Origin: SAR86 cluster bacterium
GTDB taxonomy: Bacteria; Pseudomonadota; Gammaproteobacteria; Pseudomonadales; Pseudohongiellaceae
DNA: 64,000 nucleotides
NCBI GenBank assembly: GCA_002401885.1
Contig: NVUL01000043.1
Location: forward strand, 28,387-92,386
Direction: 5' to 3'
Numbering within the stretch: position 1 is the first letter of the stretch; each line of letters opens with the position of its first letter. A model generated the notes under the pieces. That model had not been told where the DNA came from and searched no databases. It was given only the letters and a program-made list of their open reading frames with translations. Positions 1 through 64,000 of this stretch are shown here, one piece after another. The position numbers were made by a program, and so were the translations under genes.

Positions 1-1146
1 ATTGCGAGAGAATACAATGAGGATCCCGTACTAAAGACAATGCTGCCGGCAACTTGGCTCAATGCGCGCAGGCGAACAGTGCTAATGTTTCTCGATCATG
101 GCGACTCGCGCGGAGTCGAACGACTCGCGATTGCACGTTACGCCGTGGGCGAACTATTTCCCGGGACATGGAATCCAGAGGAACAGCCAGATCAGTACCA
201 GCGAATCGCTCAGCTTTTGACCGAGTTTAATCCGAGCAAAATAGCCCTGAACTTTTCGGACACTTATGCGCTCGCGGATGGCCTTACCTATTCAGAACAG
301 AGGGACTTCAGCTCCGCACTTCCTAGCGACCTTCAGAACAGGATCATGTCAGCCGAGAATCTGGCGGTAGGCTGGCTGGAAACGCGAACGGCGTCAGAGA
401 TGGAAGTTTACAAAGATGTAATGGCTATCGCGCACGAGATAATAGCAGAAGGCTTTACCTCTGCCGTTGTGGAGCCAGGCAAGACTACTATTGAGGATCT
501 TACCTGGTGGTACCGTCAACGACTGAACGATCTAGGCTTGGATACTTGGTTTCATACAGGGATCGAATTGATGCGGTCGGACGCCTCACAGGCAGCTATC
601 GGTGAGGATCCGGATAGCAAAAATGTCTTTCACAAAGGAGACCTGATTCACATCGACTTCGGCATCAGTTATCTAAACTTACAGACTGACACGCAGCAGA
701 ACGCCTACATTTTGAAGGACGATGAAGCAACTGTGCCTGGCTATCTTGTTAAAGCTTTGCAGAAAGGCAATGAACTGCAAGACATTCTAACCAACAACTT
801 TCAGGTCGGCCGTACCGGCAACGAGATACTGCACCGCACCAGAGAACAAGCGATTAGTGCCGGTATAGAACCCATTATCTATACGCACCCGATCGGCCTA
901 CATGGTCATGCGGCAGGCACCACTATCGGCATGTGGGACAAACAGGGCGGCGTACCTGGCTCTGGAGACTACCCCATGAATGCCAATACTGCATATTCCA
1001 TCGAATTGACAGCGCTGGTAGACGTGCCGGAATGGAGCAGCGCCCCTTTATCGGTAAAACTTGAGGAAGACGGGTTTTATGACGGGTCGAAATTCGCGTA
1101 TATTCAACCAAGACAGACTGAATACCATATTATTCAAGCAGACTGA
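1..1146 (+). CDS. M24 family metallopeptidase (Xaa-Pro aminopeptidase-like), 5'-truncated by window edge
   Basis: Frame is open from base 1 through the listed ORF; HIDFGI, THPIGLHGHAAGTTIG and YSIELT segments typical of pita-bread (M24) peptidases. Confidence 0.8.
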   Translation: MAREYNEDPVLKTMLPATWLNARRRTVLMFLDHGDSRGVERLAIARYAVGELFPGTWNPEEQPDQYQRIAQLLTEFNPSKIALNFSDTYALADGLTYSEQRDFSSALPSDLQNRIMSAENLAVGWLETRTASEMEVYKDVMAIAHEIIAEGFTSAVVEPGKTTIEDLTWWYRQRLNDLGLDTWFHTGIELMRSDASQAAIGEDPDSKNVFHKGDLIHIDFGISYLNLQTDTQQNAYILKDDEATVPGYLVKALQKGNELQDILTNNFQVGRTGNEILHRTREQAISAGIEPIIYTHPIGLHGHAAGTTIGMWDKQGGVPGSGDYPMNANTAYSIELTALVDVPEWSSAPLSVKLEEDGFYDGSKFAYIQPRQTEYHIIQAD

Positions 1147-1168
1147 CCAATAACCACAGGACAACGCT

Positions 1169-1729
1169 ATGCCTCTCGATATTACGTTTACCCTCAGCGA
1201 TAGAGATCTGGAAAGATTCAAGGCCATCGTAGTTAAGGCTAGATCCACAGCATCCGACCAACAGGGAAAGGCAGACATCGAGAAAGCCGCGTACAAGATT
1301 GTCGAAGTCGCGATGAAATCGGACCTGCCTGACTTCATCGCAGAACGACTACTGCAATTGAAGACGCTGCTGGAGATGTTGAAAGATGCCGAGTGGAATT
1401 TAAGTGAAGAGGATCGCGATAGAATAATTAGTGCAATGTCGTATTTCGCGGATCCTATCGACTTGATTCCAGATCATATTCCCGGCATTGGTTTTCTTGA
1501 TGACGCGATGTTTGTAGAAATCATTGTTCGCGAGTTGCGCTCTGAAATCTCTGCCTATAATGAATTTTGCCGCTTCCGCGAAGCGGAAGATGATCGTCTT
1601 CGTGACGCCGGCAAAGATCCAATAGAAAACAGAGAACAATGGTTAGGTGAAAAAAGAGAGGAGCTTCACTCCAAGATCGCAGCAACAAAAAGCGGTGACG
1701 ATGAAGATTTCGTATTCCATATTCTCTAA
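1169..1729 (+). CDS. DUF1232 (YkvA-like) domain protein
   Basis: Core AMSYFADPIDLIPDHIPGIGFLDDAMFVEIIVREL matches DUF1232 signature; paralogue of 9013..9579. Confidence 0.8.
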   Translation: MPLDITFTLSDRDLERFKAIVVKARSTASDQQGKADIEKAAYKIVEVAMKSDLPDFIAERLLQLKTLLEMLKDAEWNLSEEDRDRIISAMSYFADPIDLIPDHIPGIGFLDDAMFVEIIVRELRSEISAYNEFCRFREAEDDRLRDAGKDPIENREQWLGEKREELHSKIAATKSGDDEDFVFHIL

Positions 1730-1789
1730 CCGCTAGTCATTCACAGAAACTCGGCCCTATAGCCTTAACGCCCTGACTTCAACTAGCGT

Positions 1790-3265
1790 CTACTGCACAA
1801 AGTGTGCGGCCAAATCTGCTCGATCCAACATCTTTCCATTCAAGAAGACCGAAGAGATCGAACGGGTATTACGAATATCAGCTAAGGGGTTTTCATCCAG
1901 CACTACGAAATCAGCGCTATATCCAGGCTGCAAGAGACCCAGATCACCCAAACCCAACCTCTGTGCCGGCTTACTGGTAGCCGCTACAATTGCCTGCATG
2001 GGTGTCATTCCCAGACGTACAAATATTTCTAATTCACGATGCCCCGTGTAACCAAAGAAATGATCAGGTACCGCGCCCGCATCCGTTCCTAATACTATGT
2101 CAACATTAGCATCAAGCAGATGCCCAAAGCTGGCACGCAGTTCCGCTTCGCGCGCTTCTGCTCTATTTGGTTTGAGCAATCTCTGACCGCTTTCACCAAG
2201 GCGAGCAGCCACAGATTCCGGCAACGAAGCGCGAAGAAACTGATCAGCGCCGATTGCCTCGCGCCGCAACTCCCCTAAGCCCACATTCGGAACAACAAAG
2301 GCATTTGCTGCAGTCAGTTGTTGTGCAATCTCAGGGCCAAGGTCTACCCCGATTCTGCCGTGCAAGAATCCACTAACACCGGCTTCCAACAAGTCTGGCA
2401 TATCTTCAGCGTATTGCTGGTGAGCATAAATTTCGATGCCATTCTCTGCAGCCTCATCGGCGATCGCACGATACAGCTGGGGCGCTAGTTTCTGCTGACT
2501 GCCACCGCGATCATCTACCCAAATTTTAATAACAGAAATATTCTTCGCAGCAATTTGCCGAACCGATTCGATGGCCTGCTCTACACTAGCTACCCCGTAT
2601 AGGATGCGTTGACCTGTCTTTTGCTCGAGTGCAACTGCATGTGTCAGGAACTGATCATTCGGCCCCTGCCCCGGCGGTGCCATACCCGCGGCAAAGAGAA
2701 AGCGAGCGCTAGGAAATTCACCGCTTAGCTGAGCCTGTTGCACCTCAAAGGCTAGCGCATCCGGATCGCTGCCTGCTGAAAATACCGCCGAGAATCCGTA
2801 ATAGGCATAACGCTGAAGGTGATCAATTAGATTTTCACGACTATAGTTTTCCGCACCCCAACTGGTGTGACCCTCGTATCCTAGGTGTGCGTGGCTATCA
2901 ATCAAGGCAGGCATGATTGTCTTGCCATTCAGATCGATCACCTCAACGCTTAAGTCAGGCTCGAGTTCTGATCGCGACCCAACAGCGGCGATACGACTAC
3001 CCTCGATCAACAATGCACCAGACTCCAATACGCTTCCGTCACCGACAATCACCCTTACGTTGTCTAGCAAGAAACGATTGGCCTGGCCTTGCTGCCCGTA
3101 AACCAACTGAGGAAGAGCGAGAGTGAGCCCTAGTATCTGTATAAAAACAACGATCGCGGGCCAGAATTGCGAGACTGCACAATTTCGCGCGCAGGGTCTT
3201 CCAAATGACTGCTCACTAGACATTTTCTTACTCTCTTTTTGGCTCAGAGGCTGGTAATCTAGCAT
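1790..3265 (-). CDS. Secreted amidohydrolase-family protein (imidazolonepropionase-like)
   Basis: ALIDSHAHLGYEG metal-binding motif, VLGTDAG, C-terminal GYSADFVVLDENPLADI; hydrophobic N-terminal segment. Confidence 0.85.
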   Translation of the reverse strand: MLDYQPLSQKESKKMSSEQSFGRPCARNCAVSQFWPAIVVFIQILGLTLALPQLVYGQQGQANRFLLDNVRVIVGDGSVLESGALLIEGSRIAAVGSRSELEPDLSVEVIDLNGKTIMPALIDSHAHLGYEGHTSWGAENYSRENLIDHLQRYAYYGFSAVFSAGSDPDALAFEVQQAQLSGEFPSARFLFAAGMAPPGQGPNDQFLTHAVALEQKTGQRILYGVASVEQAIESVRQIAAKNISVIKIWVDDRGGSQQKLAPQLYRAIADEAAENGIEIYAHQQYAEDMPDLLEAGVSGFLHGRIGVDLGPEIAQQLTAANAFVVPNVGLGELRREAIGADQFLRASLPESVAARLGESGQRLLKPNRAEAREAELRASFGHLLDANVDIVLGTDAGAVPDHFFGYTGHRELEIFVRLGMTPMQAIVAATSKPAQRLGLGDLGLLQPGYSADFVVLDENPLADIRNTRSISSVFLNGKMLDRADLAAHFVQ

Positions 3266-3295
3266 CTTTTACTAATTTGAGAATAGGCTGCTCCT

Positions 3296-5746
3296 TTGCT
3301 ACAAGAAACACAGGCACACAAGACATCGCAAACACTGCTCAGCGAGACCGGTGCATTAGCGCTGGCTTCGAGAACAGACACAGCCGCTCTTGCCAGTGAG
3401 GCAAGGGCTTTGTGTGATAGTGCCCATGGCAACATCATCACTTATTCCAAGAAAGTATTCATACCCTTGACGCACCTCTGTCGCGACGTCTGCCACTACT
3501 GTACCTTCGCGCGTACACCCAAGCGAATCGATCGCGCGTATATGAGCATCGAGCAGGTCCTCGAGCTTTGTCATCGAGGTGCCATCGAGGGTTGTCAGGA
3601 AGCGCTATTCACTCTGGGTGAAAAGCCTGAACTACGCTACAAAGCGGCTCGCGAGGCGCTTGCCGAATTAGGCTTCGAATCCACCATCGACTACGTTATA
3701 GAGGTAGCCGGTGCAGTCTTGAGAGAAACAGGCTTGATACCCCACATCAACGCCGGCAATATGACGAGAACGGAGATAGACAAACTTCGCCAAGTCAGCG
3801 CATCCATGGGAATCATGTTGGAGTCAGCATCAATCAGACTCTGCGAAAAGGGAATGCCGCACTATGGCTCTCCCGATAAAGACCCCGCGACGCGGTTGGA
3901 GACAATCGAGCTCGCTGGCCAGGCGGGCGTACCTTTTACCTCCGGCATCCTGATCGGCATAGGTGAAACCCGACTAGAAAGAATCGAATCTTTACTTGCG
4001 CTACGTAGCGCACACGAGAAACACGGCCATCTACAAGAAGTCATCGTGCAAAATTTTCGTGCGAAGGAAAACACCAAGATGGCGCAGGCGCCAGAACCCG
4101 ACCTGAATGAACTAGTCTGGACTCTAGCGGTAGCGAGGCTTATCTTCGGTGCACAGATGAACATTCAGGCGCCTCCGAATCTTAGTCCGGGCGTGCTTCC
4201 TCAATTAGTCAACGCTGGCATCAACGATTGGGGCGGCGTCTCTCCTCTTACACCCGATCACGTAAATCCAGAGGCACCATGGCCTCACCTCGAGAATCTA
4301 GCTAGAGAGACTGCAGCCGCTGGCAAATTCCTAGATCAACGGCTAACTATCTATCCCGAGTTTGCGCGAGACCCAGACAAGTGGCTAGACGAGCAATTGA
4401 AATTCCCAATACTCAAGCAAAGTGATAGCTGCGGATTTGCTAAAAGAGACAACTGGACACCTGGCGCCATCGAGCCGATCCCGCATCTTGATAAACAATT
4501 GTTGGAAAGCACTGTCACTCCCGAGCAAGTGTCGAATGATGTTCAAAGAATCGTCGCTGCCTGCGAATCACAGCAGGAACTTTCCATTAAAGATGTGAGC
4601 CGCCTGTTCGAGAGCCGTGGTGCCGACTTCAGCTATGTAACACAACAGGCTAATCGACTAAGACATGAGTGCAATGGCGATACAGTAAGCTTCGTCGTGA
4701 ATCGAAACATTAACTACACCAATGTCTGTTACTTCAAATGTCAGTTCTGCGCCTTCTCTAAAGGTAAGATGAGCGAGAACCTGCGCGGCCGCCCTTACGA
4801 CATCAGCGCAGAAGAAATCGCGAGACGCACTCGCGAAGCCTGGGACAGAGGCGCCACTGAAGTCTGCATGCAGGGTGGTATTCATCCCGACTACACCGGC
4901 CAGACTTATCTCGATATTGTCGAAACAGTCAGACTCGCCTCAAAAGATATGCACATTCATGCCTTCTCGCCACTCGAAGTTTGGCAAGGGGCAAGCACAC
5001 TTGGTATTTCGCTCGAAGAATTTCTCAAGAAACTTAAGGCGGCAGGCCTGAATACCTTACCTGGTACTGCGGCAGAAGTGCTGGACGATGAGGTTAGACA
5101 AGTACTTTGTGCAGACAAATTAAACTCCGAAGAATGGTTGGAAGTAATGGAGACCGCCCACAAGGTCGGATTCAGGACAACCGCAACCATCATGTACGGT
5201 CACATTGATCGACCTAAGCATTGGGCTAATCATTTGCTTCGAATTCGTGCCTTACAAAAACGAACTGGAGGGTTTACCGAATTCGTTCCTCTACCCTACG
5301 TACACATGGAAGCACCCATGTATCTGAAAGGCCTTTCCCGCCGCGGCCCCAGCTTCCGCGAGGCGGTGCTAATGCACGCTGTAGCCCGGCTGGTTTTCCA
5401 CGGGCAGATCGAGAACATTCAGGCTTCTTGGGTAAAGATGGGCCTGGATGGGGTGGCTGCATGTCTAAGCGCGGGCGTCAACGATTTGGGAGGTACGCTC
5501 ATGAATGAAAGCATCACTCGAGCAGCCGGCGCCAGCTACGGTCAGGAATGGACTCCGCAGGCAATCGAAGACACAATTCGTAACATGGACCGACTGCCTC
5601 GCATGCGAAATACACTGTATGCTAGCGCACCGAAAGAGCGCTACCAGAGCGCCAGCGGCGCTCAGGAATTGCGCGAAATCGAGTATAATTCCGCTAATAA
5701 GAAGCAGCGAACCAAGAAGCTAAAAAATCTGGCACAGGCTATCTAG
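3296..5746 (+). CDS. fbiC: FO synthase (7,8-didemethyl-8-hydroxy-5-deazariboflavin synthase), CofG-CofH fusion
   Basis: 816 aa with two radical SAM motifs: CRDVCHYC (CofG half) and CYFKCQFC (CofH half); GVSPLTPDHVNPEAPWP and MNESITRAAGASYGQ segments typical of each half; TTG start. Confidence 0.92.
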   Translation: MLQETQAHKTSQTLLSETGALALASRTDTAALASEARALCDSAHGNIITYSKKVFIPLTHLCRDVCHYCTFARTPKRIDRAYMSIEQVLELCHRGAIEGCQEALFTLGEKPELRYKAAREALAELGFESTIDYVIEVAGAVLRETGLIPHINAGNMTRTEIDKLRQVSASMGIMLESASIRLCEKGMPHYGSPDKDPATRLETIELAGQAGVPFTSGILIGIGETRLERIESLLALRSAHEKHGHLQEVIVQNFRAKENTKMAQAPEPDLNELVWTLAVARLIFGAQMNIQAPPNLSPGVLPQLVNAGINDWGGVSPLTPDHVNPEAPWPHLENLARETAAAGKFLDQRLTIYPEFARDPDKWLDEQLKFPILKQSDSCGFAKRDNWTPGAIEPIPHLDKQLLESTVTPEQVSNDVQRIVAACESQQELSIKDVSRLFESRGADFSYVTQQANRLRHECNGDTVSFVVNRNINYTNVCYFKCQFCAFSKGKMSENLRGRPYDISAEEIARRTREAWDRGATEVCMQGGIHPDYTGQTYLDIVETVRLASKDMHIHAFSPLEVWQGASTLGISLEEFLKKLKAAGLNTLPGTAAEVLDDEVRQVLCADKLNSEEWLEVMETAHKVGFRTTATIMYGHIDRPKHWANHLLRIRALQKRTGGFTEFVPLPYVHMEAPMYLKGLSRRGPSFREAVLMHAVARLVFHGQIENIQASWVKMGLDGVAACLSAGVNDLGGTLMNESITRAAGASYGQEWTPQAIEDTIRNMDRLPRMRNTLYASAPKERYQSASGAQELREIEYNSANKKQRTKKLKNLAQAI

Positions 5747-5862
5747 TAGGTTCTCGGTTATTAATACAAACGCAAACATTCACTAACATGAACACCAATC
5801 CAAATCCGCTACGGAGTCGTATCCGCTAGACGGCATGTCAATCAGGAAAACGTAAACTCAGA

Positions 5863-6762
5863 ATGAAAATCGCAATTACTGGCGCCAACAGCAGTGTTGG
5901 ACTGAATCTATTGAATCATATTGTCTCCGCAACAGAGATTAGCGTTATCGCCGGAGTTCGCTCTGACCGCGCCATGCAATCGTTGCCGAGCTCACCGCAG
6001 GTAGACCCCCGCATCATCTCCTATCAGGACCCTAGCAAATTGGCAGCAGCCTTGGAGGGTGCCGACTGCATCGTGCACCTCGCCGGAATCCTCATCGAGA
6101 ACAAAAATACCAGCTATGCCAGCGCAAATGTCGACGCCACTGAAGCCGTGGTAAAAGCAGCTCAACTGCTGGGCGCTAAGCACATGGTTTTTATCAGCGT
6201 AGTTGGTGCCGGCAAAGACTCTAGTAATGCCTACTTCCGATCGAAGGGCTTAGCTGAAGAACTCGTTAAAAAATCAGGCCTTCCAGCGAGCATTATTCGG
6301 ACACCCATCCTACTTGGACCCAATACTGCAGGTGCCAGCTCACTAATTGGAGCAGCCACGCAGGCCAAAACAAAGATTCTAGGTGGCGGAAAATACTCCA
6401 TGCGCCCACTCGACATCGATGACCTCAATCAGGCCATCTTAAATTGCTGCAATAGCGGCTCCACAGAAGCGAAGTTATACGAATTGGTAGGACCAGAGCC
6501 CATCAGCTATCGTGACCTCATTCAGAAAGCTGCGTCGATGATGAATAACAAAGTTGAGATCGGATCCGTTCCAGTTGCCATCGCTAAATTAGTTGCCGCA
6601 ATAAGCTCTCGCGTCAAAGGAGGAGGTATCACACCCACAGTAATCGATGTGATTACGATGGACGAAGTAGTGGATAGCAACGCAGACGGCGCGCTGAACA
6701 TCACTCTCACTCCCCTACAGGACACTCTGAAAAAAATCTTGGAGCATAAGAAAAGCAAATGA
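5863..6762 (+). CDS. NAD(P)-binding atypical SDR / NDUFA9-like epimerase-family protein
   Basis: N-terminal Rossmann ITGANSSVGLNLL, HLAGILIENK, SIIRTPILLGP. Confidence 0.8.
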   Translation: MKIAITGANSSVGLNLLNHIVSATEISVIAGVRSDRAMQSLPSSPQVDPRIISYQDPSKLAAALEGADCIVHLAGILIENKNTSYASANVDATEAVVKAAQLLGAKHMVFISVVGAGKDSSNAYFRSKGLAEELVKKSGLPASIIRTPILLGPNTAGASSLIGAATQAKTKILGGGKYSMRPLDIDDLNQAILNCCNSGSTEAKLYELVGPEPISYRDLIQKAASMMNNKVEIGSVPVAIAKLVAAISSRVKGGGITPTVIDVITMDEVVDSNADGALNITLTPLQDTLKKILEHKKSK

Positions 6763-7760
6763 GCGAAGAAACCGAAAACAACTCAGAAACAACAACAGAA
6801 ACCGAAGTGGAAGTGGCGCCTGGCAAGAAAAAACCAAGCCCGATCGGCCGCGTTCTTTTCCTCATTCTTACCGCACTCTGCTTCGCCTATCTTTACTACA
6901 GGCTAAACGGTGCTGCTGCTCGAGAGGGACTGAGCCTCGTCGAATATATGACGCAGGTGTTCGCCACTGTAAATTGGATACCATGGCTTGCATTAATGGT
7001 CTGCTACTCACTCTTCTACTTTGCGATAGACACCCTGGTGGTCACGAAAGCACTAAATTGGTTTGTAGCTGATATCAAATACAAAGACATCATGCCGATC
7101 CGCGCCAGCGCCTACATCATCTCCATATTCAATGAGCAGATCGGCAAAGGTGCAATGGCCTACTACCTGAACAAGCGCGATCAGATCCCGGGCTGGGAAG
7201 TTGGCTCGGTTATGCTCTTCGTGATGTTCTGCGAAATTTACTACCTATTGGTATGGGCTACTATCGGCTTCGCCGTCGGCGGCGATTCTCTACCCGAAGT
7301 GTTCGGCTTGGTACCCTATATTGCAGCTATTGCCACTGTTTTCTTAGTCCTTTGGATAGCCTATTTTCGAGGAGTGATTCTCCCGAACAATAAATTCCGT
7401 GAAAAAGCTGTATTGCACGCCTTTCGCCAAGCCAAACCCTGGCACTATGGAGCCTTCTTCCTACTTCGCTCACCTGCCCTGATGGCGGCTATTGTTGTCT
7501 ACACCGTGGCACTCAACTTGTTCGGCGTTGAAGCGTCGCTAATGACATTGCTGCCTTTCTTACCGGTCATTTTCTTCGCAGCCGCTGTCCCCACACCTAT
7601 GCGAGCCGCTGCAATAACCTTCTGGGTCATCTTGTTCCCTGAAAATGAAGGCCAGATGGCAGCATTCGGTTTCGTTCAGCACAACTTCTTCATATTATTC
7701 AATGCGGCTATCGGACTCGTCTTCTGGCGCAAGGCCCAACGGGACCTGTTCGGCAAGTAA
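6759..7760 (+). CDS. Polytopic membrane protein, possibly LPG-synthase-TM/flippase-like
   Basis: Multiple hydrophobic helices; NEQIGKGAMAYYLNKR resembles the conserved loop of that family; ATGA overlap with upstream gene. Confidence 0.6.
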   Translation: MSEETENNSETTTETEVEVAPGKKKPSPIGRVLFLILTALCFAYLYYRLNGAAAREGLSLVEYMTQVFATVNWIPWLALMVCYSLFYFAIDTLVVTKALNWFVADIKYKDIMPIRASAYIISIFNEQIGKGAMAYYLNKRDQIPGWEVGSVMLFVMFCEIYYLLVWATIGFAVGGDSLPEVFGLVPYIAAIATVFLVLWIAYFRGVILPNNKFREKAVLHAFRQAKPWHYGAFFLLRSPALMAAIVVYTVALNLFGVEASLMTLLPFLPVIFFAAAVPTPMRAAAITFWVILFPENEGQMAAFGFVQHNFFILFNAAIGLVFWRKAQRDLFGK

Positions 7761-8299
7761 TGGCCAATCTGCTCACCGCTATTCGCCTGCTACTGGTTAT
7801 TCCAGTAGCTATGGCAATAGCGAATGCATCACTGTTCGCAAGCTGGCTCTTATTGGCATTAATTGTCATCGCCATCGCTAGCGACTACTTCGATGGAAAG
7901 GTAGCCCGCGCCCTTAAGACCGCCTCTGGCCGAGGCATGTTATTCGACCATGGCACGGACTTTATTTTTGTCACTATGGCGCTGTTCGCGCTCTCTACAA
8001 TCGGTCTATCGAGCATCCTGCTACCCCTATTAATAGTCGTTGCGTTCTCGCAATACGTGTTCGATTCCTATTATTTATTCAAACAGAAACAACTACGAAT
8101 GAGTTTCCTAGGACGCTGGAACGGAATTCTTTACTTCGTGCCTATCGTGTTAGTAGCAAGTTCTAGACTCCCTGTGCTCGAGCAAGCACAGGATATTTTC
8201 AACGTAATAATCATTTACTTCAACTACGCGCTAGTCGCTTCTACTCTCGCCTCAATTGTTGATCGTGCTATCGCACCTCTGCTGCAGAAAGATAAATAG
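7760..8299 (+). CDS. CDP-alcohol phosphatidyltransferase family protein
   Basis: SDYFDGKVARALKTASGRGMLFDHGTD resembles the DGx2ARx8Gx3Dx3D motif; TAATG overlap with upstream gene. Confidence 0.85.
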   Translation: MANLLTAIRLLLVIPVAMAIANASLFASWLLLALIVIAIASDYFDGKVARALKTASGRGMLFDHGTDFIFVTMALFALSTIGLSSILLPLLIVVAFSQYVFDSYYLFKQKQLRMSFLGRWNGILYFVPIVLVASSRLPVLEQAQDIFNVIIIYFNYALVASTLASIVDRAIAPLLQKDK

Positions 8300-8309
8300 G
8301 CTGGCCATC

Positions 8310-8885
8310 ATGAGCATAGTGAAAGCCAGGAAACCCCTCTCCCTATCAATGATTCTTACAACGATTTTTAGCGCGCTGCTCTTCTTGAGTGCTGTCCACG
8401 GCGCCGAATCAGAACTCCCCCTCTCGTTATTTCGAGCTATAGATGAAAGGCTGGGATACATGGAGGATGTCGCGCTGTTTAAGGCACAGAATAGAATCCC
8501 AGTAGAAGATATCGAGCGCGAGGAGTTTGTTCTGTCTGCTGCTAAAGAACTAGCAGCGAGCCATGGGCTGGACCCGAAGTCGATGGAGCGTTTTTTCATT
8601 GCCCAGATAGGCGCCGCGAAGGCGATTCAGTATCGCTACAGGGCTGAGCTGCTGACTCGCGAGATACCCACCCGATCAGTAGACCTGCAATCGAATAGTC
8701 GCCCGGCACTGGATCGACTGGGTAACGATATCGTCATGCTCTTCTCTACACTGCTGGAAAGTCGATCTGCTATGGGGGAAGAGAGCCGCGAACGTTTCAT
8801 GAGCACACTGCAGAGTCGCTTGCTCGCTGACGCAGAAAGAGAAGCTCTGTTCGATGCTATGCTGCAAGTTCGACGTAGCCAATAG
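8310..8885 (+). CDS. Secreted chorismate mutase, AroQ-gamma type
   Basis: Signal peptide (LLFLSAVHGAES) then AIDERLGYMEDVALFKAQNRIPVEDIEREEFVL, typical of periplasmic AroQ; start taken at the internal ATG 8310. Confidence 0.8.
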   Translation: MSIVKARKPLSLSMILTTIFSALLFLSAVHGAESELPLSLFRAIDERLGYMEDVALFKAQNRIPVEDIEREEFVLSAAKELAASHGLDPKSMERFFIAQIGAAKAIQYRYRAELLTREIPTRSVDLQSNSRPALDRLGNDIVMLFSTLLESRSAMGEESRERFMSTLQSRLLADAEREALFDAMLQVRRSQ

Positions 8886-9012
8886 CACAAGCCATCCCGT
8901 ATTGAACAATACTTCATGGCAAGGCACACTTAGCCTACTATGCTAGTCTCAGTTAGCAATGCACTAAAGATAGACAAACTAAAAACAGATTTGTAGACAG
9001 AGGCCAAACACA

Positions 9013-9579
9013 ATGCCATTTGACATTACTATCACCCTCAGCGATGGAGACCTGCAGAAATTCCAGGAAAGCATCGACAAGGGAAAGCTCGCCGTCAACG
9101 ATCAAGAAAGTGCCGAAGCTATCGAGCAAAAGGCCTCAGAGCTGATCGAGCTTGCGACGGGCGGCAACTTGCCACAGTTTGTACACGATCGGATACTCCA
9201 GTTACAGATTCTGCTAAACATGATTAGAGACACAGAATGGAAACTTACGGAAGCAGAGATACAGAGTATTCGCGGGGCGCTCTATTATTTCGTCGACCCA
9301 GACGACTTGATCCCAGACCACATCCCTGGAATCGGCTTCCTAGATGATGCAATGTATGCAGAGATCATCGTTCAAGAACTTAGAACCGAGATAAAAATGT
9401 ATCAGGAATTCTGCCAATTTCGAATCTCTGAGGAAAACCGCCGGAGAAATAAGGGCATAGACCCTCATGTCGGGCGTGAAGACTGGATCTCTGACAAACG
9501 CGCCACGCTTCACGCACGCATGCGCGAGCGTCGTACTTTAAGTACTGGAGGCCGAGGCCTTCGTATGCGAATATTTTAG
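9013..9579 (+). CDS. DUF1232 (YkvA-like) domain protein
   Basis: YYFVDPDDLIPDHIPGIGFLDDAMYAEIIVQEL; paralogue of 1169..1729 over its length. Confidence 0.8.
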   Translation: MPFDITITLSDGDLQKFQESIDKGKLAVNDQESAEAIEQKASELIELATGGNLPQFVHDRILQLQILLNMIRDTEWKLTEAEIQSIRGALYYFVDPDDLIPDHIPGIGFLDDAMYAEIIVQELRTEIKMYQEFCQFRISEENRRRNKGIDPHVGREDWISDKRATLHARMRERRTLSTGGRGLRMRIF

Positions 9580-9583
9580 TAAG

Positions 9584-10924
9584 TTGGAGTTATCCTTGAA
9601 AAGCAATACTGCCTTCTTTGCTCTTAGCTTCGCAGCACTGCTTAGCTCGCTGCATTCATCGGTGCTGGCTCAGCAATCTGTAGTCCCCATCGATAGCGCG
9701 GTTCGAAGCTCGTTCGATGCCATTTCCTCTGATCCTCGTGTAACCGCAGGCCTGATAAGAATAGAAGCCAGAGAAGCAGAGATGGTTCGGGAACAATTTC
9801 GGCTAACCGAGATTCCCGCTCCTCCGTTTAAGGAAGAAGTGCGAGCCGCCTACTACTTAACATTGATGCAGGACCGCGGTCTGGAAGACGCCTATATCGA
9901 TAGTGAGGGAAATGCAATTGGAATTCGTCGCGGCAACGGTGACGGACCAACTCTCCTGATAGCCGCTCACCTAGACACAGTATTCCCGGAAGGCGTGGAT
10001 ACCAGCATCGAACTGCGTGGAGGACGCTATTATGCTCCCGGAATAGGTGATGACACCCGCGGCCTCGCTGCGATGCTTTCCATTATCGAGACACTCAACG
10101 ATTCGGGAATTCAGACTCATGGCGATATCATGTTTGCCGCAAACGTCGGCGAGGAAGGTAGGGGTGATTTACGCGGTATCAAGGCGATTTTTCGAGACCA
10201 CCCAGAGATAGATGGCTTCGTCTCTATCGATGGCGTTCGACTTCGGCGCATTACCACCGGCGGCACGGGAAGCAGACGCTTCGAGTTTCGCTTTAGCGGA
10301 CCTGGCGGACACTCCTTCGGGGCCTTCGGCTTAGCGAGTGCGGTACATGCCATGGGCAGGGCAATCAACAAGATAGCCGACTTTGAAACCCCGAGCTTCC
10401 CCAAGACCACATTCACTGTTGGCACGGTGGCCGGTGGCACATCCGTTAATTCAATCGCGGCAGATGCGGTATTCGCGCTCGATATGCGATCCAACGATCG
10501 GGCACAGTTGGCACTCTTGGAAGAACGCGCCAAGGCGGCAGCTCTGGAGGCTGTGGCCGAAGAGAACGCACGCTGGAATAACGGCGAGATCAGTGTGGAC
10601 TTTGTGTTGATTGGAGACCGCCCGGTGGGACGAACCGCTAGCGAGGACACACTAGTTCAGGCTGCCGCCCTCGCCTTCGACAAAGTTGGTATAGAACTAC
10701 AACAGCTGGGTATCTCCAGCACCGATTCAAATGTGCCCATGTCACTGGGAATTCCAGCGATAACCATCGCCGGAGGTGGCAATGGTGGTGGGGCACACTC
10801 CCCCGATGAGTGGTTCGTGCCGACGAATTCACATGAAGGTCCGCAGACTTCGTTTCTCATCACCTTAGCCATGGTAGGAATCCAAGGCGTAGACACCGGT
10901 CTCCTTGAACAACAGAACCGCTGA
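9584..10924 (+). CDS. Secreted M20 family metallopeptidase
   Basis: AHLDTVFPEG, GIGDDTRGLAAML, NVGEEGRGDLRG; N-terminal signal peptide. Confidence 0.87.
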   Translation: MELSLKSNTAFFALSFAALLSSLHSSVLAQQSVVPIDSAVRSSFDAISSDPRVTAGLIRIEAREAEMVREQFRLTEIPAPPFKEEVRAAYYLTLMQDRGLEDAYIDSEGNAIGIRRGNGDGPTLLIAAHLDTVFPEGVDTSIELRGGRYYAPGIGDDTRGLAAMLSIIETLNDSGIQTHGDIMFAANVGEEGRGDLRGIKAIFRDHPEIDGFVSIDGVRLRRITTGGTGSRRFEFRFSGPGGHSFGAFGLASAVHAMGRAINKIADFETPSFPKTTFTVGTVAGGTSVNSIAADAVFALDMRSNDRAQLALLEERAKAAALEAVAEENARWNNGEISVDFVLIGDRPVGRTASEDTLVQAAALAFDKVGIELQQLGISSTDSNVPMSLGIPAITIAGGGNGGGAHSPDEWFVPTNSHEGPQTSFLITLAMVGIQGVDTGLLEQQNR

Positions 10925-11006
10925 GTTCTTCAGGCGATAGGAAATGAGGACATGCGAACTCGAACGTCTTAGGCACTCAATCTAACGAGAATTCGACATC
11001 TAGGGA

Positions 11007-11627
11007 CTAATCTAGCACAGACTTCTTCTCGTCCCTCTCTGTCTTTTCGGTCAATGTCGACTTAGCAAAACTAAGAGGATATTGCTGATAGAAGCGATAG
11101 AAACCCTTCAGGCTAAATTCGTTCAACACTTTTTGGCTATAGCCTCTGCGCCTGTTTCGAAATTCATCGTAGTCCCTATAACGTAGCGTATGTAAACAAT
11201 GCTTGCATACCACGAGCCCATGTTCGGACAACGAAACTTCACCGCTGCCGCGAATCTTAAGCAGTTTGTAGTCGTCTGAAATCTTTGTAGTAACGAGATA
11301 TTCCAGTACTGGATGCTCCACTAACTGCGCCTCCAATTGTGAACACCACGCAAGATGGTAGCTTGGGTATTCCCTATGATTCCTATACCAAATCTCATCC
11401 GGAATATAGGCCAGAACCCTGCTATTCTTGATCGCCAAGGTTTTATCTGGAAGCACTCGCAATCCATCAGCCTTCAACAGCATACCTGGATCTTCCAATG
11501 CCGAACGCTCGCTGCCGGTTAGATGAATAGCTGGATCGAACAACTCGAAATAGCCAAGCTCTTCTGTGCCAATCTTCTTGCGCAACTCGTTAAAGGATTC
11601 GAAATCTTTGAAGTCTGGTAGTTTCAC
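11007..11627 (-). CDS. Uncharacterised cytoplasmic protein, third gene of ZorAB-like operon
   Basis: 206 aa, no signal or TM seen; CKHC motif followed by basic/aromatic C-terminus (FRNRRRGYSQKV...FYRFYQQYP); 9 nt downstream of OmpA-like gene. Confidence 0.6.
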   Translation of the reverse strand: MKLPDFKDFESFNELRKKIGTEELGYFELFDPAIHLTGSERSALEDPGMLLKADGLRVLPDKTLAIKNSRVLAYIPDEIWYRNHREYPSYHLAWCSQLEAQLVEHPVLEYLVTTKISDDYKLLKIRGSGEVSLSEHGLVVCKHCLHTLRYRDYDEFRNRRRGYSQKVLNEFSLKGFYRFYQQYPLSFAKSTLTEKTERDEKKSVLD

Positions 11628-11636
11628 GCGACGTTC

Positions 11637-12338
11637 CTAGCGGATTTCTTCTAGAATCGTAGAGAGGCGCTTTTCAGCGTCCGTAATTACAACAAACTCA
11701 ACGCGTCTCGATCGCTCAGCATCCTCAAGGCCATCCTCTTGCAGAATTAATTGGGAGGAAGAAAGACCATTCGCAGTCATACGCTCACGCAGCCAACTCT
11801 TTTCATGCGCGACGGTTTCGAGCGCAAACAGAAAACCTAAGGTCGTTCGAGTACGTTCCTGGGAAAGCGCCATGTTCCTCATATACGCTTCATCGCTATC
11901 TGCAGCGAAAGACCAAGAGCTAGAGGTATGCCCCTCGATTCGCAGCTCGAGAATATCGTCGCGGTATTCTTCGGACGTGAGAATAGCCGAATAACGCGGG
12001 AAAAAGTCACTAAGTATCGCCGAAAACTCAGCCTTGAGGTCAGACTCACCCTCCTCGAATAGCAAACTGGTATTGGTGAAACGGAACTTTAGATCTTCCC
12101 CCAGCTCCGCTCCCCACAGCGGCAGGTCTTCGTCGAACTCCGCGAGCAAGTCCTCATACAACTCTTCGCGCAGATCTTCGTAGAGGACAACTACTCTTTC
12201 AATCTCATCATTCTTGCGCTCTACAATAACCAGATACATTACGGAAATAAGCAGAAAGAGCATCATCAACCCGCTCATCAGATCGCTGACCGCGATCCAA
12301 TGCTCTTCCGTTTCCTGTTCTATTTCAGCACCTAACAT
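11637..12338 (-). CDS. ZorB-like / MotB-OmpA family protein
   Basis: WIAVSDLMSGLMMLFLLISVMYLVI single TM plus C-terminal OmpA-like peptidoglycan domain (LRIEGHTSS...SRRVEFVV). Confidence 0.8.
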   Translation of the reverse strand: MLGAEIEQETEEHWIAVSDLMSGLMMLFLLISVMYLVIVERKNDEIERVVVLYEDLREELYEDLLAEFDEDLPLWGAELGEDLKFRFTNTSLLFEEGESDLKAEFSAILSDFFPRYSAILTSEEYRDDILELRIEGHTSSSWSFAADSDEAYMRNMALSQERTRTTLGFLFALETVAHEKSWLRERMTANGLSSSQLILQEDGLEDAERSRRVEFVVITDAEKRLSTILEEIR

Positions 12339-12344
12339 AACGAC

Positions 12345-13574
12345 CTATTTCGATGTTTGCGGGCGCTTGCCCGATTGCTGCTCTGCCATCAACAGCAATT
12401 CGCGAAGCCTATCGGTTAGCGGGACATAGTCGTTCACAAACTTCTCCGATAATGCTGTCAATTGGTAGCCGAAGGTCTGCAACGCTTGGGTCAATTCCTT
12501 CTCCATAGACTGATCGAGGAGCTGCATCTGCTTCTCTGTTTTTTCAGTCATCGCCTCTACGTGTTCGGCGAGGCCAGAATGGGCCTGATTGACCGAACTC
12601 GCCAAGCTCAATGTAACCTGTTCAACAGTTCCGGAAATATCGCGTGCCGCGCTTGCAAGCACTTGCGTCAGGCTTTCATTGTTCTGCTCGATGCTCGCAC
12701 TCAACTTTAACGTCAGTTCGGAAACATAGTCACCAAGTGCGGGCAACCCTTCCGATGCCTGGCCTACTAAACCAGACAACCCCGAAATGTATCCTTCTAG
12801 ATTGGATGTTTGCTGCTCAAGACCACTCAACAAATTGCCTAAAGATTCGGCAACTTTATTGAAGTTTTGCGAATGCACCATCATCTGCTCGTAAGATTGG
12901 CTCGCATGACTAATCACCTCAATACTCGCCTTCTGGGCCCTCAGCATAGCGTCCAACTGACTCGAATAACTTTGCTGCCATTGCAACAGACGACCTAATG
13001 ACTCGTTAAATTTTTGGAAGTTCTCGCCATATTGCACTTCGATGCGGCTATTAAACTCCGTCATCACTTTAGCGAGGGCCGTCGTCAGCGCATCACTATT
13101 CGCTGCTACCATCTGCTGCTGATAGGAACGCGTGGATGCAAGCAAGGCCTGACTGTCGGCACGGCTCTCCTCACGCAACTCCTCAAGATTCGAATTCAGA
13201 GTAATGATGGTATTGTTCAGGTCGGAGACCGTAGCCGGCTTTTCAATGCTGTCCGAATTTTTCCTGAGCGAAGACAGGGTATTACGCAGCCTGATACTCA
13301 AGCCGCCCAATATCCCAACGATTGAGGACCATACTGCCACGCCTAAGCCATCGATCATTATCGGCACGCTGGCCTCGATATTAGCGCTATCGAAGCGCAT
13401 CAAGCCAAACGCGATACCCAAGAAGGTACCGAAAATACCGAAACTGGTCAGTATAGAGGGTGCGCTGCGTACGGTTTGCGCCGAGTAACTCGGGCCGTGG
13501 AAATAGGCAATAAGCAGCAGCATGAAGCCTATTAAACCCCAGGTTACTGAACTCAAATCAGCCAATTCAATCAT
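12345..13574 (-). CDS. ZorA-like MotA/TolQ/ExbB-type channel with long coiled-coil tail
   Basis: TSFGIFGTFLGIAFGL and IDGLGVAVWSSIVGILGGL helices; about 270 aa of coiled-coil-like sequence. Confidence 0.8.
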   Translation of the reverse strand: MIELADLSSVTWGLIGFMLLLIAYFHGPSYSAQTVRSAPSILTSFGIFGTFLGIAFGLMRFDSANIEASVPIMIDGLGVAVWSSIVGILGGLSIRLRNTLSSLRKNSDSIEKPATVSDLNNTIITLNSNLEELREESRADSQALLASTRSYQQQMVAANSDALTTALAKVMTEFNSRIEVQYGENFQKFNESLGRLLQWQQSYSSQLDAMLRAQKASIEVISHASQSYEQMMVHSQNFNKVAESLGNLLSGLEQQTSNLEGYISGLSGLVGQASEGLPALGDYVSELTLKLSASIEQNNESLTQVLASAARDISGTVEQVTLSLASSVNQAHSGLAEHVEAMTEKTEKQMQLLDQSMEKELTQALQTFGYQLTALSEKFVNDYVPLTDRLRELLLMAEQQSGKRPQTSK

Positions 13575-13655
13575 TCTCTCTCACCCATGAAATTCACCGG
13601 ACAACCGCCCGTCGCCGCTATTCTCTCGAGCTGATCTCAAATCCTAGCACCCGAT

Positions 13656-13680
13656 AAAAAACCCGCGGCGAAGCGGGTCT
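13656..13680 (-). terminator. Rho-independent terminator
   Basis: AAAAAACCCGC GGCGAA GCGGGT; upstream A-tract reads as U-tract on the minus strand; lies between two minus-strand genes, so more likely a read-through boundary upstream of 13727..14587 end: orientation fits termination of 13727..14587. Confidence 0.7.
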
Positions 13681-13726
13681 CAATGCATGAAAAACTCAGA
13701 TAGATTACATAACCTAGGATATTGCC

Positions 13727-14587
13727 CTATTCTACGTCCGCGCCCTTGCGTAGATGACCGTAAATGAGCTCCTCTGTAAATTCAACGCATTTGAATTCAA
13801 GTAGCTGCATGTTTTCATCGAGCCTGCGGTATAGCGGGAAGCTTAATGTCCACGCTTCGGTATACACATTGGGATCTTCCAGCGTTGCCTCGTACATGAG
13901 GGTGTTCGGCCCCATATGCGTGTAGCGCTCAGTTACCCTCAGTGCATCGCTGTGATGATTTCCCGCGTGATCTAACCATGTGTCAGGCACTTGATCAGTT
14001 ACATCAATGACCAAGCTATCGCCTTCGAAATGCCCGCGCGAATGCCCCATCCAGCTAAATATCGGCGCCTCGAAATTGGGACGACTCATATAGACAATAC
14101 GGCTTGCACTCGCAAACTCATAAGCCATAACAACATGCTCTGGAGATTGAATAATCTGGAAGGGGAACGGTAGATAGGTCGCTCTCGGCACACCTGGCAT
14201 ATAACACTTTACGACCGGATCCAGCGACAACCAATCCTCTCTATTCTCCTGCTGTTTCGCGCGAGCCTCCGAGGTATAAGGAATATTCCCTCCCTCGACA
14301 ATGCCCAATCCAGCAGGGATTGCCCCTATCGCCCCTAATTCAACGAGGGGGCTAAAGTCCGCTGCATGAGGCTCTACATTCCAATGCGCGCTGCCGATTG
14401 CCTGCCAAATACCATTAAAGTCTGGTTTTTCGTCAGCGGTTCTTGGTACAAAATCACGCTCTGCCGCTACGCTGACAACACTCAGCATAGCTAAAAGCGA
14501 TGTAGCTATTAGTACATAAAAGCGCGGCTTTAAGCCGTTTATTGCCGGATAATCTGTCATTACTAGCTCCCATATCCTTGTTTTCAA
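13727..14587 (-). CDS. Secreted protein of unknown function (PDFNGIW-type N-terminus)
   Basis: Signal-like N-terminus, EKPDFNGIWQAIGSAHWNVEPHAA, conserved-looking long ORF. Confidence 0.7.
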   Translation of the reverse strand: MKTRIWELVMTDYPAINGLKPRFYVLIATSLLAMLSVVSVAAERDFVPRTADEKPDFNGIWQAIGSAHWNVEPHAADFSPLVELGAIGAIPAGLGIVEGGNIPYTSEARAKQQENREDWLSLDPVVKCYMPGVPRATYLPFPFQIIQSPEHVVMAYEFASASRIVYMSRPNFEAPIFSWMGHSRGHFEGDSLVIDVTDQVPDTWLDHAGNHHSDALRVTERYTHMGPNTLMYEATLEDPNVYTEAWTLSFPLYRRLDENMQLLEFKCVEFTEELIYGHLRKGADVE

Positions 14588-14830
14588 CTACCATATCACT
14601 TTCGGGAGGGCAGCCAAATTCTAAATAGTGAGTAATACTGGTGAACTCGACTGATTCGTGTTGACAGCGGTGCCATGCTCAGCTAAATATTCAGCATCAG
14701 AAATACTGTGTTTACCAAGCAATTCTAGAGCAAGCGGGTGCAGCCTTCGTGCTGAGATGGAATGCTTCATTGATCCGCTTGTTGCCTAGGCATGATTGCC
14801 ACATAACGAATAAAGCCTCTCAGAGAAGGG

Positions 14831-15328
14831 TTGGATAAACTGGAAACACTAGCCAGACTCGAAGAAACCCCACTCAGCATACTGATGCGGGAATCAGGGA
14901 TCGCGTTCTTCAGTTCGCTAACCCTGCATTCGCTCGGAATGGCATTCGTCGTGGGAATAAATTTTGCTGTCGCATTGCGACTCATTGGCTTTGCGCCTCG
15001 CATAGAGATAGCAGCCCTAAGCCGTTTCTACGTAATACACTGGTACGCTGCCGCTCTGATCTTCATCTCTGGGACCGCCTTGCTGCTGGCATATCCGGCG
15101 AAGGCACTTACCAATCCAGTGTTCTATATAAAGCTTTGTGCAGTAGTTATTGCGCTGCTGATAAGCAGGCGCATTCAAAGCACATTTTCAAATAAACCTG
15201 AGGTCTCTATCGATAGCGTCTCTATCAAACTCGCTTACCTCTCTATTGCGCTATGGGTAATTACGTTGACCGCCGGGCGATTTCTCGCCTACACCCACAG
15301 CACTCTCCTTGCCTCGCGATTTTACTGA
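14831..15328 (+). CDS. Integral membrane protein, DUF6644-like
   Basis: Four hydrophobic segments; HSLGMAFVVGINFAVALRLIG resembles next gene's HFFGLCLLIGTVGLFDLRMMG; TTG start. Confidence 0.65.
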   Translation: MDKLETLARLEETPLSILMRESGIAFFSSLTLHSLGMAFVVGINFAVALRLIGFAPRIEIAALSRFYVIHWYAAALIFISGTALLLAYPAKALTNPVFYIKLCAVVIALLISRRIQSTFSNKPEVSIDSVSIKLAYLSIALWVITLTAGRFLAYTHSTLLASRFY

Positions 15329-15334
15329 GCGGCC

Positions 15335-15841
15335 ATGATTGATTTTTTACTTAATTTCTCACAGACAACCGGCATCTATACCTTCATGAATTCGTCCTGG
15401 GGTTGGCCTATCGCTGAGTCCATCCATTTCTTCGGCCTCTGCCTGCTAATTGGAACCGTCGGCTTATTTGATCTACGAATGATGGGTTTTGCGAATGAGA
15501 TTTCACTATCTGAATTGCACCGATTGATACCCATCGGGGTAGTCGGCTATTTGTTAAATGTGATTACTGGCACCATGTTCCTAAGCACCGCCCCAGATCA
15601 GTATCTTTACAATCCTGCCGTGCAATCAAAATTATTCTTCATGCTGATCGCTGGCATTAATATGATGTTTTTCTATGCCACCACCGCCGCAGAGGTTAAG
15701 TCTGAAGCCCGCGCTTCACGGGTAATTTTACGCGCCAAAATCATGGCCGCTATTTCCCTTAGCTGCTGGTGTGCTGTAATAGTTTGTGGCCGGCTTATAA
15801 CTTACTATCGCCCTCCCTATCATTGGTGCCTATGGTGTTAG
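15335..15841 (+). CDS. Integral membrane protein, DUF6644-like
   Basis: SIHFFGLCLLIGTVGLFDLRMMG and LITYYRP end; adjacent to related membrane protein. Confidence 0.7.
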   Translation: MIDFLLNFSQTTGIYTFMNSSWGWPIAESIHFFGLCLLIGTVGLFDLRMMGFANEISLSELHRLIPIGVVGYLLNVITGTMFLSTAPDQYLYNPAVQSKLFFMLIAGINMMFFYATTAAEVKSEARASRVILRAKIMAAISLSCWCAVIVCGRLITYYRPPYHWCLWC

Positions 15842-15991
15842 CAAGGCAGTTCAGTTCGCGTTCCAATTGAATTTCCGACTGATCTGAATTAGTCTTCCTG
15901 CGCTTGTTGAAGCGCTGATTATCTAGCACCGAAACAAATCTGTAGAACCGCCCTCAGCGTAGTATAAACATTAACCTTAGAATGGCTCAAA

Positions 15992-16765
15992 ATGAAACTT
16001 CGATCAGAACATTCCATCGGGATATTTCACATCCGCATCAACTGGCTATTCGCAGTCTGCGTGTTTATGACCGCCACCGCCTTTGCCCGGCTCGGTTTGT
16101 GGCAACTAGATCGAGCTGCGGAAAAGGTCGAAGCACAGACCGCCCTTGTCATTGAGTCCAGCCTGAATGCCGCTCCGATCGAGAGTATCCCCGCCGGGCA
16201 TCTGCATCGCGCAAATCCAGAATTGCAGAACCGACATGTCTCAATGAAGGGTGAATTTGTGAATGACCGCAGCATCCTCTTATTGGCCGAATTCTTCCAG
16301 GGGATGATTGGCTACGGCGTGGTGACGCCGTTTCGGCTTGAAAGCAACGGTCAACTCATTCTCGTCAACAGGGGTTGGACCACAGGTATCCTGCCACCGG
16401 ATACCCCGCCGAATTTGCGTCCTGTATTCGGGCCGGTAGAGATTACCGGCCAGATCTACGTGCCCCCCGAAAATGCGCGGGTACTGGCTAGCCAGATCGA
16501 TGCATCAAGCTGGCCACTACGCATGCGCAGCCTCGAAATCGACGTAATAACCGATATTATCGATGAGCCGTTGTTTCCCTTCGAGATTCGACTCACGGAG
16601 GAACAGGATGGCGTGCTGGTCCGTCATTGGCCCGCCGTGAATGCGGATGTTAATCAGAATTTATCCTATTCAGTTCAATGGTTTAGCCTCGCTTTGTTAG
16701 TTCTTTTCGCAAGTTTACTTGCCAGCAGCAACCTCTGGACTCTACTCCGCGGCAGCAAACCCTAG
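15992..16765 (+). CDS. SURF1 family protein
   Basis: LGLWQLDRAAEK, RHVSMKGEF, ILVNRGW, two terminal TM helices with YSVQWFSLAL. Confidence 0.88.
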   Translation: MKLRSEHSIGIFHIRINWLFAVCVFMTATAFARLGLWQLDRAAEKVEAQTALVIESSLNAAPIESIPAGHLHRANPELQNRHVSMKGEFVNDRSILLLAEFFQGMIGYGVVTPFRLESNGQLILVNRGWTTGILPPDTPPNLRPVFGPVEITGQIYVPPENARVLASQIDASSWPLRMRSLEIDVITDIIDEPLFPFEIRLTEEQDGVLVRHWPAVNADVNQNLSYSVQWFSLALLVLFASLLASSNLWTLLRGSKP

Positions 16766-16863
16766 AACGGCTATTTCTTCCCTTTTCGTTCCAGGACTGG
16801 CTTATTTCGGAATATGTCGAAAAATCAACCAGTTTTCAGCCTATTAGCAGAGTTGAGTTACTG

Positions 16864-16914
16864 ATTATTCGACCTATTCGCCGTCCAGAAAAATTCAACT
16901 ATTAGTCGAATAAT
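16864..16914. promoter_or_regulatory. Inverted-repeat pair ATTATTCGAC / GTCGAATAAT upstream of cytochrome gene
   Basis: 10-bp perfect inverted repeat arms at 16864-16873 and 16905-16914, 41 bp centre to centre. Confidence 0.4.
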
Positions 16915-17006
16915 GCTATTGTGCGGTAGTTATTTTCTAAGCACCGAATTCAATTTTTACTATCAACAGATAGCCGATCAAACCAGCTATTGAGGAGTAG
17001 CAAACA

Positions 17007-18446
17007 ATGCGAATAATTTCCGCTAAATCACTGCTGAGCGGTATGGCAGTAGCAGCAGCAATGTCAATTCCTGGTGTATCGCTTGCACAATCGAGCGAAG
17101 TCACTTTCCACAAGGATATCGAACCAATTCTGCAGCGCAGCTGCCAGAACTGTCACCGAGCAGGTGGCGCCGGGCCTATGCCTCTAGTGACTTATGACCA
17201 AGTCGCTCCATTCGCCGGTTTGATCGAATACAAGACAGCTCTACGTGACCGTGCAGGCGCTATGCCTCCTTGGTACATGGAGAAGGACATCGGTATACAG
17301 GAATTCAAAAATGACCCTTCTCTGAGCGATGAAGAGCTAGCACTAATCTCAACATGGGCGCGCAGCGGCACACCTAAGGGCGACGAAGCCGATGCTCCAC
17401 AAGCATTGGTTTTCGATGACAGCTTGAAGTGGAAGGCCGGCGAGCCTGATCTCGTTGTTGTCATGAACGAAGTCACGAAGCTAGCAGGCACGCCTGACTG
17501 GTGGGGTGAGATCGATTACATCCCTACAGGCCTGAAAGAAGATCGCTACGTTAAATCTGTCGAAGTCGTCGAAGTAAATGATGTCGACAATCAGGCTGGT
17601 ACTGGCCGAGATACTGTCGGTGGCGCGTATATCTTCCACCACATGATTTGGGGCACATCGATTCTTGACGAAAATGGCGAACGTGGTTCTGGAATTTCGA
17701 TCCCATGGCCTGTCCATGAAGTTGGCAGAAATGCTGACATCTTCGACCAAGAAGCCGGCCGCCTTCTGAAGGCTGGATCATCCATCGTTTCCGACTCCGT
17801 GCATATGCACTCCAACGGTCGCGATACGACTGCTCACATGGAAGTAGGTTTTCGATTCCATCCTGTAGGCTATGAGCCCAAGTATCAGAACGCCTTCATC
17901 GGTTTAGGTAACGGCGTAGACATCAGCATTACTGGTAACGCGAAAGACCAGGAACTTCATGCCTATACTGTACTCAACCAGCACACCAAGGTTGTTACTT
18001 TCGAACCCCACCTGCACGCTCCCGGCGAACGCATGTGCCTCGAAGCGATATGGGGCTACACGGTAGAAACACTATCTTGCGTAGGCTACGACCATAACTG
18101 GGTACGCGGCTATCCTTACGCTGATAATGCAGCCCCCCTACTGCCTAAGGGCACTATCCTGCACATCGTTGGCTACATGAACAACACGGAGACTAATCCG
18201 AACGTTCCTGATCCACGCAACTGGCAGGGTTCTGGTAACCGCTCTGTGACGAATATGTTCATCGATTTGGGCATTCGCGTTACTTTAACTGATGATCAGT
18301 TCTTCGAAGCTATGGAAGAAAGACGTCAGGCACTCAATCTGGGCCCGAACGATCACGTGATCGGCTGCCCTCTTTGCTTGGCCCCTCTAGTTGCTCCTGT
18401 TGCCGAGAATGACAGCGAAGAAGCAAATGAAGTAGCCAGTAACTAA
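17007..18446 (+). CDS. Secreted cytochrome c-domain / PHM-like copper type II monooxygenase-like protein
   Basis: Signal peptide; haem c motif CQNCH; later IFHHMIWG, DSVHMHSNGRDTTAHMEVG and FEPHLHAPGERMC histidine clusters. Confidence 0.7.
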   Translation: MRIISAKSLLSGMAVAAAMSIPGVSLAQSSEVTFHKDIEPILQRSCQNCHRAGGAGPMPLVTYDQVAPFAGLIEYKTALRDRAGAMPPWYMEKDIGIQEFKNDPSLSDEELALISTWARSGTPKGDEADAPQALVFDDSLKWKAGEPDLVVVMNEVTKLAGTPDWWGEIDYIPTGLKEDRYVKSVEVVEVNDVDNQAGTGRDTVGGAYIFHHMIWGTSILDENGERGSGISIPWPVHEVGRNADIFDQEAGRLLKAGSSIVSDSVHMHSNGRDTTAHMEVGFRFHPVGYEPKYQNAFIGLGNGVDISITGNAKDQELHAYTVLNQHTKVVTFEPHLHAPGERMCLEAIWGYTVETLSCVGYDHNWVRGYPYADNAAPLLPKGTILHIVGYMNNTETNPNVPDPRNWQGSGNRSVTNMFIDLGIRVTLTDDQFFEAMEERRQALNLGPNDHVIGCPLCLAPLVAPVAENDSEEANEVASN

Positions 18447-18465
18447 TTGAGGCTGTAGTAGAAAC

Positions 18466-19398
18466 ATGAGTAAGCTAACGAGTAAAGCAATCAGCCGAGT
18501 TAACACTCTGCTGATTGCTGTTTTTTTATTAGGCACTTCGAGTGTGGTTGTCGCCGATACTTTTCAGCATGGGCAACACGTTGAACCCGCCTACGAAGGC
18601 TGGCGCCCCAATGCTGATGGTACGTTCAGTTTCATGTTTGGATACATGAATGAAAATTGGACAGAACAGCCGGATGTAGCAATTGGAGACAGTAACTCTT
18701 TCTCCCCAGGGGAAGCCGATCGAGGCCAACCTACGCATTTCCTGCCACGTAGAAATCGCTTCACGTTTGAGGTCGTCGTTCCCTCCGATTGGGGTGAGCG
18801 CGAACTGATTTGGACACTCAACGTCAACGGAGTCGAACGTAAAGCGTATGCGACACTGAAGGACGATTATCTCGTAGACAACATGGTCATCGCGTCAGAA
18901 ACAGGCTCGTTGGGCCCCGGCACTAGTAGCCCGGAGTCCCGGTCTAATGTCCCACCCATTGTGACAATTCAGGGTGATGATATCCGTACTGCAAAGGTTG
19001 GCGAAGAAATCACCTTCGTTACTCAAGTTGCCGACGACGGTCTTCCTGTAGCACGCAGAGAGAGCACCATTGATGCGGACGCCCTAAAGCGTCGAATGAT
19101 GCGACCACCATCTCGTATCACAGTTGGCAAGGTGAATGGTCTGTTCTTGTCCTGGAACAAGTACCGTGGCCCAGGCAATGTGACTTTTGATCCGCCAATG
19201 CCGAAGCCCTGGGAAGACACGCGAACTTCAGCAAACTCACCGTGGGGCCCACTTTGGTTGCCACCCGAAGCGCCAGAGGATGGTCTCTACGAAGTCACTG
19301 CGACTTTCGACGAACCTGGAACCTACATTCTCTGGGGTCGTGCAGATGATGGCGGCCTCTATCACGATGGCTACATCACGGTAAATGTTAGCGAATAG
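18466..19398 (+). CDS. Secreted protein of unknown function, tandem copy 1
   Basis: Signal peptide; strong similarity to 19818..20765 (GQPTHFLPRRNRFTFEV, DYLVDNMVIASETGSLG, KTNGLFL/KVNGLFL, DDGGLYHD). Confidence 0.8.
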   Translation: MSKLTSKAISRVNTLLIAVFLLGTSSVVVADTFQHGQHVEPAYEGWRPNADGTFSFMFGYMNENWTEQPDVAIGDSNSFSPGEADRGQPTHFLPRRNRFTFEVVVPSDWGERELIWTLNVNGVERKAYATLKDDYLVDNMVIASETGSLGPGTSSPESRSNVPPIVTIQGDDIRTAKVGEEITFVTQVADDGLPVARRESTIDADALKRRMMRPPSRITVGKVNGLFLSWNKYRGPGNVTFDPPMPKPWEDTRTSANSPWGPLWLPPEAPEDGLYEVTATFDEPGTYILWGRADDGGLYHDGYITVNVSE

Positions 19399-19414
19399 TT
19401 AGCAGACAGTAACA

Positions 19415-19438
19415 GGGGGCGACATTCGCCCCTTTTTA
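19415..19438 (+). terminator. Rho-independent terminator
   Basis: GGGGCGA CAT TCGCCCC followed by TTTTT. Confidence 0.8.
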
Positions 19439-19817
19439 TTGCCTACAATTCGCCAAGCTAAACAGTCGACCCTGTGAAATGTATCTCGATATGGATCTCA
19501 AACACTTTGCTGCAAATGTCACTAAATTCTCGACCAGAAAACTTCAGCTGCATGGTTTTTTTGGTCGAAAGCGTTGCACAAGGAAGGGCAATATGAGTGC
19601 GCCAAAAGCAAGTGAAATGATACTCACCCAGCTTTTGGTGCACGATAGTCTAAACAAGTCATGAATGACTTTTCAGTATCGACTAATTTCAGTACAACAA
19701 TCTAATTTGAAACAAATGCTGGCAGAATTGATCCGAGTCAACGCGGTGAACAACTCAACTTACTATGCTCAGGTCAATCTACAACTAATAACATAAAGAA
19801 TAGCGCTGGGGAGAAAC

Positions 19818-20765
19818 ATGAATTGTAATTCAAACAACGGATCGAAATGGCTAATAGGATCGCTTCTTTTCTCGATATTGAGCGTGCCATCTGCGTTCGC
19901 ACAGCTCAGCTATCGTGCGGGCGCTGAAGTTGAGCCGGGATACGAGGGTTGGCGCGCCAACGAGGATGGAACTTTTAGTCTGATTTTTGGGTACATGAAT
20001 GAAAACTGGGAAGAGCAACCCAATATCGAAGTCGGCGAGAACAATTTCTTCGCGCCCGGTAATGCCGATCAGGGTCAACCCACGCACTTCTTACCAAGAC
20101 GAAATCGATTTACCTTCGAGGTTACAGTGCCCGCAGATTGGGGCGACAGGGAATTGATTTGGACCCTAACTCACAATGGCCAAACTAATAAAGCCTATGG
20201 AACACTCACAACAGACTACCTTGTAGATAACATGGTAATTGCCTCCGAAACTGGATCTTTGGGAGCCGGTACTAGCAGCCCAGAGTCGCGAGCTAACGTG
20301 CCCCCCGTGGTTACTGTACAGGGAGAGACTGTTAACGGCGGCATAGTTAGAAATGCGAGAGTCGGCGAAGAAGTTGTACTTTTGACTCACGTCGCCGATG
20401 ACGGCTTACCGAAACCCCGTCGCGGGACGACTCAGAGAACAGAAACAGACGTCAAGGAACGCATGATGCGACCACCGCGGCGAACCACTGTCGGAAAGAC
20501 GAACGGCCTGTTCCTGACTTGGAATAAATTCAGGGGACCCGGTGAGGTTAGCTTCGAGCCAGCTCAGATTAAATCCTGGGAAGACACTCGAACCTCTGCT
20601 AACTCTCCCTGGGGAGCTCTTTGGACCCCTCCCCCTATCCCAGATGATGGTATGTATGAAGTACGAGCGACCTTCTCCGAACCTGGTGAGTATGTGTTAT
20701 GGGCGCGCGGCGACGACGGCGGTCTCTATCACGACCAGTACGTGACCGTTAATGTAAGTCCTTAG
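19818..20765 (+). CDS. Secreted protein of unknown function, tandem copy 2
   Basis: Paralogue of 18466..19398. Confidence 0.8.
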   Translation: MNCNSNNGSKWLIGSLLFSILSVPSAFAQLSYRAGAEVEPGYEGWRANEDGTFSLIFGYMNENWEEQPNIEVGENNFFAPGNADQGQPTHFLPRRNRFTFEVTVPADWGDRELIWTLTHNGQTNKAYGTLTTDYLVDNMVIASETGSLGAGTSSPESRANVPPVVTVQGETVNGGIVRNARVGEEVVLLTHVADDGLPKPRRGTTQRTETDVKERMMRPPRRTTVGKTNGLFLTWNKFRGPGEVSFEPAQIKSWEDTRTSANSPWGALWTPPPIPDDGMYEVRATFSEPGEYVLWARGDDGGLYHDQYVTVNVSP

Positions 20766-20767
20766 GC

Positions 20768-21388
20768 TTAGCGAGGAGCGGCGGAAGAGTCTCGAACCTG
20801 TTCCGCTGGCTCCTGATCTTCCAGTTTTATTGTGAAAGGCGGGTCGTAACTGCGACGGTCCTGATTGATGATGATATTGGTACGCGGAGGCGTAACGAAA
20901 CGCGTGTTAGACGTATTACCATTTCTCGAATCTATTAACAGCGCTTCAGCCGCCTTGGTTACCGAAGGCGCCTCTGCATTTGGACCAAACGAAAAACTAA
21001 AACTCCCTCTCACAAGACGATCATTCTCCGCAAGTATGGCCCAATCCGCAGTGAAATACGTGGCCGTATTCAATTGTGGTATCTGCCAGAGAAACCTTTC
21101 TTGAATTCTGGGGTCGTAACGGAAACTAATGTCCACCCAGTCGCGCAGCTCATTCCGAAGAGTCAATTTGACCAAGCGTACTCCATAGGGAAACTGCAAG
21201 CTCATCTGCTCAGGAGCTTCAACCAATACGCTGTCATCTGCCGGAGAGGTTTCTGTTTCGAAGCTTATTCCTGTAACATCTTCATCTTGATGATACAGGT
21301 CATCCTGAAGAGACTGGGCGGCTGCAGTATGCCAGAACCCGATACCCAAGAGCACAACTGCTATTTTTTGGAAACAGTATAATTTCAA
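20768..21388 (-). CDS. CopC-domain-like secreted protein
   Basis: Signal peptide; SPADDSVLVEAPEQMSLQFPYGVRLVKLTL ... YFTADWAILAENDRLVRGSFSFSFG resembles CopC fold. Confidence 0.6.
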   Translation of the reverse strand: MKLYCFQKIAVVLLGIGFWHTAAAQSLQDDLYHQDEDVTGISFETETSPADDSVLVEAPEQMSLQFPYGVRLVKLTLRNELRDWVDISFRYDPRIQERFLWQIPQLNTATYFTADWAILAENDRLVRGSFSFSFGPNAEAPSVTKAAEALLIDSRNGNTSNTRFVTPPRTNIIINQDRRSYDPPFTIKLEDQEPAEQVRDSSAAPR

Positions 21389-21533
21389 TGCTTTTCCACT
21401 TTTTTAGCCCCGCAAAGAGCGTTAAAACCCCTATTCCGGCTACACAAAAACTGATGACGAAGAATATCATCGACGGCCATATTTGGGAAACATGATGGCG
21501 AAATTTGACAAGAAATACAGGCATTAACAATAG

Positions 21534-22346
21534 ATGGAAGAACTCATAATGCAGGATACGAGTCTAGAAAACATACTCGGCGAGCTAGAGGATAGCGATT
21601 CGAATAGCACACGATTTAGTGAGAATTGGTCCCAAGGCCGCTCTGCATTTGGTGGCATAGCAGCCGCGTTCGCAGTAACCGCAATGAGGAAAAAACTACC
21701 TCAGCCGCAGACAATTCGTTCCCTAATGGTTTCCTTTATTGCCCCTATTGCCGCCGGCGAGATAAATGTAGAAGCCGAAGTCCTACGCCAGGGAAAGAAT
21801 GTCACACAGTGTAGTGCGAGCGTAATATCCGAGGGACAGATCGGACTGCAAGCTATGGCAGCATTTGGCAATTCTCGCGAAGCCTTCAAGCCAGCCAATG
21901 ATAACAATAAGGATTTGCCGAGCCGAGAAGGCGGCATATCTTTTAGTGACAATGCCAAACGACTGCCGCATTTCCTTCAGTATTTTGATGGCTGCTGGAT
22001 CGACGGTGGCATCCCATTTTCTGGCAACTACCAGCCTTTTCTGAAAATGTGGGTTCGACACAAACAAGACGTCTCTCGATTTCCTATCGAAAAACTAGTC
22101 GCCATAGCAGACATTCCACAGCCGGTTCTACTCTCCCATTTTGAGAAGCCTCCCGTGCCTGCGAGCTCCTTGAGCTGGTCTCTGGAATTCGTTGAAGCAC
22201 CAGAAGAGATATCTGGCGATTGGTTCTACTTGGAATTCGAGGTGGAAGCCGCAGCCGATGGTTATACACAGCAGTCGGGTAAAATTTACGATGAACTGGG
22301 TCGTCTGGTTGCCCTCACCAGGCAATGCATGGTCTATTTCGGCTGA
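21534..22346 (+). CDS. Acyl-CoA thioesterase family (TesB-like double hotdog) protein
   Basis: GRSAFGGIAAAFAVTAM, SFIAPIAAGEINVEAEVLRQGKNVTQCSASV, C-terminal DELGRLVALTRQCMVYFG. Confidence 0.75.
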   Translation: MEELIMQDTSLENILGELEDSDSNSTRFSENWSQGRSAFGGIAAAFAVTAMRKKLPQPQTIRSLMVSFIAPIAAGEINVEAEVLRQGKNVTQCSASVISEGQIGLQAMAAFGNSREAFKPANDNNKDLPSREGGISFSDNAKRLPHFLQYFDGCWIDGGIPFSGNYQPFLKMWVRHKQDVSRFPIEKLVAIADIPQPVLLSHFEKPPVPASSLSWSLEFVEAPEEISGDWFYLEFEVEAAADGYTQQSGKIYDELGRLVALTRQCMVYFG

Positions 22347-22472
22347 CGGATATTGAAAGCTTGCCTATTTGGAAGCTCTTTAAACCCTTTAAACCCTATT
22401 ATCTGATAGAGAGCGATGAAGGTTTTTGCTAAAATTCAGATTACGAACCAGTGCACGCGGAGTACGCAGTCG

Positions 22473-22970
22473 ATGAATCTTTACGCATTCCAGAGAAAGG
22501 CAGGCGTACTGCTGTTTGGCGCACTACTTGGGCTGCTAGCGGCCACTACATCACTAGCACAGCATACTCACGGAATTCTTACGCCCGGCGTAACTTTCCC
22601 GCCGGATGATTCCGTCCTTGCAGAACCTCCGCAGATGATTACCATGAGCTTCCGAGTAGATGTCCGGCTACTTAAATTGGCACTCTACACCGCAGATGGC
22701 GAATGGATCAGCATCAACTTCCAGTATGATCCTTCACGACTGAGCCACAGCTTTGTCTTGCCCATTCCGGGTGAATTACCCAAATCGGACTACTACACCG
22801 CGCGCTGGTCTGTAACAGATGGCAGGCGCGGCCTGGTAAACGGTGAGTTCAATTTCGCATTTGGCTCAGGTGCAATACCACCGTCCGAGACGATCGAGTC
22901 TCGAGTAAGCGATAAAGTGGAAGTATTGCCCTCAACGGGCTCCTATCGATACCAAAGGGACACCAATTAA
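22473..22970 (+). CDS. CopC-domain-like secreted protein
   Basis: Signal peptide; TFPPDDSVLAEPPQMITMSFRVDVRLLKLAL ... YYTARWSVTDGRRGLVNGEFNFAFG; start taken at ATG 22473. Confidence 0.6.
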   Translation: MNLYAFQRKAGVLLFGALLGLLAATTSLAQHTHGILTPGVTFPPDDSVLAEPPQMITMSFRVDVRLLKLALYTADGEWISINFQYDPSRLSHSFVLPIPGELPKSDYYTARWSVTDGRRGLVNGEFNFAFGSGAIPPSETIESRVSDKVEVLPSTGSYRYQRDTN

Positions 22971-23018
22971 GGTTCTAACTTTCTGCAAGGCCCTAATGCC
23001 CTCCTGAATTTCCGCGAC

Positions 23019-23756
23019 CTAGCGAAACTCGAATCCCTGATCAGCGAGGAATTCTTTCATATGTGGCCGGGCCTTTCCCGCTAGCAAGGTGGACACCTGT
23101 TCTGTCCAACTTATTCCATGCCCTCCCCCAGTCCTCAAACGATAGTATTCACGAATATTCTCGTCATATTCCGCAATGGCCTCCGCATCGCCTGCTTCGT
23201 TGTAGACCTCTTCCTTCATTATCACCGACAGAGGGAGTCGCGGTTTAACCTCTGGATCTTGATCGGGATACCCGAGACAAAGACCGAAGACTGGGTAGAC
23301 ACCCTTAGGTAACTCTAATAATTCAGCCACCTGCGCGGGATCATTTCTAATTCCGCCTATGTAACAAATACCGAGCCCGACGGATTCAGCCGCGGCAACC
23401 ATGCTCTGCGCCATTAATGCAACGTCGACAGTCGCAATGATGAAGTGCTCTGTATAGTCACCTTCGAATGACTTCTCATACTCATCACAATAGTTGCCCG
23501 GCCGTTTTAGGTCGGCGCAGAAGATCATAAACTCCGCCGCCGATTCTACATAAGCCTGACCTCCAGCCAACTTGGCAATGGCACTGCGTGTTCCAGGCTT
23601 CTTTATTCTTATGACAGTAGTGCCCTGCAAAAAACTTGACGTTGCAGCCGCTTGGCCCGCAGCAATCAACTCGTTAAATAGTTCTGGTTCTATCGCTTGA
23701 TCTGTAAATTTTCGAATACTACGGTGGGACTTCAGCAAGTCAATCACTGAGCTCAT
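23019..23756 (-). CDS. Nitroreductase-family NAD(P)H-dependent FMN oxidoreductase (NfsA-like)
   Basis: LLKSHRSIRKFTDQAI, VGLGICYIGGIRNDP, VFGLCLGYP. Confidence 0.88.
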   Translation of the reverse strand: MSSVIDLLKSHRSIRKFTDQAIEPELFNELIAAGQAAATSSFLQGTTVIRIKKPGTRSAIAKLAGGQAYVESAAEFMIFCADLKRPGNYCDEYEKSFEGDYTEHFIIATVDVALMAQSMVAAAESVGLGICYIGGIRNDPAQVAELLELPKGVYPVFGLCLGYPDQDPEVKPRLPLSVIMKEEVYNEAGDAEAIAEYDENIREYYRLRTGGGHGISWTEQVSTLLAGKARPHMKEFLADQGFEFR

Positions 23757-23829
23757 GAGATTACCTATTATTGAGTTAACGAATTAGTGAAATTTCTTGA
23801 TCAAAAATACTGCGGCAATACCGCGACAA

Positions 23830-25014
23830 TCAATCGGCTGTATCCGTCAGATTATCGAGGAACGCGGGCACGATGTCATTGGCTAAATTCGATTCCGCAT
23901 TAAACAGTAGCACAAATCCAATGTTTGCTTCAGGCACGAAGGCCATTTCCGATCGATAGCCTCGCACACCGCCGCCGTGATGAACCACGCGCTGCCCCTT
24001 ATAGTCAAACACCCTCCAACCAGTGGCATAGTAGGCTTTTTCAAGCCCGGACCAGCGATTAAAATAGTTGCCTCTAGGGGTTGCGATAATGGGTTCGTGT
24101 AGCTGAGATAAGAAATCAGGAGACAAGACTTCTGGAAATGCGCCGAGATTTGCACGCACCCACATACTCATGTCGAAAATACTCGCGTTGATTCCTGATG
24201 CAGGCGCGACGGAATAGTACGCCGGATTTGTGGACGTGGTACGCCAAGCCCCTCTCGACCTGCGATGAGGTTCTGTCGCTTCATCATTTTCCAAGAAGGC
24301 CTCCATCCCAACGGACGCGGTAATCATTCCCAACGGTTTAAAAATTTGATCGTAAATAAACTTCTCGTAGCTTTCCCCAGTGCTCTGTTCAACCACATCC
24401 CCGATAAGTGAAAATACGACATTCTGATAGCCGTAGCATTCACCCGGCTTGCACACGGTTGGGATTTTAGAAAAGCTGGATTTAATTCGGTCGTAGGAAA
24501 CGCCGTCATCCAATAAATTGGAATAGGAATGAGGCATTAGACCGGTTGAATGACTAACAACATGCTTTAAGGTGATGCCGCTAGAGGAACGCCGCGTGCC
24601 CAGATTCATGCTAGGAAACAAGTCAGTAAGTCTTGTATCCCAAGATTGATAGTGTTGATCGACAAGCAACGCTGCCGACGCACCCGCGAAAGTTTTCGAC
24701 ATCGAGGCGATGCGAAAAACCGAGTCGGTGTTAACCGCTTCCCGCGTATCGATGCTCCTGACACCCCAGGTCTGCATGTGCATGATTCCCTCTCGGGATA
24801 CGATTGCCAACGCGACACCAGGAATTTCCTTTTCTCTGACGGCGCCTTCCATCCACGCAACGAAATCAGAGAGGTCATAGTTGTAGTCTACATGCGAATC
24901 TAAATTATCTGCTGACACAGACCCAGTGCTCAACAGGAGAGCCACAAATAGACTTCCAAATTTTAATTTATTGGTTCTAAAGAATTCGTCCATGTTGGTC
25001 CAGCAATTAGTCAC
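23830..25014 (-). CDS. Serine hydrolase, class C beta-lactamase family
   Basis: SMSK (SxxK) and YGYQN (YxN) motifs, HHGGGVRGYRSEM. Confidence 0.87.
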   Translation of the reverse strand: MTNCWTNMDEFFRTNKLKFGSLFVALLLSTGSVSADNLDSHVDYNYDLSDFVAWMEGAVREKEIPGVALAIVSREGIMHMQTWGVRSIDTREAVNTDSVFRIASMSKTFAGASAALLVDQHYQSWDTRLTDLFPSMNLGTRRSSSGITLKHVVSHSTGLMPHSYSNLLDDGVSYDRIKSSFSKIPTVCKPGECYGYQNVVFSLIGDVVEQSTGESYEKFIYDQIFKPLGMITASVGMEAFLENDEATEPHRRSRGAWRTTSTNPAYYSVAPASGINASIFDMSMWVRANLGAFPEVLSPDFLSQLHEPIIATPRGNYFNRWSGLEKAYYATGWRVFDYKGQRVVHHGGGVRGYRSEMAFVPEANIGFVLLFNAESNLANDIVPAFLDNLTDTAD

Positions 25015-25180
25015 AATGTGACTTTTACTAATTCCTCTATTCTATTAGCTCGCATCTTGGGGAGTTACAAAAGCTGCCCAGTTTAACTGTGTTAGCAATT
25101 GCATGAAACTATTGACAACAAATGCACACTTTTCAACTAGCGTATGAGCAAGTGCATTAGCAATCAAAGTTGCAGACAAA

Positions 25181-25210
25181 AAAAACCGACTTAACTCTCA
25201 TTAAGTCGGC
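25181..25210 (-). terminator. Rho-independent terminator downstream of htrA-like gene
   Basis: Minus strand GCCGACTTAA-TGAGAG-TTAAGTCGG followed by T-tract. Confidence 0.8.
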
Positions 25211-25291
25211 CAAGCGGGGGCACTTTTTAGCGTAAAGACTCATTCACTGAAACGGCGACTAGCTCCCCTGTAGTGCCGCTTCGGTTTTCTA

Positions 25292-26644
25292 CTACAGAAA
25301 CATGAGGATTCTGCGTCCCTCGCGAATCACGGTCAGAGCTGAGATGCTGTTCCTTGAATCTGCAGCACTAGCGGACGTCGCTCTATTGAATGCCTCGATA
25401 TCTGCGGTCGACCGGCGATTGACCTCGACTATGACATCTCCCTCCCGTAATCCCGCGGCCCAAGCAGCTCCAAGCTGACTTAAAGAAACCACTTCAATAC
25501 CTTGATTTACATGATTATTATCATCTTTTACAACCTCCAATATCGCGCCGCGAAATTCGCTTCTGATAGCGACGGCAGAATTTCCCGCGACGGCCTGACC
25601 CGTGGCGCCACCTATTCTGGCCTGCACTGATTCTCGGATGCCATTGCGATATAGCACCAACTCTACCTGCTGGTCTTGCAACATTAGCCCCACAATATTT
25701 CGGAGTTGCCTGCTGCCGCGCACCTCCTTGCCATCTATTTCTACGATGACGTCAGAAAGCTGCACTCCTGCCTTTTCTGCAGCGCTGTCGGGCATTACGC
25801 TAGTGACGACAGCGCCGTACTCGACATCAACTTCGAGCGCTGCAACAATATCCGCTGTGGCATCTGCTATTGTCACGCCGAGAAGACCGCGCCTGACCTC
25901 TCCGTCACGTTTCAGGTGTTCCATCACGCTTACCACCATATCCGTTGGCACAGCGAATCCTATGCCATTGCTGCCACCACTGCCGCTTATGATTGCCGTA
26001 TTGATGCCAATGAGATTCCCTTCCATATCAACCAGGGCGCCACCTGAGTTACCAAGATTGATCGCTGCGTCAGTCTGGATAAAGTCTTCGTAGTTATCGT
26101 TATTAATGCCGGCCCGGCCCAATGCGCTGACTATGCCAGAGGTTACGGTTTGTCCAATGCCAAAAGGATTACCAATTGCCACTACATAATCGCCGACTGC
26201 CACCGTACTGACGTCGGCAAATGCGATCTCTGTCAAGTCTTCCGCCTCGACCTGTAATAGCGCCACATCCGTACCTGGATCACTGCCCAATAGCACCGCC
26301 TCCAGCGTCCTTTGATCGCTGAGCCGCACTGTAATCCGAGAGGCATTAGCTACAACGTGGTGATTAGTAATGATCAAGCCCTGAACGGCATCCACGATGA
26401 CACCCGAACCCGCGCCTGTGGCGTAGGAAAGCCCCAGCTGCTCGCGGTCACGCCCCGATGTCGGCATAACCTTACTTACTCGAATGCTGACCACAGCGGG
26501 CGTTACCTGCTCTAACATCGGTGCCAGCGAGGGTATGCCTTGCTGCAATGCCGTAGCACTTATCGCCTGCGCCTGGGCCACCAATAGCAGCATTGCCGCA
26601 GTGATCATAATTTTGCAGAACCTCACTGATATTCCATAGCTCAT
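25292..26644 (-). CDS. DegQ/HtrA-type trypsin-like serine protease with PDZ domains
   Basis: Catalytic contexts ITNHHVV, TDVALLQV, NLGNSGGAL; two PDZ-like regions; signal peptide. Confidence 0.92.
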   Translation of the reverse strand: MSYGISVRFCKIMITAAMLLLVAQAQAISATALQQGIPSLAPMLEQVTPAVVSIRVSKVMPTSGRDREQLGLSYATGAGSGVIVDAVQGLIITNHHVVANASRITVRLSDQRTLEAVLLGSDPGTDVALLQVEAEDLTEIAFADVSTVAVGDYVVAIGNPFGIGQTVTSGIVSALGRAGINNDNYEDFIQTDAAINLGNSGGALVDMEGNLIGINTAIISGSGGSNGIGFAVPTDMVVSVMEHLKRDGEVRRGLLGVTIADATADIVAALEVDVEYGAVVTSVMPDSAAEKAGVQLSDVIVEIDGKEVRGSRQLRNIVGLMLQDQQVELVLYRNGIRESVQARIGGATGQAVAGNSAVAIRSEFRGAILEVVKDDNNHVNQGIEVVSLSQLGAAWAAGLREGDVIVEVNRRSTADIEAFNRATSASAADSRNSISALTVIREGRRILMFL

Positions 26645-26921
26645 ATTGAATTCTCCTCACTAAACCCTATGAATGAATCTGACCTGCAAAATTACTAATC
26701 TGCAGACCTCAATGACCTGAATTTAGAGTTAGAAGCGACGAATAACCTGAAATTGCGATGAATATTATGTCCAGAAAACCTGCGGGGGGAGAAAATTGCA
26801 GTTTGAGCGGTCTTAATAAATTAGAATACAGTGCAGGAAGTTAGAAACAGACGCTTCACAGCAATGTTGAAACCTGTAATTGTTTAATTAAACTGCAATA
26901 GAAAACATTAGCGGAATAACC

Positions 26922-27935
26922 ATGCCGACACTGAGCGCAGAGCAGACCGAACAGAATAGAGAGACACAGGAGCTGGACACAAAGCCCGCCCTTTATCGCG
27001 AATTTTCCGTAGGAGAATGGCGCGTGTTGCCACAGTTAAATCGAATTAGGCTGAATGGCACAGACGAACAGCGTCAGTTAGAACCACGCCTCATTAAATT
27101 GCTTTGTTTTCTCGCCGCAAACGAAGAACGAGTTCTCTCCCGCGAAGAGCTGGTTCAGGAATTATGGCCCCAAGTGGTCGTCAATGAAAACTCGCTTACA
27201 CGGGCAATCTCCGAACTGCGCAAACAGCTTCAGAGCCAAACCTCCAAAGTTCCGAACTATATTGAGACCATTCCCAAGCGCGGCTATCGCCTCCTTCCTA
27301 GGATAGAACTGAGAGAAGCAGAGGTTATCACCTCATCACTACTCAATAGCGCGCGCTGGACTGCCCTGTTCGCGATGCCCACTCCTAGATATGGCACTGC
27401 CGCTTCCGCTGCCTGTCTGTGCTTACTCATTGCCGGCTGGGCTTCTCTAGAAGGCGCGAACTTTTTTAGTAGAGGGATCGATAGAGTGAGTTCCCCAGTC
27501 CTACTGAGCGACGAGCTGCTCGACAATAAGCCGGATTATCTCGGCGGCGAATTGCAGCGGAGCACTATCGATAACAGATCGAGCATCGTCGAATCTATCG
27601 CGACGCCAGTCGTGTCTCTAGACGAAAAACAATATGCTTTCATTCAATACGATACTAGCGGCTCTACCGTTTTTTTAGGCGGCTTGGGCACGGCAATAGA
27701 ACCCGTTCCCGTCTACTACAGCAGTCAACACGTATTCAATCTAGCATGGTCACCAGTGGGAAATAATCTATTGTTTGCAATGAAACCGTCTGTGATTACA
27801 GCGGCGGTGTATTCAATGGTCGGCGAGACAGCCGAGCTGGTCACACTAAACCTCAATACTTTGGAGACTAGCCGCTTGGTGGAAGACATCCATCCCGCCG
27901 ACGCCAATTCTCGTAACGGCCTCAACCTTACTTAG
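26922..27935 (+). CDS. CadC/ToxR-like transmembrane winged-helix regulator with short periplasmic domain
   Basis: wHTH ELVQELWPQVVVNENSLTRAISELRKQL...YIETIPKRGYRLL, then TM ASAACLCLLIAGWASL. Confidence 0.82.
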   Translation: MPTLSAEQTEQNRETQELDTKPALYREFSVGEWRVLPQLNRIRLNGTDEQRQLEPRLIKLLCFLAANEERVLSREELVQELWPQVVVNENSLTRAISELRKQLQSQTSKVPNYIETIPKRGYRLLPRIELREAEVITSSLLNSARWTALFAMPTPRYGTAASAACLCLLIAGWASLEGANFFSRGIDRVSSPVLLSDELLDNKPDYLGGELQRSTIDNRSSIVESIATPVVSLDEKQYAFIQYDTSGSTVFLGGLGTAIEPVPVYYSSQHVFNLAWSPVGNNLLFAMKPSVITAAVYSMVGETAELVTLNLNTLETSRLVEDIHPADANSRNGLNLT

Positions 27936-27972
27936 CTCTCTCGCCAACTCACAATTTTTTATCAAGCGGGCT

Positions 27973-28896
27973 CTACAGCTGATGCTCGACAGGACCTACT
28001 ATTGTTGATAGGTAGGATGTGACAACGAGTATAGCGACAGCAATTGCTAGCTCGTAGCGAATAGAACTCTGCAGCTTGGCTGTACTGCCACTGCTTATCA
28101 ACACCGGTACCAACATCAGTTTATTCATAGCAGCAACTCCCAGTATCACCAAAACAAGAGCGAGCTTCGTCAACAACGCCAAGCCGTAGTCGGTATCGAT
28201 TAAAGCCATGGGAGATTCAAGTAACTCATATAACATTAACCCCCCTCCCAATAAAAGCGCTACGAGGATCACAATCGCGTTATCTCCGAAACGTTTTAGC
28301 GTTTTCTGGAGGACTTCAAGATCCAAGCTTCTGCTTAGTTGCAAGAAGGGGTAAAGACAGCCTATCCACAACGCGAAGGCGGCAAAGTGCACCACTATTG
28401 ATATCTGCGCCACTAGACTTAAAACAGACACATGGCCCGTTATTCTATGAGAAAAAGCCAGTGCTAGCAGAGCTACTAACTGCAGGAGAAACAAGAATCG
28501 AGTTAGCGGGTCCTTGAGATCGATATTGGAGCGCTGCAGCTTCTTGAGAACAATCACGCTGCATGCGCCGGCAAGTATAAACGCGAGCAACCTCAGCAAG
28601 GTGACATCACCGAGACTTGTATCGAGTAATATCGATATCATTCCCCAGTCAAACATCCCTCCCAGACCGCTATCGTTTATCAATCCCACTTGCACAAGGA
28701 AACCCAGGAGAGTCCCGTGAAAGCCAATAACCGTCCCGACAAAGATATACGAGAAGTTTGAGAAGAGCAGAGTTCTATCTGCATTTGAGTAGCGCCAAGC
28801 ACTCAGGCTGCCTCCAGCAATACTGAAGGCGCCGATGTAGAGAAGTAATTTAGCTAGTAGGCTTGCTAGCTCCCAAATGCCAGGGAGTGTAAACAT
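27973..28896 (-). CDS. CopD family copper resistance membrane protein
   Basis: Polytopic; VVHFAAFALWIGCLYPFL and LLTKLALVLVILGVAAMNKL; downstream of copC-like gene. Confidence 0.82.
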   Translation of the reverse strand: MFTLPGIWELASLLAKLLLYIGAFSIAGGSLSAWRYSNADRTLLFSNFSYIFVGTVIGFHGTLLGFLVQVGLINDSGLGGMFDWGMISILLDTSLGDVTLLRLLAFILAGACSVIVLKKLQRSNIDLKDPLTRFLFLLQLVALLALAFSHRITGHVSVLSLVAQISIVVHFAAFALWIGCLYPFLQLSRSLDLEVLQKTLKRFGDNAIVILVALLLGGGLMLYELLESPMALIDTDYGLALLTKLALVLVILGVAAMNKLMLVPVLISSGSTAKLQSSIRYELAIAVAILVVTSYLSTIVGPVEHQL

Positions 28897-28914
28897 AGAG
28901 CTGACTATTTAGAA

Positions 28915-29334
28915 TTAATGGCTGTTGCTTGCAGATTCGCCAGCATGTTCTTCTGTGATGCTAGGATCGACAGTAAAGCTATAGCTATCGGCTACGGTGT
29001 GACCGTCTTCGCCCATTACAGCCCAGTTAACAGTGAACGCACCCGGATGCATGCCTGGTGTTTCGATCATAAAGGTAGCCGCCGCGGTGCTGTTGCTCTC
29101 GAAGTTAGTTGGCATCTCATGCCCCACCCCCATTAGCTCCAGCTTCACCAACTTAACAGGACCATTGAAAGTCAGATTGATATGCGCCGGCCCTTGTTTG
29201 ATGATCGCTCCATTAGCGGGTGTAGCCTCTGTCAGCGCAGTGTGTGCAAAAGCAGTCGCGGAAATCATGAACGTAAATATCGCGCAAACTACGAGTCGCG
29301 ATGCGCTCCAAAGTGTGAATTGTGAATGCTTCAT
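28915..29334 (-). CDS. CopC family copper-binding protein
   Basis: HTALTEATPANGAIIKQGPAHINLTFNGPVKLVKLEL ... NWAVMGEDGHTVADSYSFTV. Confidence 0.88.
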   Translation of the reverse strand: MKHSQFTLWSASRLVVCAIFTFMISATAFAHTALTEATPANGAIIKQGPAHINLTFNGPVKLVKLELMGVGHEMPTNFESNSTAAATFMIETPGMHPGAFTVNWAVMGEDGHTVADSYSFTVDPSITEEHAGESASNSH

Positions 29335-29493
29335 AGGAACCTCTATTTAGGAAAAATGAGTTAGATCAGGGGATTATCGCAGTTCTGGGCAGAATAGGCG
29401 ATCTAAGCCATCTCTGTCAAATTGTCGCCGATGACGCCGCGCTGAACTGAAGTACTAGCCTTTCCCCCACCCCTGCCTCATCTGACCTGTGAC

Positions 29494-30234
29494 CTAAGCG
29501 TCTTTCTTCTTCCAAACCTGATTTCTGGGAGAAAGTGTGATTTCGTCGAATACAGTGCCCGGCCTTGCTGCCAGCACCATCGAGACTGTGCTCGCGATAT
29601 CCTCAGGCTCGATTGCATTTTCCGCAGCGAGCTCTGGCTCGAACTGCAATTTCTCGAAGAATGGCGTACGCACAGCACCCGGATTGATAAGCGTCACCCT
29701 GACTCCTGACTTTCCACACTCATCCCGCAGTGCCTGCGAAAAACCACGAACAGCGAATTTACTCGCACAGTAAATACTGCCCTGTCTCGCTCCCTTCAGG
29801 GCCGCTTCCGAGCCCATGAACAAGATATCACCCTCGCCTTGCTTCTTTAACAGAGGCAGGAACGCTTTAGTCACGATAATCTGACTCGTTATGTTGGTAT
29901 CCATAACAAGACGAATGTCTTTTACTGAGAGCTGTTCTAGAAATCCCATTCGTCCGATGCCAGCGTTGTTGATCACCGCCTTGACCGGCATAGTAATTTC
30001 ATCAAGCAATGAGGACATGCGTTCAGGAAGCGCATCTAGATCCGCTAGATTAATACTCCGGCTACTAAAACCCGGATGATCCAACCGCGCCTTCTCAAAA
30101 TCATTCGCGATCCCTAATACTGCATACCCTTCCTCCAGCAAAGCTTTCACCAAGGCCAGGCCTATGCCCGAGGAAGCCCCGGTTATCACCACTAATTTCT
30201 TGCCGCTCGAATTGCTCAAGTTTTCAATCTCCAA
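29494..30234 (-). CDS. SDR family oxidoreductase
   Basis: TGASSGIGLAL, NNAGIG, YCASKFAV. Confidence 0.88.
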   Translation of the reverse strand: MEIENLSNSSGKKLVVITGASSGIGLALVKALLEEGYAVLGIANDFEKARLDHPGFSSRSINLADLDALPERMSSLLDEITMPVKAVINNAGIGRMGFLEQLSVKDIRLVMDTNITSQIIVTKAFLPLLKKQGEGDILFMGSEAALKGARQGSIYCASKFAVRGFSQALRDECGKSGVRVTLINPGAVRTPFFEKLQFEPELAAENAIEPEDIASTVSMVLAARPGTVFDEITLSPRNQVWKKKDA

Positions 30235-30277
30235 AAATCCCTACAAGCTAGTTACCTACAATAAGATAGCAACATGA

Positions 30278-31264
30278 TCACGCACAGCGATAATATTGCT
30301 CAGCCGATATATGCTTTAACAGCAGTTTCTCTATCGCCAGCAATTGCGAGCTTTCCTTCGCCGTTTTTAATCCAATCATTCCATTTTCTGTCTCCGTCGG
30401 CCGCGCATACAACTCCTCATCAGGATAGAGCTTAACGATTCTCTTGTGAAAATCGACAGGCATCCTAAACAAACCGCTGCTAACCGAGTGAAGCCTTTGC
30501 ACATCGAGCTTTGAAAATATTTTCGAAAACAAGGTTTCATAGGGCGCCAATCCTTCAGCGCCAAGGATGAGTGGCTCGAAGCGGATAGCGACGTTCCAGC
30601 CCGCGAGCTGTAATTTGTGCAACGCCTCTAATCTCTTTTCTATTGAAGGAACTTTATGCTCCCACTGCACCGCAGCCTCGTTAGTGGTGAAACTCATGGC
30701 GATTACACAGTTAGAAACAACCTCGGTGTCGAGCAAACATCGAACCTGCGTGCTCTTCGTTCTAATCTCCAATTCTGCATCAGGGTAACGCCTGAAAACA
30801 GGCAGAAAATGACTACAGAAGTTACTGACTGGCTCTAGCGCCAGGCTATCGCAATCGTAGCCACTGTAGTACACGCCTCCGCCATTGTTTTCTTCTATTT
30901 TCTCTTCGATCGCTTCCTCGAAGTCCTCAAAATTAATGAATAAGACGTAATTCGCGGAGCTATACATGCCCTGCAGGAAGCAATAACGGCAATCGTAAAC
31001 ACAGTTCAACATATGCGAGAAGTAATAACTCTTGCTATCGTTGTAACCATAGCCAGACGGTGCGGTTAGAACTTTGCGCCCGTATTTCTTCGCCAGTATC
31101 AGTGCTGGCGCCGTTTTTTGCAGACGAAAGTTTTGCGACTTGCGATTGAAAACCTCGCCGTAACGATCACAAATGACTTGCGGGACTTGCGCAAACCTGC
31201 CGAGCAAGTTTTTTACTCGCTCCGATTCTAGAACTTCTTCTTCGATATAGATTGTCGAAAACAT
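30278..31264 (-). CDS. Spore photoproduct lyase family radical SAM protein
   Basis: CVYDCRYC (Cx3Cx2C) cluster motif; YYSGYDCDSLALEP aligns by eye with the SPL catalytic-Cys segment. Confidence 0.82.
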   Translation of the reverse strand: MFSTIYIEEEVLESERVKNLLGRFAQVPQVICDRYGEVFNRKSQNFRLQKTAPALILAKKYGRKVLTAPSGYGYNDSKSYYFSHMLNCVYDCRYCFLQGMYSSANYVLFINFEDFEEAIEEKIEENNGGGVYYSGYDCDSLALEPVSNFCSHFLPVFRRYPDAELEIRTKSTQVRCLLDTEVVSNCVIAMSFTTNEAAVQWEHKVPSIEKRLEALHKLQLAGWNVAIRFEPLILGAEGLAPYETLFSKIFSKLDVQRLHSVSSGLFRMPVDFHKRIVKLYPDEELYARPTETENGMIGLKTAKESSQLLAIEKLLLKHISAEQYYRCA

Positions 31265-31282
31265 GGCATTTTAATCGCGAGC

Positions 31283-32125
31283 TTATGCCTCGCTTACCCC
31301 GTCAATGTGTTCTGCAAGCAGCCGTATAAGTTTTCTGGCATCACTAGCCTTCAGTTCCGCAAACCTGCCTAGCTCTTCTTCCAAACCTAACGCTTTGTAA
31401 CGCTGACAGAGCCGCCTCAATTGCAGTTTTTGATTTACGGTTAGACGAATCTTCGAACATATCTCATGATAGTGACTCGGTAGTCGCTGGCTAGAATTGT
31501 ACTGCTCGAGAATTTCACTCATTCTTTCGATCAATGTCAAAATTTGTGGCGCCTGTGCTGTAATTAGATTCGGCACACTCTGCAAATCGATCTCGCTTAT
31601 CGGGTATTCCAAGTTATCCGAAATTACTTTGAAAACCTGCACTAGCTCCGCTGTTGAATATTTAGTCGCCTCAGCATAAAACGCGGAAGCCTCCATTTCA
31701 TAGGCGGCATCTAATGGATACAAATTTTCGGGTTTATCGACAGTGACGACACTGCCAACTTCGACTCCTTCGATGAGCTGTGGCGGATATGCGCTAGCTC
31801 CTGAGCTCTGATCTATGATTTTATTGCCAAGCCAGGCACTGCCTAACGGCGCATCACGGTGGCCGGCAATACCAATATTCAACCACGCTCGATTCTCGCC
31901 ATCATCAAAGGCTTGTTGCTCACCTAGATAAGTTACTGCCGCAGCTACTGACTCTTTGCCTATGCCAGACACCAGAAGACGCAGCTTATTGGAGTTGCTG
32001 TACTCTACGAATTCGGTAGAAGTTGGATGGCGCTCTAACTCTAGCATCTTTACTAAAGCCTTGGCTTCAAGCCCATGAGCCACTACTATATTCACAGGCA
32101 TAGAATATTTCACATCTTCAATCAT
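31283..32125 (-). CDS. Nucleoside phosphorylase / MTAN-like protein with C-terminal extension
   Basis: LLVSGIGKESVAAAV, NIGIAGHRDAPLG, AAYEMEASAFY, VFKVISDN. Confidence 0.75.
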   Translation of the reverse strand: MIEDVKYSMPVNIVVAHGLEAKALVKMLELERHPTSTEFVEYSNSNKLRLLVSGIGKESVAAAVTYLGEQQAFDDGENRAWLNIGIAGHRDAPLGSAWLGNKIIDQSSGASAYPPQLIEGVEVGSVVTVDKPENLYPLDAAYEMEASAFYAEATKYSTAELVQVFKVISDNLEYPISEIDLQSVPNLITAQAPQILTLIERMSEILEQYNSSQRLPSHYHEICSKIRLTVNQKLQLRRLCQRYKALGLEEELGRFAELKASDARKLIRLLAEHIDGVSEA

Positions 32126-32986
32126 TCAACTCTCTGAGGCCACTTCGCTAAAGTTTATTAATAGTTGCTCGTAGTATTCCGCACTCTCTGTCTTGCCTCT
32201 CTTTGCAGCACCATTTCTCAGAATCTCCACTTTCTCTAACAATGTTATCTTGGCAAGACGTTCTTGTTCATCCTTTAATACGCCAGTGTTAAGTAGTTTA
32301 ACAAGCGACTGTACACGAAACCTATCCATGCCCCAATATTGCCTAGATAATTGATCCTCGTGCCCCCCATACTTCTTAAGCAATGGCGTGTCGATAAAGA
32401 GGACTTGTTCCCGGCTACAGAGTCGCAGCCATAAGTCGTAATCTTCGCAAGCTGGCAATGACTCATCGAAGCCACCGAGCTCGACATAGAGCGATCTTTC
32501 CAGAACAACGGATGACGGTGAAATCACACAGAGCGGAAGACAGCGGGCAAATAGTTCTCCGCCTCTTTTCCTGTGTTTATCCATTTGATTGACACGCTTT
32601 CCATTGCGAACCCAAATTTCATCGCTGTGCACCAGCCTAAAATCAGGCTCTGCCTGAAGAGCGGACATCTGAGTCTCTAGCTTCTTCGGCAGCCACTCAT
32701 CATCCGAATCCAAGAAGGATAGATATTGACTAGTCGTAGCTTCGACACCTTTATTTCTTGCCGAGCTAACTCCGCTGTTTTCTTGCTTGATGTAAATTGT
32801 GTCAGGGTAGTGGTCTTTGACGAGCTCTTCGGTGCCGTCTATAGAGCCGTCATCTACAACACAGACCTCATCAGCCTGCCGTGATTGCGTAGTGACAGAT
32901 TCTAGCGCACGGCCCAGCAAAGCCACCCTATTGTAGGTTGGTATTATAACTGCAACAGTATCATTCACGGGTTTCAAATCAGACAA
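32126..32986 (-). CDS. Glycosyltransferase family 2
   Basis: VIIPTYNRVALLGRALESV, VDDGSIDGT, SFLDSDDEWLPKKL. Confidence 0.9.
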   Translation of the reverse strand: MSDLKPVNDTVAVIIPTYNRVALLGRALESVTTQSRQADEVCVVDDGSIDGTEELVKDHYPDTIYIKQENSGVSSARNKGVEATTSQYLSFLDSDDEWLPKKLETQMSALQAEPDFRLVHSDEIWVRNGKRVNQMDKHRKRGGELFARCLPLCVISPSSVVLERSLYVELGGFDESLPACEDYDLWLRLCSREQVLFIDTPLLKKYGGHEDQLSRQYWGMDRFRVQSLVKLLNTGVLKDEQERLAKITLLEKVEILRNGAAKRGKTESAEYYEQLLINFSEVASES

Positions 32987-33040
32987 ACTCAGCCCAATAA
33001 CGTCAATCGATAAGCACTCAACGGATTTAACTTCACTTAC

Positions 33041-33068
33041 AAAAAAGGGAACCGAGGTTCCCTTTTTT
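33041..33068. terminator. Rho-independent terminator (A-tract/T-tract on both sides)
   Basis: AAAAAAGGGAACC GA GGTTCCCTTTTTT; downstream of the minus-strand acyl-CoA dehydrogenase gene. Confidence 0.8.
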
Positions 33069-33118
33069 GTACTACCTTACTCAAGCCAGATTCTTAGGTC
33101 CTGCTCAGAATCAACGAT

Positions 33119-34336
33119 CTAATTGTACTTCGCCAGTTCCTTTCTTGCGATCACACGGCGATGAACCTCATCTGGCCCATCAGCAAGACGCAAGGTACGC
33201 TGACCTGTCCACAATGCGGCGAGCGGAAAATCTTGCGAAACGCCTGCCGCTCCATGCATCTGAATTGCGCGATCGATAACCCGCAAAGCCATATTCGGAA
33301 CAGCAACTTTAATTTGAGAGATCGCGTCGCGTGCAGCCTTATTACCGATAGTGTCCATTAGCCACGCCGCCTTGTAAGTAAGCAATCGACACATCTCTAT
33401 TTCGATTCTGCTATCGGCAATAATATCGTAGTTACCACCCAATTCGGCGAGCGGCTTTCCAAAGGCATCTCTGCTAACCGAACGCTTGCACATTAGGTCC
33501 AATGCTTTCTCTGCCGCGCCGATGGAGCGCATACAGTGATGGATTCGTCCTGGGCCTAGACGCCCCTGCGAAATCTCAAACCCGCGACCACGACCAAGAA
33601 TGATATTACTCTCTGGCACATGTACATTGTGAAATTTAATATGCATATGCCCGTGAGGTGCATCGTCCCGTCCGAATACATGCATTGGGCGAATGACTTC
33701 TACGCCCTCAGCATCCATAGGCACAAGGATCTGTGACTGGCGAGTATGCTTAGGCGCATCTGGATCCGTGACCACCATGACAATCATGATCTTACAACGC
33801 GTATCACCGGCACCCGAAATGTAGAACTTCTCACCGCTAATTACCCATTCATCGCCATCTAGCACTGCGCTAGTTGCAATATTCGTTGCATCCGAGGACG
33901 CAACTCCCGGCTCAGTCATCGCGAATGCGGAGCGAATTTCACCCGCCAAGAGAGGCACTAGCCATTCTTTCTTCTGTTCTTCCGATCCGTAGCGCTCCAA
34001 CACTTCCATATTTCCCGTATCAGGCGCACTGCAATTAAAGGCCTCCGAGGCGAGCCTGCTTCTGCCCATGATCTCGGCCAGATGGGCGTAATGCAGATTA
34101 GATATACCCGCACCACCTTGGCTCTCTGGCAGGAAGAAGTTCCATAGTCCGAGCCTGCGCGCTTCCGCCTTCAAGCTTTCCATAATTTCGTCTTGACGAG
34201 GTGTATGCGACCAGCGGTCGCCAACACTCACTTCGTTGTGATACTCGGCCTCTACAGGCGCTACTTTTTCTTCAACAAAAGTACGAATCTTTTCGCGCAC
34301 TTCGACTAGTTCTTCCGATAATCCTAAGTCCATCAT
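33119..34336 (-). CDS. Acyl-CoA dehydrogenase family protein
   Basis: [42 protein letters not shown]. Confidence 0.92.
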
Positions 34337-34399
34337 TCACTCTTCCCCTAATCTCAATTAAAACTGACTATCTCTAATTAACTTACGATCAACTGGTGG

Positions 34400-35164
34400 T
34401 CAGCTAGCAATAGTGCCACCACCGTCGATCACTATTGTTTGTCCGGTAGTAAAGCTGCCGGCATCCGATGCGAGAAAAACCGCAGCGCCTGCGATCTCAT
34501 CGGGCTCGCCGATTCTGCGCAGTGGATACTTGGATACCGTCGCCTTGTAGATTTCTGGGTTTTCCCAGAGCGCCTTTGCAAAATCTGTCTTGATAAGCCC
34601 GGGCGCGATGCAATTGACCCGGATATTCTTCGGCCCCCACTCGACCGCCAAATTGCGTGCGATCTGCATATCAGCAGCCTTCGATATAGCGTAGGCGCCA
34701 AGCGCATCAGTACCCTTGAGACCACCGATTGAAGACACGATGATCACCGCACCACCTCCGGTTTCAGCCATACCAGGAAGTACCCGCTGACAAAGCCTAT
34801 GTACGCTGCCTATATTAGCATGCATTACCTTGTCGAATGCCTCATCTGGAATATCCTGAGATGGACCAAAATAAGGATTCAGTGCTGCGTTGCAAACTAG
34901 CACATTGACCTTGCCAAGTTGCTGCTCGGTCTGAGCAACCAATTCCTGCAGTTGTTCCTTATAATTGATATTGCAGGCTATTGCGATGGCCTCAAAGCCT
35001 TTCTCTCGAATAGCTGCTGCGACTTCATCGCAGGCATCTTGATTGCGGCTAGATATGACTACTCTCGCGCCTTGTTCTGCCATGCGATTCGCGATTGCCA
35101 GACCGATGCCCTTGGTCGAGCCAGTTATGATGACCACTTTGCCTTCTAGGCTAAATAAACTCAT
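34400..35164 (-). CDS. SDR family oxidoreductase
   Basis: TGSTKGIGLAI, YAISKAA, GQTIVIDGGG; start placed at MSLFSLEGK. Confidence 0.9.
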   Translation of the reverse strand: MSLFSLEGKVVIITGSTKGIGLAIANRMAEQGARVVISSRNQDACDEVAAAIREKGFEAIAIACNINYKEQLQELVAQTEQQLGKVNVLVCNAALNPYFGPSQDIPDEAFDKVMHANIGSVHRLCQRVLPGMAETGGGAVIIVSSIGGLKGTDALGAYAISKAADMQIARNLAVEWGPKNIRVNCIAPGLIKTDFAKALWENPEIYKATVSKYPLRRIGEPDEIAGAAVFLASDAGSFTTGQTIVIDGGGTIAS

Positions 35165-35233
35165 GCTCTCTCCATTCTTTCGAAAACTAATTCTTTTCTG
35201 AGCCACAAAACACAATCGAAATAATACCAATTG

Positions 35234-36064
35234 TCATTCTGTCCAGGGTCTTTTTCCTTTTGAGATACTAGTACCACCATCCACCGGTATCACCGTTCCA
35301 TTGGTATAGGCGCCAGCACGAGAGGCAAGGTAGGTCACTATGCCCACAATCTCCTCCGGCTTACCTACGCGATGTAGAGGACAGTCATCCTCGATATCTT
35401 GTTTATAGTGCTCGAACACGTAGTCGGTCATCTTAGATTCGAAGAATCCCGGTGCTATCGCATTGACTGTGATATGACGTGGAGCCAAGTCCACTGCGAA
35501 ACTGCGCGTAAGATGATGCAACGCAGCCTTACTTGCAGAATAGGCGAACGTTGGTATTCGCTGAACAATCGGCACGTGTATGCCATCCATCGATCCGATA
35601 TTAATTATCCGAGATGGGTCATCTTTGAGTGCAAACTTGGATAATAGAGGAACAGCATCCCGTGTCAGAGAAAATACTGCCGAAAGATTTGTATTGATGA
35701 CTTTCTCGAAGCCCTCATCTGGGTAGTCCTCGAGTTTCGCGCCCCAGTTTGCGCCCGCATTGTTGATAAGAATCGAGAGGCCGCCTAATTCCGATTCAAC
35801 GAACTGCAAGAGACGTTCGCGGTCCTTGCTCTCAGTAACATCGGTTGCCAGAGACCAGCACTCACCAAATTCAGACAATTCAGCAAGTGCCATGTCACAT
35901 TTTTCCTGACTGCGTGAAGCTATAACTACTCGAGCTCCGTTGCACAGAAGGCCCTTCGCCATTATTAATCCTAGGCCAGAGCTGCCACCCGTCACCAGCG
36001 CCGTCTTCCCTTCCAGAGAAAACAGCGTGGCGGTCACATAGTTTTCTACGTCTTGCTGCGACAC
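35234..36064 (-). CDS. SDR family oxidoreductase
   Basis: TGGSSGLGLIM, YSASKAAL, GTVIPVDGG. Confidence 0.9.
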   Translation of the reverse strand: MSQQDVENYVTATLFSLEGKTALVTGGSSGLGLIMAKGLLCNGARVVIASRSQEKCDMALAELSEFGECWSLATDVTESKDRERLLQFVESELGGLSILINNAGANWGAKLEDYPDEGFEKVINTNLSAVFSLTRDAVPLLSKFALKDDPSRIINIGSMDGIHVPIVQRIPTFAYSASKAALHHLTRSFAVDLAPRHITVNAIAPGFFESKMTDYVFEHYKQDIEDDCPLHRVGKPEEIVGIVTYLASRAGAYTNGTVIPVDGGTSISKGKRPWTE

Positions 36065-37086
36065 TAGTCCTCGTCCGCCACTTTAATCAGTTGTTTACCG
36101 AAGTTTTTACCCTTCAACATGCCGCGGAAATACTCAGGCGCACTCTCTAGGCCAACCCCGATACTCTCTCTATAGTTCAGCCTTCCATCCTGAATCCAAC
36201 TCCCGAGTTGTCGAGTTGCCTCCACCCAACGATCGCGCCATTCGGTCACGACAAAAAACCGATTCTCTGGCTCTGGGTCCAAGCCTTTCAGTATGCGCAT
36301 CGGTGTCTCTGAGTTGGCTATGTCTTCATCATTGTAATTCGAAATATAACCACAGATCGGCACTCGCGCTCCCGGGTTTAATAGTGGAGCAACGGTCTTT
36401 GTTACCTCGCCGCCGACATTCTCAAAATAGATATCCACGCCATCGGGACAAGCAGCGGCCAATTCTGCGGCGAAGTTGTTCGCTTTGTAGTCTATACACG
36501 CGTCAAACTTCAGCTCTTCTTTCACATAACGGCATTTCTCTGGTCCGCCAGCAATACCTACAGCACGCAAACCTTTGATCTTAGCGATCTGTCCCACAGC
36601 GGAGCCCACGGCTCCCGATGCAGCAGCCACCACCAGAGTTTCTCCGGGCTGCGGCTTACCTACTTCTGTGAGACCAAAGTAGGCGGTTCTGCCCGGCATG
36701 CCAACGACGCCTAGGTGAGCCGACAAACTGCCGTTATTTAAATCGACCTTCATTAACCGCGGGTCATCGGCGTTCGCCACGAGATGCGATTGCCAGCCCA
36801 TATGAGCCGCGACAGCATCTCCCTCTACAAAGTCGGGAGAAGTAGACTTAATCACTACGCCGCTTGATTCACCAGTTATCACATCACCAATCTGCAAAGG
36901 ATCGGCATAGGATTTAACGTCGTTCATTCGGCCCCGCATATAGGGATCTAGTGATAGCCAGCAAACCCGGATCAATATTTGATTGTCTGCCAATTCAGGG
37001 ATGTCGAGCTCGCGAAAACCGAAACTCTCGTCACTAGGCTCTCCGAGTGGCCGCTGCGCCAGAAATACTTGAGTATTTTTTGTCAT
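36064..37086 (-). CDS. NADP-dependent medium-chain oxidoreductase (leukotriene B4 dehydrogenase-like)
   Basis: SLDPYMRGRM, GMPGRTAYFGL, AASGAVGSAVGQIAKIKG, YFENVGG. Confidence 0.92.
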   Translation of the reverse strand: MTKNTQVFLAQRPLGEPSDESFGFRELDIPELADNQILIRVCWLSLDPYMRGRMNDVKSYADPLQIGDVITGESSGVVIKSTSPDFVEGDAVAAHMGWQSHLVANADDPRLMKVDLNNGSLSAHLGVVGMPGRTAYFGLTEVGKPQPGETLVVAAASGAVGSAVGQIAKIKGLRAVGIAGGPEKCRYVKEELKFDACIDYKANNFAAELAAACPDGVDIYFENVGGEVTKTVAPLLNPGARVPICGYISNYNDEDIANSETPMRILKGLDPEPENRFFVVTEWRDRWVEATRQLGSWIQDGRLNYRESIGVGLESAPEYFRGMLKGKNFGKQLIKVADED

Positions 37087-37137
37087 TTTCTATCCAGCTC
37101 TGTTGGTTTTTTACTCGAGCAAAACAGTCTACTTTAC

Positions 37138-38340
37138 TCAATGCCTCGGAACAACTGAAGCCAGCGCGGATTCCAGCAGTTCCAACCCCCTAGCTATCTC
37201 GGCCCCCGTCACGATCAGCGCCGGAATCAAACGAATAATCCGATTTCGTGTTGGCGTGACCAACAGCCCTCTTCTTAGTGCGGCTTCTGTCACTTTAGTC
37301 ACCAAGTGATCTGAGCCCAACTCGAAGGCACAGAGCAGACCTTTTCCGCGAATCTGCCCGATTAACTTCGGATACTTCTTCCTCAGTTTATGCAGACCTT
37401 CGATCATTAGTTCCCCAGACTTGGCTACCTTATCCGCGATGTTTTCAGCGCGCAGATGACTAACTACCGCAGTCGCCACAGCACAGGCCAGAGGATTACC
37501 ACAAAAAGTACCCCCGTGATCACCGATGTTCAGCTGTTTATCCACGCTCTCGGAAACCGCGAAGGCAGCAAAAGGAAAGCCACCAGCGATACCCTTACCC
37601 ATGGTCAAAATATCAGGAGCTATGCTTGTCGGACTGTGCTCAATAGCGAAGAACTTTCCTGTCCTACAAAAGCCAGTTTGAATCTCATCAATGATGAGCA
37701 GAACTCCCCGTTCCTTGCAAAGAAGAGCAACAGAAGCGAAATACTGCTCATCAGGTATCCTCACCCCTCCTTCTCCCTGTATCGGCTCCAAGATAACGGC
37801 AGCAGTTTTCTCGTCTATAGCAGCGTTGAGCGCAGAGATATCCCCAAAGGGCACAAAGCAATTTCCCTCCAACGCAGGCAAGAATTGTTCGGCATTGTCT
37901 TTGCCGCCAGAAATAGAAAGAGTATTGAATGTTCGGCCATGAAAAGATGCCAAGGTAGATACGACTTTCGATTTACCAGTGATTTTTCTCGCTAGCTTAA
38001 TCGCCGCATCGTTCGCCTCGGCTCCACTATTTGCGAAATATATCTTCGCAAGATTGCCCGGAAGTACTCCGCTAAGAGTCTCCAATAATTTCGCCCGTGA
38101 AGGCGAATACGTGAAGCCGGAATTTGGATTCTGTATGATTTTCTGCGCCTGCTTGATGAGCGCATCCGTTATCAACGGATGTGAATGCCCCAAACAGGTA
38201 ACTCCCCAGCCCGATGTGAAATCCAGATACTCATTCCCATTCTCATCCCAAACCAAACAGCCCTCGCCTCGCTCTATCGCGATGGACTGCCGATTACAGA
38301 ATGTAATGCCAAGGCGGTCTTCTATTTCTATGCTACTCAT
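37138..38340 (-). CDS. Class III PLP-dependent aminotransferase (acetylornithine/ornithine aminotransferase-like)
   Basis: FANSGAEANDAAIKLAR, IIDEIQTGFCRTG, TMGKGIAGGFP. Confidence 0.9.
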   Translation of the reverse strand: MSSIEIEDRLGITFCNRQSIAIERGEGCLVWDENGNEYLDFTSGWGVTCLGHSHPLITDALIKQAQKIIQNPNSGFTYSPSRAKLLETLSGVLPGNLAKIYFANSGAEANDAAIKLARKITGKSKVVSTLASFHGRTFNTLSISGGKDNAEQFLPALEGNCFVPFGDISALNAAIDEKTAAVILEPIQGEGGVRIPDEQYFASVALLCKERGVLLIIDEIQTGFCRTGKFFAIEHSPTSIAPDILTMGKGIAGGFPFAAFAVSESVDKQLNIGDHGGTFCGNPLACAVATAVVSHLRAENIADKVAKSGELMIEGLHKLRKKYPKLIGQIRGKGLLCAFELGSDHLVTKVTEAALRRGLLVTPTRNRIIRLIPALIVTGAEIARGLELLESALASVVPRH

Positions 38341-38343
38341 CTT

Positions 38344-39129
38344 TTAGTCTCCACTATTGCTACCCTTGCGTTTCCCGACTCGGTACCAATACGAATACGA
38401 TTTCTTAAATCCTAACTTTTGGTACAGATTAACTGCCGCCTGATTTGATTCTTCCACCTGCAGATACGCGAATCTCGCACCCTTCGCGAATCCCCAGCAC
38501 AGTAGTGAATTAATAATCTCCAAGGCATGCCCCCTCTTCCTGTGTCCGCTTGCTGTAGAGATGCCAAATAAACCCATTGCCTGATTCGCATACACTGCCA
38601 TGCCATTACTCATGGGAGCTCCATCGAACCCTTGTTTGAGTAAGAACAAATGCGACAGCTTACTCGCCTCTAAGAGTGCTCTGTGCACATCAATTTTCTC
38701 GAAATTCCTGTTAGTTAGTGTGTACCAAGTTTGCAACCACGATCCAACATCGACCCTCTCAATAGAACCATTCTCCAATTTTTCTTTCGTTTCCAAAACG
38801 CCTTCCAGATTAAGCAACATGGAGAGAGTCGGCGCCTGTTTCTCATACCCTCTGAGCTCCAGAGCGCTATCGATATCGGCTATTGAATCAAGCGCGACCC
38901 CGTCCGGCTGCACAATTCTCACAATCGGCGCAGCATCTCTCTCAGCAAAAAACTTCTCTGCTGCGCCAATAAGCTTTCCTGTCTCAAATTCGGCGTGCGG
39001 ATAGAGACTCAAAGAGTTAGAGCGTCGATCTGTGCCGCGGGAATACCTAAGCAAACCGAAAGATAACTCTTCCTCCTCTAGAGCTGGCCATGCAAGTCTC
39101 GCTGCATTCTCTATCTCCATCACGTTCAT
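38344..39129 (-). CDS. GNAT family N-acetyltransferase
   Basis: STASGHRKRGHALEIINSLL, VEESNQAAVNLYQKLGFKKSYSYWYR. Confidence 0.87.
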   Translation of the reverse strand: MNVMEIENAARLAWPALEEEELSFGLLRYSRGTDRRSNSLSLYPHAEFETGKLIGAAEKFFAERDAAPIVRIVQPDGVALDSIADIDSALELRGYEKQAPTLSMLLNLEGVLETKEKLENGSIERVDVGSWLQTWYTLTNRNFEKIDVHRALLEASKLSHLFLLKQGFDGAPMSNGMAVYANQAMGLFGISTASGHRKRGHALEIINSLLCWGFAKGARFAYLQVEESNQAAVNLYQKLGFKKSYSYWYRVGKRKGSNSGD

Positions 39130-39173
39130 TACATCTCTCCTGCGGTATATAGTGCCAAATCAAAATGTCGGCA

Positions 39174-39212
39174 AAAAAAAACCCCTAAGGCCGAAGGCGC
39201 TTAGGGGTTTTG
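39174..39212. terminator. Strong rho-independent terminator
   Basis: AAAACCCCTAAG GCCGAAGGCG CTTAGGGGTTTT; T-tract on the minus strand. Confidence 0.85.
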
Positions 39213-39229
39213 ATATTCTTATCTGTTAC

Positions 39230-39352
39230 TTAGATAAAACCACGGCTCTCCGGCAAGGGTGCAACTATCGCGCGCGCGGGGCGGCGGGCGGCGGCATTGA
39301 TTGCCGCTGCTGCCTGACGTGGTGCTACTTGTTGTGAATTCAATTTATACAT
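39230..39352 (-). CDS. Candidate 40-aa small protein (or sRNA locus): MYKLNSQQVAPRQAAAAINAAARRPARAIVAPLPESRGFI
   Basis: ATG to TAA, below ORF-track cutoff; preceded by promoter-like sequence and followed directly by terminator; no good Shine-Dalgarno seen. Confidence 0.4.
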   Translation of the reverse strand: MYKLNSQQVAPRQAAAAINAAARRPARAIVAPLPESRGFI

Positions 39353-39390
39353 CGTCTGAATCTACGCTTGGGTGTGCTTCAAGGGGTGGA

Positions 39391-39419
39391 ACTGTATTGG
39401 ATTGGAGTTAGGCTGTCAA
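39391..39419 (-). promoter_or_regulatory. Sigma70-like promoter for small transcription unit
   Basis: Minus strand TTGACA - 17 nt - TACAGT. Confidence 0.5.
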
Positions 39420-39535
39420 TAGAGACCGAATATTCTAGACATCAATTGCGTCATCAAACCTTGCTCTAAGGTCCCTGTCCGTGAGCATTTCGTGCTACAC
39501 CCCATCTCTAAAGCGATACTAAGAATAGAGAGGAA

Positions 39536-40228
39536 TTAATTTTGTTCGTGGTATTGCGCCGCATATTGCCATGAGCCTTTTGATGAAAGTACTTTCCTAA
39601 GCCAGAAAGCTGCAAATAGTACTATTACAATCTCAGGTACATATAGAACTGGAGTTTCCACAATCCAATCTGGAAAAACTTGTTGTTGACCAAGGAAAAA
39701 TGACAGAGCGCCAAAAAAAAATGTAAAACACATACGCCATATATGCCGTGCTAATCGTTGCATTCCGTAGATTCCCTTACGAAGAATCAATCGTATATCT
39801 CCGCTGGCAAATATCAATGCCACAATCGTGAAAAAGAAGACTGAAGCTGGAGTTCCGTCTTTAAGGACCATATTTCCACTTGCTACGCTGAGACCAATTG
39901 CCAATGTAATAGCGACGAACACAAGCACGAATACGAGCGCTCCGTATTCAAATAGTCCAATCTTGCCTTCTTCCCTCCTCAGGGTCATCCATGCTGTTGT
40001 CACCGAATAGCATGCCAGAACAGCTACTAGCACGCCTCCAATGTTCTCTCGAATCAATCCTGTAACGACTCCGCCCACAGACATGCATACCATTGAAACA
40101 AAAAATACATTTCCAGCCCGTCTGTGCGGGTGTGAGCCTTTCCTTGCAAACATTGCGATTGAACCCGATATTAGCCCTATCGACCCTGAAATCACGTGGA
40201 AGAACAGAATGCTTGAAGAAATTGTCAA
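39536..40228 (-). CDS. Integral membrane protein, DUF2306-like
   Basis: HVISGSIGLISGSIAMFARKGSHPHRRAGNVFFVSM; several hydrophobic helices. Confidence 0.7.
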   Translation of the reverse strand: MTISSSILFFHVISGSIGLISGSIAMFARKGSHPHRRAGNVFFVSMVCMSVGGVVTGLIRENIGGVLVAVLACYSVTTAWMTLRREEGKIGLFEYGALVFVLVFVAITLAIGLSVASGNMVLKDGTPASVFFFTIVALIFASGDIRLILRKGIYGMQRLARHIWRMCFTFFFGALSFFLGQQQVFPDWIVETPVLYVPEIVIVLFAAFWLRKVLSSKGSWQYAAQYHEQN

Positions 40229-40373
40229 TTTGATTCGCCTTCAAGTAAATACTGAATTTGATACATCGGAATAGAATCAACACTTCGACGATATGACAGA
40301 CGATCAATTCGGAAAATGATTGTAATCATTCTGAGCTGAAGTCTATTGAAAGCAATTCCCTGCCCTTAGCCCT

Positions 40374-40580
40374 CTAGCTCGTCCTGACATCTTCATTTAC
40401 GTTTCTTCGATCTCTGAATCCCTCGAACTCATTCATATTAAAGTCGAAGTAAGGATTCTCGAACTCTATAACTCTCGCTTCGCGGCCTGTAATCATTCCC
40501 TCTGCCACCAAGACGCCCATGTAGACAATCAGTGTGGCTAGCAAGAGCGTATAGCGGTTTCTTAATATTAGATCTTTCAT
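40374..40580 (-). CDS. Small single-TM protein in ABC transporter operon
   Basis: 68 aa, NRYTLLLATLIVYMGVLVAEGM; 12 nt downstream of permease gene. Confidence 0.55.
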   Translation of the reverse strand: MKDLILRNRYTLLLATLIVYMGVLVAEGMITGREARVIEFENPYFDFNMNEFEGFRDRRNVNEDVRTS

Positions 40581-40592
40581 GGCTTGCTCCTC

Positions 40593-41447
40593 TTAGTCCG
40601 TAAAGCGACGCATGAATACTGCGCCCGCGATTAGAATAGCGCCGACCACTATTCCGAACAGTGTATCGTAGTTAAAAACTCTCTCGAATACGCTTTGAAA
40701 CTCGAAAATTAGATATTGATTCGGGTCTGACGTTCGCGACGCCACCCAGTTCGCCAAGTACTGCGTGCCGAATATGAAATCCTCGAGAAACCCTACGAGT
40801 ATGAAGACACCACCTGCCCACAATAGAGGCGTTTTCTTCGCGAAGGCTGAGAAAAGAAGCAACCAGCCTACGGATGGAAGCAACCAAAGAGAAGTCACCA
40901 AGGCAGAAATATAGATAAGCACCAGACTGGCGATTGCGGCTAGAAACATGTAGCCAATGCCTACTAGGTCCACATCGTTGCTAATCCCTAGTATCGTTAA
41001 CCAGACCATCGCGACCAGATACATCGCAAATATAATCAGAACGTAAAAGATTGGCGCGACCACGACAATGGCAACGATTTTAGAAAGCACTGTTTGAAGA
41101 TTCGAGACAGGCATGGACTGCCAAAATAAGACACTCATCTCCTTGCGGTCTTGATACAAGGTGTTAATGAGGTAAATAACGCTACATACATAGAGTGTGA
41201 GATAGAAGGGAACTGCCAATAACATAAAAAACGGCGCCATATCGAAGGGCGACAATCCATCAAATAGAACTGACACATAGCGCAGCCCTTCAGCCAATTG
41301 GCTCTGATCTATCTGAGTAGCTACCCATATCGTCGCCACCAAAATGAGCAAGGCGACTACAGCAGGCGCACCAATGAATAAATTTCTGTGCTCTAGCACT
41401 TCCCGTTTCAGGAGCCCGTAGAATTGAAGTAGTGCGAATTTATCCAT
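40593..41447 (-). CDS. ABC-2 type transporter permease
   Basis: Six hydrophobic segments; overlaps ATPase gene by 8 nt. Confidence 0.8.
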   Translation of the reverse strand: MDKFALLQFYGLLKREVLEHRNLFIGAPAVVALLILVATIWVATQIDQSQLAEGLRYVSVLFDGLSPFDMAPFFMLLAVPFYLTLYVCSVIYLINTLYQDRKEMSVLFWQSMPVSNLQTVLSKIVAIVVVAPIFYVLIIFAMYLVAMVWLTILGISNDVDLVGIGYMFLAAIASLVLIYISALVTSLWLLPSVGWLLLFSAFAKKTPLLWAGGVFILVGFLEDFIFGTQYLANWVASRTSDPNQYLIFEFQSVFERVFNYDTLFGIVVGAILIAGAVFMRRFTD

Positions 41448-42300
41448 GTTTTTCTTCCTTCAATTTCGCTACAAACAGATCGGCAACACTTGGAGTGTGC
41501 AACTCCCCCAAAATCTTCAGCTGTTCCCTGGAAACGGATTCAAAAGTGTAAGACTTTTTCCCGAGCAATTCGCGAACATAGATAGGCTGAAGCGCATCAG
41601 CCTGCGCCACCTTGTCTGTATCGACGAGGACTTCGGTATAGATATCGGGCAAGTCGGACATTAAGGAATCGAGAACTATCTTGCCCTTGTTTATGAACAC
41701 AAGATGCGAAAGTAACGTTTCTATCTCTTCGACCTGATGCGTACTGATAATTATCGTTCGATTCCCATCGTAAAAATCGTTAAGTAGGCGATCGTAGAAT
41801 TCTTTTCGGTAAATTATGTCTAAACCAAGTGTCGGCTCATCGAGCACGAGTAATTGAACTTCAATCGCCATCACTAAAGCGAGATGAAGTTGTGTCACCA
41901 TCCCTTTAGATAAATCTTTAATACGCTTATTCGCAGGGATGTCAGTAGTGCTGAGGGATTTTTCTGCTTTCTTGCGATCGAATCTAGGATGTACCGCTTC
42001 CACATAGTCTATTACATGAGAAACCTTGAGCCATTTAGGCAGAATACCCACATCGGCTATAAAACAGACATCTTCCATCAATTTGTGCCTGGCAATTCGA
42101 GGATCGCGGCCGGCGACACTGAGGTCACCGTCAACATCGCAGAGTCCTATCAGCGCTTTTAGAGTTGTCGTCTTACCTGCACCGTTAGGACCAATCAACC
42201 CACTGATGGATCCTCTAGGAATAGTCAAATCCACCCCATCCAGCGCAGTAAAGCTACCGTAGTTCTTTGTAAGTGATTTGGCTTCGACGATGTTACTCAT
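41440..42300 (-). CDS. ABC transporter ATP-binding protein
   Basis: Walker A GPNGAGKTT, LSKGMVTQLHLAL, LLVLDEPTLGLD. Confidence 0.93.
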   Translation of the reverse strand: MSNIVEAKSLTKNYGSFTALDGVDLTIPRGSISGLIGPNGAGKTTTLKALIGLCDVDGDLSVAGRDPRIARHKLMEDVCFIADVGILPKWLKVSHVIDYVEAVHPRFDRKKAEKSLSTTDIPANKRIKDLSKGMVTQLHLALVMAIEVQLLVLDEPTLGLDIIYRKEFYDRLLNDFYDGNRTIIISTHQVEEIETLLSHLVFINKGKIVLDSLMSDLPDIYTEVLVDTDKVAQADALQPIYVRELLGKKSYTFESVSREQLKILGELHTPSVADLFVAKLKEEKHG

Positions 42301-42325
42301 GCTCTATCCCCAAAATTCTCGATTT

Positions 42326-42685
42326 CTATTGATTCGTCGAGCTGCCAAGGAGTTCACCGATCTCCAAGCCCAGCCTCTCAATACGCTCAGCAATTTGTGG
42401 CCATTCCTGTTCAAGAAATTTTCTCCTTTCTTCGGTTGATAATTTATCCTTCGCTCCTGATAAGACATACATTCCAAGCCCCCGTTTTTTTTCAACCAAC
42501 TCTTCGTCGACTAATATTTGCATCGCTTTTGAAACAGTAATCGGATTGATACGCTGTTCGCTGGAAATTTGCCGCACGGACGGTAAGGCATCCCCTTCGG
42601 AGAGAACACCATCCATAATCAGCTCTACCAGCTTGGCTCTAAGCTGAATATAGATAGGTTCTTTGTTGTTCCACTTGATTTCCAA
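42326..42685 (-). CDS. GntR family regulator, YtrA subfamily
   Basis: PIYIQLRAKLVELIMDGVLSEGDALPSVRQISSEQRINPITVSKAMQIL. Confidence 0.9.
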   Translation of the reverse strand: MEIKWNNKEPIYIQLRAKLVELIMDGVLSEGDALPSVRQISSEQRINPITVSKAMQILVDEELVEKKRGLGMYVLSGAKDKLSTEERRKFLEQEWPQIAERIERLGLEIGELLGSSTNQ

Positions 42686-42834
42686 CTAGCGACTCCGCGT
42701 GATGTAGTGTTATACATAACTATAACACTATATCAGCGAAGAACAAGGAGAAATTTCTACGAGGTGTTCGAGAAGTGAATGACGGCTATCTAGCTGAAAT
42801 ATAGGGGAATAATACTCGAAGGAAGTGGTGAGGC

Positions 42835-44040
42835 CTAACTCTGCCTGCGCTCCAGTATCGTATCGCTGCTCAATAATTCTTGAATTTCTTGGTCTGCAAA
42901 ATCGAACTCGCGCAGAATCTGCTGAGTGTGTTCGCCGAACTTAGGTGGCTTATGTCTAACTGAACCGGGGGTGCGGGATAGCTTAATAGGCGTGCCTGTC
43001 ATCTTGTACCAGCCATCTTCAATAACCATTTCGCGATGCTTTGTGTGAGCGTGGTCCACTACTTGCGCGGTATCGTGGATAGCGCCCGCCGCTAATCCTG
43101 CATTGGCAAGACGATCGGCAATCTCGCTGCCATCGATCTTCATCAAGCTCGACTCTATTTCTGCCTTTAGGTCATCACGATTAGTGACGCGATCAATGTT
43201 ATTTAGAAACCTAGCGTCTGAGATTAGCTCCTCCCTGCCCAGCTCGACACACATCTTCGCATAAGCGCGATTATTTCCTGCACCAACAAAAATATCTACC
43301 GTCTTCGTGCGAAATGTATCGTAGGGGCTAATATTCGGGTGGGCGTTACCCGTCGCTACCGGCACCTGGCCTGAATATAAATAATTAGGAATATGCGGAT
43401 GCATCAATGAAACGGCGCAGTCGTAGAGTGTCATATCCAGATACTGTCCTTGCTGCGACTTTTCTCTTTCCGCCATCGCCATCAGAATTGCAACAGCCGA
43501 GTACAGCCCAGTGCCCATATCCACCATAGCTAAACCAAGTCTCGTGGGATTGCTACCCGCCTCCCCGTTTATACTGAACCATCCTGCCATAGCCTGAATA
43601 ATTGCATCGTATCCAGGATGCCCGCCCCATGGACCGTCACTGCCAAATCCGCTAACTCTGCAATGTATTAGTCTGGGAAATTTTTCCTTTAGTATGTCTT
43701 CATAACCAAGGCCCCATTTTTCCATGGTCCCCGGTTTGAAATTTTCGATGAGTACGTCTGCTTTTTCTAGCAGTCTTAACAGCACTGCCTGTCCATCGGG
43801 TTTCGAAAGATCCAAGCCCATAGAGCGCTTGTTTCGATTTACTCCCAGAAAGTAAGCAGAATCTTCATCGTGAAAGGGAGGCCCCCAATCTCGAGTCTCG
43901 TCTCCGCGAGGAGGTTCGATCTTGATTATTTCGGCACCATGATCACCCAACATCTGCGTACAGTAAGGCCCGCCCAAAACTCGGGACAGATCGATGACTA
44001 ATTTTCCCTTAAGAGCACCATCACTGGACATATTAAACAC
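42835..44040 (-). CDS. CaiB/BaiF family CoA-transferase
   Basis: VIDLSRVLGGPYCTQMLGDHGAEIIKIEPPRGDETR, LIENFKPGTMEKWGLGY. Confidence 0.93.
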   Translation of the reverse strand: MFNMSSDGALKGKLVIDLSRVLGGPYCTQMLGDHGAEIIKIEPPRGDETRDWGPPFHDEDSAYFLGVNRNKRSMGLDLSKPDGQAVLLRLLEKADVLIENFKPGTMEKWGLGYEDILKEKFPRLIHCRVSGFGSDGPWGGHPGYDAIIQAMAGWFSINGEAGSNPTRLGLAMVDMGTGLYSAVAILMAMAEREKSQQGQYLDMTLYDCAVSLMHPHIPNYLYSGQVPVATGNAHPNISPYDTFRTKTVDIFVGAGNNRAYAKMCVELGREELISDARFLNNIDRVTNRDDLKAEIESSLMKIDGSEIADRLANAGLAAGAIHDTAQVVDHAHTKHREMVIEDGWYKMTGTPIKLSRTPGSVRHKPPKFGEHTQQILREFDFADQEIQELLSSDTILERRQS

Positions 44041-44170
44041 GTTGAATTCCTGATTTTTGCGTTGCGCATCGCTACACAGACGATTCGTTTATTCGGGGGG
44101 TGAGGATACGGCAGCGTCGGCAACGGTTCAAGTCCCTGCAATAGTGTCTGCGCGAGAGGTGGAGAGGACA

Positions 44171-45085
44171 CTACACAGCCTCGCCTAGCAGCTCACGATT
44201 TAAGCCTTCTCTGCGAATCAATATCTTGAGCTGCTGCAGCGCCTCAATCTGAATTTGCCTAACCCTTTCCCGCGTAAGACCCACTTCGACACCCACGTTC
44301 TCCAGTGTGTCAGTGTCAAAGCCTCTCAATCCAAAGCGTCGACAGATAATTTCCCGCTGCTTCTCGGATAGTTGCTGTAACCAACACTCTATTCGAGCGC
44401 GCATCTCAGATGTTTGAACGTGATTTCGGGGGTTCTGCTTTGACTCTGCGCTAAGCATATCCACCACCGCAGTTTCCGAATCAGCGGCAGCAGGCGCATC
44501 CACAGAGCATAGACCCTCATTCAGAATCATAAGCCGTTCGACATCCAACCGTGAACAACCCGTCGACTCGGCAATTTCGCGACTGCCCGCCTCTTGTCCC
44601 GTTTCTCTAACGTAGTCTCGCTGAACTCGAAGGAAGCCGTTCAGTCGCTTAACAATATGCACAGGCAAGCGAATAGTTCTCGCCTGATTCATCAAACCAC
44701 GTTCGATATTCTGTCGAATCCACCACGTCGCATAAGTCGAGAAACGAAAGCCCTTCTCCGGATCGAATTTCTCAACAGCGTGTATCAACCCCAGATTACC
44801 CTCCTCTATCAGGTCCAGTAGAGAGAGCCCTCGATTCAGATAGCGTCTCGCGATTTTTACGACCAGGCGCAGATTGCTTTCAATCATCCTGCGCCTGCTG
44901 GCACTATCTCCCTGTAACGCGCGCCGCGCATAGAACACCTCTTCTTCGGCGGACAGCAGAGGCGTATGCCCAATTTCTTTAAGGTAGATTCGAGTTACAT
45001 CTAGAGCAGTGTCTATCGGTTTAGCAGCGACGCTTTGCGGTTTCTGAGAATCGCTAGTATTGAGCGTCAGTTTCTTATTATTCAT
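44171..45085 (-). CDS. rpoS: RNA polymerase sigma factor RpoS
   Basis: [60 protein letters not shown]; start placed at MNNKKLTLN. Confidence 0.9.
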
Positions 45086-45237
45086 GCAGAGACTCCTTCT
45101 CTGTAGACAAATAATCCGGCGAACACATCCATTGTGTTCCATTGTTTGCATCTCCCGAATATCAGGGCTGACGCGCGCGAAGATTACTTAACTAAAGTAT
45201 AGAGTGCTTTGCGAAAAAGTCGAATCGTTTGACGCCG

Positions 45238-45804
45238 CTAATCCAAGATGGCGGGCAAGAAAAACTCGGCAACCATTATTGGTTTCTCGAAGAGATAGAA
45301 AAGACTGCGCCTTCCCCAGGAATCACCCGCAATGGGCGTTATCTCTATACCGCTTCTAATCAGGTCGGGGTGGCTGAACAGATATTCACCGAGGGGCTTT
45401 TCGTTTAGCTCGAGCACACGCTTGAGTGGTCCAGTCAGACTAAACTCTGGAATCAGCGTGTGCGCCAATACCCAAGGAGTATTATCACCAACAAGCACCA
45501 CTTTGCGGGACCAGAATCTATGGTCACTCGCCAAGGGTCCAAAGCAGCAGCGAACGACTGGATTTGGAAGCAGTAACCACTCCTCTTCACGCACCTCAAC
45601 GCGAAAGTCTCCTCCGCTTTTCTCGATTAACAACTTCGTGAGTGAACTCGAGTCGAATAGCCATTGCCGCCACGCATCAACGGCGAGCAAGCGACGTTCT
45701 CCTTCGCTATGCCAATCGAGACTTGAATCCGAGATATCAGGGACGTCAAGGAGCAGATTTTCTAGCAGTAAATTGGAGTCAGCTTTCGATTGCAAGGGCA
45801 TCAA
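45238..45804 (-). CDS. ubiC: Chorismate lyase
   Basis: WSRKVVLVGDNTPWVLAHTLIP, GRRSLFYLFEKPIMVAEFFLPAI. Confidence 0.88.
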   Translation of the reverse strand: MMPLQSKADSNLLLENLLLDVPDISDSSLDWHSEGERRLLAVDAWRQWLFDSSSLTKLLIEKSGGDFRVEVREEEWLLLPNPVVRCCFGPLASDHRFWSRKVVLVGDNTPWVLAHTLIPEFSLTGPLKRVLELNEKPLGEYLFSHPDLIRSGIEITPIAGDSWGRRSLFYLFEKPIMVAEFFLPAILD

Positions 45805-45885
45805 TTATCGAGGGTGGCGGAATTGAATGCCCCACGCTGCAAGTTGCAGTGCGGGGCAGGTTTTGCAGTGTACTATCTCTACCTA

Positions 45886-46941
45886 CTAGCGTGGTCGGTA
45901 GCTCTCAGTTGTATTAATGAGTACAGTCATCACACGTCGGTTCTCAGCCCGACCCGCATCAGACTCGTTGCTTGCAACTGGCTGCGACTCACCGAAACCA
46001 CGAGACGATACACGGCTTGCCTGTACGTTAAAGCGATCAATCATCACCTGACGCACAGCAGCGACACGGCGATCTGACAGGTCAAGATTGTAGACCTCTG
46101 TGCCGCGGCTATCTGTGTGGCCTTCTAGCTCAATATCAACATCTGGAAACCGGGCCATGAAATCAACCACTTCCTCTATCTCAGAGAAGTATTCTGATTT
46201 GACCTCAGAACGGTCGAAATCGAAATTAACCATCAGCTCAACTCTTGCCACTTCTTCCACTGGTATCGGGCAGCCATCTGCGTCGACTGCGTAGCTTCTA
46301 GGCGTGTCTGGGCAGTTGTCACGGCTATCTGGAACACCGTCTCTATCAGCATCGGATGCAGGAGCTGGCGCAGCTGCAGGGCGTGCAGCAGCTGCCGGTG
46401 CCCGCGCCACTGCTGGACGAGACTTATTTCCACCGAAACGGTAGACCAATGCGGTATCAATGCCCACATCACCATCTTCGTGATCTCGATCCCTGTAGTT
46501 GAAGGAGCGAACTGCCGTGCGCCAAGACCACTGATCGGAGATTTTGTAACTTACACCACCGCCAATATCCCACACCGTGTCGTTTTCGCCACCAAAATTA
46601 GTATTCCCCACACCACCTACAACAAAGGTATCGAAAACGCCAAGATTCACACCTAAATCGTAGATGGCATCCAATTTGTAGTGATCAATATCAATCTCCC
46701 GGCCACCGAAAGGCTTGCTATCCAAATCGAACGTGCTCAGCTCAAAGCTTAGTCGGTCGGTGAAATCATAGCCGATACCCAAAAAGTAGTTGATATCGTC
46801 TTTGAGCCCAGTCCTATCATCAAAATCCATCCACTGCAGCCCAGGCGCTATATAAAACTGGCCTTCATCCGCTAGGGCGATGGGCGAGAGAAGCCCCGCA
46901 GAAACGAGTAGGACTGCCGATATTTTGATACGTAAACTCAT
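45886..46941 (-). CDS. OmpA-family outer membrane protein with N-terminal beta barrel
   Basis: Barrel-like N-terminus, DADRDGVPDSRDNCPDTP (thrombospondin type 3-like), LEGHTDSRGTEVYNLDLSDRRVAAV. Confidence 0.92.
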   Translation of the reverse strand: MSLRIKISAVLLVSAGLLSPIALADEGQFYIAPGLQWMDFDDRTGLKDDINYFLGIGYDFTDRLSFELSTFDLDSKPFGGREIDIDHYKLDAIYDLGVNLGVFDTFVVGGVGNTNFGGENDTVWDIGGGVSYKISDQWSWRTAVRSFNYRDRDHEDGDVGIDTALVYRFGGNKSRPAVARAPAAAARPAAAPAPASDADRDGVPDSRDNCPDTPRSYAVDADGCPIPVEEVARVELMVNFDFDRSEVKSEYFSEIEEVVDFMARFPDVDIELEGHTDSRGTEVYNLDLSDRRVAAVRQVMIDRFNVQASRVSSRGFGESQPVASNESDAGRAENRRVMTVLINTTESYRPR

Positions 46942-47312
46942 AATAGTTTCCACATTATTAATATAGTGATTAGTTGAAAAATTTGAGCGCATTATATTGA
47001 TAATGCTGCACATATAAAGAATTACTCTTGCATTTTTACCCTTTTTTCCCTGTTCTACCCCAATTGGGGCATACCCTTGAAAAACGGACGCCTATTTCCA
47101 GTGAGGAGCCTAGGTTCAATCCAAACTAGCAACCATTTCTCGGACAACTAGAATTTCCTATTTATGCCAGGAGCAAGCAGTTAGCGCTAGCCGGTCCACT
47201 GTCAGCCACATACAATATGCCCACACCATAATGGCATCCAAGCAGTCTCTGATGACTACCTCTCTCAGCAATCCATTAGGCAGACCACCGATCATGCTTC
47301 AGGTATCTCAGC

Positions 47313-48668
47313 TTGCAAAATTGGCGCTCTGAACTAAATCGGCTCTGCCTACTATTATCACTGGCCGCCGTAGTCGGCTACGCCGTGGGTCATGTCAGTT
47401 GGGCTATGTTGATCAGCCTTTGCGTCTACTACCTATACAATCTCTATCAGCTGCGCCGCTTCAACCTCTGGCTGAATCGAGATTCATCCGAGGCTGATTC
47501 CGAACCCCCCGAGAGCTTTGGACTTTGGGGAAATATCTTCGACGGAATTTACCGCCTGCAGAAGCAAGAGCGGCGCGCGAGCTCTTATCTAGCCAATATA
47601 GTCGACAAGGCGCAGGAGTCTTCCGCCGCGCTGAAAATGGCTGTTGTCATGATCAATAGGCAAGGTAATCTCGATTGGTGGAATTTCGCAGCGGAAAAAT
47701 TACTCGGCCTGCAGCATCCAAAGGACCGTAATCAATCCGTCACCAATCTCATACGCAATCCTAGCTTTTCGGAATATTTCCATAGCGAGAACTATGATGA
47801 GACTCTAAAAATGGAGGCGCCTGGGGAGAGCAATAAGATACTTGAGTTTCAGATTGCCTTATTTGGCGAGAATGAGCGCCTGATGATTGTCCGCGACATT
47901 ACACAGCTGCACCGCCTCGAGTCCATGCGCAAAGACTTCGTCGGTAACGTCTCCCACGAACTGGGGACCCCAATAACTGTCATAAAAGGGTATTTAGAAG
48001 CGATTCTCGACAATCTCGACGGGATGGACGCGAAATGGCATAAGCCCATGCGTCAAATGCAACAGCATTCGACGCGCATGGAAAATATAGTTCGAGACTT
48101 GCTGATGTTATCTAGCCTCGAGACAAAGGGGCTTACGAAGACGCAGGATGTCATTGACCTGAAGAGTCTGTTTTCCGAAATCGAAAGCGATACTCAACAG
48201 ATGTTCAAGGACAAGTCGCATACCTTCGAGCTTATCTGCCCCCCTGCCCTCTGCCTCGTCGGTAAGCGGAGTGAGCTGTACAGCGCAATTTCCAATTTGG
48301 TCGTAAACGCAGCCAAATACACTCCCGCTGGTGGGCATATCAAGCTATCGGCTAACAAAGGCACGGAATCCTTAAATATAGCAGTACGGGACAATGGTGC
48401 CGGTATTGAGAACCATCACATTTCGAGGCTCACTGAACGGTTCTATCGAATCGATGGGAGCCGGTCTTCGGATACCGGAGGAACAGGCCTGGGGCTGGCT
48501 ATCGTAAAACATATTCTGGCGAGACACGAGGCTGAACTAGAAATAAAGAGCATCTATGGCGAGGGCAGTTGCTTCACTTGCAGACTGCCGCTAAGTCGGG
48601 CGGCTTCTAACTCCGCCTATGATAAACAGAGTAAAAATTCTACGGACAAAGAGACGGGGCAGGTCTAA
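47313..48668 (+). CDS. phoR: Phosphate regulon sensor histidine kinase PhoR
   Basis: Two N-terminal TM helices, PAS-like region, FVGNVSHELGTPITVIKGYLE, DTGGTGLGLAIVKHIL; TTG start. Confidence 0.88.
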   Translation: MQNWRSELNRLCLLLSLAAVVGYAVGHVSWAMLISLCVYYLYNLYQLRRFNLWLNRDSSEADSEPPESFGLWGNIFDGIYRLQKQERRASSYLANIVDKAQESSAALKMAVVMINRQGNLDWWNFAAEKLLGLQHPKDRNQSVTNLIRNPSFSEYFHSENYDETLKMEAPGESNKILEFQIALFGENERLMIVRDITQLHRLESMRKDFVGNVSHELGTPITVIKGYLEAILDNLDGMDAKWHKPMRQMQQHSTRMENIVRDLLMLSSLETKGLTKTQDVIDLKSLFSEIESDTQQMFKDKSHTFELICPPALCLVGKRSELYSAISNLVVNAAKYTPAGGHIKLSANKGTESLNIAVRDNGAGIENHHISRLTERFYRIDGSRSSDTGGTGLGLAIVKHILARHEAELEIKSIYGEGSCFTCRLPLSRAASNSAYDKQSKNSTDKETGQV

Positions 48669-49390
48669 TCTGATTCCGACAGTTGGTCGGCAATATTCGC
48701 CAGCGGAGCGTGTCTTACATCCATGCCTTTGACCAAGTAGATGACGTGCTCAGATATATTTTTCGCATGATCGCCAATTCTCTCCAGCGCTCGCAATGCC
48801 CACAACAAATTCAACATGCGGCTTATGCTTCTAGGGTCTTCCATCATATAGGTAATGAGAGATCGCATCGCGGAACCGTATTCGTTATCGACAACTAGAT
48901 CGTCATGAGCTATTTCCAGCGCAGATTTCACGTCATAACGCGCGAAGGCGTCTAGTGTCAAATTGAGCATTCGAGCTACTCGGTCTCCTAAATGCCTGAA
49001 TTCCACAATCCCCTCGGGATAGTCGCCATCTTCAGAGAGTTTGATCGCCATGCGCGCAATCTTCGAGGATTCGTCGCCTATTCTTTCGAGGTCGCGGACA
49101 GTCTTGATGATAGTCAGGACTAAACGTAAATCGCGGGCCGCAGGCTGCCGCCTAGCAAGAATTAGGTTGCACTCTTCGTCGATCTTAATTTCCATAGCAT
49201 CGATCAAGTCTTCTTGCACCAAGACTTCGGCGGCAATGCCAGTATCAGCAGACGTCATTGAAACAAGCGCATCCGCCAACTGCTGCTCCACTGCACCACC
49301 CATCTCTAACAATTGGTTCTTGACGTCTTCCAACTCAGAATTAAACTGCTTGGAAATATGGTCGCCGTGACCTTCAGCTTGAGGGTTCAT
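48665..49390 (-). CDS. phoU: Phosphate transport system regulator PhoU
   Basis: HISKQFNSELEDVKNQLLEMGGAVEQQ, RDLERIGDESSKIA, LERIGDHAKNISEHVIYLV. Confidence 0.95.
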   Translation of the reverse strand: MNPQAEGHGDHISKQFNSELEDVKNQLLEMGGAVEQQLADALVSMTSADTGIAAEVLVQEDLIDAMEIKIDEECNLILARRQPAARDLRLVLTIIKTVRDLERIGDESSKIARMAIKLSEDGDYPEGIVEFRHLGDRVARMLNLTLDAFARYDVKSALEIAHDDLVVDNEYGSAMRSLITYMMEDPRSISRMLNLLWALRALERIGDHAKNISEHVIYLVKGMDVRHAPLANIADQLSESD

Positions 49391-49422
49391 TGTAAATTCC
49401 TGTCAAAGATGACTTGTTCGTT

Positions 49423-50286
49423 CTAGCCGTAACGGCCAGTAATGTAGTCTTCAGTTTGTTTTTGCCGCGGGTTGGTAAAGATTGAGTTAGTTGAATCGAA
49501 CTCAACCATATTGCCCATGTACATGAAGGCGGTAAAGTCTGACACCCGCGCTGCCTGTTGCATGTTGTGCGTGACGATGACGATTGTGTAGTCAGTCTTA
49601 AGTTCGTTGATTAACTCTTCGATTTTTAGAGTTGAGATTGGATCCAATGCAGAAGCTGGCTCATCTAACAGCAATACTTCCGGTTCTACAGCTATCGTTC
49701 TCGCAATAACCAAACGCTGTTGCTGACCTCCAGACATGCCAAGAGCACTATCGTTAAGCCTATCTTTTACTTCGTCCCAAAGTGCCGCTGCCATTAGTGA
49801 ATTCTCTACGGCATCATCCAGAATACGCTTCGAATTAATTCCCTGAATACGCAGACCATAGGCGACATTCTCATAGATGGACTTTGGAAACGGATTGGGC
49901 TTCTGGAACACCATTCCTACCCGGCGCCTTAGGTCGGCGACATCAATAGACTTCTGATAGATGTCACTACCATCTAATGACACTAAGCCTTCGATAACGC
50001 AGTCATCAACCAAGTCATTCATTCGATTAAAACAACGAAGCAGGCTCGATTTACCACAACCACTAGGCCCAATAAACGCAGTCACTCGCTGTTTTGGTAT
50101 AGTCAGATTAATATCTATTAACGCCTGCTTGTTTTTCGAATAGAAAAGATTCAGATTTTCAATGTCAATGCAGCTAGAAAGCACCTCACCACCAGTCTTA
50201 GTCTTGTCGCCTAGAACAGCCGACACATCCACCTTCATCGTTGGTGATGGCGTGTCTCGGGCCTGCTCACTACTCATGTCATTCAT
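49423..50286 (-). CDS. pstB: Phosphate ABC transporter ATP-binding protein
   Basis: [52 protein letters not shown]-like [13 protein letters not shown]. Confidence 0.96.
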
Positions 50287-50312
50287 CTTTATTTAGTCCA
50301 TTTAAACAATTG

Positions 50313-52010
50313 TTATACATCTAATGCTTTGTATTTCTCTCGAAGATGGTTTCGCAAGGCGACTGCAGTTAAGTTCAAGCCCGCGATAACTATGACGAGC
50401 AATAAAGCCGTCGCGAAAACTAACGGTCTCGCCGCCTCGATGTTTGGGCTCTGGAAACCAACATCGTAGATATGGAACCCCAGATGCATAAATTTTTGCT
50501 CCAAATGCAAGTACGGGTAATTCCCATCCAATGGTAAAGACGGAGCCAACTTAACCACGCCAACCAGCATCAATGGGGCCACTTCACCTGCCGCTCTTGC
50601 CACAGCGAGTATCAGGCCGGTCATCATCGCCGGGCTTGCCATGGGAAGAACGACACGCCATAGCGTCTCGAATTTAGTGGCGCCTAATGCCAAGCTTCCT
50701 TCTCGTACACTTCTTGGAATTCTAGCTAGCCCTTCTTCGGTAGCCACAATCACTACTGGCACGGTAAGCAGCGCTAACGTCAAAGAAGCCCAGAGCAAAC
50801 CGGGCGTTCCAAATGTAGGCGCCGGCAAAGCCTCCGGATAAAATATCTGATCGATCTCTGCACCGATAATATAGATAAAGAAGCCTAGTCCGAATACGCC
50901 ATAGACAATAGACGGAACGCCTGCCAAATTATTTACAGCAATTCGGATTGCACGCGTAACAAACCCCTGTCGTGCGTATTCTCGCAAGTAAACTGCGGCC
51001 ACTACCCCGAAAGGAGTGACGAATACCGACATCAGCATCACCATCATCACCGTGCCGAATATAGCCGGGAAGATCCCCCCTTCCGTATTCGCCTCGCGCG
51101 GCTCTGCGGTCATGAATTCACCAAGCTTAGAAAAGTAGGTGAGCAACTTCGAGAATATATCCATCTGATTCGGCTTGTAGGCCCGCACTATATCTGCGAA
51201 CTCAATCTCTATCTCCTGCTCGTTAGCTGCAAGAAAAATCGCCGAGTCTCTATTCACTGTCTCGTACAGCGCTAGGAGCTCATCCTGTAAGAGCTCGTAT
51301 TCGACATTTAACTCTTGCCTGCGCACTGCGATCTCGGCCGATGTCTCTGGCGATTCTTCTCCATCCAACTCTAGGCGACGCTCGCGCAGCCTCAGTCGCT
51401 CCATGGCGTAGTTGATCAGGCCTATCTCTTGATTTTCTATGACATAGATATCGTCTCGAATATCTAGCGCGCGCTCCAATCGCTGATTGAATTCCAGCCA
51501 TCGCTTCGCTTCGACATCCGCAGTATCACCTGAGAACGCGAGCGGCTCACCAGCCTCGCGGATATTTCGTAAGAAGCCATAGAAATTACCCCATTCTCGC
51601 CTTTCCATCGCTACAACTTCAGCAGGATATTCTACGTCTTCCACGAAATCACTGAGAGCCCAGGTAAAGTCGGCCCCAGTGATATCTCTATTGCCCAGCT
51701 TTAATAGTTGCCTTTCGTAGAGGTCTTGCGTCTCATCTACCGGAATGCCCGAGGATGCGATCTGCGCAGCTACCACCATCTCACTCTCAACAAACTCACC
51801 AATGACCTGCGTCGTCAGCAACTCGCCAGTCGAAGTCGGAGGTGTATAGTTGGCTTGCAATACGTCTCTCGGCCAGAAATGACTCATGCCTCTGACCGTA
51901 AGGAGAATTAGCAAGCCAACCACCATCACGATGCTAATCGCAACAGCACCAGCATTTAGCCAGACCCAGGGAGTCCCTCTGCGCATCCAATTTGAAAGTT
52001 CATTATTCAT
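50313..52010 (-). CDS. pstA: Phosphate ABC transporter permease, long form
   Basis: C-terminal NNLAGVPSIVYGVFGLGFFI, EGSLALGATKFETLWRVVLPMASPAMMTG; about 300-aa N-terminal region. Confidence 0.93.
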   Translation of the reverse strand: MNNELSNWMRRGTPWVWLNAGAVAISIVMVVGLLILLTVRGMSHFWPRDVLQANYTPPTSTGELLTTQVIGEFVESEMVVAAQIASSGIPVDETQDLYERQLLKLGNRDITGADFTWALSDFVEDVEYPAEVVAMERREWGNFYGFLRNIREAGEPLAFSGDTADVEAKRWLEFNQRLERALDIRDDIYVIENQEIGLINYAMERLRLRERRLELDGEESPETSAEIAVRRQELNVEYELLQDELLALYETVNRDSAIFLAANEQEIEIEFADIVRAYKPNQMDIFSKLLTYFSKLGEFMTAEPREANTEGGIFPAIFGTVMMVMLMSVFVTPFGVVAAVYLREYARQGFVTRAIRIAVNNLAGVPSIVYGVFGLGFFIYIIGAEIDQIFYPEALPAPTFGTPGLLWASLTLALLTVPVVIVATEEGLARIPRSVREGSLALGATKFETLWRVVLPMASPAMMTGLILAVARAAGEVAPLMLVGVVKLAPSLPLDGNYPYLHLEQKFMHLGFHIYDVGFQSPNIEAARPLVFATALLLVIVIAGLNLTAVALRNHLREKYKALDV

Positions 52011-54349
52011 ATTGTGCTGTACTTCGTTCTCAGTCGCTGCCGCACTACTTCAGCAATCGTGTTAAATACAAACGTGGACATAAAAAGCACCAGAGCTGCG
52101 AGAAAAAGAATTCGGTAGTGTGTGCTGTCCACTTCGGATTCTGGGATCTCGACTGCGATATTAGCGGCTAGGGTGCGCATGCCTTCAAAGATGTTGATGT
52201 CCATGATTGGCGTATTGCCTGTGGCCATCAACACGATCATAGTTTCACCAACGGCTCTGCCCATACCTATCATTAGCGCACTAAAAATACCGGGGCTCGC
52301 TGTAGGTAGAACTACCCGTTGAAGACTTTGCCAAGGCGTTGCACCTAAGGCCAACGAACCATAGGTCAATTGCTTAGGGACAGAGAAAATTGCATCTTCT
52401 GCTATAGAGAAAATTGTCGGTATGACAGAAAAGCCCATAGCGAAGCCGACAACCATTGCGTTGCGTTGGTCATAACTGACACCCAAATCGTTGCTGATCC
52501 AGAAGCGCATGTCGCCGCCGAAGAAACTATTCTCGATAGGCACCGCCAGAGCGAACGACAAGTAGGAAAAAATAAGTATGACAGGTATCAGTATGCCTGC
52601 CTCCCAGCCATCGGGTACGGAATCGCGAATTTTTCTTGGCAGCTGCGTCCAGGCAAAGCTCGCCCCTAAAATACTCAATGGCAGCACAATTAGAATCGAA
52701 AATATGCCTAGCAAATTCTTCTCGACAAAGGGAGCGAGCCACAAGCCAGCGAGAAAACCCAGCACCACTGTCGGCAGCGCTTCCATCAACTCGATCAGAG
52801 GCTTGACCTTGCGACGCATCGCAGGCGCCATGAAATAGCCGGTAAAAATGGCACCGCATATTGCCAGAGGTGCCGCCAGCAACATGGCATAGAAGGCTGC
52901 CTTCAAAGTTCCGAATGTCAACGGCATGAGAGAATACTTTGGTTCAAACTCATTGCTAGAGGCAGAGGACTGCCAAATATATTCTGGCTCCGAGTAGCCT
53001 TCATACCAAACCTTATCCCAGAGCACAGACCAAGAGACCTCGGGGTGTTCATTGTGAACTTCCCAGAAACCTATATCTCCATCAACCGCTTCTAGCAACA
53101 GACCGTCGCCGCGGGGAGAAAGCGCCAGAAGATTGGGTGTTGCGTCAGTAATATCTTCTGAGAATACGGCGCGATGCGCCGTAGTATTATAGATTGCTAA
53201 CCTACCTTGGTCGTCCACGCTCACAAAATTCTTACGACGCTGTTCCGGCGTCATGCGTAGAACCGGCTGTGCCCCTGGCTTGAATTCACGAGCCTTCTGC
53301 AATCTTGTCTGGCCCTCTTCGCGAGAGAGAAACCACTGAGATATAGCCCCAGAATCGTCAGCAACCAATAGCGAGATGCCGCCTAGGAGGAAAATTACTT
53401 GCGTTGGTCTGATCCCGTCTTCGGTCAATGCTGCCTGGATAGCAAAGCGGTCGCTGTCTCCATTCATGACTGCCACTAAATCTAGGGCGCGAATGAGGCC
53501 GCTACTTGAAATGAAATAGAGCCAGCGTTGATCGCCGCCGATAAACATCTGCTCCACGTCTCGGGCAGAAACTTCCACCGGGTAGCTTTCGATTTCAAAA
53601 TCAGCGTCCTCCCCTCCAATATCAAAGGCCGAAAAGAGATTCGTCTGCTTCGTTGCATTGATCAGCTTAACGGCGCCGTTCTCGTCCACACCGGCGACCA
53701 TCAAGCTATCTCCGTTCGATCGCACAGCCAGCTCTGTTAATACTGTATCGGCAAACAGTGCGTAGGGTTGCTCCCCAAAGGGAAAGTCGATTGTGGGAGT
53801 AAGAGTTCGCGTATTATTTTCGCCAACAAAACTTGTGTCGTAGCCATAACGCGCCACTACCGCTTCGCCATTGTCCAATCCCAATGCGAAAATGCCACTC
53901 TCTTCTGTATCCAGAGCAAAGTGATTGATACTAGCGCCAGTCGGCAGCGAAAGCTCCATGAAGGCAACGGTCGCTCCATCGCTCACATCGAAGAACAGGA
54001 CATCTGCCTGATCACCGATACGCATTCCGATTTCTGACTGTTCTTCTATAGCGAGATGCAGGGAGGTTGAGTTGGAACGATTCTCTAGCTGATATTCGCC
54101 CACTCTATCTAGAGTCGCGGACTCAAACAGCGGAAGCACTTCGTAAAACAGGTACATAAAAATGAGAAGTATCGCCATTATGACGCTAATGCCGCCGACG
54201 GCGATAGCAACACTGGCTGATTGATCATAAAAATGGCGAAGCTTCCGTCGCAGAACCATCCGATTGGATGCCATATTCAATACCGAGGTACCTGCTTCAC
54301 GACTTTCCGTGGTCTGGCTTACAGCTGTTTGCCTTACATCATTTGACAT
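52007..54349 (-). CDS. pstC: Phosphate ABC transporter permease, long form
   Basis: LMEALPTVVLGFLAGLWLAP, YGSLALGATPWQSLQRVVLPTASPGIFSALMIGMGRAVGETMIVLMATGNTP; large N-terminal insertion. Confidence 0.93.
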   Translation of the reverse strand: MSNDVRQTAVSQTTESREAGTSVLNMASNRMVLRRKLRHFYDQSASVAIAVGGISVIMAILLIFMYLFYEVLPLFESATLDRVGEYQLENRSNSTSLHLAIEEQSEIGMRIGDQADVLFFDVSDGATVAFMELSLPTGASINHFALDTEESGIFALGLDNGEAVVARYGYDTSFVGENNTRTLTPTIDFPFGEQPYALFADTVLTELAVRSNGDSLMVAGVDENGAVKLINATKQTNLFSAFDIGGEDADFEIESYPVEVSARDVEQMFIGGDQRWLYFISSSGLIRALDLVAVMNGDSDRFAIQAALTEDGIRPTQVIFLLGGISLLVADDSGAISQWFLSREEGQTRLQKAREFKPGAQPVLRMTPEQRRKNFVSVDDQGRLAIYNTTAHRAVFSEDITDATPNLLALSPRGDGLLLEAVDGDIGFWEVHNEHPEVSWSVLWDKVWYEGYSEPEYIWQSSASSNEFEPKYSLMPLTFGTLKAAFYAMLLAAPLAICGAIFTGYFMAPAMRRKVKPLIELMEALPTVVLGFLAGLWLAPFVEKNLLGIFSILIVLPLSILGASFAWTQLPRKIRDSVPDGWEAGILIPVILIFSYLSFALAVPIENSFFGGDMRFWISNDLGVSYDQRNAMVVGFAMGFSVIPTIFSIAEDAIFSVPKQLTYGSLALGATPWQSLQRVVLPTASPGIFSALMIGMGRAVGETMIVLMATGNTPIMDINIFEGMRTLAANIAVEIPESEVDSTHYRILFLAALVLFMSTFVFNTIAEVVRQRLRTKYSTI

Positions 54350-54495
54350 GGAGCTCTCAAATATCGACTCAACGAGTTTAAACTATCACTAATTTCTTCC
54401 ACAACAGTCTTACATAACAAAGGCTCAGCCTTTAATAGGTTGACCCTTTGTTAATTCAAGAATGAATTACGATTTTCTTTTTATGATTTCGCAGC

Positions 54496-55473
54496 TCAAT
54501 CAAGTTGCAATTTGCGCATGGTGCCTTGCACTACTCGACCTGGCAGTGGGATGTAACCGTCTTTCAGAACTACTTCCTGACCAGTCTTTGAGAGAATAAG
54601 TTTTACGAATTCACGCTCTAGTGGAGGCAAAGGCTTATTCGGCTCTTTGTTTACATATACATAAAGAAAACGTGCTAGTGGATAGCTGCCGGACACGGAA
54701 TTTTCCGGGGTCGCCTCAAAAAATTCACTGCTCGCCGATTTCGCGATAGGTACAGCTCTCACACTAGAAGTACGATAACCAATACCAGAGTAGCCAATAC
54801 CGTTGAGCGAAGTGCTCACTGATTGAACCACAGAGGCTGAACCCGGCTGCTCGTTCACGGTATTCTTAAAGTCACCGTCACAAAGCGCAACATCTTTGAA
54901 ATAGCCGTAGGTGCCAGATACTGAATTCCGACCAAATAGTTGTATGTCTCGACGCTCCCACGCACCTTTCATCTCCAATTCTCCCCAACTATTTATGCTG
55001 CCAGATTCCCCGCAGCGTTGGTTAGAAGAGAAAATGGCATCTATCTGGGGGATAGTCATGCCGGGAATTGGGTTGTCCTTGTGCACATATACCGCAAGCG
55101 CATCTATCGCCACCGGAATCGCTGTTGGCTTGTAGCCAAAGCGTGACTCGAAAGCCTCAATTTCATTGTCCTTCATCTCACGGCTCATTGGACCAATAGT
55201 AGAAGTGCGCTCGGTTAGCGCTGGCGGTGCCGTAGATGAGCCAGCCGCCTGTATCTGAATGTTTACGTTCGGGTAAACCCGTTTGAAATCCTCAGCCCAG
55301 AGCGTCATTAAGTTCGCGAGAGTATCTGAACCGACACTCGAAAGATTTCCAGAAACGCCACGAGTGCGCTCGTACTCTGGAATCCCCTGATCTATTTCTG
55401 CGGCCTGCACCGCAAGCGAGGCTACTGCTAAAAGGGATAGTGCCAACGTTTTTCTTAGTACTTTGATACGCAT
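54496..55473 (-). CDS. pstS: Phosphate-binding periplasmic protein
   Basis: Signal peptide; [45 protein letters not shown]. Confidence 0.94.
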
Positions 55474-55533
55474 ATGACCTCCATAAGGCGATTTGCAGCC
55501 TAGAAATTAATAGAGGAACTATATACACAGAAT

Positions 55534-55551
55534 ATTACATAATTATGACAA
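55534..55551 (-). promoter_or_regulatory. PhoB-box-like site upstream of pstS
   Basis: Minus strand TTGTCAT AATT ATGTAAT (7-4-7 layout). Confidence 0.6.
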
Positions 55552-55712
55552 TAGGATTTCAGTTAGAAGCTGCACTTACAGCGAGGTGAGAGCGCAATCT
55601 CCAGCGGTGATTGTGCTAAGATAGTCGGTCAGCCTGAGGCTTAACAATCATTGGCGATTTTCCCTAGAATTCAAAAAGTCTGAAAAAAGTTAGCTGAATA
55701 CTAGTAATGTAT

Positions 55713-55730
55713 TTGTCATGATAACGTCAC
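55713..55730 (+). promoter_or_regulatory. PhoB-box-like site upstream of ppk
   Basis: TTGTCAT GATA ACGTCAC (7-4-7 layout). Confidence 0.6.
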
Positions 55731-55796
55731 AATCGCGCCAAATAAAAGAGTTACACTAATCCCCCGCTTCATAGATAGTGCTGAATAGAGAGCAAC

Positions 55797-57971
55797 ATGT
55801 CTGAACAGGCAGAGAACAAGCCATTGAACCTCGCGGTTGATAATACTACCGGAGCCAAAATGCCTCTTCCCGCAACGAAGCAGCAGGACTCAGCTGTGGA
55901 CCCCCAAGAGTCAATTGACCTAGACGATTCCGCCTACTTTGAGAACCGCGAGTTAAGCTATTTTAAGTTCAACCTGCGCGTACTGAGCCAGGCAAGAAAC
56001 ACGAAGCACCCGCTGCTCGAACGCCTCATGTTTCTCCTGATATTTAGCTCCAATCTGGACGAGTTCTTCGAGGTTAGGGTTTCGGGCTTAAGGAAGCAGC
56101 TGGATTTCGGTAGGCAGCGACCAGGGCCAGACGGCCAATATCCAGAACAAGTCCTCAAGAATATCCACCTGCAAGTTAAAGAGGCTCTTACCGAGCAATA
56201 CAGAATTCTGAATGAAGACTTATTACCCAATCTTGCCGAGGAAGACATACACTTCCTGCCGCGCCATGATTGGAACGACGCGCTAAAGAAATGGACTAGG
56301 GACTATTTCGACGAGGAGGTTCAGCCGGTGGTAAGCCCGCTCGGGCTGGATCCGGCACACCCCTTCCCTAGACTCGTCAATAAGAGCCTAAATTTCATTC
56401 TTTCACTGGACGGGAAAGACGCCTTTGGCCGGCAAAGCGGTCTGGCCATAGTCCCCGCGCCTCGCTCCCTGCCGAGATTAATCAAGGTGCCTGCTGAGAT
56501 TGCTCCTGAGGGTGACAACTTCATCTTCCTCTCATCGATCATCCACGCCTACGTCGATGAGTTATTTCCCGGCATGAGCGTCATGGAATGCCATCAGTTT
56601 CGAGTGACTCGGAATTCCGATCTGGAAATGACCAATGTTGAGGTCGAAGACTATGCAATGGCTCTACAAGGACAGCTACATAGTCGGCGCTTCGGTGCTG
56701 CCACTAAATTAGAAGTGAGCATCGATTGCCCGGAAGAACTTACCGATTTTCTTCTAGAGCGCTTTAACCTTTCCAATGATGAGTTGTTCCGGTTAGACGG
56801 GCCCGTGAACCTGCGGCGCCTGATGGCTCTTTACGGAATGATCGATCGCACGGATCTGCGCTTCCCACAGTTTTCTCCCGGCACACCAAAATTATTGGAG
56901 GAGGACGCGTATATTTTTTCCGCAGTAGACAAGGAAGACCAGCTACTGCTGCATCCATTCCAGTCTTTTATACCCATCATCGATTGGGTTCGTCAGGCCG
57001 CGAAAGATCCAACGGTGCTGTCCATTAAGCAGACCTTATACCGCACCAATGAATCTTCGGAACTGGTAGGGGCGCTAGCCGACGCGGCACGAAATGGCAA
57101 AGAGGTAACCGTCGTCATCGAACTCCGCGCACGATTCGACGAGGAAGAGAATATTAATTTCGCCAGCATCCTGCAAGAAGCTGGAGCAGTCGTTGTCTAT
57201 GGAGTAATGGGGTACAAGACCCATGCCAAGATGCTGTTAATAGTACGCCGCATCGGCGATACACTAAAGCGCTACGCACACTTAGGTACAGGCAACTATC
57301 ACCGCAAGAACTCACTCTTGTACACCGACTACAGCTTGCTTACCTCGGACGAAGTTCTCTGCGCCGACGTGCACAAGGTGTTTCAACAAATCACCGGAAT
57401 GGGTAAGAAAATTCATCCGAAGTTGCTAAGCCATGCCCCTTTTAATCTGAGAAAATCTTTGCTCAAGATGATAGGTGGCGAAATTGCAGCCGCTACGGCG
57501 GGTAAAAAGGCGCGCATAGTAGCGAAGATGAATTCGATAACCGACCCCGACCTGATTAAGGCACTATACAAAGCATCCATAGCAGGTGTGAAGGTCGACC
57601 TTGTAGTGCGCGGCATCTGTTGTCTACGGCCTGGAATAGCCGGCGTGAGCGAAAACATCCGCGTCGTATCAATCATCGGTCGCTTTCTCGAACATTCGCG
57701 CGTTTTCTATTTTCTAAATTCCGACCCACAGGTCTACTGCTCCAGTGCCGACTGGATGGAACGTAATCTGAACAATCGAATTGAAGTTTGCTTTCCTATA
57801 CTGAAGAAGAAACACAGCACTAGGATTAAAGCTGAACTAGAGATGTACCTTGAAGATCGTGGTCAGAGTTGGGAGCTTACTGCAAATGGCGAGTACCACC
57901 CCTTGGCAAACGCGGAGGCGGAAGAAGCGTTCCAAGACGTACAAAAACTGTTACTGAAACAGCTTTCCTAA
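55797..57971 (+). CDS. ppk1: Polyphosphate kinase 1
   Basis: SYFKFNLRVLSQARNTKHPLLERLMFL, GYKTHAKMLLIVRR, HLGTGNYHRKNSLLYTDYSLLT. Confidence 0.96.
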   Translation: MSEQAENKPLNLAVDNTTGAKMPLPATKQQDSAVDPQESIDLDDSAYFENRELSYFKFNLRVLSQARNTKHPLLERLMFLLIFSSNLDEFFEVRVSGLRKQLDFGRQRPGPDGQYPEQVLKNIHLQVKEALTEQYRILNEDLLPNLAEEDIHFLPRHDWNDALKKWTRDYFDEEVQPVVSPLGLDPAHPFPRLVNKSLNFILSLDGKDAFGRQSGLAIVPAPRSLPRLIKVPAEIAPEGDNFIFLSSIIHAYVDELFPGMSVMECHQFRVTRNSDLEMTNVEVEDYAMALQGQLHSRRFGAATKLEVSIDCPEELTDFLLERFNLSNDELFRLDGPVNLRRLMALYGMIDRTDLRFPQFSPGTPKLLEEDAYIFSAVDKEDQLLLHPFQSFIPIIDWVRQAAKDPTVLSIKQTLYRTNESSELVGALADAARNGKEVTVVIELRARFDEEENINFASILQEAGAVVVYGVMGYKTHAKMLLIVRRIGDTLKRYAHLGTGNYHRKNSLLYTDYSLLTSDEVLCADVHKVFQQITGMGKKIHPKLLSHAPFNLRKSLLKMIGGEIAAATAGKKARIVAKMNSITDPDLIKALYKASIAGVKVDLVVRGICCLRPGIAGVSENIRVVSIIGRFLEHSRVFYFLNSDPQVYCSSADWMERNLNNRIEVCFPILKKKHSTRIKAELEMYLEDRGQSWELTANGEYHPLANAEAEEAFQDVQKLLLKQLS

Positions 57972-57994
57972 ACTCTTTCAGCGACGTGTACACG

Positions 57995-59005
57995 TCATGA
58001 GTTGCCGGTCAGGCTGACTTCCGGAAGCTGGCTATTCTGCATAATGGCTAGGGTCTTCTTATTCTTCACCATGAAATCTAACATCCCCTCTCTCAGAGCC
58101 GTCGCACTGAAGTAAATACTATCCACTGTGTAGGACTGCATCAAACCCACGAGCACCGCCAACCCTGGCAACAACAGCCCACGCCGACGCTCCTTCAGGC
58201 CGGGCAGGTCTCCGCCGCCCGCGATGGCAGTAATAATCTGCGGCTTCAATGACAACAGCGCAGCAAGCTTAATCTCTCCCTTCCCAAAGCCATGAGCCTG
58301 GCAGATAGCGGCAAGCATTTTTACTGTCCCCGAGGAGGCATAAGCATCATGCCATCCAGCCTTTCTCACGGCGAGACTAATGTCATCGAATACGGCCTTG
58401 GAGGCTGTGATGGCTGCATCCAGTTGCTTCTCTAATAGAAGCGGGTCTGAAGTTTTCGGAGAAAAGAATTTATCGCGCCAGGCAACACTGCCTATCGCCA
58501 TACTCTCGGTAAGGAGTCGACTGTCTTTGTGACCGATGATTATCTCTGTACTTCCACCCCCGATATCGATAACTAAACGGTGATTCTCGGTGAATGGAAG
58601 TGAGGTGGTTACACCGGCGTAGATCAACACGGCTTCCTGCACACCACTGATCGCTGAGATTTCAATCCCGATATCGCGCGTAGCTTGAATAAAATCTTCG
58701 GCATTATCGGCGACACGAAAGGTATTAGTACCGAGAGCCCAATACTGCTCTAGCGGGTATTGATCCATCAGTGTCTTGAAGTGTTGCAGACAGCCCAAGC
58801 CCCGCTGATAGGCCGCCGGCGAAATGCTGCCGGTTTTCCTAACGTCTTCGCCCAGTTGAACCGAGTCACTACTGCGCTCAACAATTTCGATTCGTCCATC
58901 GATCCATTCACCAATCAATATATGAAAACTATTGGACCCGAGATCGATGCATGCATACATAGGGAAAGAGTAGTGACAATTTAAGGATGAGTGTGCGCTA
59001 AGCAA
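57995..59005 (-). CDS. ppx: Ppx/GppA family exopolyphosphatase
   Basis: IDLGSNSFHILI, LVIDIGGGSTEIIIG. Confidence 0.93.
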   Translation of the reverse strand: MLSAHSSLNCHYSFPMYACIDLGSNSFHILIGEWIDGRIEIVERSSDSVQLGEDVRKTGSISPAAYQRGLGCLQHFKTLMDQYPLEQYWALGTNTFRVADNAEDFIQATRDIGIEISAISGVQEAVLIYAGVTTSLPFTENHRLVIDIGGGSTEIIIGHKDSRLLTESMAIGSVAWRDKFFSPKTSDPLLLEKQLDAAITASKAVFDDISLAVRKAGWHDAYASSGTVKMLAAICQAHGFGKGEIKLAALLSLKPQIITAIAGGGDLPGLKERRRGLLLPGLAVLVGLMQSYTVDSIYFSATALREGMLDFMVKNKKTLAIMQNSQLPEVSLTGNS

Positions 59006-59132
59006 ATTTCAACCGGGACTCTTCCGGCATCTCTCTATAAGAAATCGAAAGAGTCTCAGCAGTGCTTTACTAAGCTCTATTACACTATATCGTCAGATGT
59101 GACGGGAGTCTGAATGTGCGCGGGGCGCGCTA

Positions 59133-59597
59133 CTAGATCATCGACTGCTGATAATTTTCGAGGCCGACCTTCTCGATCAGCGTGAGTTGAGCCTCTAGAA
59201 AATCGATATGCTCTTCTTCGCTACTCAGAATTTCACTCAACAGATCACGACTCACGAAGTCACTGATAGATTCACAATAGGCTATACCCTCTTTAAGGTC
59301 CGGGCAGGCAATTAGCTCAAGCTTGAGATCGCACTCCAACATTTCCTTAGTATTCTCACCGATCATCAATTTACCTAGGTTTTGAACGTTCGGAAGCCCT
59401 TCCAGAAATAGTATGCGTTGCATGAGTTGGTCTGCATGCTTCATTTCGTCAATAGACTCCTCGTATTCTTTCGTAGCCAATTTCTCCAGACCCCAATCCT
59501 GATACATACGTGAGTGGAGGAAGTACTGATTGATAGCGATGAGCTCATTGCCAAGCGCTTTGTTCAGATGCTTGATTACGGTGGCGTCCGACTTCAT
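59133..59597 (-). CDS. bfr: Bacterioferritin
   Basis: [46 protein letters not shown]; start placed at MKSDAT. Confidence 0.93.
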
Positions 59598-59831
59598 AAA
59601 TAGATCCCTAATGACTATATTAAAAATAGCTGAGTTGAGTTCGCGCAAGCTTCGCTTTTTAGCTCGAAAATGTCAAGAAAAATAGCTGTAAGTCATTGAT
59701 ATAAAAGATAAAACTAAATGATAAGCAATCCCATTCCCATCTATTAGTGAGAGCATAGCTAGAGCCCTCTTGGACGTAGAGCGAAGAATGGAAATTAAAC
59801 GGGAGAAATAGCGAAACTAATACACGGCAGG

Positions 59832-60020
59832 CTACGCTGCGTTCGTATAAGAGCCTGTCTTGTGGAATTCTTTGACGATAGTCTGAGCGAGTTTGCCGCA
59901 TTTGCCGCATTCGCTAGCAACACCGAGCTTCGCGCGTAGGTCAGTCAAATTACTCGCACCACCACGACAGAGGTCGCGAATCTGGTTATCGGTAATCTGT
60001 CTGCAAATGCATACGTACAT
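59832..60020 (-). CDS. bfd: Bacterioferritin-associated ferredoxin
   Basis: MYVCICRQITDNQI, CGKCGKLA (CxC/CxxC [2Fe-2S] ligands). Confidence 0.93.
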   Translation of the reverse strand: MYVCICRQITDNQIRDLCRGGASNLTDLRAKLGVASECGKCGKLAQTIVKEFHKTGSYTNAA

Positions 60021-60052
60021 GGCTTATCCTCAGTGTGATTGATACTTTAAAT

Positions 60053-60071
60053 GATAATGAGAATGATTGTC
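60053..60071. promoter_or_regulatory. Fur-box-like site between bfd and feoA
   Basis: GATAATGAGAATGATTGTC versus Fur consensus GATAATGATAATCATTATC. Confidence 0.75.
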
Positions 60072-60160
60072 AACAACATTCATATCTGTTAATTTAGCTG
60101 CATCTAACATCATCAAGCCAATGGCGTAAGTCATTGTTTTTAAAGACTAAGAAGAAATCC

Positions 60161-60397
60161 ATGTCAGGCACCACCCTATCTACTGCCAAGAGCGGCGATC
60201 ATTGCGTCGTACTGGAAATAGCCTCTGAGCCGGCAGAACTCAAGAGTCGCCTCTACTCATTGGGCATCATTCCGGGCTCGGTACTGAAATTACTGCGCTT
60301 CGCCCCACTCGGTGATCCCATGCAAGTGAAAGTTGGCGGCAGTTTTATCAGTATTCGTAAATCCGAAGCAGCAATCATCACCGTGGATATTCAATAG
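60161..60397 (+). CDS. feoA: Ferrous iron transport protein A
   Basis: SRLYSLGIIPGSVLKLLRFAPLGDPMQVKVGGSFISIRKSEA; start placed at ATG 60161. Confidence 0.9.
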   Translation: MSGTTLSTAKSGDHCVVLEIASEPAELKSRLYSLGIIPGSVLKLLRFAPLGDPMQVKVGGSFISIRKSEAAIITVDIQ

Positions 60398-60400
60398 CCC

Positions 60401-62533
60401 ATGCAGAAAATCGCACTTATCGGTAATCCCAATTGCGGGAAGACAACCCTCTTCAACGTGCTTACCGGCGCCAACCAAAAGGTCGGTAACTGGCCGGGCG
60501 TAACTGTAGAGAAGAAATTTGGTTATTTTGAGCTGGAAGACGAATCGATCGAACTGGTCGACCTACCCGGTATCTATTCCCTAGAACAAGATTACAGCGG
60601 CATAGATGAGAAGATTGCCCAAGACTATTTGGAACAAAGCGATATTGGCTTGATCGTCAACATCGTTGATGCGACCAATCTAGAAAGAAGTCTGATACTG
60701 ACACAGCAACTGATGGATCGCGACGTCCCAGTGCTGCTTGTTATGAATATGCTCGATGTGGCAGAGCAGCAAGGCATCACCGTCAGCGCGAACAAGCTTG
60801 CCGATAAACTGCAATTGCCGGTGATTGAGATGATTGCCTCACAGAAACGAGGCATCGATGAGCTACGCAGCGAACTGATCAGCAAGATCAATAGCGCTCC
60901 GGAAATAGTTAGACTGAGGGAAACTCCACTCTCCTTTACTAGCAGTGCCACCGAAGAAAAATTACTCCAGCGCTACCATCAGTCACGCCAACTCATCAAT
61001 GGAGTTGTCGAAGTCTCGCCTACTCACCACAGCCTTTCGGAACGTATCGACGCCGTGGTGATAAATAGATGGCTAGGCATTCCCTTCTTCCTGCTAATGA
61101 TCTACATGATCTTTACTATCGCTGTAAATCTTGGCGCCGTATTCATCGACTTCTTCGACATATTATTCGCAGCAGTACTGGTAGATGGAACGACTTGGCT
61201 ACTACGCGAAATTTCCGCGCCTGAGGTGATAATCACTCTACTTGCCCAAGGCGTGGGTGGTGGTATAACGCTGGTCGCAACGTTTATACCAGTCATTGGC
61301 TTTCTCTATCTCTGTCTCTCCGTATTGGAAGACTCCGGCTATATGTCCCGCGCCGCCTTCGTAATCGATAGGGCGATGAGCGGTATTGGCCTGCCAGGTA
61401 ACGCCTTCGTGCCACTGATCGTCGGCTTCGGCTGTAATGTGCCAGCGGTAATGGCCGCACGAAGCCTAGGAAGAGATAGCGATCGGCTGATGACTATCGC
61501 TATGGCTCCATTTATGAGCTGCGGTGCACGACTGACCGTCTACGCACTCTTTGCCGCCGCTTTCTTTCAGGAGAATGGGCAGAACATCGTATTCGGCCTC
61601 TATCTGCTCGGTATAGCGCTAGCGATATTTACCGGCTGGATATTTCGCAAACAACTCTTTACTAATGAGATCACACCTTCGTTTCAAGAAATGCCGGCTT
61701 ATCATGTTCCAATCGCACGCAATATTTTGCTCACTACCTGGTTTCGCTTGAAGTCTTTCGTTCTTCGCGCCGGAAAGACGATCGTTGTCGTGGTGATTGC
61801 GTTAAGTTTTCTGAACTCCATAAGCACCGACTTTAGTTTTGGCAATGAAGATTCGGAAGATTCTGTGCTTAGTGTAATAGGCAAGTCAATTACTCCGGCA
61901 TTCGCACCGCTAGGCATCGAAGAAGACAATTGGCCCGCAACAGTAGGACTATTTACTGGTATGTTTGCCAAGGAGGCGATCGTTGGAACCCTCGACGCAC
62001 TCTATAGCGAATCAAACGCGGATGCTTATGATGGCTCACCGCCTGACCTCATAGCTGCCGCAGGCGAAGCCATCTCCTCGATTGGCGCAGAGTTAGTAGC
62101 GCTGAGCTCTACCCTGACCGATCCCCTGGGCATATCGATTGGCGATGTTAGCGACCTAAATGCTGTTGCCGACGAACAGGAAATTGAATCCTCGACGCTT
62201 ACCAATATGGCCGCACTGTTTTCAGGCCCATTTGCCGCATTCTGTTACCTGGTTTTTATCTTACTCTATGCTCCCTGCGTGGCCGTGCTTGGCGCGATTA
62301 CTAAAGAAGCCGGCTGGCACTGGATGCTACTGGTATTCGGCTGGAGCACTGGACTCGCCTACATCACCGCTACGGTTATTTATCAGATTGGCACTTTCTC
62401 TGTAAACCCCCTATTCTCCTCAATATGGATAGTGAGCATGCTTACCATCTTGGTTGTCTTCATTCTTAATCTGAAGAGGCTCTCAAGCAAGATGGTGCCC
62501 AAGAATCTCATCCCGGCTGTTCAGCTAGTGTAG
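60401..62533 (+). CDS. feoB: Ferrous iron transporter B
   Basis: GNPNCGKTTLFNVLTGANQKVGNWPGVTVEKK, VDLPGIYSL, GFGCNVPAVMAAR. Confidence 0.96.
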   Translation: MQKIALIGNPNCGKTTLFNVLTGANQKVGNWPGVTVEKKFGYFELEDESIELVDLPGIYSLEQDYSGIDEKIAQDYLEQSDIGLIVNIVDATNLERSLILTQQLMDRDVPVLLVMNMLDVAEQQGITVSANKLADKLQLPVIEMIASQKRGIDELRSELISKINSAPEIVRLRETPLSFTSSATEEKLLQRYHQSRQLINGVVEVSPTHHSLSERIDAVVINRWLGIPFFLLMIYMIFTIAVNLGAVFIDFFDILFAAVLVDGTTWLLREISAPEVIITLLAQGVGGGITLVATFIPVIGFLYLCLSVLEDSGYMSRAAFVIDRAMSGIGLPGNAFVPLIVGFGCNVPAVMAARSLGRDSDRLMTIAMAPFMSCGARLTVYALFAAAFFQENGQNIVFGLYLLGIALAIFTGWIFRKQLFTNEITPSFQEMPAYHVPIARNILLTTWFRLKSFVLRAGKTIVVVVIALSFLNSISTDFSFGNEDSEDSVLSVIGKSITPAFAPLGIEEDNWPATVGLFTGMFAKEAIVGTLDALYSESNADAYDGSPPDLIAAAGEAISSIGAELVALSSTLTDPLGISIGDVSDLNAVADEQEIESSTLTNMAALFSGPFAAFCYLVFILLYAPCVAVLGAITKEAGWHWMLLVFGWSTGLAYITATVIYQIGTFSVNPLFSSIWIVSMLTILVVFILNLKRLSSKMVPKNLIPAVQLV

Positions 62534-62543
62534 GAGAAAGAAC

Positions 62544-64000
62544 TTGCAGGACTCAGTGCAACAGGGTGCTCGACTCCCTGTCCTTAAGTTTCTCGTGGGC
62601 GGGATTACTCTTCTTCTGCTGAGCAAGATTTTTCTAGCAACCGCTCTCGACTTATACAGCGACGAAGTCTTCTACTGGCAGGCATCCGCAAATCCGGCCA
62701 TCGCGTACAGCGATCTACCGTTCATGACTGCGCTGCTCATCGGATTAGGCTCTGCTCTCGATTCATACAATACCCTCGCGTCACGAAGCCTATTCATCTT
62801 GATGGGGAGCTCCCTGCCGCTGCTCGTGTATTGGATTGCCAAGCCAATCACAAATCCCAAGCATGCCATAGAGTCTGCAGCGTTAAGCTTGTGCCTGCCG
62901 CTTGCAGGCTTCCTTGGCCTTCTGGCCGTACCAGACGTTCCTCTAATTTTCTTTGGTCTCTTGGCAATCGGTTTCTTCGAGCGAGCACTGCGCACCGATC
63001 AATTATTGTATTGGGCGTTTACCGGCTCGTTTGTGGCGCTGGGTCTGTGCACGCACTACCGTTTCTTCCTCTACCCAGCAGCCGCCATACTTTTCCTGAC
63101 TTGCTTTAGACAAGAACAAAGCCAATGGAAAAACCCACACCTATGGCTAAGCATCCTCATTGCGAGCCTTGGATTGATACCCATCCTTTGGTTCAATCTA
63201 AGCAACCAACTGAGCAGCGCGAGCTTCTACTTCGTAGATAGACACCCCTGGGAATTTCAGGCTTCCGGCCTGTTACACCTTTTTAAGCAAGCAGGCTTGG
63301 TTACACCACCACTCTATATGCTATTCGCCTACACGATAGTTTTGATGTATCAAAAGGCGATCGTCGGCGATCGTAGTGCCGCGCTCCTACTCAGCTTTTC
63401 GCTGGTCAATGTACTAGTCTATTTGTTGCTTGCGCCATGGACAGATGCCACCAGCACGTCTATTCACTGGCCTCTTTCCGGCTACTTCCCTCTGCTCATT
63501 TACGTACCCTTTGCTCTAAGAAACGCTGCGAATTTACTCGGCGCATATTTTACTGCACAAACGGCCCACCGGCTCGTCATCGCCATCCCAATTATCGGCT
63601 TTCTTGGCACCCTCACTGCTCTATTTGGAGTCGGTTCTCAGGCTTTTCAATTGCAGCTCCAGCCACTTATTGGAGCGGGTGTACTATCGAATAAAATGGC
63701 CGGGTGGACACAATTTAGCAGCCATGTAGATGAACTCTTAAAACGCGAATTTGCAGAATCACCGCTGCTGTTAACCGATAACTACTACACGCTCGCACAG
63801 ATCGAATTCGCTGGACTAACGCGCCAAGGATTTACCCTAGATGAGGAAAAAGCAGTCCGCGATGGTCGTATAACCCAATATCAACTCTGGCAGAAGGACA
63901 GAGTCGGCTTAGAGCAGGTAGCGGCGAGCGAGTATCTATTTATTGCGGAGGACAGCACATTGGACACGGCAGCAAAGCACGATCTGCTATCCGAACTCTG
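62544..64000 (+). CDS. Glycosyltransferase family 39 / ArnT-like membrane protein, truncated at window end
   Basis: Not in the ORF track (no stop before 64000). TTG start; LYSDEVFYWQASANPAIAYSDLPFMTALLIGLG, VPDVPLIFFGLLA, ALGLCTHYRFFLYPAAAILF. Confidence 0.8.
   Translation, partial: MQDSVQQGARLPVLKFLVGGITLLLLSKIFLATALDLYSDEVFYWQASANPAIAYSDLPFMTALLIGLGSALDSYNTLASRSLFILMGSSLPLLVYWIAKPITNPKHAIESAALSLCLPLAGFLGLLAVPDVPLIFFGLLAIGFFERALRTDQLLYWAFTGSFVALGLCTHYRFFLYPAAAILFLTCFRQEQSQWKNPHLWLSILIASLGLIPILWFNLSNQLSSASFYFVDRHPWEFQASGLLHLFKQAGLVTPPLYMLFAYTIVLMYQKAIVGDRSAALLLSFSLVNVLVYLLLAPWTDATSTSIHWPLSGYFPLLIYVPFALRNAANLLGAYFTAQTAHRLVIAIPIIGFLGTLTALFGVGSQAFQLQLQPLIGAGVLSNKMAGWTQFSSHVDELLKREFAESPLLLTDNYYTLAQIEFAGLTRQGFTLDEEKAVRDGRITQYQLWQKDRVGLEQVAASEYLFIAEDSTLDTAAKHDLLSEL

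Follow-up and report, generated by a model that had tools for sequence, protein, structure and literature searches.

The window, i.e., the whole stretch of 64,000 nucleotides analysed here, holds three closely spaced minus-strand genes at 11007-13574. The coordinates given in the initial annotation as well as the gaps of 6 and 9 nt are confirmed, and its reading of the triad as an operon is borne out. All features are collected in Table 1. The hairpin upstream of zorA suggests that the triad may form a transcription unit of its own, while this hairpin is absent from the output of a consensus scanner. Flank gene F is a member of an extensive family of paralogues that has no Pfam match, and 60/61 searched genomes of the genus show between 9 and about 40 matches to it.

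Table 1. Features of the locus in window coordinates; the last row gives positions in the named loci of the same genus.
Feature	Position	Strand	Description
zorA-like gene	12345..13574	-	409 aa, ATG start; MotA/TolQ-type membrane core and ~280-aa coiled cytoplasmic tail
zorB-like gene	11637..12338	-	233 aa, ATG start; one TM helix with putative ion-binding Asp19 and OmpA/Pal-type peptidoglycan-binding domain
HNH-less zorE-like gene	11007..11627	-	206 aa, GTG start; DUF8245-type zinc domain only
CKHC codons	11196..11207	-	C141-C144, half of the putative zinc site
Terminator-like hairpin	13656..13678	-	ACCCGC-TTCGCC-GCGGGT, then T run; between zorA and its upstream gene; read from sequence
Flank gene F	13727..14587	-	upstream of triad; marks conserved insertion site in the genus (synteny)
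Flank gene M	9584..10924	+	downstream of triad; M20-family peptidase (Pfam Peptidase_M20, 4.3e-21; synteny)
Candidate fourth gene	L065:8564-9109; L066:8113-8679; L067 (flipped):8316-8849; L171:5974-6507; L175 (flipped):4931-5464		177-188 aa

With regard to the first two genes, the proposed ZorAB likeness holds, i.e., ZorA is matched by the PADLOC model PDLC00637 (ZorA2) with E=1.9e-85 and ZorB by PDLC00641 (ZorB2) with E=1.1e-86. Both stay below the NCBIfam cut-offs (ZorA 116 vs 700 bits for the equivalog, ZorB 210 vs 400 bits), and the Pfam MotB and OmpA scores of ZorB are under their cut-offs as well. ZorA is not among the six MotA_ExbB (PF01618) matches of its own genome, which are separate and lie elsewhere. 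Against the ZorAB II structure of Sulfuricurvum kujiense, ZorA aligns with 8vvi_F across core, tail and C-terminus (1.5e-39) and ZorB with 8vvi_A (2e-47). ZorB residues D19, H137, T138, R162 and R212 are invariant in 52/52 HNH-less systems, with H137, T138 and R212 forming part of the putative peptidoglycan site; D21 and H141/R215/R230 of type II ZorB (PMC11890865) were used for comparison, where the residue correspondences follow the alignment made here and not one from that paper. Within the HNH-less clade, the polar-ring residues T50 and S84 of ZorA are invariant, and position 43 is always Thr, while the S. kujiense complex has Ile there. These alignments show the predicted ion-motor core of ZorAB to be intact, including the peptidoglycan-binding and polar-ring residues.

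For the third gene, the initial annotation had recognised none of ZorC-G. This proved wrong in our profile search against these families, which identifies the gene as a relative of ZorE without the HNH nuclease. The PADLOC model PDLC00643 (ZorE2) matches with E=5.6e-29 and aligns residues 1-184 to model positions 3-182 of 282; the NCBIfam ZorE model matches with 5.2e-8, far below its equivalog cut-off, and there is no Pfam match. E. coli ZorE starts with an N-terminal DUF8245, followed by an HNHc nuclease in the centre and, in some cases, by an extension at the C-terminus (PMC13192584), and ZorE is a nickase that is recruited by ZorAB (PMC11890865). The window protein stops where the HNH domain would start and scores -0.2 bits with the HNH profile. 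An unrelated novel effector was thus rejected, given the PADLOC and NCBIfam matches to the N-terminal domain of ZorE. The previously reported CKHC (CxxC) motif is present, but it does not stand alone, i.e., it provides two of the four residues of a zinc site (H91/C95/C141/C144) common to canonical ZorE. An AlphaFold2 model of the E-like protein, built from six input sequences, reached a pLDDT of 38, and a PDB profile search for DUF8245 returned nothing credible.

We also compared short and long ZorE proteins. All HNH core positions are gapped in 52/52 short proteins, which cover 8 families of the order, while they are kept in 13/13 HNH-bearing ones. The zinc site is kept in all 65 of these proteins. 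HNH profile scores do not exceed 5.4 bits for the short forms and range from 72 to 178 bits for 13/14 long forms. The exception (L149:6633-8198, genome G315) is a 521-aa ZorE relative next to ZorAB of the HNH-bearing type that shows no detectable HNH and possibly carries another effector domain. Furthermore, the 52 short proteins share the subfamily motif KNSR (positions 67-70), with G25, E40, K67 and N68 being invariant. A single truncated gene was therefore rejected as explanation, since the HNH-less form is found in 52 proteins across 8 families. In part of the genus, another gene of 177-188 aa follows the E-like gene directly downstream on the same strand (candidate fourth gene in Table 1; no Pfam match for the checked L066).

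The nuclease of an ordinary Zorya II system might also be supplied by a separate gene. Stand-alone HNH genes are found in many genomes of the order, but none was seen to co-occur strictly with the HNH-less triads, no ZorE-type HNH ORF lies within any HNH-less locus, and the window genome (assembly 84% complete) has no second match to the ZorE model. We thus regard this explanation as very improbable.

The evolutionary history was studied on ZorB. Its tree places the HNH-less systems in one group (85/89 support, 81% of the bootstrap trees; the branch for their monophyly is not starred), within which most families form supported clades. The nearest outside branches are HNH-bearing systems, such that a single loss of the nuclease is the simplest reading. 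Beside the HNH-less clade branches the system of genome G787 from another order (L133:7043-7924), whose ZorE combines an N-terminus of the short type, including KNSR, with an HNH domain and whose ZorA measures 399 aa. This looks like the architecture before the loss.

ZorB distances correlate with those of RpoB for HNH-less systems (r=0.77, p=0.0002, 30 genomes), compared to r=0.30 for HNH-bearing ones (10 genomes). When using one genome per family (f6 twice), r=0.37 falls short of significance (p=0.09). That is, the data support vertical descent within families, whereas between families it is unproven, and some early horizontal transfer is possible. E-protein and RpoB distances correlate in the HNH-bearing set, too (0.63), so that the contrast between HNH-less and HNH-bearing systems rests on ZorB.

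To describe the distribution, a profile built from the short forms was run against 392 genomes of the order. A clean score gap separates the short form, found in 39 genomes (141-224 bits), from HNH-bearing-type ZorE in 11 (26-54 bits), with both types in three. In G075, G315, G385 and G830, an HNH-less triad coexists with a separate long-type ZorE relative. Among 369 genomes drawn from the class, G787 is the best match (118 bits) aside from the window's own genome. The relatives that carry a name are MAGs assigned to Gammaproteobacteria, among them a bin of Pseudohongiella sp. A short-form match was obtained for 35/45 genomes of family f40 and for 18/22 of family f6. The searched viral contigs and phage records yielded no match, and plasmids yielded only two distant matches, both HNH-bearing (Psychrobacter pA17BP1 and a 2.4 Mb Burkholderia multivorans replicon). 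The mobilizable Psychrobacter sp. plasmid (L132, 7461 bp) carries a complete HNH-bearing Zorya II at 342-2979, i.e., on over a third of its length, with 363 aa for ZorA, 223 aa for ZorB and 291 aa for ZorE.

Every triad found in the window's genus sits between F and the M20 peptidase, where for two loci beside F the M gene was not detected. This site shows, besides others, 16 intact triads, 5 remnants and 13 clean F-M junctions of 38-233 bp; G003 has a possible zorA frameshift, and in G035 the triad is cut by the contig end. Broken zorA or zorB genes go along with a damaged E-like gene in these loci, i.e., the triad decays together. In turn, the third gene is conserved beside every intact ZorAB pair of this clade, as found by the synteny comparison that the initial annotation had named. 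In 21 loci from 6 families (f2, f6, f7, f17, f36 and one f40 genome), the triad follows, downstream and in the same orientation, the genes oadA-oadB (Pfam-confirmed), which encode a Na+-transporting oxaloacetate decarboxylase. The distance from oadB is usually 13-268 bp, with L079 and L137 having a longer one of about 0.8-0.9 kb. At most of the other f40 loci, the triad adjoins M48 protease/TrxB-like genes. The 13 tested HNH-bearing loci all lack oadAB, and the window's genus has no oad link. The decarboxylase was rejected as a necessary partner, given that OadB is unmatched in the window genome and that this neighbour is missing in most of f40. In eight f6 loci (L082, L084, L085, L088, L090, L091, L093, L094), a TRAP transporter set (TatT, DctP, DctQ-like, DctM) follows the triad. 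Ten neighbours of the window triad have no PADLOC match. The HNH-bearing Zorya II systems of the order are patchy and adjoin type III restriction-modification, AbiEii, GajB-like helicase and PDC genes.

The triad had been considered either a carrier of a novel effector or a housekeeping complex. Near-universality at core positions in two families favours the housekeeping alternative, although the triad is often lost in the window's own genus; the effector in turn is not unrelated to known ones but derived from ZorE.

We also assessed selection on the genes. Pairwise dN/dS values within the genus (three informative pairs) are 0.04-0.06 for ZorA, 0.05-0.06 for ZorB and 0.08-0.09 for the E-like gene, similar to those of the neighbours (M20 peptidase 0.03-0.06, flank gene 0.07-0.13). 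Only the very close pair L065/L069 yields 0.28 for the E-like gene, which is based on few changes. Purifying selection acts on each gene of the triad, as it does on the neighbouring housekeeping genes. This bears on the explanation of the triad as a decaying remnant, i.e., a degraded Zorya II with a broken effector, which we consider to have next to no probability. Decay usually begins with a step such as losing the catalytic domain, genuinely decayed copies are known from five loci (L153, L154, L156, L157, L072), and 47 ZorE clusters were set aside as 'inactive variants' in a 2026 preprint about Zorya II (PMC13192584), which does not imply identity with the present proteins. Nevertheless, the selection data strongly disfavour decay, and the zinc site and KNSR motif are kept through 52 proteins in 8 families; the ZorB tree moreover suggests one ancient loss.

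Given these observations, we consider it narrowly probable that the triad is a motor derived from Zorya II which lost its nuclease once and has been kept as a vertically inherited, ion-driven and wall-anchored housekeeping device with a non-cutting adaptor. It probably does not work as a canonical defence system that cuts DNA. ZorE would have lost its HNH domain in an ancestor within the order (Pseudohongiella-type Gammaproteobacteria and relatives), followed by mainly vertical descent. As in Zorya, a perturbed or stretched envelope would lead to anchoring of ZorB to the cell wall; ion flow past Asp19 would then turn or rearrange the ZorA pentamer and its tail, which may hand the signal to the DUF8245 protein. 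The latter, presumably unable to nick DNA, could act as adaptor or regulator, with the tail as binding partner and perhaps also DNA or a further host protein. The role of such a device would be a conditionally useful one in envelope or ion physiology rather than DNA-cutting immunity. The Na+-exporting oxaloacetate decarboxylase is the probable ancestral neighbour, and this points to a possible connection with sodium energetics. What speaks against the housekeeping reading is that the triad is dispensable in the window's genus, as defence genes often are.

The main rival is anti-phage defence without nucleolysis, where the triad would still sense phage injection and block the phage, with no nicking, via DNA binding of DUF8245, recruitment of a host nuclease or ion leakage. 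We consider this plausible but not probable. It agrees with the frequent loss in the genus, which resembles a dispensable defence trait, and with the ZorAB core and DUF8245 zinc site being the same as in Zorya II. Moreover, the DUF8245 residues H90 and E99 of E. coli ZorE matter for defence and synergy (PMC13192584), i.e., the domain does more than carry the HNH. On the other hand, Zorya II of E. coli does not defend on its own without the HNH residues, nor without the zinc-site H90 (PMC13192584). Furthermore, the triad is near-universal in two families and located at mostly fixed metabolic loci, while the window provides no defence neighbours and viral or phage records no triad.

The housekeeping reading can be taken further to a domesticated immune motor, i.e., after the loss of the nuclease, a Na+-linked, wall-anchored rotary device of the core genome with a non-cutting adaptor (DUF8245). 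It would be coupled in function to the oxaloacetate decarboxylase pump, and at present it would be listed under Zorya II or among the 'inactive ZorE variants'. We propose this extended form only tentatively and rate it as less likely than not. A literature search for HNH-less ZorE found none except for the 'inactive variants' remark (PMC13192584), and one for a link of Zorya to oxaloacetate decarboxylase found none. Since PADLOC models match the triad as Zorya II at the profile level, surveys may count it as immunity. If the triads are non-nucleolytic, Zorya counts in marine Gammaproteobacteria are inflated. They would then also provide a natural separation-of-function mutant, in which the Zorya motor was kept over long evolutionary times without the nuclease. 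Such a mutant makes the own roles of ZorAB and DUF8245 testable, as well as the recruitment of immune motors to housekeeping.

Finally, we compared the triad with known systems. MotAB, TolQR and ExbBD share, by homology, the fold of a 5:2-type ion-driven membrane motor, while the triad has in addition the ZorA tail and the third gene. Zorya I and III (ZorCD; ZorFG) have the ZorAB motor pair in common with it; in contrast, their partner genes are unmatched in the family searches, and the window's ZorA and ZorB fit the type II models far better. The closest likeness is to Zorya II (ZorA2-ZorB2-ZorE of E. coli; ZorAB II of S. kujiense, PDB 8vvi, PMC11890865) and covers the gene order A-B-E, the ZorAB core, the Asp for ion binding, the polar ring, the histidine and arginine for peptidoglycan binding and the coiled ZorA tail, as well as the zinc domain DUF8245 of ZorE. 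The triad differs by its missing HNH nuclease domain and shorter E protein (152-243 aa as called, vs 274-381 aa in HNH-bearing systems). It also differs by its inheritance at metabolic loci, with fixed sites and near-universal presence in two families, instead of a patchy spread and a location in defence islands or on mobile elements. ZorA has 400-457 aa in HNH-less systems vs 503-633 aa in the HNH-bearing ones of the same order. A short ZorA tail was nevertheless rejected as an HNH-less hallmark, since S. kujiense ZorA has 378 aa and that of the Psychrobacter plasmid 363 aa with an HNH-bearing ZorE. The G787 system, finally, resembles the HNH-less ones in its KNSR motif and short ZorA but differs from them in that its HNH domain is kept.
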